From contig MFRN01000041.1 in NCBI GenBank assembly GCA_001784585.1, forward strand, positions 1-64,000: 64,000 nucleotides of DNA, written 5' to 3'. The position numbers were made by a program, and so were the translations under genes. This stretch comes from Candidatus Melainabacteria bacterium RIFCSPLOWO2_02_FULL_35_15 (GTDB lineage Bacteria; Cyanobacteriota; Vampirovibrionia; 2-02-FULL-35-15). Under the pieces are notes generated by a model. That model did not search any database and was not told the origin of the DNA. It worked only from the letters and a program-made list of their open reading frames with translations. Positions 1 through 64,000 of this stretch are shown in pieces (position 1 is the first letter of the stretch; each line of letters begins with the position of its first letter).

Positions 1-1990
1 CTTTGGTTCTGTTTCTTATGTCTGTAGCATAACCAAACATTTCAGACAGTGGTACTTTGCCGTGGACTTTTGAAATGCCATGTTCAGTAACCATTCCTTC
101 TATGCGGCCGCGTCTGCTCGACATATCTCCGATTACATCTCCCATGTATAATTCCGGTACCTCAACCTCAATACCCATGATGGGTTCAAGAAGTATTGGT
201 TTTGCTTTCATAAAGCCTTCCTTCAGCGCCATAGAGCCGGCTATCTGAAATGCCATGTCAGATGAGTCCACTTCGTGGAAACTGCCGTCATGTAATGTAA
301 CCTTCATATCAATTATCGGATAGCCTGCCAGAACACCGCCAACCATAGCTTCTTTAATACCCTTTTCAATAGCCGGTATGTATTCTTTTGGAATAATACC
401 ACCAACAATTTTATTTACAAATTCAAAACCGCTGGCAGGCGGCAAAGGCTCCAGATCAATTACACAGTGACCGTACTGACCGCGACCACCGGATTGTCTG
501 ATGTATTTCCCTTCCTGGGTTACTTTACCTTTTATAGTTTCACGATAAGCTACCTGAGGTCTGCCTACATTTGCTTCTACTTTAAACTCCCTTAAAAGCC
601 TGTCTACAAGAATCTCAAGGTGAAGCTCTCCCATTCCTGAGATTATGGTCTGTCCGGTTTCATGATCTACATGTACTTTAAATGTAGGATCTTCTTCTGC
701 AAGTTTCTGAAGTGAGATTCCGATTTTTTCCTGATCTGCTTTTGTTTTTGGTTCAATGGCTACAGAAATAACAGGATCAGGAAAGTGCATGGATTCCAGA
801 ATAATCGGATGATCTTCATCGCAGAGAGTATCTCCTGTGCTGGTATCCTTTAAACCAACCACAGCACAAATATCTCCTGCATACACCTCATCAATTTCTT
901 TTCTTTCATCTGCCTGAAGTTTTACAAGACGGCTGATTCTTTCTTTTCTGTCCTTAGTGGCATTGTAAACATAGCTGCCTGCTTTTAGGTGTCCGCTGTA
1001 AATACGTAAGAATGTCAGGCGACCGACAAACGGATCAGTCATAATTTTAAATGCAAGCGCACTAAAAGGTTCATTGTCATCAGCTCTTCGCTCTGTATTT
1101 TCACCACTTCGCAGAAAACCTTTTATAGACTCTACTTCATCAGGCGCCGGCAGATAATCCACCACTGCATCAAGGAGTAACTGAACACCTTTATTTTTAA
1201 ATGCTGAACCGCCTGTAAACGGAACTATTTTTAATTTACAGGTAGCATCATGAAGAGCTTTTTTAAGTTCCGGTATGGAAATTTCCTTCCCTTCAAAATA
1301 TCTGTGCATTAAGTCATCATTTGTTTCTATAATTGCTTCTACAAGTTTTTCCCTGTATTGTTTTGCTTTATCCATCATGTCAGCAGGTACATCTGCTATC
1401 TGAATTTTCTTACCCATGGGATCATCTTCAGCATAATAATATGCTTTCATTTCAATCAAATCAATCACACCTTTCAGATTCTCTTCCGCACCGATTGGCA
1501 GCTGGATAGGATGTGCATTTACCCTCATATCATCTCTTACCTGACTTAAAACTTTGTAAAAATCTGCTCCTACTCTGTCCATTTTGTTTACAAAAATAAT
1601 TCTTGGGACTTTATATCTGTTTGCCTGTCTCCAGACAGTTTTTGTCTGAGGCTGAACCCCGCCGACACCGCATAAAACAATAACGACACCATCCAATACT
1701 CTCATGGAACGTTCTACTTCTACAGTAAAATCCACATGTCCCGGTGTATCAATTAAGTTAATAAATTTATTTTTCCATTTTGTAGAAATAGCAGCAGCAG
1801 TAATGGTAATTCCACGTTCTTTTTCCTGTTCCATAAAATCAGTAATGGTAGTTCCATCATGGACTTCACCCATTTTATGAATTAATCCTGAATAAAAAAG
1901 AACTCTTTCTGTAGTAGTAGTTTTTCCTGCATCAATATGTGCAGCAATTCCCATATTCCTGTATTCCGATAATGGTATCTGACGCGGCAT
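1..1990 (-). CDS. fusA: Elongation factor G (3' end cut off by window)
   Basis: Translocation GTPase acting on the ribosome in the cytoplasm. The reverse strand reads open from an ATG at 1990 to the window edge, about 663 codons, so roughly the last 30 residues of a typical ~690-residue EF-G are missing. GTPase motifs are clear: AHIDAGKTT at residues 17-25, DTPGH at 81-85 and NKMD at 135-138; the later EF-G domains follow, including a GGRGQYGHC stretch. An AAGGAG ribosome-binding site lies about 10 nt upstream of the start. The gene is divergent from a permease and is not preceded by rpsG or rpsL, so it is detached from the usual str operon on its 5' side. Confidence 0.97.
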
Positions 1991-2138
1991 GTTTTTTTAA
2001 CGCTCCTTGCTTGTTTATAACTTTGCACTGGTTTTTAAACCAGAAAAGTAATTTTATCATTAAATGTCCCTGCAATAACCATTGGTCAATTAGTGTTTAC
2101 AAACTAGGACTGTTCCCTGTTAGAATCTAGTTCATATA

Positions 2139-2996
2139 ATGCCAGAAATCTTCATAAAACTTTTTTTTCATTACTCACATGACATAGTTCCTGCATTTTT
2201 ATTTGCACTGCTTGTTTCAGCAATACTGGCTGAAATCATTCCTGAAAACTTTTTTGAAAGGGTCATTGGTTCAAACCACTTTATATCGGTCTTTCTGGCA
2301 AGTATTATCGGAGCTTTAATACCGCTATGTACATGTGGAATGATACCGCTAGCCAGTAAACTTCAAAAGAAAGGCACATCATGGCCAATAGCAGCTTCTT
2401 TTTTAACAGCCGGAAATGCAAGCAGCATTACTGCAATTATTTTAACTCTTGTGTTAGGAATGAAAATTGCATTGTTTAGATTTTTATTTGCTGTAATATT
2501 TGGGACTTTAGTTTCTTATATATTTGTCCTGTTTTTTAAACCAAATTCTTTAAATCCAATTTCTGCTATGGACATTTGCCATGACAAGCCTTTATATAAA
2601 AAAATTATTTCTGAATTTGTTTCTCTTCTTTTTTCCTTTGGTCCGTGGGTTTTACTTTCAATAATTATTGCTGCATCAATCTCGCTCTTTTTAAAACCTG
2701 ATTATGTGGCAGAGTTTGCAGGCGCTGGAAATATTTTAAGTCCTTTCCTGCTTTCTGTCTCTGGTTTTCCGTTTTACTTTTGTGGCGGCTCGGATATTCC
2801 TATCTCAAAAGCTCTCCTTGAAAAGGGTGCCAGCCTCGGCAGTGTTTTAGCATTTATGACTGCCTCTCCGGGAGTGAATTTGACAAGTTTCCTTGTTTAT
2901 CAAAAATGGCTTGGGGCAAAGAATGCTGTGATTTATTTAACGATATCGTTTTTAGTGTGTGGGTTTTTGGGATTGATTATTAATTTTTTACAGTGA
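2139..2996 (+). CDS. ArsP/YraQ-family permease
   Basis: A 285-residue polytopic inner-membrane protein with about eight hydrophobic segments. Two internally related motifs, IPLCTCGMIPLAS near residue 62 and a second PFYFCGGSDIPIS near residue 210, are the duplicated Cys/Pro signatures of the ArsP_1/YraQ permease family (PF03773), some members of which export organoarsenicals. The substrate here cannot be read from sequence. It is divergent from fusA and its last 9 bp overlap the end of the convergent recO gene. Confidence 0.8.
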   Translation: MPEIFIKLFFHYSHDIVPAFLFALLVSAILAEIIPENFFERVIGSNHFISVFLASIIGALIPLCTCGMIPLASKLQKKGTSWPIAASFLTAGNASSITAIILTLVLGMKIALFRFLFAVIFGTLVSYIFVLFFKPNSLNPISAMDICHDKPLYKKIISEFVSLLFSFGPWVLLSIIIAASISLFLKPDYVAEFAGAGNILSPFLLSVSGFPFYFCGGSDIPISKALLEKGASLGSVLAFMTASPGVNLTSFLVYQKWLGAKNAVIYLTISFLVCGFLGLIINFLQ

Positions 2997-3755
2997 GAAC
3001 ACCAGATCAAAACTTTTAATCTTGTTTTTTGCTCTCACATCAAGATGCTCTCTGAGTAATTCAAGGACGGATCTTATGTTTTTGTTTTGATTATTTAGTG
3101 ATTGTTTATTGTAAAGCTGTTCTATCGGGATGTCTCTGCCGGCATTTAACAAAATATTTAATGTTTGTGAATTAACAGATTTGCTGTTTATTGTGCCAGA
3201 ACAATTACTGCAAAGAATCCCGCCTAAAATACTGGAATAAGGATAACTGCCTGACAGAGCTGGTTTAAGATCTGTTTTTGCAGCACATGATACACAGGTT
3301 TCAAATTGTGGTTTATAACCGTGAAGAGATAAAAATTTTGAAATAAAACTTATTGACTCCAGATCAGGATTAGGTGAAATTTGCAAACGATTTAAGCTCA
3401 CATAAAGCAAGTCGTAAATATGATGACTGTCATGTTCATCTTCATGAGCAAAATTACTTACTATTTCAAGAAATAAAACAGCACTTGTTAAGCAGATTAA
3501 ATTTGATCTAAGTAAAGAAAAACTGTTTACCTGCTCGCAGTCGCAAACAGTGTCCAGATTTTTACCGCTGGCAAAATGAAAATAACAACATGACAGCTGA
3601 TCTACTTTGCCGCTGAATTTGCTTAAAGTTTTTCTGGCACCTTTAACTACAGCTCTTACAAGTCCATTTTCTTTTGTGTATATATTTAATATCCTGTCAG
3701 ACTCGCCAAGATCGTAGCTATTTAGAATAATTCCGTAATCATTGTAGGTTGGCAT
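2988..3755 (-). CDS. recO: DNA repair protein RecO
   Basis: A 255-residue recombination mediator that loads RecA on SSB-coated single-stranded DNA together with RecR. The N-terminal OB-fold begins YGIILNSYDLGESDRIL, typical of RecO, and includes the conserved KGARK stretch. A zinc-binding pair of CxxC motifs (CVSC near residue 153, CSNC near 183) lies in the C-terminal half. Length matches the family. The ATG at 3755 is the only plausible start. Confidence 0.93.
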   Translation of the reverse strand: MPTYNDYGIILNSYDLGESDRILNIYTKENGLVRAVVKGARKTLSKFSGKVDQLSCCYFHFASGKNLDTVCDCEQVNSFSLLRSNLICLTSAVLFLEIVSNFAHEDEHDSHHIYDLLYVSLNRLQISPNPDLESISFISKFLSLHGYKPQFETCVSCAAKTDLKPALSGSYPYSSILGGILCSNCSGTINSKSVNSQTLNILLNAGRDIPIEQLYNKQSLNNQNKNIRSVLELLREHLDVRAKNKIKSFDLVFSL

Positions 3756-3901
3756 ATTTTTTAAAGGTATTACAGTTTTTACATTTCTAAATTATAAAGG
3801 TTTCGTAAATTAAAAGTTAATTACATGTCCTATCCTTGTATTATCTGATAGTTTTGTATAGTGAATTGGATAAATCAGATCAATAAGCAAAGGATGTTGC
3901 A

Positions 3902-3937
3902 ATGAGTAATATCCTGAGTATTGAAATGGACAAATGA
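3902..3937 (+). CDS. 11-codon leader mini-ORF
   Basis: ATG at 3902 opens 11 codons (MSNILSIEMDK) ended by TGA at 3935-3937, which directly abuts the ATG of the next gene in the same reading frame. The AAGGA ribosome-binding site upstream is spaced for this mini-ORF, not for the ATG at 3938. It may couple or regulate translation of the downstream regulator; alternatively it is a decayed N-terminus of that gene. Confidence 0.4.
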   Translation: MSNILSIEMDK

Positions 3938-4261
3938 ATGACAGACAGAAAAGTAATTGAACAGGACATACCGCAAGAAACAGAAGCTGATCTTAGTGAT
4001 GAAGCAAGGGTAGCTTTAGCACTGTATTTAAAAGTTTACTCTGAAGGAAAAGTTACGCCACAGGGAGTTGTAGTCCCTGAGTTAAATATTTATAAGCTTT
4101 CACAACAAGCAGAAGTCCCAAATAAAGTGGTTAGTAAAACCTTTGAAAGATTGCGTGGAAAAGGGTTTTTAAGTAACCTCCCCTCAGGACACCTTATCGT
4201 TAAAAATTTAGAAGAGTTTCAACAGTGGCTTATTAGCCAGGGCGCATCTATTGAAACTTGA
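3938..4261 (+). CDS. Winged-helix-like DNA-binding protein
   Basis: A 107-residue soluble protein with an acidic N-terminus. Residues ~45-100 look like a winged helix: a helix-turn-helix segment (YKLSQQAEVPNKVVSKTFERLRGKG) followed by a beta-wing pattern (FLSNLPSGHLIVKN). I do not recognise a named family. It sits alone between recO (divergent) and the secreted mini-protein gene (convergent). Translation probably depends on the mini-ORF immediately upstream because no good Shine-Dalgarno precedes this ATG. A role as a small transcription factor is inferred. Confidence 0.6.
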   Translation: MTDRKVIEQDIPQETEADLSDEARVALALYLKVYSEGKVTPQGVVVPELNIYKLSQQAEVPNKVVSKTFERLRGKGFLSNLPSGHLIVKNLEEFQQWLISQGASIET

Positions 4262-4368
4262 TTGTTAAATCGGTAAACCGTTATTACTCAGGTGGCTCTT
4301 GCGTAAGTCCTAACCTAATTACTACCCATATTGCTCATGCTACTCATATCACCTTCATCCGGCTCTTC

Positions 4369-4635
4369 TTATGGTTCCTCTTCTGGTTCTTCTGGATCTT
4401 CATATTCAACTGGTTCACATGAACCAATTCCATTCTCTATATTTTTACACTTAAGTCGTATTTGATTCTCCTCTGAGTCCCTGTCAAAGGGGCAACATCT
4501 TGGAAACATCTCAGACGGGGGATTGCCACAAAACTCGCCTAGTGTTTGACATGCAGAAAAGGCTCTGCAAAAGGGAGAAATAGCTAATGCAGCAGCAATA
4601 ACTAAAATAACAGAGAGTTTGTACCTGACAGACAT
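4369..4635 (-). CDS. Secreted Cys-rich mini-protein, knottin-like spacing
   Basis: An 88-residue protein with an N-terminal hydrophobic signal segment (residues 7-22, probable cleavage after Ala28). The mature part holds six cysteines in the order C-C-CC-C-C (29, 36, 47, 48, 63, 73), the arrangement of inhibitor-cystine-knot peptides, though the 14-residue gap between the fourth and fifth is long. An acidic Glu/Pro tail follows. After the TAA stop the same frame continues for 17 codons with a similar Glu-Glu-Pro start and a Met/Ser-rich end before a TAG at 4315-4317, so the present stop may be a recent truncation. A GAAGG site precedes the ATG. Function unknown. Confidence 0.6.
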   Translation of the reverse strand: MSVRYKLSVILVIAAALAISPFCRAFSACQTLGEFCGNPPSEMFPRCCPFDRDSEENQIRLKCKNIENGIGSCEPVEYEDPEEPEEEP

Positions 4636-4789
4636 AGCCCTTCTTTGAAGGTTTCTTTAACCTTGCGTACACATTGTATACCCCATATGGTTGCAGGACA
4701 GTAGCAGTTATCACTATTTAAAGACATAATCAATTAATTTACCTAGAGGATTTAGAGGATTTTAACTGTTTCTTAATGTTTTTTAAATC

Positions 4790-5872
4790 TCATACAACAA
4801 CAGCCTGATTCAAAATCTTATTTATTTCTTCCTTATAGTTCCCTCTTAAAATCCCCTTTTCAGTAATTATTCCGCTGATATATTTTGCAGGTGTTATATC
4901 AAAGGCTGGATTTCTAACCTTTACTCCACTGGTACAAATTGGTTTGTCATTTATATTTGTAATTTCTTCGGGCTGTCTTTCTTCAATTGGAATATCTGCT
5001 CCGGATTTACACAGACGATCAAATGTAGAAAGCGGTGCTGCTATATAAAAAGGAATATTATTTTCTTTTGCTAAAACTGCCAGCTGATAGGTGCCGATTT
5101 TATTTGCAGTATCACCATTTGCTGCTACTCTGTCTGCCCCTACTACTACCAGATCTATTTCTCCCTTGTGCATTAAATAACCACAGGTTGCATCTGTTAT
5201 TAAAATACATTCAATCCCGTTTTCTATAAGTTCAAAAGTAGTTAGCTTTGCTCCCTGCTGACGAGGTCTTGTTTCAGCAACAAAAACTTTTATTCCCGGG
5301 TAATTTTTATGCGCAGTTAAAATCACACCGATTGCAGTTCCTATACCACCTGTTGCAAGAGCACCAGTGTTACAAATTGTCAGTAGAGACAAATCGCGAT
5401 GTGTCCCTACATTGATTTGTTTGATTACTTTTGCACCATGTTTACCAATTTTCTGACAGCGTATTGAATCATCTTCATGGATCCAGATAGCACGTTTGGT
5501 AATGGCGTCAATAATTTTTTTTGCGTCATTAATTTGATTTATGTCATTTAAAATTAAATCCACGGCCCATTTTAAATTCACCGCTGTGGGCCTTGATTGT
5601 TTAAATTCTTCTCCGACAGATTTTAATTCCAGAATTAATTCCTGTATATTCTGTTTTGATCTCTGAATTGCTGCTAATACCATTCCATAACTGGCAGCAA
5701 TCCCGATTAATGGTGCTCCGCGCAAAGCCATATCTTTGATTGCTTTTATGACTTGTTTGTAGTCTGTAAGTTTTAAATATTTTTTTTCATGCGGTAAAAG
5801 CCTTTGATCTAAAATTAATAAATAACTGCTCTTCCAGACTAAAGGTTGAACTTTTGATTGAACTGTTTTCAT
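4790..5872 (-). CDS. mtnA: S-methyl-5-thioribose-1-phosphate isomerase
   Basis: Isomerises methylthioribose-1-phosphate to methylthioribulose-1-phosphate in methionine salvage. The 360-residue protein has the family hallmarks: MALRGAPLIGIAASYG near residue 50, the catalytic cysteine in LTICNTGALATGG near residue 165, and the catalytic aspartate in VVGADRVAANGDTANKIGT near 245. The related eIF2B-like proteins lack this combination. Other salvage genes are not next to it. Confidence 0.93.
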   Translation of the reverse strand: MKTVQSKVQPLVWKSSYLLILDQRLLPHEKKYLKLTDYKQVIKAIKDMALRGAPLIGIAASYGMVLAAIQRSKQNIQELILELKSVGEEFKQSRPTAVNLKWAVDLILNDINQINDAKKIIDAITKRAIWIHEDDSIRCQKIGKHGAKVIKQINVGTHRDLSLLTICNTGALATGGIGTAIGVILTAHKNYPGIKVFVAETRPRQQGAKLTTFELIENGIECILITDATCGYLMHKGEIDLVVVGADRVAANGDTANKIGTYQLAVLAKENNIPFYIAAPLSTFDRLCKSGADIPIEERQPEEITNINDKPICTSGVKVRNPAFDITPAKYISGIITEKGILRGNYKEEINKILNQAVVV

Positions 5873-5901
5873 AGACTTTCAATACTAAATATATCAGATA
5901 T

Positions 5902-6780
5902 TTATCTTAAGTTCTCATAAACCAGTCTGCTTATTTCCCTGATAAACTTTTGTCCATTTAGACTGTTAAACGGTCTTTTAACTACTATTGAAATAGTAAT
6001 TCTTTTTCCAAAAGGTAAATAAATAATTCCTGCATCACCCACGCAAATTCCAATTGTTCCTGTCTTATGAGCAAATCTGGTATATTTCCCAAGCCCTTTT
6101 TTAATAAGAGATTTATTTTCCACATCCATCAGTGTATTCTTTAAAATTCTTTTTGAGCTTTTACTTAAGAGATTTCCTTCAAGTGATTTTTCAAGAAGAA
6201 TTGCCAGATCACCGGGAGATGTTTTATTTGCACCTTTAAAGTCTCCAAGTAAAGTAACAAGTTTTGTATTTTTTAAGCCAAATACTGCAATTTGTTTATT
6301 TATAGAGCTTACGCCGCCCAAAAGATCAATAATCATATTTGCAGCAGTGTTATCACTGATTGTAAGCATTAATCTAAAAGCTTCTCTCAGTTTGATCTTC
6401 GTACCGGTTTTTTTTGTTCTAAGATATCCGGCTCCCTGAGCATAGTGATAATGCTTTAATGTAAGAATTCTATCCCAGGATATTTCTTTTTTATCAATTT
6501 TAATAAGCAAAATAACTGCAATAGGAATTTTGATTAGACTTGCAGCAGGAAAAATATAATCACTGTTTATATTTATTGGATTTTTAAACCATGATGGTTT
6601 TATACAAACTCCGCAGGTAAGACCTGGATATTGTTTTATTTTTGCATGAATTTCGGATATTAGTATATTGGTTGTATTTTTGTTTTCTGCATGAGCTGGC
6701 GCATGGTTAAATAGTAGATATAAAAAGCAAAATGAAATTAAAATGGACTTACAATTATAGGATTTATGTGGTTTATCCAC
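5902..6780 (-). CDS. Beta-lactamase-fold serine hydrolase, exported
   Basis: Class A beta-lactamase-family fold (PF13354). With a GTG start at 6780 the protein has 292 residues and a clear signal peptide ending APAHA. Active-site motifs are present: SLIK (Ser81, Lys84), SDN (142-144) and KTG (239-241). The omega-loop ExxLN carrying the deacylating Glu166 is not visible, so true penicillin hydrolysis is doubtful; a cell-wall-related serine hydrolase is equally possible. An in-frame ATG at 6882 would bury the signal peptide and overlap the divergent HAD gene by 35 bp, so I prefer the GTG. Confidence 0.8.
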   Translation of the reverse strand: MDKPHKSYNCKSILISFCFLYLLFNHAPAHAENKNTTNILISEIHAKIKQYPGLTCGVCIKPSWFKNPININSDYIFPAASLIKIPIAVILLIKIDKKEISWDRILTLKHYHYAQGAGYLRTKKTGTKIKLREAFRLMLTISDNTAANMIIDLLGGVSSINKQIAVFGLKNTKLVTLLGDFKGANKTSPGDLAILLEKSLEGNLLSKSSKRILKNTLMDVENKSLIKKGLGKYTRFAHKTGTIGICVGDAGIIYLPFGKRITISIVVKRPFNSLNGQKFIREISRLVYENLR

Positions 6781-6847
6781 TAAATCCGATCTAACGGAAT
6801 AAATCGACCAAGGAAAGCTCAAGCTTGTCTCGAGCTTTATAAAAAAA

Positions 6848-7531
6848 ATGAACTTATGTTTTGACTTTGACGGACCAATCATAGATGTATCTGACAGATA
6901 TTATCGTGCATATCTGGAAAGTTTAAAAGATACTGCTATAAACAAAACTCAAATTTTAACAAAAGAAGAGTTCTGGAAGCTAAAACAAAGTAGAATTACT
7001 GATTTTGAAATAAGTCTAATGAGCGGATTAGGTGTTCACGATTCGAAAAATTCCGCCGGAGACAGAAAAGAGCTGTCATTTAAAAATGAATTTTTAGAGC
7101 AGGATAAATTATTTGATGATGTCTGTAAAACATTTGAGTATTTAAAATCTAAAAAAATCATTTTTTTTATAGTAACTCTTAGAAGGAAAAAACAGCTTTA
7201 TCATGCTATAAAACAGTTTAAGTTAGATAAATATCTTGATCGTGAATACTTTTTAGGTATAAATGATGATCATAAGATTACAAATGACATTCAGGAAAAA
7301 CAGGTTTTATTAATAAGTGCTATGAATAAACTGGATTTATCTCCGGAAAATACCTGGATAATCGGAGATACTGAGACAGATATTCATGCAGGGCGATTGG
7401 CAAAGTATGGAAAAGTAATTGCTATTTCACGGGGAATCAGATCGAAAGAGCAACTAGAAATGATAAAACCAGATTATTTGGTTAGCAACCTGTCAGAAGT
7501 AATTTCAATTTCTCATAGAGTATCTGTCTGA
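6848..7531 (+). CDS. HAD-superfamily hydrolase
   Basis: A 227-residue phosphatase-like protein. HAD motif I is CFDFDGPIID at the N-terminus (nucleophile Asp near residue 5), motif II is the IVTLRR strand near residue 100, and motif III/IV is the WIIGDTETDIHAG stretch near 170. The order and spacing fit the phosphoglycolate phosphatase-like subgroup with a helical cap. The substrate is not predictable. It is divergent from the serine hydrolase gene and convergent with a NUDIX gene only 1 bp away. Confidence 0.85.
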   Translation: MNLCFDFDGPIIDVSDRYYRAYLESLKDTAINKTQILTKEEFWKLKQSRITDFEISLMSGLGVHDSKNSAGDRKELSFKNEFLEQDKLFDDVCKTFEYLKSKKIIFFIVTLRRKKQLYHAIKQFKLDKYLDREYFLGINDDHKITNDIQEKQVLLISAMNKLDLSPENTWIIGDTETDIHAGRLAKYGKVIAISRGIRSKEQLEMIKPDYLVSNLSEVISISHRVSV

Positions 7532-7532
7532 C

Positions 7533-8066
7533 CTAAAACATTACAAGACTAACGCCACTAATAGTTTTGGCATCTCTAATCTCGCCATCTTTAATCATTT
7601 GCCAGGCTTGTTTTAAATCAAAAATTTTTATTTCAATGTTCTCGTCAGGATCAGGTTCCGGTTCATCATCTATTAAATCAACTGCACGAAAGAAATATAA
7701 AACCTCTGAACTATACCCGGGCAAAGGATAGACAATTCCCATTGGTTCAAGGCTTTTTGCTATGTAACCGGTTTCTTCTTTTAATTCCCTTTTTGCAGCA
7801 AGGATGGGATTTTCATTTTTGCGCAGTGTGCCTGCAGGAAGCTCCCAGAACACTTTTCCAATTGCGTATCTGAACTGTTTTACTAAAATTATTTTTGATA
7901 GTTCCGGCTGAGCTACAATTGTTACTCCGCCATTATGAAGCACTACTTCACGAATGGATTCTCTGCCACTGGGCAAACGAATTTTATCTATTGTATAAGT
8001 TAAAACTTTTCCTTCATGGATTTTTTGTGAACTTATTTTTTCTTCTTTAAATTCTCTTATTGTCAT
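7533..8066 (-). CDS. NUDIX hydrolase, ADP-ribose pyrophosphatase type
   Basis: Hydrolyses nucleoside diphosphates linked to another moiety; the closest type is ADP-ribose pyrophosphatase (NudF). The NUDIX box is visible as GTLRKNENPILAAKRELKEE followed by TGY, preceded by the FWELPAG strand typical of this subgroup. The ATG at 8066 gives 177 residues; an upstream TTG at 8087 would add 7 residues and overlap the nnr stop. It lies directly downstream of nnr, which fits nucleotide-damage housekeeping. Confidence 0.85.
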   Translation of the reverse strand: MTIREFKEEKISSQKIHEGKVLTYTIDKIRLPSGRESIREVVLHNGGVTIVAQPELSKIILVKQFRYAIGKVFWELPAGTLRKNENPILAAKRELKEETGYIAKSLEPMGIVYPLPGYSSEVLYFFRAVDLIDDEPEPDPDENIEIKIFDLKQAWQMIKDGEIRDAKTISGVSLVMF

Positions 8067-8076
8067 CAGGTTTATT

Positions 8077-9564
8077 TTAGCAAACAAATGTCTTAATTGC
8101 TTGTGGCAAATAGCTGACCAAATCCTGAGGTAATAAAGAAAATACTGTTTTATCTTTTGTAATTAATTCTGCTGTTTTGCCATGAATGTAAACACCTGCA
8201 CATGCAGCTAAATTGGGTTTTAATCCCTGAGAAATTAGTCCACCAATAAAGCCAGCCAGCACATCACCGGTTCCGCCTTTTGCTAATGCAGAATTACTAA
8301 AAGGCGACACATAAATATTTCCATCCTTTGTACCGATAATTGTAGCCGGACCTTTTAAAACAATTGTACAGTTTAACTCTTTTGCATTTGATCTTACAAG
8401 TTCAATTTTATTACTTAAAACTTCATCCAGACTAATTCCTAAGAGTCTGGAAAATTCTTTCGGGTGCGGAGTTAAAATAATTTCTTTTTTTACTTTTTTT
8501 ATCAGTTCTTTATGTCCTGCTAAAACATTAATGCCATCTGCATCCAGTACAATTGGAACTGATACCTGTAAAATTAAAGCCTCTACAGTTTCCTTAATAT
8601 CATTTTCAGTGGTCAGCCCCGGCCCAATAACGATTACACTTGATTGTAAACTTTCTTCTAAAATTGTTTTCAAATTAAACTCTACATTAATTATCTCAGG
8701 TGTTACTGCTGCAATTTTGTTAAACACTTCCGGCTTACTGGCAAGCACAGTCAGACCAGAGCCTATGGAAGAAGCAGCCCTGCTGGCTAAAAGTGCAGCG
8801 CCGGGATATTTTTTACTGCCGCAGACTAATAATGTTCTGCCAAAAGTTCCTTTGTTACTCGCATTATCCCTGAGCGGAAAATTTCTCACCAGAAAATCAT
8901 CATCCAGCAAAAATAAATTTGTTTCAATATCAGGAAGTCCTATATCAACTGTGATTATTTTCCCGCTGTATTTCCTGCCAGGATAAATTAATAAGCCGAT
9001 TTTCTGATACCCGAATGTTACAGTCGTTTCTGCTCTTAATACAACATCACAGACATTTCCATTGTCCGGGTTTACACCTGTAGGAATATCACATGCTATA
9101 ACTGGTTTATGTGAAGCATTTACAGCCTTAATTAACCACTCAAATAATAAAGAAAGTTTCCCTGTTATTCCTGTTCCTAAAATACAGTCAACAACTGTAT
9201 TTGACTCAGACAGCATTTTTACGAAATTATTATCTTTTTCGTTTTCAATTTTAAAATATTGAACTTTGCTTTTTATAAGTTCCAGATTTATTTTTGCATC
9301 ATGAGAGAGAAGAGTTTCATCTGAAGTTAAAGCTAAAAAAACTTTTTTTCCGCTGGCATGCAAATATCTTGCTGCGACAATTCCATCTCCGCCATTATTT
9401 CCTTTTCCACAAATAATTAAATATGGTTCCTTGTATTCTTTTGCTATTTCTGAGAGTGAAGAACCTGCTTTTTCCATAAGCGTCAGAGACCCTTGCGGGC
9501 TTATCTGCTTTATCCACCAGGATTCAAGTTTACGTATTTGTTCAGAAGTTACTAACTTTTGCAT
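8077..9564 (-). CDS. nnr: Bifunctional NAD(P)HX epimerase / ADP-dependent dehydratase
   Basis: Repairs hydrated NADH and NADPH. The 495-residue protein is a fusion: an N-terminal YjeF_N epimerase domain (about 1-215) with CGKGNNGGDG at 52-61, and a C-terminal ribokinase-like dehydratase domain (about 230-490) with the LTPHPKEF segment and the GGTGDVLAG motif at 430. Both halves look intact. It is followed by a NUDIX gene and preceded by the DUF192 gene, all on the minus strand with short gaps, suggesting one transcript. Confidence 0.95.
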   Translation of the reverse strand: MQKLVTSEQIRKLESWWIKQISPQGSLTLMEKAGSSLSEIAKEYKEPYLIICGKGNNGGDGIVAARYLHASGKKVFLALTSDETLLSHDAKINLELIKSKVQYFKIENEKDNNFVKMLSESNTVVDCILGTGITGKLSLLFEWLIKAVNASHKPVIACDIPTGVNPDNGNVCDVVLRAETTVTFGYQKIGLLIYPGRKYSGKIITVDIGLPDIETNLFLLDDDFLVRNFPLRDNASNKGTFGRTLLVCGSKKYPGAALLASRAASSIGSGLTVLASKPEVFNKIAAVTPEIINVEFNLKTILEESLQSSVIVIGPGLTTENDIKETVEALILQVSVPIVLDADGINVLAGHKELIKKVKKEIILTPHPKEFSRLLGISLDEVLSNKIELVRSNAKELNCTIVLKGPATIIGTKDGNIYVSPFSNSALAKGGTGDVLAGFIGGLISQGLKPNLAACAGVYIHGKTAELITKDKTVFSLLPQDLVSYLPQAIKTFVC

Positions 9565-9573
9565 TTGTAATAG

Positions 9574-10047
9574 TTATTTCGCATTGTGTACAGAATAATC
9601 AATCTGAGGAATATTTTTGAAAATTACTCTGCCACCAGCTTTAATCAGGTGTTTATCAGCAAATCCGCCATTTACTTCAATTACTTCAGTTACCGAAGAG
9701 TCGGAAGAATAAAGAATATTAGTCTGGTTAGGCATAGCATTTTTTATAATTTTTACAATTTTTCCCTTATTAATAAAAATCATATCCAGAGGAATTAAAG
9801 TATCTTTCATCCAGAAAGTTGTCTGTTTTCTTGGCCTGAAAACAAAAACCATTCCGCGGTTTTCAGCAAGGCCTGGTCTGTTCATTAAGCCTTTTTCTTT
9901 TTCTGCATCAGTCAGGGCAACTTCCAGAAAAACTTTTAAGTTTAGTTTTCCGACAAACTTTACAAAGCCTTCCTGAGCATTTGCAGAAATTATCGACGAT
10001 AAAAGTAAAACACAAATTAAAGCTGGAATTATTAATCGTTTAATCAT
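9574..10047 (-). CDS. Exported DUF192 protein
   Basis: A 157-residue protein with a signal peptide (hydrophobic residues ~6-22, cleavage after ANA). The rest is a DUF192 domain (PF02643): EVALTDAEKEKGLMNRPGL, then the VFRPRKQTTFWMKDTLIPLD stretch and the ending pattern VIEVNGGFADKHLIKAGG. The family is widespread, small and periplasmic or extracellular; the biochemical role is unknown. It sits 41 bp downstream of lnt and 9 bp upstream of nnr. Confidence 0.88.
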   Translation of the reverse strand: MIKRLIIPALICVLLLSSIISANAQEGFVKFVGKLNLKVFLEVALTDAEKEKGLMNRPGLAENRGMVFVFRPRKQTTFWMKDTLIPLDMIFINKGKIVKIIKNAMPNQTNILYSSDSSVTEVIEVNGGFADKHLIKAGGRVIFKNIPQIDYSVHNAK

Positions 10048-10088
10048 ATATTGTATTTTATACCCAGCTCTTCGTCAGTTCTGTTCTC

Positions 10089-11624
10089 CTACCATCCATA
10101 CTTACTATAAAAAGTTATCTTATTATTTGGATTTACCCAGTCAATTAACGTCCCCCGGGTATTAGGAATGGACTGATTTTTTATTTTACCGCTTTGATCA
10201 ATAAAAACAGAAGTTCCATTATTTGAAGATATAATGACAGGCCTTCTGTTTTCAACTGCTCTGAATACTGCAAATCCAAGAAAGTGTTGCTGTATACGAT
10301 AATTAGAAAACCAGCTTAAATCAGAGAGATTAATTAATAATTCTGCTCCCTGTAGCACCTGCTTTCTAATAATCGAAGGAAAAATTAACTCAAAACAAAT
10401 TGTTATTCCAACCTTGCCCAATGAAGTGTTAAATGGAATATTCTGCTTCCCTTCATAAAAACCTTCACCGATAGAAAATGATGCTAATTTTTTTAAAAAT
10501 TCAGGCAAAACAGATGACAGCGGTACAAATTCACCAAATGGCACCAGTCTTTCCTTTTCATAGTATGAAAAATCATTTCTGGCACCATTGAAATGAACTG
10601 CACAATTCGAGTATTTTTCATGATTTTTACAGTAGCTGCCAAAAATTAAATCTGACTGTTTTTTAAATGTTAAATCTTTAAACCATTTTCTGATAATTTG
10701 ATCATGAGTGAAATTAGTTGGCAGGGCACCCTCAGGTGCGACAAACAAAATCTCATCATTATTATTAATTAACTTTTCATAAGTTTTCCTTGCCAGATTT
10801 ATATCCAGTTTTATTCCACGTGTAGCTTTAATAGGAAGATTTCCCTGTAAGACACAGATTGTTTGAGATTTTCCAGAGAAAAGCTGCTGGTTTTTCCAGA
10901 ACAGATACAAACCTGAAGCGGTGCTTAAAAATATTAATGTTACTATAAAGGAAAAACTAATAAGGATAGAACTGAATTCTCCCGGATTCCTTGATATATA
11001 GCGATTGCTGATTTTTTCAATATTAAACAACCAGATCAGAAAATCTGTCAGAACCAAGTTAAAAAAAACAATTAAAAAGCTTATTAAAGCACTGCCAAAA
11101 TATTCTACAATCTGAATTAGATATAAATTTTTGTACTGGCTATATTCTATGAGTGTCCAGGGAAATCCATATAAAAACCTACACGCAGAAAATTTATTGA
11201 ATATAATAAGCCATAAGAAAGTTACTATCAGAATAAAAGGTATTCTGCCTTTATAAGGTATGAGAGAAAATTTTTTTACGACAAATACGCAAATGGCAAA
11301 CAAAATATAAAACAATGAATTAAAAATACTGACTAAAACAACTGCAAGAAATGAAATAAGATAACTTTGAAGAGTATTAAAACCCATCCAATTTAAAGGG
11401 TGAACTGAAAATAACCAGTGTAAATATGAAGCATTATAAGCAAAGCCAAACAAAAAAGGATATACAACTACATCTTTGATTTTCTTTGAAGTGTTTATAA
11501 TTATAAAAAGCGGCACTAGTCCTACCCATGCTATAAACCACAGATCATAACCAGGTGCACTAAAAGATAAAATAAATCCACTGAAAAAAATTAACAGTGC
11601 TTTTATAAAAGGATGATTAGACAT
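10089..11624 (-). CDS. lnt: Apolipoprotein N-acyltransferase
   Basis: Adds the third acyl chain to lipoproteins in the inner membrane. The 511-residue protein has about six or seven hydrophobic helices in its first 240 residues and then a nitrilase-like domain with the catalytic triad: Glu in FVAPEGALP, Lys in the YEKERLVPFGEF segment and Cys in ITICFELIFPS. Presence of Lnt implies triacylated lipoproteins, consistent with the lipobox protein at 55.0-55.7 kb. It is divergent from ruvC. Confidence 0.93.
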   Translation of the reverse strand: MSNHPFIKALLIFFSGFILSFSAPGYDLWFIAWVGLVPLFIIINTSKKIKDVVVYPFLFGFAYNASYLHWLFSVHPLNWMGFNTLQSYLISFLAVVLVSIFNSLFYILFAICVFVVKKFSLIPYKGRIPFILIVTFLWLIIFNKFSACRFLYGFPWTLIEYSQYKNLYLIQIVEYFGSALISFLIVFFNLVLTDFLIWLFNIEKISNRYISRNPGEFSSILISFSFIVTLIFLSTASGLYLFWKNQQLFSGKSQTICVLQGNLPIKATRGIKLDINLARKTYEKLINNNDEILFVAPEGALPTNFTHDQIIRKWFKDLTFKKQSDLIFGSYCKNHEKYSNCAVHFNGARNDFSYYEKERLVPFGEFVPLSSVLPEFLKKLASFSIGEGFYEGKQNIPFNTSLGKVGITICFELIFPSIIRKQVLQGAELLINLSDLSWFSNYRIQQHFLGFAVFRAVENRRPVIISSNNGTSVFIDQSGKIKNQSIPNTRGTLIDWVNPNNKITFYSKYGW

Positions 11625-11638
11625 AATAATAACGTAAC

Positions 11639-12154
11639 ATGCATAATAACAAATCAGATAAAAAACAAAATAATATTATAGTAGGCATTGACCCGGGCAG
11701 TACAGTTATTGGCTATGGAGTGGTTACTTATCAAAGTAAAGGCCTTAAACCAAAAGCACTTGATTATGGATATATAGATCTAAAAAGTTATAAAAAGCAG
11801 GAAGAAAAACTTTTACACTTAAATCAGGATTTAAAACAAATATTTAAAAAATATAAGCCTAAGTATGTCGCAATCGAAAATATTTACTTTTTTAAAAATG
11901 CTAAAACTTTTATAGCAGTTTCAGAAGCAAAAGGTGTCATTCTCCTGACTGCTGCAGAAGCAGGAATTGATATTCAGGAATATACTCCACTGCAGATAAA
12001 ACAAACTATCTCAGGCTATGGTAAAGCAGACAAAAAATTTATAGGAAAGTTAATACAAAGTTCACTGGACATATGTTCCAGTATTAAACCAGATGATTCT
12101 TCTGATGCCCTGGCCATAGCGCTTTGCCATTATCATCACCTGGTAAATGTCTGA
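11639..12154 (+). CDS. ruvC: Holliday junction endodeoxyribonuclease RuvC
   Basis: Resolves Holliday junctions together with RuvAB. The 171-residue protein shows the RNase H-like fold with acidic catalytic residues: Asp18 in VGIDPGS, Glu in VAIENIYFFKN, and the paired aspartates in KPDDSSDALAIALCH near the C-terminus. Length matches the family. It starts 14 bp from the lnt start in divergent orientation; ruvA and ruvB are not nearby. Confidence 0.94.
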   Translation: MHNNKSDKKQNNIIVGIDPGSTVIGYGVVTYQSKGLKPKALDYGYIDLKSYKKQEEKLLHLNQDLKQIFKKYKPKYVAIENIYFFKNAKTFIAVSEAKGVILLTAAEAGIDIQEYTPLQIKQTISGYGKADKKFIGKLIQSSLDICSSIKPDDSSDALAIALCHYHHLVNV

Positions 12155-12233
12155 GATTTCTTACAAGAGAGAAATAAAAATTAACATAAAATATTTTTGC
12201 AGATAAAACTGTCTAATCATTTAATTTAGGGGC

Positions 12234-12414
12234 AACCAGAATTTGGTTCTACAGCATATAGATGATAAATCTATATCAAACCTTAACCTAACTATGATTC
12301 TTTTAATATAGAGGCAGGGTAAGTCTGACAACCTGGACAGAAAAGGGGTATAAAGGATTTTAATCCGAATGCATGAGGCATTAAGTGATAAAAATCACTG
12401 TCTAAACGGGTTTA
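12234..12414 (+). promoter_or_regulatory. Hairpin-rich leader of the HD-GYP gene
   Basis: The 317-bp gap between ruvC and the HD-GYP gene has no gene. It contains six possible hairpins: AACCA/TGGTT (12234-12248), ATATAGAT/ATCTATAT (12256-12276), then four in direct succession at 12355-12414: GGATT/AATCC, AATGC/GCATT, AGTGAT/ATCACT and TAAA/TTTA. This looks like a structured 5' untranslated region or small RNA. I could not match it to a known riboswitch class, including c-di-GMP-I. Confidence 0.4.
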
Positions 12415-12471
12415 ATAATATAGAGTACTTACTTACATAATCTTGTATCAAAAATACGGAGGACTTTTTTC

Positions 12472-13389
12472 TTGAAAGAAGAAATTAAAAAGCACCATTC
12501 AAAGAAAAGTTATGAATCAGATCCTGCCTTAAAGGATTTAGCTTTTACTTTGCAGGACAAATCATATAAACTCCGGAAAGAAGGAATTATAGATTCTGAC
12601 AGTAGCTTAACTTTTGAGAAATCATATTTAACAAATGATGAAATCTCCCGGTTTGCCAAAGCAGCTGGTAATTTACCAAAATTAAAACTGGATCACAGGA
12701 ATTCTCTAAAAAAAATTGCACAAACTTTTTCTAAAGCGTTTTCAAGTCAGGCATGTTACGAAGAAGCTAATGGACAAGTACAGGAAATACTTATAGAATC
12801 ATTTTTTCAGACAGCAAAAGCACTGGCAGTAGCTGTAGAAACAAGAGATCCATATACCGGCGGTCACTCAGACAGGGTTTTTCAGATCGCAACAATTCTT
12901 GGTAAAAGATGTAACATAAGCACGACTGAGCAACTTTATCTGGAGGCAGGAGCTCTATTACATGATGTTGGAAAGATTGGGATTAGGGACGGTGTGCTAT
13001 TGAAACCAGGTCCACTGACAGATTCTGAATATCAGGAAATGCAGCTTCACTCGATAATCGGCGCACATATGGTAGAGAAATTAAATTGTTTGCATGGCTG
13101 CATTGATGTTGTACTTTTTCATCATGAAAGGATTGACGGTTATGGCTATCCTTACGGAATTAAAGGTAATGAAATCCCGATTATTGCAAGGATTACATCA
13201 ATAGCAGATGCTTATGATGCCATGACTACAAACAGAGTTTACAGAAAAGCACTAAGCCACGAACATGCTATAGAAGAAATTATACGTAACAGCGGTACAC
13301 AGTTTGATCCTGAAATAGTCAGAATTTTCATTCAGTGGTGGGAAGAAACTTTTCAAAAAGATACAGATAAAAAACAAAAAATAGCATAA
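12472..13389 (+). CDS. HD-GYP domain protein, probable c-di-GMP phosphodiesterase
   Basis: A 305-residue protein. Residues ~115-290 form an HD-GYP domain: ETRDPYTGGHSDRV, the metal-binding HDVGKIGI, the HHERIDGYGYP motif, and the DAYDAMTTNRVYR helix. These residues indicate hydrolysis of cyclic di-GMP. The N-terminal ~110 residues match no sensory domain I recognise. The start is TTG at 12472 with a good GGAGG site 9 nt upstream. It follows the hairpin-rich leader and faces a LuxR-type regulator gene. Confidence 0.9.
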   Translation: MKEEIKKHHSKKSYESDPALKDLAFTLQDKSYKLRKEGIIDSDSSLTFEKSYLTNDEISRFAKAAGNLPKLKLDHRNSLKKIAQTFSKAFSSQACYEEANGQVQEILIESFFQTAKALAVAVETRDPYTGGHSDRVFQIATILGKRCNISTTEQLYLEAGALLHDVGKIGIRDGVLLKPGPLTDSEYQEMQLHSIIGAHMVEKLNCLHGCIDVVLFHHERIDGYGYPYGIKGNEIPIIARITSIADAYDAMTTNRVYRKALSHEHAIEEIIRNSGTQFDPEIVRIFIQWWEETFQKDTDKKQKIA

Positions 13390-13393
13390 TGTT

Positions 13394-13738
13394 TTAATAT
13401 TCATCGAGTTCAAGTTGTTGAGCAATAACCACGAGATAAAACCTGTCCACGTTTTCTTCTAACACCTCTTCTAAATATTTCATAAGCCTGTAAATTAATA
13501 ATTTAACTGAATCTTCCCTGACAGCCATGCACCGGGCTATTTTCATATTAGAATATCCCTTTGCTACGAGCTTTAACACATTAATTTGTTTTTGTGTAAG
13601 CCCGATTTTAATGCCACCATAGTAAAACAAGATCTTTTGACCTACAGCCAGTTTTCTTTCATTCAAATAATTATCATAGTCAAGCCTTAACTCTAATGGT
13701 GCAACTATCTGTAAATCTTCCAGTGATGAATCTTTCAT
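13394..13738 (-). CDS. Small LuxR-type helix-turn-helix regulator
   Basis: A 114-residue protein with a GerE/LuxR-like DNA-binding segment at residues ~48-95 (LTQKQINVLKLVAKGYSNMK followed by a VREDSVKLLIYRLMKYL recognition helix). There is no receiver domain, so it is a stand-alone DNA-binding protein or works with an unlinked partner. It is convergent with the HD-GYP gene (4 bp apart) and lies next to a response regulator and a histidine kinase. Confidence 0.75.
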   Translation of the reverse strand: MKDSSLEDLQIVAPLELRLDYDNYLNERKLAVGQKILFYYGGIKIGLTQKQINVLKLVAKGYSNMKIARCMAVREDSVKLLIYRLMKYLEEVLEENVDRFYLVVIAQQLELDEY

Positions 13739-13951
13739 ATGCCCTCCATAAAAAACAGATTCTATTATCTTTGATACTTAAAGAAAAAATAAGCAGATAA
13801 AGTATGGGCCGTGTTTTTATCAGATTCAAAAGAAAAGATTAAAATAGGATAAATTTGTACTGTAAAAAAGAAATTATTTTGTAAATCACAATTTTTGAGC
13901 TTAAATTAAATACAGAAGAAGTATTACCTCTTGACAATTTTTTAGAAAGAT

Positions 13952-14680
13952 TTAAGAATTCCCAAACCCTAATTTAGAAGCTAATAACAATAAGATTCTT
14001 GGCCGGATCGGATGTATATTAAAAGCTTCAGCAAACTTTGATTTAATTTCATTTACATATGACTGAACTGTCTTAAGCTCAATCTTTACCAGTGATGCAA
14101 TCTCGTCATTTTCTTTTCCATCAGCTATGTAATGTAAAATCTCTCTTTGTCTTGGAGAAAACTGGATTTCCGGAAGTCTTTCAGCAGTAAAAATCAATAA
14201 TTCCTGATCTTCAAAAACTCTTCGTATAAATTCAGGTAACCTGCCAATTGAAATTGCTTTTTCAATATAAGCCTGTGCACCCATATCCAGACATCTGTGT
14301 ATCCTTGCCCAACCAGTTTCATTTGAAAATATTATTACTTTGGAGTTTCCTGTTTTTTTCAGTTTGTTTATGTAATGCTTTAATTCATACTTCTCATAAC
14401 CAGGCATTCTAAGATCCATTAGAATTACATTTGGCTGTAGCAGTGCTGCTTTTTCAAGTAATTCATCATATGATCCTGCAGTGCCAACAATTTTTATCTT
14501 TGGATCCTTGTTTAAATCTGATTCTACGCCACAAATTAAGTAAGGATGATCATCAGCAACTAACGTAAGGATAATTCCTTTCTTAGAGTTATTTGGAAGT
14601 AGAGCAATTTCTCCCTGTCCAAAACTACTACTTTTAGAAAAGGTATATAAATAACCCTGACTTTGTGTAATAGAATCCAT
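13952..14680 (-). CDS. NarL-family response regulator
   Basis: A 242-residue two-domain regulator. The receiver domain (about 35-155) has the acidic pocket VADDHP, the phospho-acceptor Asp in VILMDLRMPG, Ser in KVIIFSNETG and Lys in AYIEKAIS. The C-terminal part (about 170-235) is a LuxR-type helix-turn-helix (FSPRQREILHYIADGKENDE). It is divergent from the histidine kinase gene 250 bp away, which is a natural cognate partner. The unusual ~35-residue N-terminal extension has no recognised function. Confidence 0.88.
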   Translation of the reverse strand: MDSITQSQGYLYTFSKSSSFGQGEIALLPNNSKKGIILTLVADDHPYLICGVESDLNKDPKIKIVGTAGSYDELLEKAALLQPNVILMDLRMPGYEKYELKHYINKLKKTGNSKVIIFSNETGWARIHRCLDMGAQAYIEKAISIGRLPEFIRRVFEDQELLIFTAERLPEIQFSPRQREILHYIADGKENDEIASLVKIELKTVQSYVNEIKSKFAEAFNIHPIRPRILLLLASKLGFGNS

Positions 14681-14930
14681 AGTTTATTTTTTTAGTATTC
14701 TATAACAATTTAAGAAAAACAATTATTAAGTTTTGAAAGTGGTAATACTTTTCCTTATCTTTAGTTAAGAGTCTTTAATTTAAATATAGTTCAAAATAGA
14801 GCTCCAGGTTCTTTAATGCCAAAAACACCTAATAGCTGTAAAACAGGCTAGGGTAAAAGCCTTACTACCTCAAAATCTTAAACTTAAGAAGTATGGTTTT
14901 GTATTAAAATGGCCATCAAGATTTTTTAAA

Positions 14931-16199
14931 TTGTTTGATAAAACGATGGAAAGCATAATTACCAAAGGCCAGATTCAGTCCTTAATTGATGGATTGTTTT
15001 TGCAACCAATACTTAAAGAAAATTCAAATATTATTTCACTGACAAGTAATGAGCTGGCAGATATATCTTTAAAAGTAAGTAAACATATAAGATCTGAACA
15101 ATCGCTGGATCAATTACTGGAAAATATAATTAGTCTCTTAGGCAATGCCGGTATTGCAGAAAGAGTTTTATTGTTTCAGTTAAACAATGATAATATCAAA
15201 GCTCTATTAACTCACTACTGGGAAAGCCCTTATGTTCCGAGGTTTAATCCGGTTGGTTTTGAGTTAGATTTATCTGACTTACCATTCTTAAAAATCTTTA
15301 GTACTAACCCAAAACATTCATTACAAATAGAAGATATTTCAAAATATCTTGTTTTGCCAAATTACATTTTAAAAAATAAATTAAAAGCATTATTTTTAAA
15401 ACTTAAAAGTAAATCTCTTTTAGTTACTACAGGAAGTTCAGAGAATATTAAAATTGTGCTTAATATCCAGTTCTGTACAAGAAACATAATATGGAGCAAT
15501 GAAACAGAAAAAGTTATACAGTCTGTCATAGATCAGTTAGCAGGTGCGATTCAAAGCCACTCAGACAAAAAGAAAAGAGAAAATCTTCAAAGAAATATTA
15601 CAGAGCTTCAGGAATACGCTATAAAAGAACAGGAAGAGCTGCTTCGTCGCTTTGCAAGTGACCTACACGATCTTCCATGCAGTATAATCTCAAATTTAAA
15701 ACTTGCCATTAAAAACAAAGATTTAGAAGAATGTGAAAGGCTTGTAAATGATATTCACAATAGCTTAAGGCAGCTTATTAATGAATATATGATTCCTGAT
15801 ATAAATCTGCTTGGTTTTGTAAACACTCTTTATCAGTTTATTAACGGATTTAAAAAAACATTTAAGGGAAATGTAATCGTAGAACTGCCTGACGAAGAAA
15901 TAAATATTCCACACAAAAAAGCTACTGAGCTTTTTAAAGTAATAAGGGAATGGTTCTGTAATATAGAAAAACATTCTTGTGCTGATATTGTTGAATTCAG
16001 ACTAAAGAAATCAAATGACTATTATTTTTTAATTACAATCTCTGACAATGGAAAAGGGTTTGATACAAGTAATACTAAAAGTTTAGGTTATGGCATATTA
16101 AATATAAAAAGAAGGCTGCTTGAAACAAACTCAAAATTTGAAATTAAAAGTGAAGTAAACAAAGGGGCAGTTTTAAAGATACAGACTGCAACAGATTAA
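14931..16199 (+). CDS. Sensor histidine kinase, NarX/DegS type
   Basis: A 422-residue cytoplasmic kinase; no transmembrane segment is evident. Residues ~35-215 look like a GAF-type sensory region. The HisKA_3 phospho-acceptor histidine lies in FASDLHDLPCSII near residue 245, and the ATPase domain shows the N-box in EWFCNIEKHS and the G-box in ISDNGKGFD, followed by GYGILNIKRRL. This class pairs with NarL-type regulators such as the divergent neighbour. Start: TTG at 14931, or ATG at 14946 five codons later. Confidence 0.85.
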   Translation: MFDKTMESIITKGQIQSLIDGLFLQPILKENSNIISLTSNELADISLKVSKHIRSEQSLDQLLENIISLLGNAGIAERVLLFQLNNDNIKALLTHYWESPYVPRFNPVGFELDLSDLPFLKIFSTNPKHSLQIEDISKYLVLPNYILKNKLKALFLKLKSKSLLVTTGSSENIKIVLNIQFCTRNIIWSNETEKVIQSVIDQLAGAIQSHSDKKKRENLQRNITELQEYAIKEQEELLRRFASDLHDLPCSIISNLKLAIKNKDLEECERLVNDIHNSLRQLINEYMIPDINLLGFVNTLYQFINGFKKTFKGNVIVELPDEEINIPHKKATELFKVIREWFCNIEKHSCADIVEFRLKKSNDYYFLITISDNGKGFDTSNTKSLGYGILNIKRRLLETNSKFEIKSEVNKGAVLKIQTATD

Positions 16200-16229
16200 T
16201 TTGTTTACATATGTTAAAATAACTCAGTT

Positions 16230-16457
16230 ATGGCATATTTTATAGTAGGTTTACAGGTACTAAGCGGAATAGCATTAATTGTTCTTATACTTCTTCACTC
16301 ACCAAAAGGTGAAGGTCTGGGTGGGATCGGTGGTTCTGCAAATTTATTTACAGGGCCTTCACAGGCTGAAGCTGGTTTGGATAAAGTTACATGGATTATA
16401 GCAACAACTTTTATTTTTTCATCTGCACTGGTCGGCTGGGGAATTTTCAGATTTTAG
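16230..16457 (+). CDS. secG: Preprotein translocase subunit SecG
   Basis: A 75-residue membrane protein with two hydrophobic helices (about 4-22 and 52-72) separated by the family signature LLHSPKGEGLGGIGGSANLF. It associates with SecY and SecE in the general secretion channel. It lies between the histidine kinase and a PyrK-like gene, the latter starting 20 bp downstream. Confidence 0.92.
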   Translation: MAYFIVGLQVLSGIALIVLILLHSPKGEGLGGIGGSANLFTGPSQAEAGLDKVTWIIATTFIFSSALVGWGIFRF

Positions 16458-16477
16458 ATAAGATTTGTAATTGTTAA

Positions 16478-17242
16478 ATGTCCATCACAAGATCCTTAAT
16501 TAAAGCTAAACTAACCGATAACGCAGAACTCGGGAAAGGCTATTATGTAAGCTGGTTTCATGCTCCTGAAATTACAAAAAATATACATCCTGGCCAGTTT
16601 GTAATGATGGAGTCGGGGCAATATCTCTTAAGGCCTTTTAGCGTATATGAGACAAAAGGAGAAAATGCAGGGTTTCTCTACAGAGTAATAGGCGGCGGGA
16701 CCAGCTTTCTAAGTAAGCTAAAAATTGGAAATGAAGTTTTAATACATGGCCCATTAGGAAAAGGTTTTACTTTCCCGGAAAATAAAAACAAACCAATTTT
16801 AATAGTAGCAGGTGGTATTGGAATAGCTACGTTTCCGCTGGTGGCCAGGGTAGCATCTGAAAACAAATATAAAATAAAAACCTTATTTGGTGCAAGAAGT
16901 AAAAATGATTTGATCTGTACTGAAGAATTAAAAAAATACGGTGAAGTAGAATCTATAACTGATGACGGCAGCTCAGGAAGAAAAGGCCTTGTTACTGAAC
17001 TTTTAACCACTGAATTAAATAAAAATAAAGATCAGGAAATATTTGTATGCGGTCCAACGCCTATGCTAAAGAGTGTTATAAAGGTCTGTAATGAATTTGG
17101 TGTTATTGCACAGGTATCATTTGAAGAATATATGGCCTGCGGATACGGAGTGTGCATGTCGTGCGTAATAAAAGCAAATGGGAAATACCTGAGAACCTGT
17201 GTTGATGGGCCTGTTATGAGATCCGATATTGTAGCTGTGTGA
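16478..17242 (+). CDS. pyrK: Dihydroorotate dehydrogenase electron-transfer subunit
   Basis: Iron-sulfur flavoprotein that passes electrons from dihydroorotate dehydrogenase B to NAD. The 254-residue protein has a ferredoxin-reductase FAD domain (LLRPFSVYE near residue 50), an NAD-binding domain (IVAGGIGIATFPL near 110, CGPTPMLK near 190) and a [2Fe-2S] cluster formed by Cys221, Cys226, Cys229 and Cys241. A partner pyrD is not adjacent, so a related oxidoreductase subunit is possible. Confidence 0.85.
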   Translation: MSITRSLIKAKLTDNAELGKGYYVSWFHAPEITKNIHPGQFVMMESGQYLLRPFSVYETKGENAGFLYRVIGGGTSFLSKLKIGNEVLIHGPLGKGFTFPENKNKPILIVAGGIGIATFPLVARVASENKYKIKTLFGARSKNDLICTEELKKYGEVESITDDGSSGRKGLVTELLTTELNKNKDQEIFVCGPTPMLKSVIKVCNEFGVIAQVSFEEYMACGYGVCMSCVIKANGKYLRTCVDGPVMRSDIVAV

Positions 17243-17244
17243 TA

Positions 17245-17601
17245 TCACTTCTTAGCAGCCAGTTCTTTATCAATCTTCTGTAAAAACTGCTGCATTACGC
17301 TAATGAGTTCATTTAATTCAAATATTTTTAACAGATTATCAGATCCGTTTAATCCTTCAATGGGTTTTAAAATCTCTTTTACATTTTCATCTCTTACATT
17401 TTTTGCACCAAGAGATTCAAAAGAAACTGTTTGATTGTTTTCCAGTCTGATTAATGCTGAGTGCCCGATTTCCTGGACTGGATCAAGATAGTTAAACATT
17501 GCTGAAATTATAACTTTAGCACCTATGTGCTCAGCACTTAAATCAATTTCACGTCCTGAACTTAAAATATATTTTCTGTTTGAAAAAATTGCTTTACGCA
17601 T
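17245..17601 (-). CDS. Hypothetical protein, 118 residues
   Basis: A soluble, mixed alpha/beta protein with no signal peptide or membrane segment and no family I recognise. Residues 9-35 (KYILSSGREIDLSAEHIGAKV) look like beta strands and the last 35 residues look helical. It is convergent with pyrK (2 bp apart) and lies 15 bp downstream of the adenine methyltransferase, probably in the same transcript. Confidence 0.6.
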   Translation of the reverse strand: MRKAIFSNRKYILSSGREIDLSAEHIGAKVIISAMFNYLDPVQEIGHSALIRLENNQTVSFESLGAKNVRDENVKEILKPIEGLNGSDNLLKIFELNELISVMQQFLQKIDKELAAKK

Positions 17602-17616
17602 AATAAAGATATTTTA

Positions 17617-18417
17617 CTATAACATCCTAAATCTCTTTACAGACAAATCAATGTATTTCCTTTCTATATCAATCCCTACAAACCTCCTATTTAGCATATA
17701 CGCAGCAATTCCAGCAGTTGAACTGCCGCAAAACGGATCAAGGACCAGATCTCCTTCTTTTGTGCTGGCAAGTATGATTCTCTTTAAGAGATCAATTGGT
17801 TTTTGGGTAGGATGCTTTCCGAATTGTTTTTCATCTTTTTTTGGTGAAGTTAATGCCCAGACAGAACGCATCTGCATTTTTGGTTTTTTAAGTTTGTCCT
17901 CCAGCCAGATCCCATTCTTCATTAATGTGTAATTAAAATAGTGCCTGGATTTCTTATCTTTTTTTGCCCAGATAAGTGTTTCATGACTGGAAGTAAAATA
18001 TCTGCAGCTTATATTTGGAGGAGCATTTGGTTTAAACCAGCATATATCATTTAAAAGCTGAAATCCAAGTAGCTGTAAAACACAACCGCATAAATAAATA
18101 GAATGGTAAGTACCGCTAATCCAGATAGTCCCGGCTGGTTTTAAAACTCTTTTACATTCACCAAGCCATTTCTTGTGAAACTCAAAATCTTTTTCAATGC
18201 CACTGCTTATATCCCACTTACCTTTGTTTACAGAAGCTCTTTTCCCTGAATAACATGTAAAACCATTGTTTGAAAGTAAATACGGTGGATCTGCAAAAAT
18301 ACAGTCAAATGTATTTTCATCAAACTTTTTTAAAACCTCTAAACAATCCCCTAAATAGAGTTTGTATTTTTCTTCATTTGAAAATATTAATTTATTCACG
18401 TTTTTAGTATATATCAT
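17617..18417 (-). CDS. DpnA-like N6-adenine DNA methyltransferase, solitary
   Basis: A 266-residue beta-class methyltransferase: catalytic DPPY at residues 43-46 comes first, and the S-adenosylmethionine motif DPFCGSSTAG near residue 222 comes last, after the KHPTQKP segment. The FADPPYLLSNNGF region and the SCRYFTSSHETLIWAKKD segment closely resemble, from memory, DpnA/MboI-type enzymes that methylate GATC; that target is an inference. No restriction enzyme gene is adjacent, so it looks like an orphan, perhaps regulatory, methyltransferase. Confidence 0.88.
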   Translation of the reverse strand: MIYTKNVNKLIFSNEEKYKLYLGDCLEVLKKFDENTFDCIFADPPYLLSNNGFTCYSGKRASVNKGKWDISSGIEKDFEFHKKWLGECKRVLKPAGTIWISGTYHSIYLCGCVLQLLGFQLLNDICWFKPNAPPNISCRYFTSSHETLIWAKKDKKSRHYFNYTLMKNGIWLEDKLKKPKMQMRSVWALTSPKKDEKQFGKHPTQKPIDLLKRIILASTKEGDLVLDPFCGSSTAGIAAYMLNRRFVGIDIERKYIDLSVKRFRML

Positions 18418-18719
18418 CTATTTGATGGAGATAAAAATAATATATCAACCAAACGCTCTAGGGAAATAGCTTTAGCATCATGTTTATTCCTGATACCGGG
18501 ACTTAATTCCAGGGTAAAAAGTAACAGGAATGGTACTTTTATCATTTTTTTCATAACTTGAACCTAACTATTAAATTCAATACTTGGGAGGACACATACC
18601 TTAGTCGAAGGTAATAAATATACAGGTAATTAAGCAGCTCAGGGGTAACTCTATAAATGTATTTTTTAAATAAATGGCCGAATCTAAGTTATTAGAGACT
18701 CCTTTTTAATTTTAAAATC
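18418..18719. promoter_or_regulatory. Gene-free interval upstream of the sigma factor
   Basis: About 300 bp between the divergent methyltransferase and sigma-factor genes, with no credible ORF. On the plus strand a nested inverted repeat pairs ATTCCTG (18486-18492) with CAGGAAT (18525-18531) and TACC (18494-18497) with GGTA (18513-18516). A second hairpin pairs TACCTT with AAGGTA (18597-18613) just after a GGGAGGA stretch. It presumably holds both promoters and a structured leader for the sigma gene. Confidence 0.35.
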
Positions 18720-19652
18720 TTGAAAGAAGATAATATAAAAACCAGTAATGAAATAAAAATCATTGATGAAAAATTCTTTGATGATGATTTGTTGATTGAT
18801 ATCAATGTTCCAATTGATGATTCAGTCAAACTTTATTTAAAAGAAATTGGGAAAGTAGAGCTTTTAAAGCCTCTTGAAGAATTAGAAATTGCAAAAACAA
18901 TTTCTAATGGCGGAAGAGATGCTGAAGCAGCAAAAATAAAACTAATACAGGCAAATCTCAGGCTGGTAGTTTCAATAGCTAAAAGATATTTAGGCAGAGG
19001 ACTAAATTTTCTGGATTTAATTCAGGAAGGAAATATCGGGCTTATGAAAGCTGCTGAAAAGTTTGACAGTGACAGAGGTTTTAAATTTTCCACCTATGCA
19101 ACCTGGTGGATTAAACAGGCAATTACAAGAGCAATTGCAGATAAAGCTCATGCCATAAGGGTTCCAGTCCATATGGTAGAAAATCTTTACAGGCTTCGAA
19201 AAATCAGTAATGATCTTACCCATCAGTTAAAAAGAAAACCTACCGATGATGAGCTTGCCAGTGCAATGAAGGTTTCAAAAGATAAGATTGATGAAATACT
19301 TAAAGCAGTTAAAGAGCCTATTTCACTGGAAACACCGCTTGGAAAAGAAGAGGACGTAAAACTTTCTGATTTTATTGAAGATGAAGCAATTTTACAGCCT
19401 GAGGATTATGTAACAAACGAATTTTTAAAAACAGATTTGAACAAGGCGCTTGAAGAATTAAATGAAAGAGAAAGACATTTAATTAATTTACGATTTGGGC
19501 TTGAAGACGGTCAGCAAAGATCTTTAGATGAAGTAAGCAGACTCTTTCAAATACCACGTGAGCGTGTCAGGCAAATAGAATTTAAAGCCTTAAGAAAATT
19601 AAGACACCCGGTCAGAAGCAGTAAACTAAGGGATTACTTAGATGATGAGTAG
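18720..19652 (+). CDS. rpoD: RNA polymerase sigma factor, RpoD/SigA type
   Basis: A 310-residue sigma-70 factor. Region 1.2 begins [17 protein letters not shown]; region 2 contains [20 protein letters not shown] and the -10 recognition helix [18 protein letters not shown]; region 3 follows IRVPVHMVE; region 4 has the helix-turn-helix [20 protein letters not shown]. It lacks a long region 1.1, so it may be the primary factor of a compact type or a group 2 paralogue. The start is TTG at 18720 with no obvious ribosome-binding site. Confidence 0.88.
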
Positions 19653-19661
19653 GCAAAACAA

Positions 19662-20195
19662 TCACTGATATGCATTTACCTTTATAGATTTAAATGTTTT
19701 TTCATCGCTGTATAAAACAGCTCTGACACCGATTATACCCAGATGATTTTTTCCTCTTTTATCCAGGAGCATTTCATAACTTACAACACCGTTTTCAAAA
19801 AAATGACTTATAAAATGTGCATTTTTAATTTGCTTTCTGTATTTCCCACGCTCTTTTTTAGGATAAAGTATATCTGAAATAATGTTTGCTTCACGTTCGG
19901 TAATTATTTGTTTTTTAACTTTATTTCCTCTTGGCCGTGCTGATTCAGAAAATGATTTACCGTCCCTGTAAATAGCTTCAAGTTGCCAGCCGTATAACGG
20001 AAACTGATAAGTTTTTTTCCCGGAAAAGTTTCTGTTATTATCAGAAAATTGTTTTGATACTAATTCATTTCCATACTGCCTCTGGTTTTCTGTGATTTTA
20101 TTTTCCAGCCTGGCTTGGGTATTGCTTTCAAAAAGAAGCAGAGAAGCAGAGAGGCAGAGAAACACAGAGAAAAACTTTCTCACGTCATACCGCAT
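19662..20195 (-). CDS. Exported hypothetical protein
   Basis: Starting at the ATG at 20195 (overlapping the transporter stop by 11 bp), the 177-residue protein has a signal peptide (hydrophobic residues ~7-22, cleavage after TQA). The mature part is basic and shows a YGWQLEAIYRDGKSF segment and a C-terminal beta-rich stretch (YEMLLDKRGKNHLGIIGVRAV cut short here). No family recognised. An upstream in-frame start at 20252 would place 19 residues before the signal peptide and is less likely. It is coupled to the MFS transporter. Confidence 0.6.
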   Translation of the reverse strand: MRYDVRKFFSVFLCLSASLLLFESNTQARLENKITENQRQYGNELVSKQFSDNNRNFSGKKTYQFPLYGWQLEAIYRDGKSFSESARPRGNKVKKQIITEREANIISDILYPKKERGKYRKQIKNAHFISHFFENGVVSYEMLLDKRGKNHLGIIGVRAVLYSDEKTFKSIKVNAYQ

Positions 20196-21399
20196 GTTTT
20201 TCTTTAGCCCAGATACCCACTGTAAAAATATAAGCATAACAGGCAAATGCAATTAACATCCCCAAATACCAGTTTGGTTTTTGAATAGAGCCGGTTATTT
20301 CAGCCACCTTGGCAATTAACGGTCCAATTACAGCTCCTCCAATAATTGCAGTACAGAGCATTCCTGATACCATTCCTGAGTATTCTTTTTTATAGGATTC
20401 AATTGCAAGACCATAAATAGATGGAAACATAATTGAAATAAAAAATCCAACCATTGGAAATGCCCATAAAACAATTGTTAAATTGTTTGAAAATATTGCA
20501 CAAGCAAGTAAAAGAGCAGCGCAGGAAATATAAATCCGGATTGCTTTTTTTGTAGGGATTTTATCCAGTACAAAACTTCCAAGCAGTCTGCCGATAAGTA
20601 ATCCCAGCCAGTAATTTGCAACAGTGGAGTTTTTTATAGCTTCAGCACCTTCTCCTAAAACATTTGTAACCTTATGCATATCTTCTAAAAATAAACCGAT
20701 ATTGTTTGCAACACCTACTTCTACCCCGACATAAAGAAAAATTGCAAGTGTATACATCATCATAAGCGGATCTTTCAGAAGAACTGCAAAACTTTTTTCA
20801 GACTTGTGTTCTTTTTCACCAAAGGTTTTTTCCGGCGGATACTTTGGAAATGCAAGACCAAATAACATAACTATTGAAATAACAGTAAATATCCAGTAAC
20901 TGTAATTCCATTCAAGTCCTCTTAATTTAACAAAGGTTACAATATGCGGAGCAAGATATGATCCTGCTCCAAAGAGCACCATAAACAAAGTAAGATTTCG
21001 TGAATATTTTTCAGGATTACTAACTCCTTTAACAAGAGGGTTTGCAGCTACCTGAATGGCAGTAATGCCAACTCCACAAACAAACATTGCAACCATGTTT
21101 GCATAGTATCCGGGCACACTTGCAAACATAAGAACACCAATAGTAGTAATTAAAGAACCAAAGATCAAAGTAAACTTCGATCCGGATTTATTTATTAAAA
21201 CCCCAAACGGTACAGAAGTAAGTCCATAAGCTATAAAAAATACAGATGCCAAAAAGCTGGATGCAGAGCCACTCACATGATAGGTTTCTTTAATTTTTGG
21301 AACTATTGCACCGGCTACATTTGTAATAGCACCAAAGGTTAAATATGCAAATGCAAGGGCTATTAAAAGAAAAAGATAGTTATTCTTTGGTTTTGACAT
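20185..21399 (-). CDS. MFS transporter, FHS (fucose/glucose-galactose) type
   Basis: A 404-residue inner-membrane protein with 12 predicted membrane helices. The pattern FGVLINKSGSKFTLIFGSLI after helix 2 and GVGITAIQVAANPLVKGVS with SRNLTLFMVLFGAGSYLAP in helices 4-5 match the FucP family of sugar:proton symporters. The substrate is probably a hexose, by family only. It precedes an exported protein gene with overlapping ends. Confidence 0.82.
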   Translation of the reverse strand: MSKPKNNYLFLLIALAFAYLTFGAITNVAGAIVPKIKETYHVSGSASSFLASVFFIAYGLTSVPFGVLINKSGSKFTLIFGSLITTIGVLMFASVPGYYANMVAMFVCGVGITAIQVAANPLVKGVSNPEKYSRNLTLFMVLFGAGSYLAPHIVTFVKLRGLEWNYSYWIFTVISIVMLFGLAFPKYPPEKTFGEKEHKSEKSFAVLLKDPLMMMYTLAIFLYVGVEVGVANNIGLFLEDMHKVTNVLGEGAEAIKNSTVANYWLGLLIGRLLGSFVLDKIPTKKAIRIYISCAALLLACAIFSNNLTIVLWAFPMVGFFISIMFPSIYGLAIESYKKEYSGMVSGMLCTAIIGGAVIGPLIAKVAEITGSIQKPNWYLGMLIAFACYAYIFTVGIWAKEKHAV

Positions 21400-21474
21400 T
21401 TCTTAAATATATCATGATGAGATGTTACTTTTTAAAGTAACAAAGGAAAAAGTTATCTTATGAAAAAATAAAAT

Positions 21475-22836
21475 TTAATGGACAGTAAAACTTTTTGTTC
21501 TGTATGGCAGAGCTCTTATTTTATTAAATTCATCGTCATCACATCTTTCAAAGATCATTGCAATGCCCTGTCCACCACCTACACATAAGGTTGCAAGTCC
21601 ATACTTTGATGGCAGCCCTTCCTGTGCTCTTCTCTCCATTTCATGAAGAAGAGTAACAGGAACTCTAATCCCGCTTACACCTAAAGCATGTCCAAGTGCA
21701 ATAGCACCACCGTTTACATTTACTTTGTTAATATCTAACTTAAACTTATCAACCGCAGCTAATACGACAGCTGCAAAAGCTTCGTTGATTTCCCACAGAT
21801 CAATATCCTGTGGTTTTAGATTTGCCTTTTTTAATACTTTTTCAATGGCTGGAATTGGTCCAAGTAAATGTTCTACTAAATCCTGTGAATCTGTTTTTAC
21901 TACTGCTGTAGCTTTTAGTTTTGCTAAAGGCTTAAGATCAAACTCTCTGACAATATATCCATTCGTAAGAATCATAGCAGCTGCCTGAGCACTAATTTGG
22001 CTGGAGGTGCCGGCAGTATGAAACCCTTTTTTTGTTCCGAGTTTTGTGAATGGAAAGAAAGGTAATCCAAAAAGCGGAATTGTCTTCCCAAACTTAAAGG
22101 GTAATTTCTTTAGAGCTTCTAAAGTAGTATCAGGTCTTATACCTTCATCCTTACTTACAACTCCATACGGAGTTACTATTGGCACTATTTCATCATCAAA
22201 CTTGCCTGTTCTTTGAGCTTCAATTGCTCTCATTTGAGACAGAAAGCCATATTCATTTAAACGTTCAACAGGTATTTTTAAAACCTTGGCCATTTCATCA
22301 GCATATCTTCCCATTACATATAGCTTATAGTCTTCAGGTAATGAGTCGTTTATTATTTTTGGGCCCTTTTTAATGGTTCTAAGAAGATTTTCAAAAAGTC
22401 CTCCAAGAGCATTAGCATTAGGCATTAAATCCTGTCCATGAAACACTAGATGATTATTTTCAGCTCCTGCTACAAGAACTGCCTCATCTATTCCACTAGC
22501 TGCTAAACCAGCCGCAAAACGAATTCCCTGCCCTCCGGAAGCACATAGCATATTTACTGTAGAAGCTGGAATCATTAACTTACTTTTTTCTGAAGACATT
22601 GACGAAAAATTATTTCCCTGCTTGCCAGTTTGGGTAGCACAAGTACCTATGATTTCATCAATAACATCAGGTATTATTTCTTTTGGTATTCCAGATCTTT
22701 CTACTGATGCATTTATTACAGCTCTTTGTAACTCAACTGGATGAACTCTGTGTAAACCACCGCCTTTTTTTCCCGCAGGTGTTCTTACAGCGCTATTTCC
22801 CGGTATATATGAAGTTAAAACTTCTACCATAAACAA
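21475..22836 (-). CDS. Acetyl-CoA acyltransferase (thiolase)
   Basis: Cleaves 3-ketoacyl-CoA to acetyl-CoA and a shortened acyl-CoA (or condenses in reverse). The 453-residue protein has the nucleophilic cysteine in NMLCASGGQGI near residue 95, NEAFAAVVLAA near 350, NVNGGAIALGHALGVSG near 375 and the second active-site cysteine in LATLCVGGGQG near 420. It is divergent from the FadN-type gene, placing it in a fatty-acid oxidation block. Confidence 0.92.
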   Translation of the reverse strand: MFMVEVLTSYIPGNSAVRTPAGKKGGGLHRVHPVELQRAVINASVERSGIPKEIIPDVIDEIIGTCATQTGKQGNNFSSMSSEKSKLMIPASTVNMLCASGGQGIRFAAGLAASGIDEAVLVAGAENNHLVFHGQDLMPNANALGGLFENLLRTIKKGPKIINDSLPEDYKLYVMGRYADEMAKVLKIPVERLNEYGFLSQMRAIEAQRTGKFDDEIVPIVTPYGVVSKDEGIRPDTTLEALKKLPFKFGKTIPLFGLPFFPFTKLGTKKGFHTAGTSSQISAQAAAMILTNGYIVREFDLKPLAKLKATAVVKTDSQDLVEHLLGPIPAIEKVLKKANLKPQDIDLWEINEAFAAVVLAAVDKFKLDINKVNVNGGAIALGHALGVSGIRVPVTLLHEMERRAQEGLPSKYGLATLCVGGGQGIAMIFERCDDDEFNKIRALPYRTKSFTVH

Positions 22837-23071
22837 TTCCTAATAATTTATATTTTTAATACTGATCAATTTAGAATTAGTAAAAGGATAACAAATGATT
22901 TAAAAAAATTGTTAGTGTTTGACAAAAAAAATTTTTATGTTAGTTCAAAATGCAATAACCAAATACAAGATTATGTTCTCTTAATCTTTATTTTAGTAAC
23001 AAAAATCTAATTTATACATTTACAAGTGATGCTTGAAATCATAGAATGTACCTCAATTCTAGAAAAAGATA

Positions 23072-25579
23072 ATGTCAGCTAAAACAATAACTCCTTCTTA
23101 TAGTTCAGTATTTAGTACAGTTTCACCAACTGAAGTTGCAGGACTGTTAAAAAAAATTAATGCTGGCGGCGCTATTCAAGCAGGCACTAAAACAATGGGT
23201 GCAGGAATTTCAGTTCTTGATAAAAGAGCAGGCCTGACTGTCATGCCAATGGATATCAGTAAAGAAGCAGTAGCTGAGAATCTCGCTGGTATAGTTAAAA
23301 GAGATGACGGAGCAGTTAGGGCACGTGCATTAGGGCTAAATCAAAGAGCACATTCTGTGGTTGCTAATCTTTTAGAAGAACCTCTTGTTTTCCCAAACGG
23401 TAGAGTCCCTTCTCTAAGTGGTACTCCTGATGAAAAAAGAGACTTTGCACTTACGTTTCTGGAAACAAATTTTGATGAGGATATTAGACAAAAGATTCAA
23501 AATAAAATGCTTATAGTTGAAGCATTACCTGAGAATTTGAAATTAAAAAAACAAGTACTTGAATTTTTAGCTTATGTTGTACCTGAAGATGCAATTATAG
23601 CTACTAATACATCTTCGCTCTCTATAGATGAAATAGCAGAAAATATACCAAATCCTGAAAGAGTACTTGGAATACATTACTTCTTTCCTGCTGATCAAAA
23701 TGAAGCAGCAGAAGTAATTCGTGGATCAAAAACATCTGATAAGCATTTAATGGCTGCATATTACCTTTTAAAAGCAGAAGGTAAAAAACCAATTATGGTA
23801 TTTAAGGACAGGCCTCTTGCTGTTGGGAATAGAATATTTGTAGCCGTACTAGGGAAGGCTCAGGAGCTGGCAGAAAAAGGACTGGCTTCCAGAAGACAAA
23901 TAGATCAAATATATTTACAAACGTTTTATAAAGACCAGATAGGTATACAATTCCAAAAAGCCAAAGAAGGTTTTAAAAAAGCAATTAAATTAGATTTCTT
24001 TAATGATGAAGCGAGAATATATAAAAAAGTCAGTGAGATTGAAAAGGAAATTGATAATTTAACTTTAAAAGGGAAATATCAGAAAAGAGATAAACTTACA
24101 GATGAAAAAGTAAAACTTCTAAAAGAAGCTGCTGATGCTCTGGGACAAAAAATACTTTATGCGGGCATTCTTGAAAACGCTCATGTCCTTGGTACTGCAT
24201 TAAAGACGCCTGAACTAACTAAGTTTATAAAGAAAGAAGCACAAGAAAAATTAAGCTTAATTAATCAATATTTAAATGCTATAAAATACGTTCCAGCAAA
24301 TAAACTTAAAACTGTTAAAGAAATAACCGGAAAAGAACTTGAATCATATGTAATTCCTGATATTCCTGATAAAAATCTTACAAAAGCTCAAAGGCAGCAT
24401 ATCTCAGATCAATTAAAAGGAATATTTACTGCAACTGCTGACCAAATTAGAAAAGAAGGTTTAGCAACACCATCTGATATAAATCTTTTAGTAAGAACAG
24501 CTTTTGAATATAACACTGCCCCTTTCTCGCCTGGTAATGAGCTTGGAGAACAAGAACTATCCGGTGTACAAACCTATATTCAGGGCGATACTGCCACTAT
24601 AGAAATAGGCTTTAATCAAATTCAGTTTTTAATGAACATGGCTAATTCTTTGACGCCTGAAATATTAAAAGCTGTTCGTAATGCTGTTAAAGAATTTGAA
24701 GCCAATCCAAACATAAAAGTAATATTTCTTGAAAGTAAAGGCGGAAAAGTTTTTAGCTCTGGTGCCAGCTTAAAATATGTACATGAAAACAGAGGTAACA
24801 TGAAAAAGCTCATTGAATATGTTGAGCTTGGTTACGATACCGTGCAAACTATAAAAAATTGCTCAAAGCCTGTAATCGGGCTTTCTGACGGATCGTCAGT
24901 AGGAGGCAGTGTTGAACTCCTTGCTGTATGTACAGCCAGATATGGAACTGAAAATGCATCTATTGCTCTTCCTGAGAGGTCACTAAAATTAGCCCCTCTT
25001 TGGGGAGGAACAGAAAATGTACCGGCATTAATTGGCAAAGAACTGGCAATTCCATTTGCATGTAATTCAAGAGGCAAAAAGTTTGCCTGGATGACTGCAG
25101 AAATAGCATGTAAAGCAGGTTTCTATAACAATGCTAAACCACTATTACGTAGTGAACTTTATCAGTTTAAGGCAGATTTAATTGCAGGAGAAGTACCCGG
25201 TATAGATATAAGAAGCTTAAAAAGAAGAGAACCAGAGTTTGATAAAAGGATAACTGACTATGAGGTAAGAAGAAAGTTTGGGCTTGGCAGATTAGATAAA
25301 AAATCTCATTACACGCATAGCGGGCTTAGCTTGAGAACAAGAACTACTGCAATACTTATAGAACAATTAATTGAAAATGCTCACGATCCATCCTATAGAG
25401 GGAGGAAAATAACGAAAGAAAAACTTGAAGAAATAATTACTGGAGCATTAGAATATTCAGATCAAACAGTTAAGCCACAGCTCTGGATAGCACAAAATAA
25501 ATATGCTGCAAAAGCAGCTGAAATAGGTACAGGTACAATGATTGGTCTTGGGAAAGTTATCAAAAAATTATTTGGATAA
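23072..25579 (+). CDS. FadN-type 3-hydroxyacyl-CoA dehydrogenase / enoyl-CoA hydratase
   Basis: An 835-residue bifunctional beta-oxidation enzyme with the dehydrogenase first and the hydratase last, the order of Bacillus FadN rather than FadB. The dehydrogenase part has NTSSLSIDEIA and the catalytic His in GIHYFFPA. The Rossmann signature reads AGTKTMGAGI, two residues longer than the usual GAGTMG form. The hydratase domain (about 500-720) has FSSGASLKYV and GSSVGGSVELL with ALPERSLKLAPLWGG. It is followed 22 bp later by an acyl-CoA dehydrogenase, likely an operon. Confidence 0.88.
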   Translation: MSAKTITPSYSSVFSTVSPTEVAGLLKKINAGGAIQAGTKTMGAGISVLDKRAGLTVMPMDISKEAVAENLAGIVKRDDGAVRARALGLNQRAHSVVANLLEEPLVFPNGRVPSLSGTPDEKRDFALTFLETNFDEDIRQKIQNKMLIVEALPENLKLKKQVLEFLAYVVPEDAIIATNTSSLSIDEIAENIPNPERVLGIHYFFPADQNEAAEVIRGSKTSDKHLMAAYYLLKAEGKKPIMVFKDRPLAVGNRIFVAVLGKAQELAEKGLASRRQIDQIYLQTFYKDQIGIQFQKAKEGFKKAIKLDFFNDEARIYKKVSEIEKEIDNLTLKGKYQKRDKLTDEKVKLLKEAADALGQKILYAGILENAHVLGTALKTPELTKFIKKEAQEKLSLINQYLNAIKYVPANKLKTVKEITGKELESYVIPDIPDKNLTKAQRQHISDQLKGIFTATADQIRKEGLATPSDINLLVRTAFEYNTAPFSPGNELGEQELSGVQTYIQGDTATIEIGFNQIQFLMNMANSLTPEILKAVRNAVKEFEANPNIKVIFLESKGGKVFSSGASLKYVHENRGNMKKLIEYVELGYDTVQTIKNCSKPVIGLSDGSSVGGSVELLAVCTARYGTENASIALPERSLKLAPLWGGTENVPALIGKELAIPFACNSRGKKFAWMTAEIACKAGFYNNAKPLLRSELYQFKADLIAGEVPGIDIRSLKRREPEFDKRITDYEVRRKFGLGRLDKKSHYTHSGLSLRTRTTAILIEQLIENAHDPSYRGRKITKEKLEEIITGALEYSDQTVKPQLWIAQNKYAAKAAEIGTGTMIGLGKVIKKLFG

Positions 25580-25601
25580 TATATAAAGGAAGAATAAATC
25601 T

Positions 25602-27707
25602 ATGAGTATAAATACTCCCGCCGTAACACCCGCTCAGTTTCATGCAGGAGTTAAAAAAGCTGCCATTAGAAGAAGAAAGGATAAAGATGCTGGTACCACT
25701 GCACTGCTTGGTGATTTAAGCCATCCTGGCATCTTTCAACAGCTCATGACAGGAAATAAATGTGAACTATTTGAAACAGTATATGATGCATGGAATAATA
25801 GAATTAATCAAGAAGATGTTAATAGTACAAATGGGCTCATTGATATAAATAAGTTTGGACTTAGACAAACAGAAGAAGCAGTGGTAGATGAACCACTTGC
25901 AGGGTACATAGGATACGGAGCAAAAAAAAGAGTTCCAAGAAATTTAAAAGCAAAAACTGAAGAAAAAAGAAAAATTTACAAGGCAAGAGACAAACAAAGA
26001 ATTGAACAGTTTGAAAAGCAAATTAAAGAAGATCCGTATGTAAGGGCATGGATGAAAAAACTTCATCTTGATATAAACGATTTACTGGTACCGGTACATA
26101 ACCAGCATGAAATAGACAGGAGCGGGGGACAAAGAATAAAAGCAGAAATATTACACAGAGCGGCTGATGGAGGATTATTTAACACTCCTTTTCCTGAAGA
26201 ATATGGAGGCTATAATTTTAGTCAGCAAATGACTGATCTTATAATAGGGTTCCTTCCTGAGCTTGGCGGAGGATTAGCTGCCACTATCAAGGTACAGCAA
26301 TCAATCGGTGGAAAACCTCTTATAGCTTTTGCTACAGAACCACAAAAAGCACATTTTATTCCAGAATTGCTTCCGCATGATAAAAAGGAAAGAGGTTTAA
26401 TATCATTTTTACTTACTGAAGAGGCTTCAGGAAGTGATGCATTTGGTGGTATGCAGTCAGAAGCACGTTTGTCTGATGATGGTAAAAACTTTATAGTGGA
26501 TGTTCCTTCAAAAAAGTTTATAACCTGTTTTCATGTATCAAAATTAGGACACCTTGCAGTAAATATTATAGATAAAGATACTGGTACTAAGCTTCCTACG
26601 GTTCTTGAATGGAAACTGCCTTTTAGATTCGATGATACACAAGAAATAATGGAACAAAAAATAGATACTTTGTGGAATGAAGGATTTGAAATGCCATATA
26701 ACCCGCAAGGATTAAATGGAATCATTGGTAGTATGCAGCTATATGGAGAGGGGCATGGTTATAGGGGAATTCCACTTCAATATGCACCAGGTGTTTTATC
26801 AATCCTTGGTGGAATAAATGGTATTGGCAGAGGTGATGAATATATCGCCGGTGGGCTTTATAAAGGCAGGGGTGGATTTATAAGACTTTCTGCAGCTAAT
26901 GCAGAATTAGGATTGAATTTGGCTCTTGATGAAGCGGTAAATGAGGACAGAATAAGATTTAAAAAGACACTATCAGAGAATGAGCTGGTAAAAACCCAGA
27001 TTGGTGATATGGCTATGAAGGTAGAAATGCTAAAAGCATATGCAGAACTTACTTCAACAATAATAGACAATAATAAAAAAATGAACTTTGTACCTGAAAC
27101 TGCAATAGGAAAAGCATTTGCTACTGATACAGCTAATAGTGTTATGCAAACAGCAAACTTTTTATTCGGCGGCCAGGGATTAATGAAAGGTCAGTTAATT
27201 GAACAAGCAGTCAGAGATCACAGAGTCCTGTTAACTGTAGAAGGTGCAAATCCACTTATGTACCAGCTTGGTGCCGGAGCATCAGTAGGCCCTGCACTAG
27301 CTGCAAAGACATTTTCAGAAAAAGCACGAATTGCAATTAGCCAGTTTATGCTGCCTATGAATAACTTTAAATTAGCACTCAGGGGAATAGAATTATCAAT
27401 ACCTACCTTAATAAAAGGTGCCAGATATCAAATGGCAATGAGGGACAGGCAAAACGATTTAATGGATATTTCACATGAGGAAGCAATGATATTTGCTATT
27501 CTTGCATCAAAGCTTAAAGTAAAAGACTTAAGAATTATTCCGGAAAGAAACAGAAAGGAAATCGCTGCACTGGAAGGATTTCTTCAAATTGCAAATGGTA
27601 AAAAGCCAAACCTGGTTGGCATTGGCCAGTGGTATATCGATGATGCAAAAATAAGATACCAGCAAAGAAAAAGAGAAGATGAGGCACTGGTTAGGAAATA
27701 CAGGTAA
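25602..27707 (+). CDS. Acyl-CoA dehydrogenase, large (701 residues)
   Basis: Flavoenzyme for the first oxidation step of beta-oxidation. The FAD/substrate segment LLTEEASGSDAFGGMQ is near residue 275, the DxxMKVEMLKAYAE helix near 465 and FGGQGLMKG near 525, followed by LTVEGANPLM, where the glutamate aligns with the catalytic base of this family. At 701 residues it is about 300 longer than classic enzymes, with extra N- and C-terminal regions. A GGAAGAA site precedes the ATG. It ends tail-to-tail with a second such gene, overlapping 17 bp. Confidence 0.9.
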   Translation: MSINTPAVTPAQFHAGVKKAAIRRRKDKDAGTTALLGDLSHPGIFQQLMTGNKCELFETVYDAWNNRINQEDVNSTNGLIDINKFGLRQTEEAVVDEPLAGYIGYGAKKRVPRNLKAKTEEKRKIYKARDKQRIEQFEKQIKEDPYVRAWMKKLHLDINDLLVPVHNQHEIDRSGGQRIKAEILHRAADGGLFNTPFPEEYGGYNFSQQMTDLIIGFLPELGGGLAATIKVQQSIGGKPLIAFATEPQKAHFIPELLPHDKKERGLISFLLTEEASGSDAFGGMQSEARLSDDGKNFIVDVPSKKFITCFHVSKLGHLAVNIIDKDTGTKLPTVLEWKLPFRFDDTQEIMEQKIDTLWNEGFEMPYNPQGLNGIIGSMQLYGEGHGYRGIPLQYAPGVLSILGGINGIGRGDEYIAGGLYKGRGGFIRLSAANAELGLNLALDEAVNEDRIRFKKTLSENELVKTQIGDMAMKVEMLKAYAELTSTIIDNNKKMNFVPETAIGKAFATDTANSVMQTANFLFGGQGLMKGQLIEQAVRDHRVLLTVEGANPLMYQLGAGASVGPALAAKTFSEKARIAISQFMLPMNNFKLALRGIELSIPTLIKGARYQMAMRDRQNDLMDISHEEAMIFAILASKLKVKDLRIIPERNRKEIAALEGFLQIANGKKPNLVGIGQWYIDDAKIRYQQRKREDEALVRKYR

Positions 27708-29814
27708 AAGAGTTTTTAAATATTTTTTCTTCGAGATTTCTCTGAGTATTTAATTCTTTCTCTGCTTCCTTAATATATGCATTTGCAATACTTGCAGGAT
27801 AATTATTTTTTCTGCTTTTTAAATTTTTTATAAATTGTTCCAGTGCTAATTTTTTATGTCCCGGAAGATTTTTATCCCGAAGTTTTAACATAGCACCAGC
27901 TGCCCCGTAAATCTCAATCATCTCATCAGCCAGAGCTAAAAGTTCACGCTGCTTCAGAAGAGTACTTTCTCCTTTTATAATGTCAGTTGCTCCACGAATA
28001 CGAACTTTAGTAGAAAAGATTTTGGTTTTTATCTGTAACCACCACATATCACTTACAGACAGTCCGCCACTTTCATAATTAAATAAATGTGAAAGGGCAA
28101 GTTTCAGATGTTCAAAAAGACCTGCTTTTAAAAGTGGCTTTACACCTACACCTACAAGATGCTGCTTAAGTGCTTCATTAACACCTTCTACAATCATCGG
28201 TACCCACATATCCCGCATAATAAGTTCTATTGGATAGCCTTTCATAAGACTTTGTCCTCCGAATACCCGGCCGGCAACAGCAGATACCATCCAGGCTCCT
28301 TCTGTAGCAAGTGCTTTAATAACTGCACACTCAGCAATAATATTCATGTGCGGATAGGTGTCTATTAGATTTGTAGTAAGTTCTACTGCAGCGTCAATGA
28401 CTTCTGTTTTGATTGCCATCTCGGTAATATATTTTTTTACCTGTGGTAAATCAGCCAGTCTGCCGCCATGTTCGTCAAACCTTCTCCTCTGGATAGATTC
28501 AAGCACTGATATCCGGAATGCATGCTTTACAGCTTCCGCGCAAAAAGATCCAAAACCCGCCCGCCCTGCGTTCAGACTATTAAATATTACTTTTGTACCT
28601 TCACCGACTTTCCCCAGAACATTATTTATACCAGCTTCATTTACAAGGGGAATTTCATAATTATGAAATTCTATATATGCCTGATCACTTCCTCTGATTC
28701 CACTTAATTCCAGTGGCTTAGAAATATATAATCCTTCTTTTTTTAATCTTTGTCTTTTTTCTTCAAGTTGTTCTTCTGTATCAGAAAGTCTAAAAGGTAA
28801 CTCTTTCATAAGAACGGTAGGTTTTAATTCAGGATCCCCATCGTCAACCTTTGCAAAGATAAGTATTAAACAGGATCTATGTGCGTTAGTTATATAAATT
28901 TTTGAACCGTTTAAAACATATTTTTTCCCATCAGGTGAAAGCCTGGCAATTGTAGCAGCCCTGTTAACAGCATCAGTCCCTGAACCCCTCTCTGTAAGAG
29001 CAAATGAGACTAGTCCATCTCCTCTGGCTACTTTTGGAAGATGATGATGTCTTTGGTTATCATCTCCATAGTATTCAAATGGTTTAGAGCCCAGTGTGCT
29101 GTGTGCGCTTACTATTCCTGATAGTGTTCCGGAATAAGTATGAATGATTGTACGAATTACTCTGTCATATTCTTTTTGATTAAGTCCTAATCCGCCAAAT
29201 TCTTTTTGAATTTTTAATTTAAAAAGTCCAAGATTTTTCATTCTCTCAAACAGTTCAGTAGGAACACATATCTTTTCATCAATTTCAAACGGATTAACAA
29301 GAGGTGTTTTTAAATCTTCAAAACCAATCCCTAAATTATTCATCCATTCTTTTATTTCAGCACCTGGATTTTGCAATTTATCCAGAGCCGCATCATTACT
29401 TATAGTCCATCCGGCTAAGTTATATTCATATTCCTTTTTTAAATCCGGGGCAATATCATCAGGACTTGAGCCATAGCCTGTCAGCCAGTTACTTACAATA
29501 TCTTTTTTAAATCTAAGTCCATAACTAACAAGTTCAATATAGGCATTAATTTTTCTTTCACACTCGGGACTTAATTTATCATTTACAGTTTTTTCTAACC
29601 AATTTAATCTTAAAACTCCTCCTGAGATTGCTTCCTGTATAATCCCGTTTTGGCCAGTGCCAAGCATTCCTCCGCTTTTCTTCATTAACTTTTTTACTGT
29701 TGCAGCCTGACTTTCACTGGTATCCGAGTAGCTTTTTCCACCCAGGTAATCAGGTGAATAAAATTCTCCCGGGATATAAAAGTTAAATACCGGATTTTTA
29801 TCTTTCTGTAACAT
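27691..29814 (-). CDS. Acyl-CoA dehydrogenase, large (707 residues)
   Basis: A paralogue-sized partner of the preceding enzyme on the opposite strand. Family motifs: FALTERGSGTDAVNRAA near residue 275, the ISKPLELSGIRGSDQAYI beta region, FNSLNAGRAGFGSF, FGGQSLMKGYP near 535 and MIVEGVNEALKQH carrying the catalytic glutamate. Its N-terminal ~120 residues and C-terminal ~140 helical residues are outside the classic fold. It starts 7 bp after the malic enzyme stop on the same strand. Confidence 0.9.
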   Translation of the reverse strand: MLQKDKNPVFNFYIPGEFYSPDYLGGKSYSDTSESQAATVKKLMKKSGGMLGTGQNGIIQEAISGGVLRLNWLEKTVNDKLSPECERKINAYIELVSYGLRFKKDIVSNWLTGYGSSPDDIAPDLKKEYEYNLAGWTISNDAALDKLQNPGAEIKEWMNNLGIGFEDLKTPLVNPFEIDEKICVPTELFERMKNLGLFKLKIQKEFGGLGLNQKEYDRVIRTIIHTYSGTLSGIVSAHSTLGSKPFEYYGDDNQRHHHLPKVARGDGLVSFALTERGSGTDAVNRAATIARLSPDGKKYVLNGSKIYITNAHRSCLILIFAKVDDGDPELKPTVLMKELPFRLSDTEEQLEEKRQRLKKEGLYISKPLELSGIRGSDQAYIEFHNYEIPLVNEAGINNVLGKVGEGTKVIFNSLNAGRAGFGSFCAEAVKHAFRISVLESIQRRRFDEHGGRLADLPQVKKYITEMAIKTEVIDAAVELTTNLIDTYPHMNIIAECAVIKALATEGAWMVSAVAGRVFGGQSLMKGYPIELIMRDMWVPMIVEGVNEALKQHLVGVGVKPLLKAGLFEHLKLALSHLFNYESGGLSVSDMWWLQIKTKIFSTKVRIRGATDIIKGESTLLKQRELLALADEMIEIYGAAGAMLKLRDKNLPGHKKLALEQFIKNLKSRKNNYPASIANAYIKEAEKELNTQRNLEEKIFKNSFTCIS

Positions 29815-29821
29815 AGTCTTA

Positions 29822-31276
29822 TTAAATAATCTTCAAGTCAACTTCAGGAATATCTTTTATTACCCTGTCTTCGCATGCAGCATCTGCAACTGCACTTGCT
29901 ACTGCCAGTGCTACTTTTTTATCAAAAATACTGGGGATAATATAGCTTTCATTTAGTTCATAGTCACAAACCATGGATGCAATAGCCTTTGCTGCTGCAT
30001 ATTTCATCTTTTCAGTAACAGTAGTAGCATGACTGTCGAGAAGTCCCCTGAAGAAACCAGGAAAGCAGAGTACATTATTTATCTGATTTGGATAGTCAGA
30101 GCGACCGGTAGCCATAACTTTTACATAAGGTTTTGCAAGTTCTGGTTTTATCTCAGGATCCGGGTTTGACAGTGCAAAAACAATTGGATTATCTGCCATT
30201 GATTTAACATCATCTGCTGTAATTAAGTTCGGACCTGATACTCCTACAAATACATCTGTACCTTTTATAACATCAGAAATTGTACCTTTTTGTTTATTTG
30301 GATTTGTAAGCTGGGCAAGTTCTTCTTTTGATGTATTCATTTCTTTTCTGCCCATGTAAATAGCTCCGCTTCTGTCAGTAACAATTATGTTTCTGATTCC
30401 TGCATAAAGAAGCATTTTTGCACAGGAAACTCCTGCAGCACCTGCCCCGGTTATCACTACTTCAAGATCTTCAAACTTTTTACCTACTACTTTACTGGCA
30501 TTTATAAGAGCAGACAGAACTACTACTGCTGTTCCGTGTTGATCATCATGAAAAACCGGAATATCCAGTTCATTTTGTAATCTTCTTTCTATTTCAAAAC
30601 ATTTTGGTGCCGCAATATCTTCTAAATTAATTCCACCAAAACCAGGAGCAATTGCTTTTACAGCAGCTACAATTTCATCGGGTAATTGTGTGCTTAAGCA
30701 AATCGGATATGCATCAATATCAGCAAGCATCTTAAAGAGCATTGCTTTACCTTCCATAACAGGCATACCGGCATATGGTCCGATATTTCCAAGCCCAAGA
30801 ACTGCTGAGCCATCAGTAACTACTGCTACAGAATTTCTTTTAATAGTCAGATTATATGCAAGTTTTGGATCTTCATGAATCGTTCTGCACACTTCTGCAA
30901 CACCTGGTGTATAAACTACAGAGAGATCTTTATAATTTTTAATTTCTTTTTTTAATTTAATAGCTATCTTTCCACCGATGTGAGTGTTATAAACTTCATT
31001 TTGAACATCGCTAATGTGAGTTCCTGGTAAATCATGTAACTTTGAAATAATTTCTCTGGCTTGAATAGTAGTAGCCTTAAAGTGAACGTCTCTGGTAACA
31101 AATGCAGGATTACTTTCAACTACTTTAATGTCACCAATATGCCCTCCGCAATCGTTTATTATTTGTGCAATTTCAGAAAATGTTCTGCTTGGAGAATTTA
31201 ATCTAATACAGTAAATTTGAGGATTAAAAGATAAGGAAGGTGCTATAACATTCAATTCTTTTTGTTGTGTTGTCAT
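29822..31276 (-). CDS. NAD(P)-dependent malic enzyme with N-terminal ACT-like domain
   Basis: Oxidatively decarboxylates malate to pyruvate. Residues ~18-95 look like an ACT-type regulatory domain (IYCIRLNSPSRTFSEIAQII). The catalytic part has the Tyr in VVYTPGVAEVC, the Lys in MEGKAMLFK, metal ligands in INLEDIAAPKCFEIE and VFHDDQHGTAVV, and the nucleotide fold VVITGAGAAGVSCAK. The ACT domain suggests allosteric control. Together with the neighbouring beta-oxidation genes it could supply pyruvate or NAD(P)H from lipid-derived carbon. Confidence 0.92.
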   Translation of the reverse strand: MTTQQKELNVIAPSLSFNPQIYCIRLNSPSRTFSEIAQIINDCGGHIGDIKVVESNPAFVTRDVHFKATTIQAREIISKLHDLPGTHISDVQNEVYNTHIGGKIAIKLKKEIKNYKDLSVVYTPGVAEVCRTIHEDPKLAYNLTIKRNSVAVVTDGSAVLGLGNIGPYAGMPVMEGKAMLFKMLADIDAYPICLSTQLPDEIVAAVKAIAPGFGGINLEDIAAPKCFEIERRLQNELDIPVFHDDQHGTAVVVLSALINASKVVGKKFEDLEVVITGAGAAGVSCAKMLLYAGIRNIIVTDRSGAIYMGRKEMNTSKEELAQLTNPNKQKGTISDVIKGTDVFVGVSGPNLITADDVKSMADNPIVFALSNPDPEIKPELAKPYVKVMATGRSDYPNQINNVLCFPGFFRGLLDSHATTVTEKMKYAAAKAIASMVCDYELNESYIIPSIFDKKVALAVASAVADAACEDRVIKDIPEVDLKII

Positions 31277-31315
31277 CTTTTACCTCTTTTTATTCTAACA
31301 TTCATTTTAATCTAT

Positions 31316-31355
31316 ATAACGCGACATAAATGCTAACGCATATTATGTCGCTATT
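31316..31355. repeat. Palindromic 40-nt intergenic element, copy 1
   Basis: Flanks ATAACGC and GCTATT enclose a hairpin at 31321-31351: outer stem GCGACATAA with TTATGTCGC, inner stem ATGC with GCAT, loop TAAC, and one bulged A at 31342. A second copy at 53382-53420 keeps flanks, loop and bulge but has a different, still complementary stem. It is neither coding nor followed by a T-run. Confidence 0.55.
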
Positions 31356-31380
31356 TTATGGCGGATCTTCATTGGCGTTC

Positions 31381-31400
31381 GGGTTGTCGAAGGACAACCC
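31381..31400. repeat. Perfect hairpin, 8-bp stem
   Basis: GGGTTGTC and GACAACCC pair perfectly around a GAAG tetraloop. It lies in the 246-bp interval between the malic enzyme and the TPR/NHL gene, 30 bp from the palindromic element. No U-tract follows on either side, so it is not a standard terminator. Confidence 0.45.
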
Positions 31401-31522
31401 TCACTTGTAACATTACTTAGGTCGCTGCGTATATTGATTCTGAATCTTAACCATTAGTTAATAAAGATATAACATTTTAATTTAAACGAAATCTTGCTAA
31501 ATGTTAAAATGCATACGTAATT

Positions 31523-32587
31523 ATGAATAACTTATTATTTTTTATATTACTTTCGTTTTTTTTAATAACCATACTGCCTGCCTTATCAATTGAAGATATC
31601 AAACAAGTCAATGAAGAAAAAAGTTTAGTTCCGGAAGATACAAACTCAAAAAGTGAATTTAACCCAAAGCCGGCAAGTGCCAGTCTTTATAACTTAGGAC
31701 TAAAAAGCTATGAGCAGGGAGATCTAAAATCAGCCATTAGCTTTTTCAAAAGAGCGATAGATCTTGATCCTGAGTTTGTAGATGCTTATTATAATTTGGG
31801 AGCAATATTTAAAAAACAAAAAGACTTTTCGCTTGCGATTAATGCCCTTCAAAAGGCTTATAACATTAATCCTAAAGATTATGAAGTAGCCTTTGAATTA
31901 GCTTCATGTTATTTTGAAGAAAAAAATTATCAGAGTGCAAAACAATATTTTTCACTGATCCCGCAGAACTTCCCGAAATATAATGAAGCAAAACAAAAAA
32001 CAGATTTAATAAATCAGTCTTTAATCACAAACCGAGGTTCCCTGGTACCACAGAATCCAGTTAACAACCAAGCCCAGCTCTTAGTGGATACTTTGGGGAA
32101 AGCAGAAGGTAGTGATACTGCTGTTACTAACCAGGCAGAGCTTCTTGTAAACAATCTTGCAAAGCCTTCACCAGAAAATCTCTCACCACCAATGAAAGTA
32201 ATTACCAATAACTTTAACGGTCCTACAGGAATTGCAAAAGATAGTAAAAATAATATCTACATTGGAAATTTCTCAGGTGACAGAATAGAAAGAATTACAA
32301 GCGATGGAAAAAGAGAAGTGTTTCTTGAAAAAAATGGAATTAAAGGACCAGTTGGATTAGCAATTGATGGAAATGATAATCTCTATGTTGCAAATTACGG
32401 TGGGGATTCAATAATTAAAATAACCCAAAATAAAGAAGTTTCTGTAATATCAGACAAAGTAGTAAGACCTTATTATTTACTCTATGATCCATTTTCCAAT
32501 AAACTTTTTGTAACTGTACAGGGAAGCGATGCACTTATAGAGATAATTACACGTCCGGATTCAAAACAGCCGATAACTGCCAGATAA
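31523..32587 (+). CDS. Exported TPR / NHL-repeat protein
   Basis: A 354-residue protein with a signal peptide (residues ~3-22). Residues 55-165 hold three tetratricopeptide repeats (ASLYNLGLKSYEQGDLKSAI, then VDAYYNLGAIFKKQKDFSLA, then YEVAFELASCYFEEKNY), and residues 225-345 carry NHL/beta-propeller-like repeats (GPTGIAKDSKNNIYIGNF and GPVGLAIDGNDNLYVANY). Such proteins mediate protein contacts outside the cytoplasm; the partner is unknown. aroA starts 6 bp downstream. Confidence 0.8.
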   Translation: MNNLLFFILLSFFLITILPALSIEDIKQVNEEKSLVPEDTNSKSEFNPKPASASLYNLGLKSYEQGDLKSAISFFKRAIDLDPEFVDAYYNLGAIFKKQKDFSLAINALQKAYNINPKDYEVAFELASCYFEEKNYQSAKQYFSLIPQNFPKYNEAKQKTDLINQSLITNRGSLVPQNPVNNQAQLLVDTLGKAEGSDTAVTNQAELLVNNLAKPSPENLSPPMKVITNNFNGPTGIAKDSKNNIYIGNFSGDRIERITSDGKREVFLEKNGIKGPVGLAIDGNDNLYVANYGGDSIIKITQNKEVSVISDKVVRPYYLLYDPFSNKLFVTVQGSDALIEIITRPDSKQPITAR

Positions 32588-32593
32588 ATTTAA

Positions 32594-33913
32594 ATGAAAC
32601 AGCTAACAGTCAATCCTTTAAAGAATCCCATAAAAACAACCATTCTTGTCCCGCCTGATAAATCTATTTCCCACAGAGCAATAATCATTGGTTCAATTGC
32701 AAATGGCAGAACTGAAATTAAAAATCTTTTAGCCAGTGAGGATTGTTTAAATACCCTGAAAATAATGCAGCAGCTTGGGGTAGAAATAAACAGCTATAAC
32801 AATTTTGAAACTATAACTATTTACGGAAGGGGACTTCGCTCACTTACAGAGCCAAAAAATATTTTAAATTGCGGTAATTCAGGAACAACTATAAGATTAC
32901 TTAGCGGACTTTTATGCGGACAGAGCTTTATGTCAGTGCTTACAGGAGATGACTCTTTAATTACCAGACCGATGGGAAGAGTGATTGAACCTCTTACACT
33001 TATGGGGGCAAAAATATCCGGCAGAGAGCATAATACAAAAGCCCCGATTGTAATTACACCGGGAATACTACATGGTATAAGCTATGAGATGCACCTAAGC
33101 AGTGCACAGGTTAAATCAGCTATCATGCTTGCTGGTATTCAGGCAAAAGGTGAGACAAAAATAATTGAAAAAGAAAAATCCAGAGACCATACAGAACGTA
33201 TGTTGAGTGCATTTGGGGCAAAGATAAAACTTGATAAAAATGAGATTATAATCGGATCCGAGCAAAGTCTCCAGGCACAAATCTTACACATACCGGGAGA
33301 TATTTCATCTGCAGCATTTTTTATAGCTGCATGTGCCATAAGTCCTGGTTCTGAAATGGTTTTGCAGAAAATATCAGTAAATCCTACAAGATCCGGAATA
33401 ATAACCACTTTAAAAAAAATGGGAGTAAAAATTGAAAGCACAAATAAAAAAGAGGTTTCAGGAGAACCAATTGCTGATTTGTTTATAAGCTCAGGTGATT
33501 TAACCAGTACAGAAATAAAAGGAAACACAATACCGCTCTTAATAGACGAGATCCCGATCTTATGCATTATTATGGCACAGGCAAAAGGGAAGTCTGTTAT
33601 AAAAGATGCCAAGGAGTTGCGATTTAAAGAATCAGACAGAATAAAAACTATGGTACAGGTGTTAAAAAAATTAAGTGTTGAGGTAAATGAGCTGGAAGAC
33701 GGTTTAGAAATAAACGGCTTAGCTGGTGAACCATTTCAAATTAATTCCTCATTAGAATGGCCGGAACATTTTGACCATAGAATAGCCATGTCTGTTGCAA
33801 TAGCTGCCCTTAAAGCAAATGAACCTGTTCACATCCCGGGAGCTGAATGGATAAGCACCTCGTTCCCGGATTTTGAAAAATTAATTAATCAGATACAGAT
33901 GGTTGTAGTGTAA
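32594..33913 (+). CDS. aroA: 3-phosphoshikimate 1-carboxyvinyltransferase (EPSP synthase)
   Basis: Sixth step of the shikimate pathway, joining phosphoenolpyruvate and shikimate-3-phosphate. The 439-residue protein has PPDKSISHRAIIIGSIANG at residues 19-37, the family signature LNCGNSGTTIRLLSGLL near 95, GDDSLITRPMGR near 117 and the RFKESDRI segment near 345. All key residues appear intact. Confidence 0.95.
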   Translation: MKQLTVNPLKNPIKTTILVPPDKSISHRAIIIGSIANGRTEIKNLLASEDCLNTLKIMQQLGVEINSYNNFETITIYGRGLRSLTEPKNILNCGNSGTTIRLLSGLLCGQSFMSVLTGDDSLITRPMGRVIEPLTLMGAKISGREHNTKAPIVITPGILHGISYEMHLSSAQVKSAIMLAGIQAKGETKIIEKEKSRDHTERMLSAFGAKIKLDKNEIIIGSEQSLQAQILHIPGDISSAAFFIAACAISPGSEMVLQKISVNPTRSGIITTLKKMGVKIESTNKKEVSGEPIADLFISSGDLTSTEIKGNTIPLLIDEIPILCIIMAQAKGKSVIKDAKELRFKESDRIKTMVQVLKKLSVEVNELEDGLEINGLAGEPFQINSSLEWPEHFDHRIAMSVAIAALKANEPVHIPGAEWISTSFPDFEKLINQIQMVVV

Positions 33914-33915
33914 AG

Positions 33916-34878
33916 CTACCTATACTTAGAACCTTGTCTTGTGCCTCTTTTTACAAGCTCATCCTCAATCATTCTTAGAACCTGTTGTTTATGTCTTCTA
34001 TCATCGTCTTGAGCTGCCCATTTCGGGGCTATTAGCTCTCCGGGTTTTGCTTCTGCAAAAAGCCTATGAATAACTACATTTGGAGGAAGAATCTCTAAGA
34101 AATCACAAACTAAACTTATATATTCCTCTAGTTCCAATGCTTTAAAAAGTCCATCTGAATATTGTTTTGCTATTTTTGTTTTCTCTAAAACTAAAAGCTG
34201 GTGAATTTTAACTGCATCAATGGGAGAAGCTGCAAGTTTTTTCATGGTTTCATAAAACATTTCTTTTGTTTCACCGGGAAGTCCGAAAATAGTGTGAGCA
34301 CAGACAATTAATCCTCTTTTTTTTGCCCTGTAAAGAGCATCAAAAAAATCTTTTTCCGTATGAGCTCTGTTTGTAAAATCCAGGGTTTTGTCATGTACAG
34401 TCTGTAATCCAATATCTAACCATATTTCAACCTTTTCTTTATATGTTTCTATTAAATCCAAGATCTCCTCACTTAAACAATCCGGTCTTGTGCCAATAGC
34501 TAAAACCACTATATCCGGACATGATATCGCCTCATCATAAATTTTTTTTAGTTTATCTGTGGATGCATAGGTATTTGTAAATGACTGAAGATACGAAATG
34601 AATTTACCTGCTTTAAATCTCTTTGAAAAGAGTTTTACTCCGTCTTCAAGCTGTTTTGAAATAGAACCGTTTATATAAAATGCTCCTGCACTGCTGCCGT
34701 CAGCAGTACAAAATGTACAGCCACCGTAAGCTTTGGTACCATCACGGTTCGGGCAGTCTAAATTTGCTTCAAGTGTGATCCTTTGAACTTTTGTACTAAA
34801 GCGTTTTTTCAGGTAAGAACTTAAGCTGTAATATAAAATATTATTTTGAAGGTTTGATTTTAATATTGTTTCCTGCAT
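33916..34878 (-). CDS. Radical SAM protein, YhcC-like
   Basis: A 320-residue radical S-adenosylmethionine enzyme of the YhcC/TIGR01212 type. The N-terminal cysteine cluster is in the LDCPNRDGTKAYGGCTFC region (residues ~41-58), with the short CTFC end coordinating the [4Fe-4S] cluster. The segments VLAIGTRPDCLSEEILDLI, IGLQTVHDKTLDFTNRAH and HTIFGLPGETKEMFYETM follow the family order. The reaction catalysed by this family is not established. It is convergent with aroA. Confidence 0.88.
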   Translation of the reverse strand: MQETILKSNLQNNILYYSLSSYLKKRFSTKVQRITLEANLDCPNRDGTKAYGGCTFCTADGSSAGAFYINGSISKQLEDGVKLFSKRFKAGKFISYLQSFTNTYASTDKLKKIYDEAISCPDIVVLAIGTRPDCLSEEILDLIETYKEKVEIWLDIGLQTVHDKTLDFTNRAHTEKDFFDALYRAKKRGLIVCAHTIFGLPGETKEMFYETMKKLAASPIDAVKIHQLLVLEKTKIAKQYSDGLFKALELEEYISLVCDFLEILPPNVVIHRLFAEAKPGELIAPKWAAQDDDRRHKQQVLRMIEDELVKRGTRQGSKYR

Positions 34879-34900
34879 GGATAAAAAAATAATAACACTT

Positions 34901-34928
34901 CTATGTTATTGCAAACGCAATGACATAG
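34901..34928. repeat. 12-bp-stem hairpin between divergent genes
   Basis: CTATGTTATTGC (34901-34912) pairs with GCAATGACATAG (34917-34928) around an AAAC loop, with a single T-G wobble. The unit AGCAATGACA repeats just downstream. It lies between the radical SAM gene and an exported protein gene and resembles small palindromic repeats seen in AT-rich genomes. Confidence 0.45.
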
Positions 34929-34958
34929 CAATGACAAATCCCCCCTTATAATTAACAT

Positions 34959-35516
34959 ATGATTTTTCAAAAGATTCTTTGCTTTATTTCATCTGTTATT
35001 TTAGTTTTGCTATTCTCAGCAGATTCATTTGCCTGCCTGTCAATTACAGATGATTTAAATAGTCCAAACCCTGTTATAAATGCAAACTTTAGTCTTCAGC
35101 CAGATGTTAGTCCATTTACTGACTGCTGGAGTGGCATAATGAGAATTAGAACTGATAGAAGCAGCTGGAGGCTTGTAGCCACAAGAACAGGACCAAGCCC
35201 TTCAGGCAGTGTAACAGGAAATCCTGCAGATAATGTTACAGCAAGTGATTTAACACTTGCTGTAACAGTACAAAGTTTCGGTATGGCTGCTCCAAATGGT
35301 GCAATTTTAGTTTCGCCTTTTTCTTCACAGACAGACTTGTCTTCTATACAATCCGGGACATTTATAATATCCGGCGTACAAAGGTCAGGCAACAGCTGCT
35401 CTTCAACTAATACAAATTACTATAAGGTTACTAAAAGACTTTGTTTATTTAGGGACTTTATCTTTAATACAGGAATATACAATGGACAAGTAATCTATAT
35501 CCTTACAAGCCCATAA
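34959..35516 (+). CDS. Exported Cys-containing protein, possible pilin-like subunit
   Basis: A 185-residue protein with a signal peptide (hydrophobic residues ~5-24, ending near SFA). The mature chain is Ser/Thr/Asn-rich, beta-prone and carries four cysteines that could form disulfides. I do not recognise the family with certainty. It lies 35 bp upstream of a periplasmic-chaperone-like gene, an arrangement reminiscent of chaperone-assembled surface proteins, but no usher is in the window. Confidence 0.55.
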   Translation: MIFQKILCFISSVILVLLFSADSFACLSITDDLNSPNPVINANFSLQPDVSPFTDCWSGIMRIRTDRSSWRLVATRTGPSPSGSVTGNPADNVTASDLTLAVTVQSFGMAAPNGAILVSPFSSQTDLSSIQSGTFIISGVQRSGNSCSSTNTNYYKVTKRLCLFRDFIFNTGIYNGQVIYILTSP

Positions 35517-35551
35517 ACCAATTGCTGCATAAAGGAGTATGATAAAAAAGT

Positions 35552-36490
35552 ATGAGAAGTATTCAAAATTTTAAAAATATTTTTATGGAACCTAAAATCA
35601 TTTTATGCCTCATGATTTTAGTGTATTCTGTCTTTTCTTGTAATTATGCTCTGGCTTGGACAGTTGCACCAGTAAGATTTGAAATAAAGGGACAAAAAGG
35701 GAAAGAGTATACGCTAACCTTTTCAGTTTTGAATGAAAGTCAGCTTTACGAGAAAAGATTTGAAATTCAGACTGATGACTGGATTATAAATAAAAACAAT
35801 GATTTTCTAAGAAAAGCCTTTACTCCGGAAATTGAAAATAAATATTCAGCAACTTCATGGATAAAAGTTACACCTATGCAGTTTGTAGTGCCGCCGGGAG
35901 AAACAAAAAATATAAGGTTTACTATTTCTGTGCCAAACAATGTGTCAATTGATGGGGATTATTCAGCAGGAATTTTTGTCGGAGAAAAAAATATTGAAAA
36001 ACCACCAAAAGGGGAAAAAGTAGTTCATATCAAACAAGATACTTTTATAGGAGTAATTGTTTATGTAAAACTGGGGGAAGAAAAACATTCTCTTACTTTA
36101 AAAAATTTAGAAGTAAAATCAAAATCTGTATCAAACGGATTAAACAAAGTCACTATTTTGCCGACGTATGAAAGCCGGGGAAATGTTCACTCACGCGGGC
36201 AGATACAGGTAAAACTAGAGCCTCTTTCAAAGACAGCGGCAGAATCAGAAGATAACCCGGAACTCAATGCCGGTGAAGTAGTAATACTCAGAGAATCTGC
36301 AGTTACCTACCCAATCGATCTTCCGGATCCATTACCTGTAAATAGTGAATGGAAAATTACAGTAAAAACTGATTTTGGCAGTTATACTCCTGTTTTAGTC
36401 GGGACAAAAACATACAAAGTGCCTTTGATAGAACAGAAACCAGAAACAAAAAAGCAAGAAACAGAGAAAAAAGAAATTAAGAAAAGTTAA
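35552..36490 (+). CDS. Exported immunoglobulin-fold (PapD/DUF916-like) protein
   Basis: A 312-residue protein with a signal peptide (hydrophobic residues ~16-30, ending YALA). Residues 35-150 follow the pattern of a pilus-chaperone or DUF916 Ig domain: WTVAPVRFEIKGQKG, YTLTFSVLNES, then WIKVTPMQFVVPPGETKNIRF and VSIDGDYSAGIFVGE. A second beta domain follows and the C-terminus is a Lys/Glu-rich tail. There is no C-terminal membrane anchor. A role in surface-protein assembly with the upstream gene is inferred. Confidence 0.65.
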   Translation: MRSIQNFKNIFMEPKIILCLMILVYSVFSCNYALAWTVAPVRFEIKGQKGKEYTLTFSVLNESQLYEKRFEIQTDDWIINKNNDFLRKAFTPEIENKYSATSWIKVTPMQFVVPPGETKNIRFTISVPNNVSIDGDYSAGIFVGEKNIEKPPKGEKVVHIKQDTFIGVIVYVKLGEEKHSLTLKNLEVKSKSVSNGLNKVTILPTYESRGNVHSRGQIQVKLEPLSKTAAESEDNPELNAGEVVILRESAVTYPIDLPDPLPVNSEWKITVKTDFGSYTPVLVGTKTYKVPLIEQKPETKKQETEKKEIKKS

Positions 36491-36491
36491 T

Positions 36492-36968
36492 CTACACCCA
36501 GAGATTTCCTAAATATTCCAATGTTTTAAATCCTTCTCTGTAAGCCTTTAAAATTTTGTCGGCAACCGGGGGATAAAGAGTAATTTTTTCTAATTCTTCG
36601 ATTGGTTTGAATGCTACATCTGCAAGCATGGGTTCAATTCCAAGTCTTAATTCACCACCAAGTACTTTACCTGTAGCATAAATATTTATTATATGCCTGC
36701 TTCTGTCCGGAGCAATTGCTTCAGATAAAAATACAATCTTTTCAAATTTAATATCCAGATTTGTTTCTTCTTTCAATTCTCTGACAGCACAGGTAGCAAA
36801 GTCCTCGCCATATTCTATTCGTCCACCGGGTAAGACCCAGTAATATCTGCTTGCTTTTTTGTGCTGGACAAGTAATATTTCTTTGTTTTCATTGACAATA
36901 ATCACTGAAACCCTGAAATTTGGTCTTTGAGCAAAATTTTTTCTTGTACTGAAATTAGAATTTGACAT
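36492..36968 (-). CDS. NUDIX hydrolase
   Basis: A 158-residue NUDIX-fold protein. The box reads GGRIEYGEDFATCAVRELKE followed by ETNL, where the usual Gly after EE-x is Asn; the catalytic Arg-Glu-x-x-Glu-Glu core is intact. It is preceded by the typical YYWVLPGG strand. The substrate is unknown. It is convergent with the Ig-fold gene (1 bp apart) and divergent from nuoH. Confidence 0.85.
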   Translation of the reverse strand: MSNSNFSTRKNFAQRPNFRVSVIIVNENKEILLVQHKKASRYYWVLPGGRIEYGEDFATCAVRELKEETNLDIKFEKIVFLSEAIAPDRSRHIINIYATGKVLGGELRLGIEPMLADVAFKPIEELEKITLYPPVADKILKAYREGFKTLEYLGNLWV

Positions 36969-37107
36969 TTTTTATATATGGCACAAAACAAGTTTGCGCT
37001 TCTCTCAGTCATACTTCTCGTTTGATCGGCTTTGCCAAATGGCGAATAAACTATGTTTATTATACACGATTAAACAATAAATTAAACGTATACGTTAATA
37101 TTTTTAC

Positions 37108-38436
37108 ATGGCAGTCTCATTTTTAAATTTATTAGACAAATTCAGACCTCATAGGATCTATAAACCATCTCCATTCCTTGGTATAGCTCAATTTTTAGTT
37201 CTTGCTTTTTTCTGGTTTTTGATTATTTATGGAGCCACTGCAATTACCACAATTTTGTTTGCTAAATTTATCCCGGAGACCCTGTATAACTTAAAACTTT
37301 TTGCACTTGCTGATGTGATTTACTATCTTGCTCCTTTAATTGCAGTTATGGTTCTTATTCCTGCAAACGCTACCTTTCTGGTTTTGAATGAAAGAAAAAT
37401 CCTAGCCTTGCTCACAGTCAGACTCGGACCAAACCGTGTCGGACCAAATGGTTTTTTACAGACTATTGCAGATGCAATAAAGCTTTTATTTAAAGAAGAT
37501 GTTACTCCAAAAGGTGCTGACAGACTGCTTTTCACTTTGGCACCGGTAATATTTTTTGCACCGAGCGTTATTGCATTTATTCCGATTTTAGCTTGTGCAA
37601 CCGGTAATATTGGTCCATTTATCTCATGTGATTTATCGATTGGACTGCTTTTTATTCTGGCTATTTCATCAATCCCTGTGTTAGGACTTGTTCTTGGCGG
37701 CTGGGCCAGCAATAATAAATATTCTTTAATAGGCGGTTTACGCAGTGCGGCACAATCAATCAGCTATGAAATCCCGATGGTTTTAACCATTATTAGCATG
37801 ATTGTTCTGACTGGTTCAATTAATTTAAATGAAATCGCAAATAACCAGTCCGGAGGGATTTTAAACTGGAACTTATTTGCTTTTGGAAATATGCCATTAA
37901 TTTTAAATTTATTTCCTCCCGGGGAAAATTCATTAATTGGTTTATATGGACTTGTACTTTTAATAACCTGTTTCATTTTATTTTTTATGTATCTTATTTC
38001 TGCATGCGCTGAAGTAAACAGAATTCCATTTGACCTTCCGGAAGCTGAAAGCGAGCTGGTTTCAGGATATAATACTGAGTTTACCGGAATGAAATTTGCA
38101 CTTTTTTTCTTAGCTGAATATACTGCACTTTTTATAATCTGCTGTCTGGCTTCAATTCTGTTTCTGGGCGGGGGACATCTTCCTGTATCACTTGGATTTG
38201 AAAATAAAATAATGGAATCTCTTTCTAATACACGATTTGGAGATTTGAGCTGGCTTTTACCATCGATAGTGCTGATGTTAAAAGCATATGTTTTAATTTT
38301 TGTGTCTGTCTGGGTAAGAGCTACATTGCCCAGATTACGCTATGATCAGCTTATGACTTTCAGCTGGAAGTTTTTAATCCCGCTTTCTTTGATAAATATT
38401 TTTGTAGTAGCTGTTTTAGTAAGCATAAAAATATGA
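37108..38436 (+). CDS. nuoH: NADH-quinone oxidoreductase subunit H
   Basis: Membrane subunit of Complex I lining the quinone site (cyanobacterial name NdhA). The 442-residue protein has about eight to nine helices and the family signatures VLNERKILALLTVRLGPNRVG near residue 97, GGLRSAAQSISYEIPM near 210 and EVNRIPFDLPEAESELVSGYN near 305. The N-terminal ~50 residues exceed many bacterial versions. It overlaps nuoI by 4 bp. A 12-bp perfect palindrome (37085-37096) lies just upstream. Confidence 0.95.
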   Translation: MAVSFLNLLDKFRPHRIYKPSPFLGIAQFLVLAFFWFLIIYGATAITTILFAKFIPETLYNLKLFALADVIYYLAPLIAVMVLIPANATFLVLNERKILALLTVRLGPNRVGPNGFLQTIADAIKLLFKEDVTPKGADRLLFTLAPVIFFAPSVIAFIPILACATGNIGPFISCDLSIGLLFILAISSIPVLGLVLGGWASNNKYSLIGGLRSAAQSISYEIPMVLTIISMIVLTGSINLNEIANNQSGGILNWNLFAFGNMPLILNLFPPGENSLIGLYGLVLLITCFILFFMYLISACAEVNRIPFDLPEAESELVSGYNTEFTGMKFALFFLAEYTALFIICCLASILFLGGGHLPVSLGFENKIMESLSNTRFGDLSWLLPSIVLMLKAYVLIFVSVWVRATLPRLRYDQLMTFSWKFLIPLSLINIFVVAVLVSIKI

Positions 38437-38975
38437 TAACCGTTTTAAAAAAGACAATTGAAGGAATCTATAACATTACAATAGGTATGCTTACTGTATT
38501 AAAACATATTGGCAGGAGGCCAATCACATCGTCATATCCTGAGGTAGTCCCGGAATTGTATCCAAACACAAGACACAGACTGGCTTTAACAGTAAATCCG
38601 GATACAGGTGAGCATCTGTGCATTGCCTGTAAACAATGTGAAAGAATTTGCCCTGACACTTGCATAACAGTTATAGGTGATCCTGAAAAAAAGGGTGTTA
38701 TAAAAGATTTTTACCTGGATCACGGGCTTTGCATGTTCTGTGGACTGTGTACTGAAGTTTGTCCTACAAACTGTATTATTAACACAGTTGATTTTGAAAT
38801 GAGTGAGTATACAAGAGAAGATTTAATTTATGACATTGACAGGTTAACTCTTACACAGGAACAATCCGGATTTTATTTTGATTTTAAAGGAATGCCAAAA
38901 CCAAAGCCCAAGCCAGCTAAAGTACCTGCAGCAAAGCCACTAGCCGCAACTTCGGGGGAGAAAGGAACAGCATAA
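38433..38975 (+). CDS. nuoI: NADH-quinone oxidoreductase subunit I
   Basis: Peripheral arm ferredoxin subunit carrying two [4Fe-4S] clusters: CIACKQCERICPDTCI near residue 64 and CMFCGLCTEVCPTNCI near 100. The 180-residue protein ends in a Pro/Lys/Ala-rich tail of ~30 residues (KPKPKPAKVPAAKPLAA) not needed for the fold. Its start overlaps the nuoH stop, and its stop overlaps the nuoJ start, so the four genes are translationally coupled. Confidence 0.95.
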   Translation: MITVLKKTIEGIYNITIGMLTVLKHIGRRPITSSYPEVVPELYPNTRHRLALTVNPDTGEHLCIACKQCERICPDTCITVIGDPEKKGVIKDFYLDHGLCMFCGLCTEVCPTNCIINTVDFEMSEYTREDLIYDIDRLTLTQEQSGFYFDFKGMPKPKPKPAKVPAAKPLAATSGEKGTA

Positions 38976-39499
38976 TGGAAGTTTTAAAACCAATATTCAG
39001 CGATCCGGCATTTTTTGGACTTAGCCTGTTAGCAATACTTGGTGCATTTGGTGTAGTAATTGAAAAAAATATTGTAAGAGCCGGTTTTTCACTTGTAATT
39101 TGTTTTGGTGCAGTTGCCGGTACATACTTTGCTCTTAGAGCACCGTTTGTAGGAGCATCACAGATTTTAATTTATGCAGTAGGAATTACACTTATAGTTG
39201 TTTTTGCACTTATGCTGACAAGCCAGAAACATGATCTGCCAAAACTAAAAGGTGAACCCACAAGAAACCTTATTAATGCAGTAATATCCACAGGTATCTT
39301 TGTTGTTTTTTCATATGCACTTACTGGAAACAAATGGTTTCCAGGCGAAATAATAAACTGTCCAAGAAACACTGAAGTAATAGGCTTAAAGCTGCTTGGT
39401 TACTATGCTCTGCCATTTGAACTAGTTTCAGTTTTATTACTTGCAGCTTTAATCGGTGCAATAGTTATTGCAAAACGCGATAAGAAAGAGGGAGGATAA
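38975..39499 (+). CDS. nuoJ: NADH-quinone oxidoreductase subunit J
   Basis: Membrane subunit of Complex I (cyanobacterial NdhG). The 174-residue protein has five hydrophobic helices; the third, with [16 protein letters not shown], is the pi-bulge helix region of the family. The stop and start codons overlap those of nuoI and nuoK by one base each. Confidence 0.92.
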
Positions 39500-39882
39500 T
39501 GGGAAAATCTATTTTAAAAGTATTTGTAATTGGTACCCTGTTAGGATATTTTCTTTATCTTTCAGTAAATTTAACTTCTGCTCTGGAGAGATATATTATA
39601 CTTTCAACTGCATTATTCAGCATTGGCATTTATGGATTAATTGCTTCAAGAAATGTAATTAGAATATTAATGTCCATTGAACTTTTATTAAATGCAGTAA
39701 ATATAAACCTCGTGGCATTTTCCAGCTATATAGATCCGCTTGAAATTAAAGGACAGATATTTGCACTTTTTGTCATGGCCATTGCAGCAGCAGAAGCTGC
39801 TATTGCACTTGCCATTATCCTGGCGATTTACAGAAACATGTCATCGGTAGATATGGAAGATTTTGCTAGTTTGAAGTGGTAG
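39499..39882 (+). CDS. nuoK: NADH-quinone oxidoreductase subunit K
   Basis: Antiporter-like small membrane subunit (cyanobacterial NdhE). Its 127 residues contain an extra N-terminal hydrophobic segment and then the three family helices, with the conserved glutamates in [17 protein letters not shown] and [14 protein letters not shown]. No nuoL, nuoM or nuoN follows; the next gene is on the opposite strand and overlaps the stop by 17 bp. The stand-alone H-I-J-K order equals cyanobacterial ndhA-I-G-E. Confidence 0.94.
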
Positions 39883-41035
39883 CAATAGCTGCCTTTCTCT
39901 TCTTTTCAGTATCAGCTTTTAAATCATCTAAATTTAAGTCAAAAGATTTTGTTAAATCTTCAGTGAATTGTTCAATACTTTTATCTGCTGGTCTAAACAT
40001 TCCAGCTACAATATTTTTCACAAGAAAATTTCTTGCATAATCAAATAGTCCATCAGCACCTTTTAAAATATCCACAAACCAGTCTTCTTTATGTCCTCTG
40101 TAATTTGGAGCTCTTTTATCCGGAAAACTTTCATCATATCTGTCTTTGGTTGACCTTCTGCGATGCAGTGTTAAAAGTCTTTCTAAACCTTTCATAGGAG
40201 CTTCCCCAAGAGCTCCAGCTACAGATTTTGGAATATATCTTCCAAGCCACAGTGTCGATAGACATCCGCTAATTGCAGATGGAATATTTCCTGGAATAGC
40301 TCTTTCATTTATAACATTTGCAAGTGCTCTTGCCAGCACTTTTTTACTAAACTTATTTTCTCCATCACTGAATTCTCTCTTATAGTCTATGCAATATCTC
40401 ATGGTTTGGGATGTCAAGTGTGCAATCTGTTCAAATACAGTGTATCCGGCAGTTTTAAAAAAGCTTACATACCATGGATCTTCATAGTTCAGATTCATCC
40501 CGGGAATATTTTCTTCTTCTGCATCTTTTAGGGCATATGCACCACCTGCAAACAAACATGCATTAATAATTCCAAAAGTAAAAAAGTTTACATCTTTTTC
40601 TTCAGGATCCAAACCTACAGTCTTTAATCCAAAATCAATTGGACGCTTTATATAGGCTTTAAAAAAGTTTTGTATAAAGTGAGGATTTTTGCTGCCATTA
40701 GCTGCTCTGCCTGGTGTACTATTCTTACTATCATCTGAAGCAGAGAACCAGTGTATTAATGCTCCTATCATTTCCCCTGGAAAGTTTGCTATCTGTTCTG
40801 GAACAGCCGGAGCAAATATTCTCATTGTTTTTACAAACAAGGATCCGACTATTGTCTTCCAGAAAACTTCAGGACCTTCATCTGTCAGGCATTGCCTTGC
40901 TAGGTGGACTTTATTTGCAGATTCATCCTCAAGAGCAGCAACAGCAGCTTTAGGAAATGTGCTTCCCATAGAATCAAGCATGGCAGTCACACCTGTTCTA
41001 AAAAGGCTTCCAATACCAATAGAAGATAAACTCAT
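39866..41035 (-). CDS. Hypothetical protein, 389 residues
   Basis: No family recognised. It has no classical signal peptide; one moderately hydrophobic segment ([21 protein letters not shown], around residue 150, shortened here) may insert in or touch membranes. Several amphipathic helical stretches and an Arg-rich patch ([10 protein letters not shown]) near residue 290 are visible. It is convergent with nuoK, overlapping it slightly, and is followed upstream by a 228-bp AT-rich gap without a gene. Similar-sized unknowns sit at 46.6-50.7 kb. Confidence 0.6.
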
Positions 41036-41263
41036 TTAGTTCCTTTTATGTTTTCCTAAAATAAAAACCTCGCTAACAAACACATCAACTATAATTTGTA
41101 GAATCTTATAGTTAAGTATTTATTAACTTGGTAACTTAATCTTAGCAATACAGACATCTCCTTAATCAAGACTAAGTCTTAACTTTATTTTATTTTTGCC
41201 CAACAAAGACAAACTCTTGACTTTAAGATTAAGAAATTGAATTATAAAAAAAATATAAAGAAG

Positions 41264-41593
41264 TTATGCTTGGCCTGGAAACATGGATTGTAGTTTCATA
41301 GCCAGACCCATATCGCCAGCTACTCTTAGCTTTCCCATCATAAAGGCCATCTGACTGTTTAATTTCCCTTTTTGAATAGCAAGCCAGTCCTGGTCTGAAA
41401 TTGAAATTGTAACTGATGGACTACCTGCTACACCAGATTTTAATTCACACTTTCCATTACTTATATCTAAAGTCCATTTCCCGCCACCACTACCAGAAAT
41501 ATCAAAAACATAAGTAGCATTTAAATTCCCGGCAACTTCAGCTTTAAAAGATTGATACATTTTTTTCAATGATTCTTCACAAGTTTCTGTCAT
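41264..41593 (-). CDS. SCP2 sterol-carrier-domain protein
   Basis: A 109-residue single-domain protein. The pattern GKWTLDISNGKCELKSG followed by PSVTISISDQDWLAIQKGKL and MGKLRVAGDMGLAMKLQSMF is the SCP2 lipid-binding fold. It may bind fatty acyl-CoA or other lipids in the cytoplasm, which fits the beta-oxidation genes elsewhere in the window, but no direct link is visible. It stands alone between two gene-poor gaps. Confidence 0.85.
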   Translation of the reverse strand: MTETCEESLKKMYQSFKAEVAGNLNATYVFDISGSGGGKWTLDISNGKCELKSGVAGSPSVTISISDQDWLAIQKGKLNSQMAFMMGKLRVAGDMGLAMKLQSMFPGQA

Positions 41594-41893
41594 GCTTTTA
41601 AACTCCTATTTCTGAATTTCTATTTACCCACTTCGTAAACTTACAATTAAATTATCATAACTAAGATAACAAGTCTTGTCATAAATTTACACCAAATAGC
41701 TTCATTTTGAATAAAAAAAATCAATTTATTCTTTAATGGTTAATTTTGTTTAAGTACAGAAGTGCTCTTTGGTTGATTAAAGATAAACATTAGTTTTAAA
41801 TTTGAGAAACTACATTTAAAGATTATACGTCGGGGGAATAAATACTCAATGTGGATCTTTTTAATTTGCAAAGAACATATAAATACAAAAACC

Positions 41894-42463
41894 ATGAATA
41901 AAAATTCAAAATTAATAAAAATTATTGCATTCTTGTTTATATTAACTTCAATATTTCCCGCCGGTACCACAAATAAAAATTATGCACATGCAATTAATAC
42001 AGTACAAATAAGCACTCCAATTAATTTTTGTGGTGAAAAGCTGGATTACACTTTTAAAGTATCAGACAAATTAATAGGAAGCGGAATAATAGATCTTACT
42101 CTGAAGAAAAATAAAATTAAAGGAATTGCTACCGGTCTTGGCATGGCATGTCAGTGTAATGTAGATTTTAATACAAATATTGACGGTATTATAAATAAAA
42201 AAACCGGAAATATAAATGTAAATGTCTGTGGAACAGGAAACCCTATTGGAATACTAATTCCCGGAAAGATTACTTTTAACGGTCCCTTAAAAGGATATAT
42301 AAAGAATAAAATTCTTACCCTGAAGGGCAAAGTAAACATAAAAGGTAAATTAGCAAGCCTCGGTGGATTTAAAAACAAAGAGGATATCCTTATAGAGATT
42401 CAGGGAGCCTCACTGGCAAATATCTTTAAAAAACAATTACATGAGAAATTAGCAGCTTTATAA
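41894..42463 (+). CDS. Exported beta-rich protein of unknown function
   Basis: From the ATG at 41894 the 189-residue protein has a signal peptide (Lys-rich start, hydrophobic residues ~8-20, ending YAHA). The mature chain looks like an all-beta lipid-binding or DUF3108-like barrel (INFCGEKLDYTFKVSDKLIG, then repeated Lys/Gly/Ile strands) with four cysteines. An ATG at 41849 would add 15 residues. The ~300 bp upstream (41594-41893) is AT-rich with nothing I can identify. Confidence 0.55.
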   Translation: MNKNSKLIKIIAFLFILTSIFPAGTTNKNYAHAINTVQISTPINFCGEKLDYTFKVSDKLIGSGIIDLTLKKNKIKGIATGLGMACQCNVDFNTNIDGIINKKTGNINVNVCGTGNPIGILIPGKITFNGPLKGYIKNKILTLKGKVNIKGKLASLGGFKNKEDILIEIQGASLANIFKKQLHEKLAAL

Positions 42464-42618
42464 TGCATTATCTTAAATTAACTAAAAAACACTATTAATA
42501 CTGCACTCTATTGTCTTTACGAACGATTAAAATATATCCTTTCAGGGTCTATAAAACCTAAAGATAGGCACAACTCTTCTTCATTGTTACTATTAAAGTA
42601 AAAGGAAGTCCAAAATTT

Positions 42619-45258
42619 ATGTTTGAGCGATTTACAGAAAAAGCAATAAAAGTAATCATGCTGGCCCAGGAAGAAGCAAGAAGACTTGGACATAATTTTG
42701 TCGGCACAGAGCAAATTTTACTTGGCTTAATTGGTGAGGGCACAGGAATTGCTGCTAAAACCTTAAAGTCAATGGGTGTAAATTTAAAAGATGCCAGAAT
42801 TGAAGTAGAAAAAATTATAGGGCGTGGCAGTGGTTTTGTAGCAGTTGAAATTCCATTTACCCCGAGAGCAAAAAGAGTACTTGAACTTTCATGGGAAGAA
42901 GCCAGACAGCTTGGACATAACTACATAGGAACAGAGCATCTTTTGCTTGGATTGATTCGTGAAGGTGAAGGTGTGGCTGCAAGGGTACTGGAAAATCTCG
43001 GGGTTGACCTTACAAAAGTCCGACAACATATTATCAGGCTTCTTGGTGAGACAGGTGCTACTGGTGCACAGGCAGGAGGTACAGGTACCGGAAGATCTAA
43101 AACACCAACCCTGGATGAATTTGGAATTAATTTAACACAAGCTGCAACTGAGAGCAGACTTGATCCTGTAGTAGGGCGTGAAAAAGAAATTGAAAGAGTT
43201 ATTCAAATATTGGGAAGAAGAACAAAAAATAATCCTGTTTTAATTGGTGAGCCGGGTGTCGGGAAAACTGCAATCGCAGAAGGGCTTGCTCAAAAAATTT
43301 CAGCTGGTGAAATACCGGAGATTTTACAGGAGAAAAGAATTGTTCAGCTTGACATCGGACTTTTAGTAGCCGGTACAAAGTATCGCGGAGAATTTGAGGA
43401 AAGATTAAAAAAAATTATGGATGAAATCCGTGGTGCCGGAAATGTAATTATTGTCATAGATGAATTACATACACTTATTGGTGCCGGTGCTGCTGAAGGT
43501 GCTATTGATGCTGCAAATATTTTAAAACCCGCTCTGTCGCGAGGTGAATTACAGTGTATTGGCGCTACTACACTGGATGAATACAGAAAACATATTGAAA
43601 GAGATGCAGCCCTTGAGCGCAGATTTCAGCCGGTAATGATAGATGCACCGTCAGTAGAAGAATCTATCGAGATATTACGTGGCTTAAGATTAAAATATGA
43701 AGAACATCATAAATTGCTAATTTCAGATGCAGCACTTATTGCAGCAGCTATATTATCTGACAGATACATTAGTGACAGATTTTTACCGGATAAAGCAATT
43801 GACTTAATTGATGAAGCCAGCTCACGTGTCAGATTACAGGCTAGCTCGCTTCCGCCGGAAGGAAAAGAACTGGAGAAGGAACTTAGAGCAATAAGCAGGC
43901 AAAAAGAACAATCAATTCGCTCCCAGGAGTTTGAAAAAGCAAGTCAGCTTAGAGATAAAGAAGCAGAATTAAAAGATCAAATTAAAGATATCCAGGTAAA
44001 ATGGAAAGAAACCCAGGATAAAAATAAGCCTGTTGTCACAGATGTAGAAATTGCCCATATAGTAAGCTCATGGACAGGAATTCCTGTAGGGGATCTTACA
44101 CAGGGTGAAACTGAAAGACTTCAAAAACTTGAACATATTTTACATGAGAGGGTAATTGGTCAGGATGTAGCAGTTACTGCAGTTGCAAGAGCTATTAAAC
44201 GTGCACGCGTGGGACTTAAAAATCCACAAAAGCCAATCGGCACATTTATGTTCTCAGGTCCTACAGGGGTAGGTAAAACAGAGCTTGCCAAAGCACTTGC
44301 AGTTTTCTTTTTTGGCGCTGAAGAAAACATTATCAGGGTTGACATGTCAGAGTATATGGAAAAACATACTGTCAGCAAATTAATCGGTTCACCACCAGGC
44401 TATGTAGGATATGGCGAAGGTGGTCAGCTTACTGAAGCAGTTCGCAGAAGACCATATAGTGTAGTTTTATTTGATGAAATTGAAAAAGCACATCCGGATG
44501 TATTTAATATACTCTTACAGATGCTGGATGATGGTCGTCTAACTGACTCTAAAGGGCGAGTAGTTAATTTTAAAAATACAATTATAATTATGACCAGTAA
44601 CGTAGGTGCAAGAAACATAGAATCCTTACAACCACTGGGTTTTACGACTGAACTGTCTCAGGATCCAGAATCAATATATAAACGAATTAAATCAACTGTT
44701 ACAGATGAAATGAAAAAGACATTCAGGCCTGAGTTTTTAAACAGATTAGATGATGTAATTATCTTCAAACATCTTACAAAAGAAGAATTACATAAGATTC
44801 TGGATTTAATGGTAAAAGAATTAGGAAAACGTGTCAGTGAAAAGAATATGGATCTGGAACTTTCGTCTGATGTAAAAGATAAACTTGTTAAAGACGGTTA
44901 CAGTCAGGCTTATGGAGCACGTCCCATGAGAAGAACACTTCAAAAATTAATTGAAGATGCACTTGCCGAAGAAATTCTTGCCGGGAAATTTAAAGAAGGT
45001 GACAAAATAAGGGCAACTGCAGTACCAAAAGATCAGGTACCCGAAGGAACAGCAATATTTAAAGATGATGCTTCCATTACTTCTGCAATGACCGGAAGTA
45101 AAGTTAAGAAGGAAGATGATGGCCTTGTAATTATCTTTGAAAAATGCGGTACTGTTGAAATTAAAAATAAATATGAAAAAAAAGACGACATTCCACCTAA
45201 AATAGAAATCCCTAAAAAGGAAGAGCCACCTAAAGAGACAGCTAAAGCTGGGTCATGA
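42619..45258 (+). CDS. clpC: ATP-dependent Clp protease ATPase subunit ClpC
   Basis: AAA+ unfoldase that feeds ClpP. The 879-residue protein has two N-terminal Clp repeats (about 1-145), AAA-1 with Walker A GEPGVGKT at 210-217, a UVR-type coiled-coil middle domain (about 418-455) characteristic of ClpC rather than ClpA or ClpB, and AAA-2 with Walker A GPTGVGKT at 547-554. The C-terminal ~60 residues are a Lys/Glu/Pro-rich extension ending KETAKAGS. That terminal coding sequence is duplicated downstream of the next gene. AAGGAAG precedes the ATG. Confidence 0.96.
45241..45254 (+). repeat. Left copy of clpC-tail direct repeat
   Basis: GCTAAAGCTGGGTC encodes the last residues of ClpC (AKAGS). 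An identical 14-mer at 46530-46543 lies just beyond the AAA+/DUF4143 gene. The similarity extends imperfectly on both sides, with GCCTTAA following each copy at 11-13 nt. Confidence 0.7.
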
Positions 45259-45322
45259 GAATTAAGCCTTAAATCACATATAATTATAGACCCGGTTGAC
45301 AAACCATCCAAATTCGGCGAAA

Positions 45323-46516
45323 ATGGAGTGTATGCAATACATTCGTCGCTTGCTAGAAGATGAAATAAAAAAGACAATAAAACGTCAGAAGAGTATATTA
45401 CTTTTAGGACCCAGACAAACAGGAAAGTCTACACTCATTAAACGCCTGGAATCAAATTTGTTCATATCACTTACAGATCCAAAGACAAGACAACGATATG
45501 AAAAGAATCCAGAACTTCTCGATGGCGAGATTAAAACCTTTACAGCTACTAAAAAAATAAAACTTCCTCTTATTGTAATCGATGAAGTACAAAAAGTTCC
45601 GGTTTTACTTGATGTAGCTCAAGAGATTATTGATAACCATGAGGGAATTTTTATATTTACTGGATCCTCAGCCAGAAAACTAAGAAGAGAAAGCAATGTA
45701 AATCTTTTGCCAGGCAGAGTTATTTCACTCAGATTAGATCCTTTGATAATAAGTGAGATAAAATCAAAAGAATTACTAGATATTTTAATGTATGGTTCAT
45801 TACCAGGCATTGTAAATCTTCCTCAGTCAAAGTTAAAAGAAGAAGAACTGGAATCTTATGTGACGACTTATCTGGAAGAAGAAGTACGTTCAGAAGCAAT
45901 TGTTAGAAACTTAGGACCTTTTGGCAGATTTTTAGAGCTTGCTGCTTCTGAATCAGGCAGTATTATAAATCTAAGAAAACTTTCACAGGAAATAGGTGTT
46001 TCACATACTACGATTGCTTCTTATTTCCAGATTCTTGAAGATTGTTTAATTATTGAAAGAATAGAACCCATAACTAAAAGTAAAACTAGAAAAAAATTAA
46101 CAAAGGCAGAAAAATATTTATTTTTTGATCTGGGTGTAAGAAGGGTAGCAGCTAGAGAAGGAATACAACAGCCGCGAGAAAGACTCGGTATGCTTTTTGA
46201 GCAGTTTATTGGACTTGAGTTAATCCGATGTTCCAGAATGAAAAGTAGAAAGTTTAAGCTAAGGTTTTGGAGGGATCCAGATGGGCCAGAAGTAGACTGG
46301 ATTATTGATAATGGTGATTCTTATGTTCCTATAGAAACAAAATGGACAGACTCTCCCACAAAGAGTGATATTAAACATTTAAAAGTATTTTTAGACGAAT
46401 ATAAAAACTCAAAAGCTGGTTATTTAATTTGCCAAACTCCAAGAAAAGTAATGCTGGATAAAAATATATTCGCCATGCCTTGGCAGGATGCTAACAGTCT
46501 CATTACAAGTGAGTAA
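45323..46516 (+). CDS. AAA+ ATPase with DUF4143 domain
   Basis: A ~397-residue protein of the AAA_14/DUF4143 family: Walker A GPRQTGKST at residues 29-37, Walker B PLIVIDEVQKVP near 83, a winged-helix-like segment (LRKLSQEIGVSHTTIASYFQ) and a C-terminal nuclease-like motif (EVDWIIDNGDSYVPIETKW). Members are patchily distributed and often move horizontally; their function is not settled. A TATAAT box at 45279-45284 suggests its own promoter. The gene sits between two copies of the clpC tail. The start is uncertain (ATG 45323 or 45332, or TTG 45296). Confidence 0.88.
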   Translation: MECMQYIRRLLEDEIKKTIKRQKSILLLGPRQTGKSTLIKRLESNLFISLTDPKTRQRYEKNPELLDGEIKTFTATKKIKLPLIVIDEVQKVPVLLDVAQEIIDNHEGIFIFTGSSARKLRRESNVNLLPGRVISLRLDPLIISEIKSKELLDILMYGSLPGIVNLPQSKLKEEELESYVTTYLEEEVRSEAIVRNLGPFGRFLELAASESGSIINLRKLSQEIGVSHTTIASYFQILEDCLIIERIEPITKSKTRKKLTKAEKYLFFDLGVRRVAAREGIQQPRERLGMLFEQFIGLELIRCSRMKSRKFKLRFWRDPDGPEVDWIIDNGDSYVPIETKWTDSPTKSDIKHLKVFLDEYKNSKAGYLICQTPRKVMLDKNIFAMPWQDANSLITSE

Positions 46517-46529
46517 TTCAAAGGAACCG

Positions 46530-46543
46530 GCTAAAGCTGGGTC
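46530..46543 (+). repeat. Right copy of clpC-tail direct repeat
   Basis: Identical to 45241-45254. In frame it reads SKEPAKAGS and then TAA (46518-46547), a near-duplicate of the ClpC C-terminus, so it looks like the displaced original 3' end of clpC. Confidence 0.7.
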
Positions 46544-46618
46544 TTAATCTTTCTTGCCTTAATCCAGCATTCCATGCTATAAGTTTTATAATTCTTATAC
46601 TTAATCCACAAAAAATTT

Positions 46619-48766
46619 ATGGTTAGCCCTTTAAAAGCAATAGCAGCATCTTTTTTGGGCCCTGCTATTTGGTTTACGTCACAATATGTTTCTTCTGATG
46701 AAAAGAAACCTGATTTACCAAAGCCACCGCAGCCACCAGTAAATACTGCTAACATACCTAAAACAGGAACCACTAAAAGACCATTTAATAAAGATGAGAT
46801 TAAACTACTCATAGATGACATTGGTAATGATGCATACAGAGTTCGAAACAAGGCTTCTTTAAAATTATTGAATATAGCTAATAATTTTCCACTGGAAGAG
46901 CCTGATAATTTTCTTGTTTATATTATAAAAGAAAGATTCAGTACAAAAGATCTGGAAGTAAGTACCAGGCTTAGACCGGTAATAAACAAAGCAGTTGAAT
47001 TTGTAATGAAAATGGCGGCTAACCAAGTGCAATCTCCTGAAAAAAATAAAAGTGTAACAATTCTCCTGGAGTCAATGAAAAAGAATAGATCTCCTGAGGT
47101 TTGGGAAGCATTGCTGCCGGTTACTATGGATCTGATTACACAGGAAGCTAAACTTAACAGAAGATATCATTATGACCAGCAAGAGTCACAGCTAGATGCA
47201 GGGACAATAGGGCCAAATCCACAGGCAATAGAATCATTGTCACAACTTTTGACTACTATAGAAAATGATACAAAAGAGCTGCAAGATACAGCTATTACAC
47301 AGGCAGCTGCCTGGACTAAACCACCATTTCAGCGGTGGGAGCCATTTAAAGCACTACACAGGGCAAAGCTGGAAACACTTGCTAAAGAAAACAAACCAGA
47401 TAAAATGGCAAGTGAGCTAAAAAATTTAAGAGAAAAAATTTATCCGCAGCTGGATCAGTCCTGTGATACAGGAGCAATGCTAGCCTCTTCATCAAAACAA
47501 GCTCTTGGAAAAATGCTTGACTTAAATGTAGATGCCTTATCAGGTGATAATTCTGACCTGCAAAAATTAGCCCTGATTAATCTACAAGCCATTAATGAAC
47601 TTTTTAATTTTCCAGAAGAACATAAACCCAGCATAAGTACCGGAGCTAAGCTTTTTCATAATATAAAAAATAATCCTGACATTAATGAACAGCAGCGGAT
47701 AATAGCCAAAGCTCAGTTTATTTCAGGATTTAGCAGAAATGATACAGGGTATCATATGGCTTATTTAAATTGGCTTAAAAGATCGATTGACAATATGCCA
47801 CAGGCTCTGCCTGAAAAACAAGCAGCAAAAAATATTTTGGTTCCAGCTCTGAAAGAAGAATTATATACTATTGCACAAAGCGGAAGACGTACCTCTCTGC
47901 AGGCAGAGGCAATTAAATTATTAGTCCCGGTTTATGAAAAACTCATTAGTCAAAATGATTCAGGTAGCAAGTCTCTCAGAGAAGATATAAGCGATCTTAG
48001 GGAGTTACAGCTGTTTTCTTACTATTATCTAAATCCTGCAGCTCAGAAAGAATTACATCCTCAGTTATTAGCTATATTTGATACTCTTACAGCTAAAATA
48101 AATAATATTCAAGAGGCAAAAGATAAATCATTATTTAGGATAGAGATCCTAAGTGCTGTGCCTCCTGTTATTTCTTTTTCTCCGGCAAATATAGAACGAG
48201 CTACTAGTGAAGAACAACGATCCAACATGGAAGCTGCTAACAGGCTGCTAGATTTATACTCCAAGGATTATTTACCAAGGTTATCAGAACTTTATAAAGA
48301 ACAGGACACAGATGAATTTGTAAATCTGATTGAGGCACTATCTTCGCTTGATACTCGATGGGGTCAATGGCCACAGACAGCTTTACCAGCTGAGATGACA
48401 CTGAGGTTTATCGAAAAAAACTTGGACTGCTTTGAAAAACACATTAAACAAATGGAAAAACGCTATAACGATTCAAACGATTCAGCTGTAAAATCTTCAT
48501 TAAAAAGAAATATAACACGAGTAAATGCATCTCTTCAGCTTTTATTTAATGAAGGGCAGAAGGCTGGCAATGGATGGATAGGGCATGTTCGCTATTCTGC
48601 AAGAGTAGCACCGAACATTACTTCAAACAATACAAACTGGGCAGAGGAAGGTTGGGTAGGGTTAAATTCCAGGACTGATCTTAATGCACAGATATTAAAT
48701 ATTCAGCGTTTATTTCAAAAAAGATCAGGAGAGTCAATAGCTGGAGTCCTAGCCGAACCAAAATAA
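46619..48766 (+). CDS. Large hypothetical helical-repeat protein (715 residues)
   Basis: No named family. The first ~25 residues are hydrophobic (SPLKAIAASFLGPAIWF), followed by a Pro-rich linker (KPDLPKPPQPPV), so it may be anchored or exported. The remainder is almost entirely alpha-helical with HEAT/ARM-like spacing (IDDIGNDAYRVRNKASLKLL, then many paired helices), suggesting a solenoid scaffold. A TATAAT at 46587-46592 could drive it. It follows the AAA+ cassette on the same strand. Confidence 0.65.
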   Translation: MVSPLKAIAASFLGPAIWFTSQYVSSDEKKPDLPKPPQPPVNTANIPKTGTTKRPFNKDEIKLLIDDIGNDAYRVRNKASLKLLNIANNFPLEEPDNFLVYIIKERFSTKDLEVSTRLRPVINKAVEFVMKMAANQVQSPEKNKSVTILLESMKKNRSPEVWEALLPVTMDLITQEAKLNRRYHYDQQESQLDAGTIGPNPQAIESLSQLLTTIENDTKELQDTAITQAAAWTKPPFQRWEPFKALHRAKLETLAKENKPDKMASELKNLREKIYPQLDQSCDTGAMLASSSKQALGKMLDLNVDALSGDNSDLQKLALINLQAINELFNFPEEHKPSISTGAKLFHNIKNNPDINEQQRIIAKAQFISGFSRNDTGYHMAYLNWLKRSIDNMPQALPEKQAAKNILVPALKEELYTIAQSGRRTSLQAEAIKLLVPVYEKLISQNDSGSKSLREDISDLRELQLFSYYYLNPAAQKELHPQLLAIFDTLTAKINNIQEAKDKSLFRIEILSAVPPVISFSPANIERATSEEQRSNMEAANRLLDLYSKDYLPRLSELYKEQDTDEFVNLIEALSSLDTRWGQWPQTALPAEMTLRFIEKNLDCFEKHIKQMEKRYNDSNDSAVKSSLKRNITRVNASLQLLFNEGQKAGNGWIGHVRYSARVAPNITSNNTNWAEEGWVGLNSRTDLNAQILNIQRLFQKRSGESIAGVLAEPK

Positions 48767-48848
48767 AAATAATTAGTGTATCCTAACAATAACTGTTAAA
48801 TTTTAAACTTGCGTTAATCAGGAAGCAGGCACTCTGTGCAAAAACAGG

Positions 48849-50744
48849 TTAATCTCTTTTAACAAGATCAGAATAATAACTTTCTATTCTATGCTCTGGT
48901 AGTGGAGTTACAGGATTATTGTCTCGGTTAGCTCTACATTTTTCATTATACTCTTTAAGAATAATTCTTCTTTGTTCCTCATCAATCATATTAAGCAAGT
49001 CAGAAATGTCTTCTAGTGCATGTGGATCCTGAAAATCTGTTCCTGCAATTTTAAAGAAATAATCAATTTTTAGCAATTCAGCAGGTAGTCTGTATTTGGA
49101 ATTGGAATTAGCACTAGCACGAATGTTTATTTTTGTACAATCATCATCTTTAAAATAAGGAAGATCAGTTTTAAACTGATTCATTGCAAATCTTACAAAA
49201 TCGCTTCTATCTGCTGCTGATTTATGCTCTTCCATTGCAGTTGTATATGTTGCAATTTTTGCTAAGCAATATTTAAGTTTTTTAACATCATTAGTGTCTG
49301 ATGGCAATAGTCTGAGATCAATATGTGGAAGTTTATCCATGACTTTCTTCATCCGTGGTGCTTGTAACAAAGACTCTCTAAGCTCTATTGGATTTTTAAA
49401 TTCTCTTGCTGTCTTCTTATCCATAGGACTACCTGTACCATAGCCTGTAGTACCAGGAGATTGATAACCACGTGGTACAGCTGAAACAAATTCTGGCGAT
49501 AATCCTGAATCCAGTCCTCTATTTAAATTATCACCAATAGTTGTTTTATCAAGCTCAGGTGATAATTGACTGTATAGTTTGCTTAATTCTCTCCAGCCGT
49601 AAGCATTAAATAAAGCAGAAAGTGGAAGACGAGTATGTGTCAGTTCATAGTGATTTAATAATTTTGGATCATGTTCTGCCTCGACTGCTTCTATAAATCC
49701 TCCTCTATCCAGCAATTTAAGATTTTTATAAATTGAACTTAGTACTTTTTTATTTAGTGTTGCTATTTGTTCCTGTGTAGCAGTACCATTTCTGTATTGT
49801 TTTATAATTTCCAGCTTAGACACCTCAGTTAAATCCTTTACCAGACGAGTTAATATAAAGCCAAGGTCTGAAGGACTTATATGAATAAGAGCACCGGCTA
49901 AAATGATATTTGAATCTGGTTTGCTTGTATCTGCTGAAAGACCTTCCAGTGGAACTACACATAACTCGAAAGAATCGTTAGCTGAATCATACTGTATTGG
50001 AGTAAGCTTTAGACCAAGAGGTATCAGTACTTCATTTATACAGTCTCTAATATTATTAACCTTCTTACCAACAAATAAATTATGCTTAATATAATTTGCC
50101 AGCCCTGGTTCACTCCGGCTTAATTTATCAAATCCGTAATATAGATCCTCATTTCTAAATAACAAACCAAAATAATTTTTTAAGACTTCAGCCGAAGATT
50201 TTCCAAAAGAGTTATTGATTTCTTCCTGTAAAGCTGACAGAGTTTCACTTTGAATCTCATTATTATCAGTCAAGAATTCTTTGATCAAATTAAAGGTCGT
50301 TTCCAAAAGACTATTTGTTTGTGTACGAAGTTTATTTATATATGATTTTGACAGAACATTTGCAAAACAATTGCCCTTTGAAATATTTTCACCAACATCC
50401 TTGCTTAGCTTTTTTGCAAAATTATTAAATAAATTAACCTGGCGTAAATTTTTTGGTGCTTGTGAAAGATAAGTCCAGGGTATAATTCCTACTATCCAAA
50501 GTAATCCGCGGCCCAGAATCCCTACTGTAGATGAAAAACCACCTTCACTGTTTTTAGTTACTTTTGTTAAATCAAATACTGCTACTGCTGCTGCTAGTAC
50601 ACTAAGCATTCCACCTATTGATGTGTTTCTCAGTGGAATTTTCTTATTATGAAAAGGAGCATATTGATACCACGAAACAGTCCTCTCCAGTTTATTAACT
50701 CTTGTATGAGGTATATTTGATATTGATTGCGTTGCTGGTAACAT
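48849..50744 (-). CDS. Hypothetical protein with two N-terminal membrane segments (631 residues)
   Basis: No family recognised. Two hydrophobic segments (about 44-62 and 78-96, the second ending GIIPWTYLSQ) suggest insertion in the membrane by the N-terminus. The remaining ~530 residues are largely helical, with a Gly/Ser/Pro-rich linker around residue 440. It is convergent with the 715-residue helical protein and upstream of tatA on the same strand. Confidence 0.65.
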   Translation of the reverse strand: MLPATQSISNIPHTRVNKLERTVSWYQYAPFHNKKIPLRNTSIGGMLSVLAAAVAVFDLTKVTKNSEGGFSSTVGILGRGLLWIVGIIPWTYLSQAPKNLRQVNLFNNFAKKLSKDVGENISKGNCFANVLSKSYINKLRTQTNSLLETTFNLIKEFLTDNNEIQSETLSALQEEINNSFGKSSAEVLKNYFGLLFRNEDLYYGFDKLSRSEPGLANYIKHNLFVGKKVNNIRDCINEVLIPLGLKLTPIQYDSANDSFELCVVPLEGLSADTSKPDSNIILAGALIHISPSDLGFILTRLVKDLTEVSKLEIIKQYRNGTATQEQIATLNKKVLSSIYKNLKLLDRGGFIEAVEAEHDPKLLNHYELTHTRLPLSALFNAYGWRELSKLYSQLSPELDKTTIGDNLNRGLDSGLSPEFVSAVPRGYQSPGTTGYGTGSPMDKKTAREFKNPIELRESLLQAPRMKKVMDKLPHIDLRLLPSDTNDVKKLKYCLAKIATYTTAMEEHKSAADRSDFVRFAMNQFKTDLPYFKDDDCTKINIRASANSNSKYRLPAELLKIDYFFKIAGTDFQDPHALEDISDLLNMIDEEQRRIILKEYNEKCRANRDNNPVTPLPEHRIESYYSDLVKRD

Positions 50745-50873
50745 TAAAATACCTTAAAAACATTTTACTCTCTTCTTTGATATTATAAAATTAATTTCTT
50801 AATCTTCAATAGAAAAGGGGGTTGAAATCTTAAATAAAAATAAATATTGGGCTTTCGGCTGTTAGCTATTAGC

Positions 50874-51065
50874 TTACTTTTTTTCGTCTTCTTCTGTTAA
50901 GCCAGCCTTCATTTCACTGGCAGCAGATGTGAGAGAGTCCTTAAAGTTTCTTAATCCTTTTCCTAAATTACGCCCCAGCTCGGGCAATTTTTTAGGGCCA
51001 AAGATTACTAAAGCTACACCTAAGATAACTATTACTTCCGGGATTCCAAGATTAAATGGGAGCAT
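50874..51065 (-). CDS. tatA: Sec-independent translocase protein TatA
   Basis: A 63-residue Tat pore component: a short N-terminal hydrophobic helix (PEVIVILGVALVIFG), the FGPKKLPELGRNLGKGLRNFK amphipathic helix hinge, and an acidic tail (TEEDEKK). The Phe-Gly pair at the helix junction is the family hallmark. tatC is not in the window. A likely substrate, a protein with an N-terminal TRRAFF motif, is encoded at 53.8-54.8 kb. Confidence 0.92.
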   Translation of the reverse strand: MLPFNLGIPEVIVILGVALVIFGPKKLPELGRNLGKGLRNFKDSLTSAASEMKAGLTEEDEKK

Positions 51066-51080
51066 AACACTTTTATTCTA

Positions 51081-53372
51081 TCACTTAATAAACTCAAATG
51101 CCCATACAGCACCCGGTCTATGATACATGGATGCTCTAAAGTTCCCGTTTATGTCCCATGCTTCCGGAGTTCTGAACCAGTATCCCTTTTTCTCATAAAC
51201 TATTGAATAAACTCCATAAGCAGTTTGCAGCGCTTCCTTTTTCAATCCTCTCAAATACATATGTGATGCAAGTGCTAAAGTAACCCCTGACCAGATCTCA
51301 TTTGATTGTGTGTTTAATTTCCATATCTGGCTTTCAGGTAACAAACTCCCGTCCGGATTTATCCCGTTTATCGCACCGATATTTCCGTCTCCTGCTTTTA
51401 TTACATTGAAATCAAAAATCTTTTTTAATACTTTTTCAACCCGGTCTTTCCGGAAAATATCTCCAAGCCCTAAAAGATCTGCATACCACTGTCCACAAAG
51501 CTGATCCGCCATTATAGCTTTTCCATGAGAACTTTTTGTATCATACAAATAATATTCTCCACTCCAAAGTTTAGCTTCCAGATTCTTTTTACCAGTTTCA
51601 AGCCAGCTGTCCAGGGGTTCGTAATTGTGATTTAAAATTTTTGCAATTTCAATAGCAGCCTTTAGTGCAGCCAGCCAGAGACCATTACAGTAAGTACTTG
51701 GTCCATGCATTGTCCAGTTATCATATGTCTGATCAGGAATATTATCATTTTCAATCAGACAGTCATTATCCCTGTCAAATTGTTTTAAATATTTAAGTGC
51801 ATCTAAAACCGGAATCCAAGCTGCTCTTAGAAAATCAATATCTTTTTTTCCGGTAAAATAAAAATCCCTGTAAACCATAAGAACAAATTTTGAATTTAAA
51901 TCTTTCCAGAGATTTATGTTTACATGACTGTATGCATTTATCTTTAAAAAAGGTTCTTCAAAAGGCGCTCCAAGATCGTGTGGCACTGCACCTTTTACTT
52001 TTCTTTCTGCTGTGGTTTTATCAAGAGGGTGATCAAAATATTTTTTATCTTTCATTTCAATATCAACTGTCTTGAAGTAGTCCTTCATTATCAGTTTTTC
52101 CAGATCAGGCCACAAAAATAAAAGCGGAAATGAACCATAAAACCTCACATCAAGCGTTTCATAAAACGGATAGTCATAACATTCAAGAGAACCAAAATGT
52201 TCTTCCTGTCTTCTTACTGAAACCATCTCTCTTTCTTTTATTTTAGCTTCACCGGATGAAACTTCAACCGGTCTGCCCGCAGTCCATATTGTGCCGCCGT
52301 TACTAAGGAAATAAAGTTCGTTAATTAAAAGTGTTTTAAACCAATCCGGCTTATCTCCTTTTAAAAAAGTTTCCTGCCATTTTTTAATTTCTGCTATCCA
52401 TCTCTCATGATTATTAAAAGCTTTTCGCGCAATTCTTGTTACATTTCTTCCGTCTTTTCCAAAAAGGTTTGTATAACGTTTGTACCATTTTGTCCCAAAG
52501 CCAGAATCAAGAATAGGAAAATCCCATGCAAGAACAAATGTTACTGTTTTATTTTCTCTTGGTGCTAGTTTTACCTTTGTACAGATAGCACCCGGGGAAT
52601 CTTTTAAATCTTTATTTTGTTTATTAGAAGGAGACATCAAAAGTATGCCATCCTGTGAAAAAGTATTCCAGACTTCTTTTCCGTCTCCGTCTTTTGGAAA
52701 AGCACTTACATAACTTATATCTACTTCCTGAGTCTGGCTAAAAATGCCCATTTGACCATATTTGTAAGTTTTTTCCTGAATCAAATTATCAAATATTAGT
52801 CCGCAAAAGACATTCTCCTGGTAAAAAACATTTTCTTTACTGCCAAAGAAGGATTCCCAGCTCCATAAAATTGAAACCTCTCTCTCTTTGTTTTTTGGAT
52901 TTGAAATGTGCCACCTGAAAATAGCAAGCGGATAACTTGTTTCCTGATAGTTATGTGGAATTATCGGAGAAAACTGTTCCTGGATTATATTTAAATCCTT
53001 ATACTCAAAATATGCTGTAGGATAAAGAGCATGATAAATCCCATTTGGTCTCTCAAAGCTCCACTTTGAGAGGGTTCCATCTTCAGGCTTACACTCATTT
53101 AAAATAAATACTTTTCCATCTTCATATATCCCAAACTGACAGGTAGAAATTATTTTGTGAACATGTTTCCCGACTTCAAGGTGCCATTCTGAGAAATCTC
53201 CTCTGTATGACTGAGAAAGTGTCCCTGCTCCAAATCCCCCCAGTGGCATTCCCTGGAAATATCCATCATCAAAGTTTGGTAATCCCCCTTCTGGTCCAAT
53301 AACTTTTACTACACCTGGTGATTGAAGAGGTTCACCTATTTTTCGACTCCAAGCAATATCCGGAATTATCAT
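51081..53372 (-). CDS. Glycoside hydrolase family 116 (GBA2-like glucosidase)
   Basis: A ~763-residue beta-glucosidase-type enzyme of the bile-acid beta-glucosidase/glucosylceramidase family. The N-terminal beta domain has GYFQGMPLGGFGAGTLSQSYRGDF near residue 35 (shortened); the catalytic (alpha/alpha)6 domain has GSLECYDYPFYETLDVRFY, where the glutamate aligns with the nucleophile, and DQTYDNWTMHGPSTYCNGLW, where the aspartate aligns with the acid/base. No signal peptide is evident, so it likely acts in the cytoplasm. A GTG at 53411 would add 13 residues. Confidence 0.87.
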   Translation of the reverse strand: MIIPDIAWSRKIGEPLQSPGVVKVIGPEGGLPNFDDGYFQGMPLGGFGAGTLSQSYRGDFSEWHLEVGKHVHKIISTCQFGIYEDGKVFILNECKPEDGTLSKWSFERPNGIYHALYPTAYFEYKDLNIIQEQFSPIIPHNYQETSYPLAIFRWHISNPKNKEREVSILWSWESFFGSKENVFYQENVFCGLIFDNLIQEKTYKYGQMGIFSQTQEVDISYVSAFPKDGDGKEVWNTFSQDGILLMSPSNKQNKDLKDSPGAICTKVKLAPRENKTVTFVLAWDFPILDSGFGTKWYKRYTNLFGKDGRNVTRIARKAFNNHERWIAEIKKWQETFLKGDKPDWFKTLLINELYFLSNGGTIWTAGRPVEVSSGEAKIKEREMVSVRRQEEHFGSLECYDYPFYETLDVRFYGSFPLLFLWPDLEKLIMKDYFKTVDIEMKDKKYFDHPLDKTTAERKVKGAVPHDLGAPFEEPFLKINAYSHVNINLWKDLNSKFVLMVYRDFYFTGKKDIDFLRAAWIPVLDALKYLKQFDRDNDCLIENDNIPDQTYDNWTMHGPSTYCNGLWLAALKAAIEIAKILNHNYEPLDSWLETGKKNLEAKLWSGEYYLYDTKSSHGKAIMADQLCGQWYADLLGLGDIFRKDRVEKVLKKIFDFNVIKAGDGNIGAINGINPDGSLLPESQIWKLNTQSNEIWSGVTLALASHMYLRGLKKEALQTAYGVYSIVYEKKGYWFRTPEAWDINGNFRASMYHRPGAVWAFEFIK

Positions 53373-53381
53373 GATTTTTTT

Positions 53382-53420
53382 ATAACGCTCAGTGACTGCT
53401 ACGCAGATCACTTCGCTATT
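53382..53420. repeat. Palindromic 40-nt intergenic element, copy 2
   Basis: Flanks ATAACGC and GCTATT enclose AGTGA/TCACT (53391-53395 and 53408-53412), CTGC/GCAG, loop TAC and a bulged A at 53407. Flanks, core TGC..GCA and the bulge match copy 1 at 31316-31355, while the outer stem sequence differs but still pairs. Confidence 0.55.
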
Positions 53421-53444
53421 ATCTTTTTGACTTTAAGTTTGACA

Positions 53445-53470
53445 GATTTGCCAAATGAATTGGACAAATC
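53445..53470. repeat. Inverted repeat upstream of small basic protein gene
   Basis: GATTTGCCAA (53445-53454) is complementary to TTGGACAAATC (53460-53470) with one bulged base. The stretch TTTGCCAAATG within it also occurs upstream of nuoH at 37031-37041. It may be an operator or part of a dispersed repeat. Confidence 0.3.
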
Positions 53471-53647
53471 CTTTCTTTGTTAATCATTATATTTATATAT
53501 GACATATATTTTTCATATTGGTGCCATGGTTATTTAGTGTTGCTACATGTATATCAAATTTAGGGCTAAGGGCACCAAATAAATTTTAGAATCTTTTAAT
53601 TTATTTTGCGTTAGAAAATTCTTTCTTTGAGGAATGATATTGGAGCA

Positions 53648-53836
53648 ATGAAGCCAAAGAAAAGAAAATTCAAAAGATCAAAAAGGGGCAGACAAACCAT
53701 GTTAGGAACTTTTAGTAATAAATTAGACAAAAATACAAGCATAATCAGTGTGATAATAATTTCATTAATTACATTATCAATAGCTTCGTCAGGTTTATTT
53801 GGTGTATTTAATATAAGCGGTGTGTTTAAACAGTAA
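53648..53836 (+). CDS. Small basic membrane protein (62 residues)
   Basis: From the ATG at 53648 the peptide has a strongly basic N-terminus (KPKKRKFKRSKRGRQ) and one hydrophobic helix (residues ~35-55), giving a positive-inside single-pass membrane protein. No family recognised. The short preceding ORF ATG-ATA-TTG-GAG-CAA-TGA (53634-53651) has a GAGGA site and its stop overlaps this ATG, so translation may be coupled. It converges with the Tat-signal gene, 4 bp away. Confidence 0.5.
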   Translation: MKPKKRKFKRSKRGRQTMLGTFSNKLDKNTSIISVIIISLITLSIASSGLFGVFNISGVFKQ

Positions 53837-53840
53837 AAAA

Positions 53841-54812
53841 TTACGGTTTATTTGCTGTATCAGAGGCCTTGTACTCAGGTATAACCTGGCTTTTTAGAAC
53901 TTCAGCAAGTGCGTTATTGGAAGCCTTAATAAGTAAGTTCTTGAAAGCCACTATATCTGGATCATTATCTTGTAAGCTACCCTTAAGTTTACGGAGGTAG
54001 ATTTTTACTATCCTGTCTATTATGTTATATTCAATTATCTCGGAACTAAGTGCACTCGTTGCTGCTTCTAGAACTGGTTTGCTTCCAGAAGCATCTGCTA
54101 CGCTCTTCCTAAGTGCAGCAAGACCTTCGGCACTTAATAGATCTTTCCCTTTTATAGACTTAGCAATATCTTTAAATATCTGTTCACCAATACCATCAGC
54201 TTTTAATGCATTAATAAAAAGAGTTGAAATATACTCAGTGAACTCTTTAGTTCTTGAAGCTTGAATTATACCTTCTTTTGCTATATCACCGCTATTATGT
54301 TGTAGCTGTTCTATCAAAGATTGTGTAAGTGCTGCTCTTAATTTTTGTAATTCTTCAAGATACGGCTGAGCAGCTTTTTTATGTGCATCGATATGAATTA
54401 AAATAGCATCTAATAGATTTCTGATTGAAATTACAAGGTCAGAATCGCTATTCGCTGTATATGCAATATCCTCTTTTTTAATAAATTCTTTTAAGGTTCC
54501 TTCAATATTTGGAAGATCAGACTCTTCTAATTTTTGAAGCTTACTTACAACAGTTGATAAAGTTTCATTTGTATGTTTTAAGTTTATATTTTTTTCAATC
54601 ATTTTTTTAGTTACAAATCCTAATGTTCCACCGAGAGTAACATCAACAGCATCTTCAATAGTAAATTTTTCAGGTACTGGTATAGGATTTTCCGGGATAT
54701 GCTCTTGTAATCTTTTTAATTGTTTCTTTCCGTTTATTACTAAACTTCCACCTGCTGCAATTGCTGCTAAATCAACTATTCTCTCAAAAAATGCTCTTCT
54801 GGTTATGTGCAT
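53841..54812 (-). CDS. Probable Tat-exported helical protein (323 residues)
   Basis: The N-terminus has a twin-arginine pattern, ITRRAFFER followed by a weakly hydrophobic Ala/Gly stretch (IVDLAAIAAGGSLVI), consistent with Tat export; tatA lies 3 kb away. The rest is helical and rich in Leu, Lys and Glu, with coiled-coil-like heptads around residues 80-170. No family recognised. It is the third gene of a short operon after a lipoprotein and a 56-residue ORF; GGAG sits 8-11 nt upstream of the ATG. Confidence 0.6.
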   Translation of the reverse strand: MHITRRAFFERIVDLAAIAAGGSLVINGKKQLKRLQEHIPENPIPVPEKFTIEDAVDVTLGGTLGFVTKKMIEKNINLKHTNETLSTVVSKLQKLEESDLPNIEGTLKEFIKKEDIAYTANSDSDLVISIRNLLDAILIHIDAHKKAAQPYLEELQKLRAALTQSLIEQLQHNSGDIAKEGIIQASRTKEFTEYISTLFINALKADGIGEQIFKDIAKSIKGKDLLSAEGLAALRKSVADASGSKPVLEAATSALSSEIIEYNIIDRIVKIYLRKLKGSLQDNDPDIVAFKNLLIKASNNALAEVLKSQVIPEYKASDTANKP

Positions 54813-54825
54813 TGTACAATCTCCT

Positions 54826-54996
54826 TCATTTTATTTTTAAATGGACTTTAAAGATCTCAAAAATTCCAGACTTAATCCCCCATCTAGGTTCATAAGGTGC
54901 TATTAAATCTTCACCTAGTTTATATAGTCTCGGTAGTGGAACTAGTGGTGTGTCTCCAATATTAATGCCCTTAATTGGTTTAGTTAGAATAAACAT
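54826..54996 (-). CDS. 56-residue ORF between lipoprotein and Tat-signal genes
   Basis: ATG at 54996, TGA at 54826-54828. The second half (LYKLGEDLIAPYEPRWGIKSG, shortened here to its core YKL..PYEPRWG) resembles the C-terminus of the upstream lipoprotein (YKL..PSYNPVWG), with a shared spacing of aromatic and Gly residues. Its stop lies 13 bp before the next start, within that gene's ribosome-binding region. A small conserved partner or a duplicated C-terminal fragment is possible. Confidence 0.5.
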   Translation of the reverse strand: MFILTKPIKGINIGDTPLVPLPRLYKLGEDLIAPYEPRWGIKSGIFEIFKVHLKIK

Positions 54997-55013
54997 TTAC
55001 TTTCTCTTTATTA

Positions 55014-55736
55014 TTAATGAACAAAAATTCTAATGTCTTGTATTTTTTCTAAACTTAATCCCCATACAGGGTTATAAGAGGGTTGATCTATTTTTTTAGC
55101 ATCATCATTAAAACTCTTCATTAATTTATACAAATCATCTCTTAGTTTATGCACGTTTCGTAAGTCTTCTTGATAAACAGTAAAACATTCTAACGTATGA
55201 TCCACTCGTTTTTTTAGTTCTTCTCCTTTAAGTTCAGGTTCGTTTTTATTTAAATAGGTTTTAAATTTTTCAGTAATTTCTTTAGCTTCCATGGTGCTAA
55301 AAGTCCATGTATATAGAGTTCCTTTTTGTGTCATGCTAATGACTCTATGAAAGGCTTCTAATTGTTCTTCATCTGGTTTTTTGATTAAATAATCGTTTCG
55401 AGTTAATTCTATAAATTCATCACTTCTTTTAACAAGTTTAAAAGCAATATCTCTAGCTTTTAAAATATCATTTTCGCTATCAGAAACCATGTATAGATCT
55501 AAAAGTACATTGGGAAGAGAAGAGGAAGCTAAGCCTCCAAGCTCTTTTGCAAAGTCACGCTCTTTTTGTTCAACAATTTTTCTTTTCTCGTCTATTGCTT
55601 TTTTGACATTTATGTCAAGAGGTTTTACTGCCTGAATACCATTACCAGGTTTATCCTCATTTCTAGCACATCCGCTTGCTAGTGGAGTTGAAAATGCAGC
55701 AAACAAAGCTGCTGTTTTAAAAAAAATTATTTTCAT
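55014..55736 (-). CDS. Lipoprotein of unknown function (240 residues)
   Basis: A lipoprotein signal peptide is visible: Lys2, hydrophobic residues ~4-18 and lipobox LASGC with the acceptor Cys at 23. The mature part is helical with many Lys/Glu residues and ends PVWGLSLEKIQDIRIFVH. No family recognised. It is the first gene of an operon with the 56-residue ORF and the Tat-signal protein, all presumably acting outside the cytoplasm. Confidence 0.65.
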   Translation of the reverse strand: MKIIFFKTAALFAAFSTPLASGCARNEDKPGNGIQAVKPLDINVKKAIDEKRKIVEQKERDFAKELGGLASSSLPNVLLDLYMVSDSENDILKARDIAFKLVKRSDEFIELTRNDYLIKKPDEEQLEAFHRVISMTQKGTLYTWTFSTMEAKEITEKFKTYLNKNEPELKGEELKKRVDHTLECFTVYQEDLRNVHKLRDDLYKLMKSFNDDAKKIDQPSYNPVWGLSLEKIQDIRIFVH

Positions 55737-55937
55737 GATTTACTTTTCTAATTGAGTAAAATACTAATCCACTTAACAATAAAGAGCAATATGTAAAACG
55801 TAAATTAGCTAGAGACAATAAATTTTTTAGTTGGGGGTTGTTTACTTGAAACTGAAGAGAGTTAAAATTTTAATTTCATTAATAAGAGATATAATTAAGT
55901 CTGAATACTGAAAATTAATCCTTAGTTCAAATACAAA

Positions 55938-56011
55938 CGGGCTGTAGTTTAGCTTGGTAGAACGCTACCTTGGGGTGGTAGAGGTCGTGGGTTCAAATCC
56001 CGCCAGCCCGA
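55938..56011 (+). tRNA. tRNA-Pro (GGG anticodon)
   Basis: Full cloverleaf: acceptor CGGGCTG/CAGCCCG, D-arm with GGTAGA, anticodon stem CTACC/GGTAG around loop TTGGGGT (anticodon GGG at positions 34-36), T-arm GTGGG-TTCAAAT-CCCGC, discriminator A; CCA is not encoded. A TATAAT at 55890-55895 is a possible -10 box. The gene is the attachment site of the element to its right: the recombinase gene is read antisense through nearly all of it. Confidence 0.96.
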
Positions 56012-57628
56012 TAGTTTGATACAAACATTTTCTAAAGTGCGTTTCTGTTCATCCGAAAGCATGTTTGGATCAGTTTTATCCAGTTCACACCTAAGATATT
56101 CTTCTTCGATAGCTGGATAGTCTTCAATGATTGGAATGAACCAATCGTTTGGTTCTATGTGCAGAATACTATCTTTTAATGAAAAGTTCACACCTAGAGC
56201 AGTAGCTATTGCTCTCTTCTTCTGTATATCACCATGCATAAAATGGTAATGCGCATAAGTGGCAAAGTTGAATGTTTTTTCAGAAAGTTCTAACCAATCT
56301 TGAGCTCTTTCCTCAGTTTCTCTTAAAAGTTCCTTCAATCTGTTAACCTCACCTACTAACAGAGTCTTTTTTTCAGTATATTCTTCATCAGATATTCGCT
56401 CGCTTAATCTTAGGTCTAATAATCTATCTAACTGAGCTTGTGCTGCTACTAAAGTCTTATGTCTTGTTTCATATATGTTAGTTCTATCTTCTATTTCTTT
56501 TTTATTGAGTTCCTTGTGCTTATTAAGTAAAAGAGTTTTAATCTCAGGTATGATTGTTAGTTTTTCTATTTCTCTTTCAATTTGTTCTTCTAGAACTTCA
56601 GCTTTAACTTGTTTTCTTTGTGAGCAATTATAATCTTTCTTTTTTCTAGTACAGTGGTAATAATGGTAATCTTTTAACGTATTTGTCTTTTTTATAAGCT
56701 TGGTCTTGATGATAGCAGTGATTGAACATCCGCATTCACCACAACGAATAAACCCAGTAAATGGAAACTCCCTTGTCTTTGGTCTTTGCTTTCCTTTTTT
56801 ACCTAGCATTACTTGAACTTTATCATATTCTTCAAGATTAATCATAGCTTCATGTTTTCCTGGCTCTGGTTGCTCTTGTCCTCTCCAAGTAATTATCCCA
56901 GCATAAAACGGATTAGTAAACATCGTATAAATAGCAGACCTGGATAGTTCTTTACCACCTAACTTTCTTGTTTTCTTTGTTTTAAATCCCCAGTTTTTAT
57001 TTACAATATCTAATATCTTATTTGCTGAATAATTACCAGTAAGCATTAAATCCCACATTTTTCTTACCAGTTCATACCTTTCAGGGTCTTTTTCAATATA
57101 GCTTTCACCAGTCTCAATATTTCTAAAATTTATGTAGCCAATTTGTGGACGATTAGGAAAAATCCCTTTCCTTAACTTAGCGTCATGTCCACGGATAACG
57201 TTCTTGCTTAAATCCATTACATACTGTGTTGCCATTCCACTTTCTACGCTAAAAAGTAAACCTGCATTTTCCGGGAAATATTCTCTTTCAATAGTTCTAA
57301 TTACTTTTATTATTCCTTTTTGAAGCATCCATTGAACCCTACCATTGTCCACAGGGTTTCTAGAAAGCCTATCCAGTTTCCAACAGAGTATTCCATCTGC
57401 CCTGCCGGATTCAATTTCTTTAAGCACTTTATAAAACTCAACTCTCTTGTCCGGGTCTTTAGCTGATTTAGATTCAGTAAACTTACTAACTACCTTATAA
57501 TCAAGTTCCTTAGCAAGTTTTTCAAGCCTATAAATTTGGTCATCGATGGACTGAACCTGCCTAGTGTCATCTTCTGTGCTTTTCCTTGCGTATATAATAT
57601 ATTTAACTTTTTGATTGTTTTTTAACAT
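55949..57628 (-). CDS. Large serine recombinase (integrase)
   Basis: A 559-residue site-specific recombinase. The N-terminal resolvase domain has the catalytic serine in YARKSTEDDTRQ (Ser17) and the LDRLSRNPVDNG region; a Recombinase domain (about 165-290) and a zinc ribbon (CGECGCSI and later CTRKKKDYNC, about 300-345) follow, then a coiled coil. The last 20 codons and the TAA stop are supplied by the antisense strand of tRNA-Pro, giving the tail GWRDLNPRPLPPQ. In the excised circle the C-terminus would differ. It very likely integrates the element at this tRNA. Confidence 0.93.
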   Translation of the reverse strand: MLKNNQKVKYIIYARKSTEDDTRQVQSIDDQIYRLEKLAKELDYKVVSKFTESKSAKDPDKRVEFYKVLKEIESGRADGILCWKLDRLSRNPVDNGRVQWMLQKGIIKVIRTIEREYFPENAGLLFSVESGMATQYVMDLSKNVIRGHDAKLRKGIFPNRPQIGYINFRNIETGESYIEKDPERYELVRKMWDLMLTGNYSANKILDIVNKNWGFKTKKTRKLGGKELSRSAIYTMFTNPFYAGIITWRGQEQPEPGKHEAMINLEEYDKVQVMLGKKGKQRPKTREFPFTGFIRCGECGCSITAIIKTKLIKKTNTLKDYHYYHCTRKKKDYNCSQRKQVKAEVLEEQIEREIEKLTIIPEIKTLLLNKHKELNKKEIEDRTNIYETRHKTLVAAQAQLDRLLDLRLSERISDEEYTEKKTLLVGEVNRLKELLRETEERAQDWLELSEKTFNFATYAHYHFMHGDIQKKRAIATALGVNFSLKDSILHIEPNDWFIPIIEDYPAIEEEYLRCELDKTDPNMLSDEQKRTLENVCIKLSGWRDLNPRPLPPQGSVLPS

Positions 57629-57669
57629 TCCTGTACAAAGCCCTCTCCAAGCGGATTTCAGGTATATAT

Positions 57670-57698
57670 TGTATAATGAGTTTTACACCAGAGTAAAA
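57670..57698 (-). promoter_or_regulatory. Candidate recombinase promoter with inverted-repeat operator
   Basis: On the minus strand a -35-like TTTACT (57697-57692) and a -10-like TATACA (57675-57670) are 16 bp apart. The inverted repeat TTTTAC (57681-57686) / GTAAAA (57693-57698) overlaps the -35 and spacer, a typical repressor position. Assignment is by pattern only. Confidence 0.4.
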
Positions 57699-57704
57699 TC
57701 TTTT

Positions 57705-58049
57705 TTATTCTCCTTCCATTCTTCTTTCATTTGTATATCCAAATGCTTTGTTTTGTGCTATAGAATAAGGATGGTTCCCTTCTACATCAATCAACTCATC
57801 AATAATTTGTTCAAAAATAGAATAGTCAGGAAGTTGTGCTAATACTTCTTTTTCTCTCTTTATTACTTCTTGAGCTTTTTCAAATAATTCTATATTTATT
57901 TCACCAAACCAAAAGTCTCTATTTCTTCGATTTGCCAAGTATCCTTCCTTAGGTAAGTCCTCTGACTCAATCTTGAAATCACCCATAAGTCCCCAGCCTC
58001 TGTCATTCTTAGATAGCCATACCTTTACTTTTTTCTTATTATTGTCCAT
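57705..58049 (-). CDS. Element hypothetical protein (114 residues)
   Basis: A soluble, charged protein with no family I recognise. The N-terminal third looks beta-rich (KVKVWLSKNDRGWGLMGDF) and the middle helical. A perfect AAAGGAGG site precedes the ATG at 58049. It is the last gene of the minus-strand replication cluster and lies just upstream of the recombinase. Confidence 0.65.
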   Translation of the reverse strand: MDNNKKKVKVWLSKNDRGWGLMGDFKIESEDLPKEGYLANRRNRDFWFGEINIELFEKAQEVIKREKEVLAQLPDYSIFEQIIDELIDVEGNHPYSIAQNKAFGYTNERRMEGE

Positions 58050-58086
58050 TTTTTCCTCCTTTAAGTTTTTACTACCTTTACATCAG

Positions 58087-58899
58087 TCATTTTGACTTCT
58101 TCTTCAATTTCTCCAGAGTTTCTCTTACTTGTTGCCTAACATTCTCAGGCATAGGTACACCTTCTTTTTGTGCCTCATTTAACATATTTCTTTGCTCCTC
58201 TATTTGCTTTTTGTCTTTTTCTTTTTGTATTTCAGATACATTTTTATAATCCAGATAGTCTTTCCAATTTTCAAACCAATTTCCCCCACTCTTTATAAAT
58301 CCCTTTTTAACAACATCACTTTTATTATAATTTTCTAAAGCAAGGTTAATCTGTCTAAAATCATCTTCATTTTTAACGCTAGATATAAAACATTCCATTG
58401 CCTTCTTCCTTCCATCCTTGTTTAAATACTTACCCCATATTTCCTCAAAAGAACTTTCCACGTCAAAACCAATACATTCATCTTCATTTTTATCTTTATC
58501 TATATTTTTATCTTCATCTTTATCTTCATCTCGTTCCGTAACAATTACGGAATGTCGTTTTGCTACTTGTGCTTTCTTTGTACTATCGTCAACAAGTTTT
58601 AACATTTCAGGTGCTTCCACTTTCAACATGTTTTCAGTTATTTCCCAACAGAGGTCAAGCTTCTCTCCAACATCTGTTAGAAAATCTCTCAACCTTCTTT
58701 TGTTAATTTTTAATGATCTGCACCACTCATTAATAGGCATTTCTCGATAACAGACATTAGGCTTATTTCTATCCATAGCCTGAGCTATCATTTCCAAAAT
58801 TAAGCACCAGCGTGCATAACCATTTGAACCATGCTTACTTAATACATATTTCCCTCTGTCAGAAATAGACATATCTGACATGTGTTTAAACCATTTCAT
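58087..58899 (-). CDS. Phage-type replication initiator-like protein (DUF4373-like)
   Basis: A 270-residue protein. Residues 1-100 (MKWFKHMSDMSISDRGKYVL, then GYARWCLILEMIAQAM) fit the N-terminal winged-helix of replisome organisers (DUF4373/Lin1244 type). A low-complexity Asp/Lys/Glu linker (about 125-145) leads to a second domain with the EEIWGKYLNKDGRKKAMECF and GGNWFENWKDYLDY patterns found at the ends of phage replication proteins. It overlaps the upstream 73-residue gene by 14 bp, so translation is coupled. It probably recruits the host replication machinery. Confidence 0.7.
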   Translation of the reverse strand: MKWFKHMSDMSISDRGKYVLSKHGSNGYARWCLILEMIAQAMDRNKPNVCYREMPINEWCRSLKINKRRLRDFLTDVGEKLDLCWEITENMLKVEAPEMLKLVDDSTKKAQVAKRHSVIVTERDEDKDEDKNIDKDKNEDECIGFDVESSFEEIWGKYLNKDGRKKAMECFISSVKNEDDFRQINLALENYNKSDVVKKGFIKSGGNWFENWKDYLDYKNVSEIQKEKDKKQIEEQRNMLNEAQKEGVPMPENVRQQVRETLEKLKKKSK

Positions 58900-59107
58900 T
58901 GTTTACACCCAAGTCAAGCATCAACTGCCCACTTTTAATTGGCTCTTTCATTTTCCTTGCTAATCTCCTTCTATTATTTTTTATTCTTCTTGCTCTATTA
59001 CATTTCTGCCTCAAAGAACGATCAGATTTTCCCTTAATCACAAACTCCATAGGATCGTGGTACTCTTTGCATTCATCACAATAGACAAACCCACATTCAT
59101 TCGTCAT
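58886..59107 (-). CDS. Small Cys/Arg-rich element protein (73 residues)
   Basis: Short basic protein with Cys residues in CGFVYCDEC and CNRAR, possibly a zinc finger, followed by an Arg/Lys-rich stretch (RRIKNNRRRLARKM) suited to nucleic-acid binding. A strong GAGGTGAT site precedes the ATG. It overlaps the replication protein gene by 14 bp. Confidence 0.6.
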   Translation of the reverse strand: MTNECGFVYCDECKEYHDPMEFVIKGKSDRSLRQKCNRARRIKNNRRRLARKMKEPIKSGQLMLDLGVNNEMV

Positions 59108-59119
59108 ATAATCACCTCT

Positions 59120-59335
59120 TCATTTGTTTTCATTTTCTAATTCAGGCGGTAAGCCTAACTCCTTTCTTCTTTCTTGTAATTTTTTATAACCTTCTCTTGT
59201 CATTGGGGAATATATCTCCTTCGTTAAAGCTAAAAATTTTGAATATATTGTCGAGGCCATCTCATAAGAAATTTCTTTTTTATAGTGTTTCTTATAGAGA
59301 TCTCGCAGATTTTGTATATCACCCTCTGAAAGCAT
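59120..59335 (-). CDS. Small helical element protein (71 residues)
   Basis: Entirely helical in appearance, beginning SEGDIQNLRDLYKKHYKKEI and ending in a Lys/Glu-rich tail. The shape (ISYEMASTIYSKFLALTKEI) resembles small conserved ORFs found next to recombinases in mobile elements, with no assigned function. It lies 12 bp upstream of the 73-residue gene in the same minus-strand cluster. Confidence 0.55.
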   Translation of the reverse strand: MLSEGDIQNLRDLYKKHYKKEISYEMASTIYSKFLALTKEIYSPMTREGYKKLQERRKELGLPPELENENK

Positions 59336-59394
59336 TTTTGAGACACACTCCTCTAATGGTGTCTGTAAGCACCTTTTCTGTGACCAAAGTTTAC

Positions 59395-59403
59395 TGATAT
59401 AAT
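59395..59403 (+). promoter_or_regulatory. Extended -10 promoter element
   Basis: TGATATAAT on the plus strand matches the extended -10 consensus (TG-n-TATAAT) exactly. No plus-strand gene follows; a strong terminator begins 23 bp downstream, so a transcript of about 40 nt is predicted. Confidence 0.4.
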
Positions 59404-59425
59404 TGGTTTGTTAGTTTAATTAGTT

Positions 59426-59448
59426 GCCCTGCAAAAGCAGGGCTTTTT
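59426..59448 (+). terminator. Rho-independent terminator
   Basis: Perfect 7-bp GC-rich stem GCCCTGC/GCAGGGC with an AAAA loop, followed by TTTTT on the plus strand. It sits right after the stop of the minus-strand 63-residue gene, for which the hairpin (without U-tract) could also act. Confidence 0.8.
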
Positions 59449-59449
59449 A

Positions 59450-59641
59450 TTATTGAACCTCTACTAACTCCTTTTTCTTATTTCGAGACCATTTAAGGTA
59501 GGCTTTTTTTAGAAGCAGTCTTAAGTAAGCTGAGGTTGATAATGAACTATCTATTGCCATTTCTTTAGCTATAGAATATGCTTCGTTACCGAGACACAGA
59601 CATTTAAGACTTTTGTCAGATGATCTAGTAATATTACTCAT
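59450..59641 (-). CDS. Ribbon-helix-helix-like small protein (63 residues)
   Basis: The ATG at 59641 has a strong AGGAGGG site, giving a 63-residue product; a longer in-frame reading to 59758 lacks support. The sequence (SLKCLCLGNEAYSIAKEMAI followed by TSAYLRLLLKKAYLKW) has the strand-helix-helix pattern of Arc/CopG regulators or antitoxins. It has no adjacent toxin. A DNA-binding role in element regulation is inferred. Confidence 0.6.
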   Translation of the reverse strand: MSNITRSSDKSLKCLCLGNEAYSIAKEMAIDSSLSTSAYLRLLLKKAYLKWSRNKKKELVEVQ

Positions 59642-59815
59642 CACTTTCCCTCCTGTTTTTAAATACACTCTATATTGAAGCACCATTAAGACAGGAAATA
59701 AATTGCAATTAAATGCCAGAGGGTGAAAAACAAACAAACTTAGAATACAGAGAATCATTCACAACCCTTGTAAACATTAGTTCTTGGATGGGTGAAAATC
59801 TCTACAAAGAGGGTC

Positions 59816-60802
59816 TTAATATTTGTTGCTGAGACGATTAAGTTCATAAGGATGAATATTAGGATGTTTTTTTACAAGTTCTAAAACAGCATTCTTAAAA
59901 TCTTCTTTCTTAAAATCTTTATACTTAATCATTAACTTCGCAAACTCTTTGTCATAACGCGATATCTTTGAAACTGGAATTAGGTTTAAAGACTTAGTAT
60001 CAATATAGGGAATGAAATCTTTGTCCTTCAAGTTCTTAAATGCTTGTATTTTCTTAAGCATTACTGATGATGTTTTATTTATTAATTCCTTCATATTTTC
60101 TATATAAGAATAAAGTTTATTAGAATCATAAGGAGAATTTAATGTCATATTTTTAAGGATATTTTGCAATTCTTTAATTCTTCGCATCAAAGGATTAACA
60201 AAATCTCTAATGTATATTTTTTTACAATCTTTACTATTAATGTTTTTCCTACATAACCCATCTTCCATTACAGTTTTTTTATGCTTTTCAAAGCAATGCT
60301 TACATATACTTAATATCGAACTTTTCACTAGTAATGTTTGGTTTTTATTTTTAAACTCTGAATGAACATAACCTTTAGGGAAAAGATTTGCAGTAAGTTC
60401 TAAGTCATCCAACCAAGAATCTATAATTGGGAATGAATTCTCTACTATTAACTTTCTGTGTCTTTTTTTTAACAACCCTGAATAAATTGAATGCAAAATT
60501 GAAGATCTTAAAACTTTATTTATAAACAGTAATCTTGGAAGATTATTCAGGTCTTCCTCACTAAGCATTTCCGCTTTATTCATTAAGGATATTTCAAAAG
60601 GGAAAATCACTTCATAATAATTAATAATATTTTCAATTACAAAAAAATAATTATAATCATTATCAATTAAAGTCTTATCTAATCTAAAGAAATCATTGAA
60701 TGAAAGATTATTTTCTTGCGTCTTTATATCGTTATCCATCTTTTCAATTACATTGTACATAAAACGCATATATAGATTATTCGTATTTAAATATTGGGAC
60801 AT
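59816..60802 (-). CDS. Unknown element protein (328 residues)
   Basis: No family recognised. The protein is Lys/Asn/Ile-rich and largely helical, without signal peptide or membrane segment. A Cys cluster (CKHC at about 166, then CRKNINSKDC about 20 residues on) could bind zinc. Base composition looks even more AT-rich than its neighbours, which fits recent transfer. It lies between the ribbon-helix-helix gene and the XRE gene on the same strand. Confidence 0.6.
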   Translation of the reverse strand: MSQYLNTNNLYMRFMYNVIEKMDNDIKTQENNLSFNDFFRLDKTLIDNDYNYFFVIENIINYYEVIFPFEISLMNKAEMLSEEDLNNLPRLLFINKVLRSSILHSIYSGLLKKRHRKLIVENSFPIIDSWLDDLELTANLFPKGYVHSEFKNKNQTLLVKSSILSICKHCFEKHKKTVMEDGLCRKNINSKDCKKIYIRDFVNPLMRRIKELQNILKNMTLNSPYDSNKLYSYIENMKELINKTSSVMLKKIQAFKNLKDKDFIPYIDTKSLNLIPVSKISRYDKEFAKLMIKYKDFKKEDFKNAVLELVKKHPNIHPYELNRLSNKY

Positions 60803-60945
60803 TTCTAAATCTTATATACAAACTTATTATGAAAGTAGTATTATTTCAGTGTATAAATCCATACGCGGACATTCCTATCGATCAAACTATGTCTTCTTAT
60901 GCCTTGAACACAGTTCGATTTTTAGACAATTTTAACCTTGATAAA

Positions 60946-61170
60946 CTACTCAATACTTTTCAATAAATGTGAAGGCTTAACATCTAAAGCCTTTGCTAAT
61001 CTAATAAGATTTTTTATTCCAAAATTTCGTGTGCCGAGTTCTATATCTGAAACATAGGTTCTATCCAGCCCTGCTTCTGCACCAAGTTTTTCTTGAGAGA
61101 ATCCTTTCTTTTCTCTTAATGCTCTTATTATTTCCCCTATTAGTTTTAAATCTTTGTCAGGCTTAGACAT
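60946..61170 (-). CDS. XRE-family repressor (74 residues)
   Basis: Single-domain helix-turn-helix protein of the Cro/cI type: IGEIIRALREKKGFSQEKLG, then AEAGLDRTYVSDIELGTRN with the recognition helix, and LIRLAKALDVKPSHLL. No peptidase or ligand domain. Inverted TGAGGAC half-sites start 19 bp upstream of its ATG, indicating autoregulation. It may control the element or the restriction genes. Confidence 0.9.
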   Translation of the reverse strand: MSKPDKDLKLIGEIIRALREKKGFSQEKLGAEAGLDRTYVSDIELGTRNFGIKNLIRLAKALDVKPSHLLKSIE

Positions 61171-61188
61171 ATAGCCATATTTTCACTG

Positions 61189-61285
61189 TGAGGACTTTGC
61201 GTCTACGGACAATAGTCCTCAGCATTGGCTCAATACGCACATTTTTGCTTAAATACAAAAGCATAGTAATTGCCCTAATGAGGAC
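61189..61285. promoter_or_regulatory. Operator region with three TGAGGAC half-sites
   Basis: TGAGGACT (61189-61196) and its exact inverse AGTCCTCA (61214-61221) form an inverted repeat, with a nested GTC/GAC. A third direct half-site TGAGGAC lies at 61279-61285. All are in the divergent interval between the XRE gene and the GIY-YIG gene, the expected place for an autoregulated switch. Confidence 0.55.
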
Positions 61286-61364
61286 ATTGTTCTTGAGTGG
61301 AATATTAATAAAAACAAAGCAGAGATACTTACTTAAATAAGGTCACAATTTTGGCAATTATTAT

Positions 61365-62111
61365 ATGAATGCACTTTCACAAGCTACTATTGAAAAGTTG
61401 CAGTACTACGTTTATTTATTATGTGATCCAAGAACCAATAACAGTCCTTTTTATATTGGCAAAGGGCATGGCAATAGAATTAATGAACATTTGCTGGGAG
61501 CGCTTGAAAGCGATGGCAATAACGAAGAAGCAAAAATTACAACAATCAAGGAAATACAAGCTGCAGGACTCAGCGTTAGGCTTATTATTCTACGTCATGG
61601 GTTAACAGAAAAAGAAGCATTTGAGATTGAGAGTGCAATGATCGATTTCATTGGCAAAGAAAATCTTACGAACATAGTTCTGGGGCATTACTCAACGGAA
61701 AGAGGCATTATGACCTTGCAGGAAATCAAAGTTAAATACGAAGCAGAAGATGCAATTTTTGATGAACCGGTAATTCTCATTAATATTAATGAATTATATA
61801 ATCAAAAAATGCAAATGAATCCTGTTGAAATATATGAAGCAACTAGAAAGTATTGGAAAATAAATCTAGACCGTACCAATAAAATCCGAATAGCGTGTTC
61901 TGTTTACAAGGGTATTATACGAGAAGTGTTTATTATAGATCGTTGGTATTTGTCAACAGTGCAAATAGGCAGGAAAGAGTTTGAGGGTAGAGTTGCAGAG
62001 AAAGAGATACGAGATAAATACATTTACAAATCTGTTGAAAAATATTGGAAGCAAGGAAGTCAAAATCCTATAAAATATGTTGGGCTCAAAGGTGGTTTAC
62101 TAAAAGCTTAA
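61365..62111 (+). CDS. GIY-YIG nuclease-domain protein (LEM-3-like)
   Basis: A 248-residue protein. Residues ~10-105 carry a GIY-YIG nuclease fold: YYVYLLCDPRTNNSPFYIGK with the YIGKG motif, the Arg in HGNRINEHL, and the glutamate in AFEIESAMIDFIG. This variant resembles LEM-3/ANKLE1-type domains found in bacteria, from memory. The C-terminal half (about 125-248) is a separate domain that I do not recognise. The last 4 bp overlap the convergent small-terminase-like gene. Confidence 0.75.
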   Translation: MNALSQATIEKLQYYVYLLCDPRTNNSPFYIGKGHGNRINEHLLGALESDGNNEEAKITTIKEIQAAGLSVRLIILRHGLTEKEAFEIESAMIDFIGKENLTNIVLGHYSTERGIMTLQEIKVKYEAEDAIFDEPVILININELYNQKMQMNPVEIYEATRKYWKINLDRTNKIRIACSVYKGIIREVFIIDRWYLSTVQIGRKEFEGRVAEKEIRDKYIYKSVEKYWKQGSQNPIKYVGLKGGLLKA

Positions 62112-62572
62112 TCCTTGATTTTTCTTAGTTCTTTAATTTGCCTAACAGATGAACCACCAAGTAATGGTTTAACTTCTACCTGCCCTGAATGCTCAGTTTT
62201 AGCTCTTTTAACTAATTCTCCAGTAATTTTACCTTCGACTTTATGGCATTCGATAATTGCTCTTGCCGCTGCAATAACTTCTATATTCTTTGTAGAACCA
62301 ACCATTAAATCATCAAGTCGTTTTTCTAAGTTCCTGGTCTTCTCTAAAACAGTCTTTATCTCTTCTTTTGTTTCTTGTTTTATCGTAGAAGCAATTTCAG
62401 TGTAAATCCGGTGTACGTTATTGTCTTTCTCAGGTTTCCAATTTTTACGCAGAGATTTGACCTTTATATTATTCACTGGCACTCTTGATTTATCTCGAGC
62501 TCGAATATAAGAGCCAGTATTTTTGTAAGTCTCTTCTGCAATGATCCACTGTTCTTTTGTATATTTAGCCAT
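62108..62572 (-). CDS. Small-terminase-like protein
   Basis: A 154-residue protein with an N-terminal helix-turn-helix (YKNTGSYIRARDKSRVPVNN), a long central coiled coil (TKEEIKTVLEKTRNLEKRLD) and the ending AKTEHSGQVEVKPLLGG. This layout and the Thr-Glu-His-Ser-Gly tail recall phage terminase small subunits, which recognise packaging sites. No large terminase or capsid gene is in the window. A different DNA-binding role is possible. Confidence 0.5.
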   Translation of the reverse strand: MAKYTKEQWIIAEETYKNTGSYIRARDKSRVPVNNIKVKSLRKNWKPEKDNNVHRIYTEIASTIKQETKEEIKTVLEKTRNLEKRLDDLMVGSTKNIEVIAAARAIIECHKVEGKITGELVKRAKTEHSGQVEVKPLLGGSSVRQIKELRKIKD

Positions 62573-62734
62573 TTGTATTTATATTACAGCGAGTAGATCT
62601 TTTCATAGTGTTTTTTAGTATGCGTTAATTATGCTTACATTACACGTACTTCTAAGCACCTTATACTAAAGGCTAACTTTTTTAGTACGGATATAAGAAA
62701 TTGATCTTTTTACAGTTTATATACATCTGAATGA

Positions 62735-62854
62735 TTAAAAACTGCTCACCCAGATGATCCCCGGTGGCCACAGAACGCATTAATACATGGCCGTTTTGAT
62801 GAAAGCTATGCTTGGCGTGGTTTCTGTTTGATTCTGATGCTAGAAGCTTATTAA
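62735..62854 (+). pseudogene. 3' gene remnant (39 codons)
   Basis: An open frame without a start, ending with TAA at 62852-62854, contains a well-formed protein tail: HPDDPRWPQNALIHGRFDES, then YAWRGFCLILMLEAY. It is visibly more GC-rich than the flanks, and the upstream frame is closed by TGA. I do not recognise the parent family. It looks like the surviving end of a gene disrupted before the restriction locus arrived. Confidence 0.4.
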
Positions 62855-62905
62855 TTCAGTCTATACTGTCAATTTTTCAAAAATCATCAAAATATGCCTA
62901 AAATT

Positions 62906-62921
62906 GGATGAAATTTCATCC
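62906..62921. promoter_or_regulatory. 16-bp perfect palindrome (operator) upstream of hsdS
   Basis: GGATGAAATTTCATCC is its own reverse complement. It directly abuts the -35 hexamer at 62922, the classic position for a regulator binding site controlling the restriction-modification genes. Confidence 0.6.
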
Positions 62922-62950
62922 TTGACATTTTTTATTGAGTGCAGTATGCT
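62922..62950 (+). promoter_or_regulatory. Promoter of hsdS-hsdM
   Basis: A consensus -35 TTGACA (62922-62927), a 17-bp spacer and -10 TATGCT (62945-62950). The expected start site, six to seven bases further, coincides with the hsdS ATG at 62957, so the mRNA would be leaderless. Confidence 0.65.
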
Positions 62951-62956
62951 ATCTAC

Positions 62957-63553
62957 ATGCAGTCAAAACTACAAAGCATAGCTGACGTCTCTTCCATTTC
63001 TTCAGGCTATACATTCAGGGGACCTGTAGAAGCTGAAATTACGGGCGACATTTTTGTTGTACAAGGAAAGAATCTAATTGCTAATGCAGAGCTTTTTGAT
63101 ACAGCTAACTTTTCTAGGGTTTCTTCTATAGGAATTCGCAACCCTTATTTTTTGCAGCATAATGATGTACTTCTTACATCAAGAGGATCAGGCTTAGGTA
63201 CTTTTCGATCTAGTTTATTCACATCTGATAAGAAAAACGTTATAGCATCCTCCTCAGTAATTATTATTCGCTCTAAAGATATTACTGTTATTCCAAAATA
63301 TATTTCTTTATATCTTAACTCACCAGAAGGGCAGCAAGACTTACTTCAAATTGTTACAGGAGGATCTTACATACAAAGTCTATTAGTGAAGAACCTATCA
63401 GATCTTCTCATTCCAATTCCCCCTTTGCACATTCAAAAATCTATTGTCGCTCTTCAGGAAAATGTCTTTGAGCAAGAAAAGTTATTAAAAAGGAGGCAAA
63501 AAATTCAGCAAAACTTGGTTGATGCAAGTTTTATGAATTTGATTAATAAATAA
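62957..63553 (+). CDS. hsdS: Type I restriction specificity subunit, half-length
   Basis: Determines the DNA target of a type I restriction-modification complex. From the ATG at 62957 it has 198 residues, one target-recognition domain (IADVSSISSGYTFRGPVEAE onward, QHNDVLLTSRGSGLG) and one conserved helix region (IPIPPLHIQKSIVALQ with a coiled coil). Classic HsdS has two such halves in ~400 residues; half-size subunits can act as dimers recognising a palindromic target. A GTG at 62939 is possible but lies inside the promoter. hsdM follows by 1 bp. Confidence 0.85.
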   Translation: MQSKLQSIADVSSISSGYTFRGPVEAEITGDIFVVQGKNLIANAELFDTANFSRVSSIGIRNPYFLQHNDVLLTSRGSGLGTFRSSLFTSDKKNVIASSSVIIIRSKDITVIPKYISLYLNSPEGQQDLLQIVTGGSYIQSLLVKNLSDLLIPIPPLHIQKSIVALQENVFEQEKLLKRRQKIQQNLVDASFMNLINK

Positions 63554-63554
63554 T

Positions 63555-64000
63555 ATGATTACAAAAACTAAATATACACAAGAGAATCTAAATAAAATTC
63601 TTTGGGATGCTGCAGATTCATCTAGAACTCAAGTTGATGCAGGAATATATAAAGATTATGTTCTTGCCATGCTTTTCTTCAAATACTTAAGTGATTTGTC
63701 CAAAAAGAAACACGAAGAGTATAAAAAGCGTTTTGGAAGTGATGAAAAACGTATTGAAGAGAAGATGAAACTAGACCGCTTTTATATTCCACCAAAATCA
63801 TCCTTTGATTACATCTATTCAATTATTGAAGAGGATAACTTAGGTGAAGAATTAAATAAAGCTCTCCACCGAATTGAAGATGCAAACAAACAAAAACTGG
63901 ATGGTGTATTTAGTGTGGATTTCAATTCAGAATCAACACTTGGAAAACTTGATGAGAGAAATAAAATGCTTCGACATTTAGTTAAAGATTTTGCAAAAAT
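63555..64000 (+). CDS. hsdM: Type I restriction modification subunit HsdM (5' part)
   Basis: Starts with ATG at 63555, one base after the hsdS stop, and runs off the window after ~148 codons. The visible part is the HsdM N-terminal helical domain: LNKILWDAADSSRTQVDAG, YKDYVLAMLFFKYLSDL, and the downstream LDEKxR-type region (STLGKLDERNKMLRHLVKDF). The catalytic methyltransferase motifs lie outside the window, as would an hsdR gene. The order S then M is less usual than M then S. Confidence 0.85.
   Translation, partial: MITKTKYTQENLNKILWDAADSSRTQVDAGIYKDYVLAMLFFKYLSDLSKKKHEEYKKRFGSDEKRIEEKMKLDRFYIPPKSSFDYIYSIIEEDNLGEELNKALHRIEDANKQKLDGVFSVDFNSESTLGKLDERNKMLRHLVKDFAK

Follow-up and report, generated by a model that had tools for sequence, protein, structure and literature searches.

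An integrase that swaps its C-terminal tail on integration at tRNA genes, a design that recurs across many little-studied bacteria and may act as a built-in switch

Reconstruction of a mobile element and comparison of its integrase with homologs show that the large serine integrase of this element ends in sequence read antisense from a host tRNA-Pro(GGG) gene, and that integration separates the gene from its own conserved tail, which is left at the far end of the element. The locus lies in the 64,000-nucleotide stretch analysed here (the window), which corresponds to positions 1 to 64,000 of contig MFRN01000041.1 (C41) in the 45-contig genome of Candidatus Melainabacteria bacterium RIFCSPLOWO2_02_FULL_35_15 (G000). 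The same antisense overlap with a tRNA gene is found in 65 of 81 related integrases, mostly from Patescibacteria, and a conserved V-R-T...I-P-(D/N)-L tail sits at the element's far end, in frame, beside a short core matching the occupied tRNA. The exchange of tails may act as a switch between integrated and circular states, although an effect on activity is inferred rather than shown.

The integrase ORF is 559 aa in length and carries the domains of a large serine recombinase (PF00239, PF07508 and PF13408, all above cut-off), and ARAGORN calls a single intact tRNA-Pro(GGG) gene overlapping its 3′ end on the opposite strand (Table 1). The initial annotation correctly described an integrase whose C-terminus and stop codon are encoded antisense by the tRNA gene, but it had the frame running through the whole tRNA, whereas the ORF enters from the tRNA 3′ end and stops 11 nt short of the tRNA 5′ end. 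In addition, the full tRNA-derived tail is SGWRDLNPRPLPPQGSVLPS, followed by the stop codon, which is longer than the GWRDLNPRPLPPQ given in that annotation. The window's tRNA-Pro differs from that of its genus but is 99% identical to one in another genus (window gene and locus L025 of genome G009), suggesting horizontal replacement of the whole tRNA gene.

Table 1. Coordinates of the integrase, its target and the associated element (window positions unless prefixed C41)
Feature	Position	Strand	Remarks	Basis
tRNA-Pro(GGG)	55938..56011	+	intact; target site, B half of attL	ARAGORN
Large serine integrase, integrated form	55949..57628	-	559 aa	ORF calling; Pfam domains
Integrase codons inside the tRNA	56011..55949	-	21 codons including TAA	ORF and ARAGORN coordinates
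Integrase codons 1-541	56006..57628	-	shared by integrated and circular forms	circle reconstruction
tRNA-encoded tail	55949..56005	-	WRDLNPRPLPPQGSVLPS plus TAA; present only in the integrated form	ORF translation; circle reconstruction
attL core	56006..56011		GCCCGA, last 6 nt of the tRNA gene; crossover probably within CCGA	circle reconstruction; comparison with genome G002
attR core	C41:72026-72031		GCCCGA; outside the window; native tail encoded on the - strand directly left of it	circle reconstruction
Part of the element inside the window	56012..64000		element ends at C41:72031, outside the window	circle reconstruction; empty-site match to genome G010
Cargo: start of a type I restriction-modification locus	62939..64000	+	HsdS-like gene, then HsdM	PADLOC

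The second attachment site of the element was located in the same contig as the integrase, beyond the window. Removal of the resulting 16,020-bp element predicts an empty site with the sequence ...CCAGCCCGACGTTTATCTTAACCAAAAAT..., and genome G010, of another genus, has nearly this sequence uninterrupted after its tRNA-Pro. In the reconstructed circle the integrase is 566 aa long, with residues 1-541 shared between the two forms, followed by a different 25-residue tail, LRYKVRTKLMEHKGHIYIPDLAPAA, in place of the 18 tRNA-encoded residues of the integrated form. The proposal in the initial annotation that excision would change the protein end is therefore supported, as the second attachment site was found and the reconstructed attP does not restore the same C-terminus. 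The circle is nevertheless a reconstruction, since searches for a free circular form in plasmids, phages and IMG/VR found none. The array at tRNA-Pro also holds several tail/core copies, so that excision could use a site other than the nearest. A 19-bp exact repeat on contig C20 (C20:6694) would give the tail GWRGTKN, but it lies on another contig, next to an older tail/core copy, and the nearer same-contig site with an intact in-frame tail is preferred. Within the element, the cargo is a type I restriction-modification locus with a CBASS-like oligonucleotide cyclase gene between its subunits (locus L018, 8056-15601, with the cyclase gene at 9876-10757).

The overlap of integrase and tRNA is not a chance occurrence at one locus. 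In the same bacterial family, eight integrase loci, including that of the window, run antisense into a tRNA 3′ end, with seven tRNA types represented: Pro (twice), Ser, Trp, Arg, His, Asp and Thr. A ninth, more distant copy (locus L048) does not. The tRNA-Thr(TGT) gene (locus L021, 3157-3367, - strand, genome G001) is interrupted in its anticodon loop by a group I intron (RF00028), and the integrase tail reads on into the intron. A scan of public genomes returned 80 loci, mainly from Patescibacteria but also from Bacteroidetes and others, and a viral scan returned one more. In 65 of these 81, the integrase ORF overlaps an ARAGORN-called tRNA on the opposite strand, covering 17 tRNA genes by anticodon, of which tRNA-His is the commonest with 25. 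Several of the remaining loci have tRNA-like tails without an ARAGORN call. The tRNA-derived tails share an RDSNPRP frame, but this follows from a fixed crossover position and is not taken as evidence of selection on those tails.

Far ends of elements in G002, in C41 of G000 and in contig C20 share a sequence that, when read on the integrase strand, encodes ...TKLMEHKGHIYIPDLAPAA and a stop codon, or close variants. The same motif lies at far ends of elements at tRNA-Trp, His, Arg and Ser in other genera, and in many Patescibacteria. An HMM of the tail gave hits above 12 bits only on the integrase strand, and a search of the 48 genomes behind the loci found a match at E <= 1 in 44, most of them well below 1e-3. 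In G002, a second tail copy (28011) carries a 2-nt frameshift, but the copy nearest its integrase (26547) is in frame. Some tail copies (C20 (locus L017) around 6578-6620 and C41 around 72845-72885) contain a palindromic insertion of about 42 nt that sits in frame (VSRSATLSEPRPERAG), like palindromic elements inserted into genes. At the far ends, the tail is directly preceded by a few nucleotides that match the 3′ end of the tRNA occupied by the same element, in the frame that continues the integrase, and the crossover therefore sits at the tRNA acceptor end. In 32 attL/attR pairs, with cores of 3-10 nt, the in-frame core match to the element's own tRNA averages 6.25 nt, compared with 2.70 nt for mispairs (0 of 20,000 permutations).

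Five Bacteroidetes or Chitinophagaceae homologs with no tRNA nearby (loci L107, L131, L133, L139 and L149) carry the motif simply as the contiguous C-terminus of the integrase. It is thus very unlikely that the tail is a separate small gene at the element end: although some copies contain an in-frame ATG or GTG, no start position is shared by all copies. The tail's codons also show selection at the protein level. In 20 tails, Ile and Pro of the IP motif are invariant (20/20 each) while three Ile codons and all four Pro codons are used, Thr is conserved in 19/20, and Tyr in 18/20 with both codons used. Differences by codon position over VRT...L are 1134, 664 and 1707, which is the pattern of coding sequence. 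An alternative is that the far end is conserved only as DNA, as the P arm of attP bound by the integrase, with an incidental reading frame. In support of this, GTTAGAAC, which encodes VRT, is conserved as DNA (AGA in 18 of 20 Arg codons, GTT in 16 of 20), as expected if these codons double as part of the roughly 25-bp attP half-site that a serine integrase contacts (PMC3783163). However, the YIPDL codons lie beyond that reach and vary mainly at synonymous positions (codons 15-21 differ 0.297, 0.096 and 0.579 by position). Conservation as DNA probably applies as well, but to the first codons only, and we consider this alternative improbable as a full account. Just upstream of the core in Patescibacteria (for example L074 and L077), integrase 3′ ends encode in frame a near-perfect inverted repeat such as ACAGAGGCTCTCGCCTCTGT, which could be an attP-arm or regulatory site.

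AlphaFold2 models of two relatives suggest what the exchange may do to the protein. In the native-type protein L133, for which the best Foldseek matches are serine integrase-DNA complexes, a C-terminal helix is predicted at residues 515-543 with mean confidence of about 84-91 per block, and the start of the tail is placed within it. In the window protein the predicted helix ends at residue 540, and residues 542-559 have confidence below 50. Integration is thus predicted to shorten a C-terminal helix and add a disordered tail, although this is a comparison between different proteins. It remains possible, but in our view unlikely, that the overlap is a by-product of compactness, with a dispensable tail and two forms that work equally well. 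Element genomes are compact, streptococcal IMEs of one kind have the site either inside or beside the integrase gene, and several integrated forms stop within a few codons of the junction. On the other hand, the tail keeps its invariant residues with free third positions across phyla, and stays in frame in the far ends of the 32 elements.

We are confident that the best explanation is a site-specific mobile element whose large serine integrase carries attP inside the 3′ end of its own gene. In the circle, the gene reads through the short core into the other element end and encodes the full protein, with a tail containing VRT...YIPDL, and this form presumably integrates the element at the 3′ end of a tRNA gene. 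Integration cuts the gene at the core and moves the last 25 codons to the far end of the element, and the ORF takes an arbitrary tail from the tRNA antisense strand until a stop occurs, while the tRNA stays intact because the crossover is at its extreme 3′ end. We think it most likely that the integrated form is less active or altered in direction, which would stabilise the integrated state, but this step is inferred, as is the return of the full form on excision or when a tandem copy supplies a native tail. A native tail can also be regained when elements sit in tandem: in locus L176 (G290:C7), a different serine recombinase reads in frame into the tail lying upstream of the L079 integrase. 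More tentatively, this widespread family may use tail exchange as built-in control of direction, in which the full-length circular form integrates, the tRNA-tailed form is locked or biased, and tandem integration or arrays of tail-bearing cassettes re-arm the enzyme by giving it a new native tail.

The coupling of integrase C-terminus to integration state, suggested in the initial annotation to be rarely considered, has been noted before. In phage Mx8 of Myxococcus, attP lies inside the gene of the tyrosine integrase IntP, and integration replaces 112 C-terminal residues by 13 (PMC4701971), with the integrated form reported to be less active (Tojo 1996; Magrini 1999; as described in PMC4383910 and PMC4701971). 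Mx8 is a single phage, while here a conserved tail is exchanged in a serine family across many phyla. Archaeal “suicidal” SSV-type integrases are also split on integration into two parts at the element's ends, and self-disrupting recombinases have been called exclusively archaeal (PMC8371274). However, these are tyrosine integrases in which the part split off carries the catalytic domain, whereas here only a C-terminal helix and tail are lost, and the resolvase domain (11-155) stays in the integrated form. Streptococcal ICEs in rumA and IMEs in snf2 have serine integrases with the att site inside their own gene, but target protein-coding genes (PMC4701971, PMC5357655). The tRNA-targeting islands of Islander insert, as here, at the 3′ end of a tRNA gene that stays intact, but have tyrosine integrases and a recognisable displaced tRNA fragment (PMC4383910), whereas only 6 nt of the tRNA are repeated at the C41 far end. 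The Islander study (2014) stated that serine integrases were not known to target tRNA genes. The principle is therefore known, but a broad tRNA-targeting serine family with a conserved swapped tail recurring across phyla appears to be undescribed, with no account of tRNA-targeting serine integrases in Patescibacteria found among the open-licence papers searched.

In this family, integrase entries that end in a tRNA-antisense peptide (RDxNPRP type) are integrated forms whose other C-terminus lies kilobases away, and such entries would mislead anyone cloning them as genome-editing tools. The family also gives a large comparative set in which core, tRNA target and native tail can be read directly from sequence, shows serine integrases sitting at tRNA genes on a broad scale, and makes the control of direction by serine integrases testable in a system where the protein itself records the DNA state. 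Several tail and core copies often lie 0.7-4 kb apart on one side of a tRNA (C41:72010 and 72842 (L018); C20 (L017) 3872 and 6576; L041 277, 1779 and 3630; L040; L039; G301:C71; G309:C55; G328:C5), in some genomes (G001, G003) with no integrase next to that tRNA. These look like arrays of small non-autonomous cassettes, integron-like but built on a serine integrase. A second, different element is found at the same tRNA in G002, where a 5′ half of tRNA-Pro lies 7.4 kb upstream of the complete copy (locus L022, 4461-4504 and 11928-12003), with an ORF resembling a tyrosine integrase just upstream of that copy.
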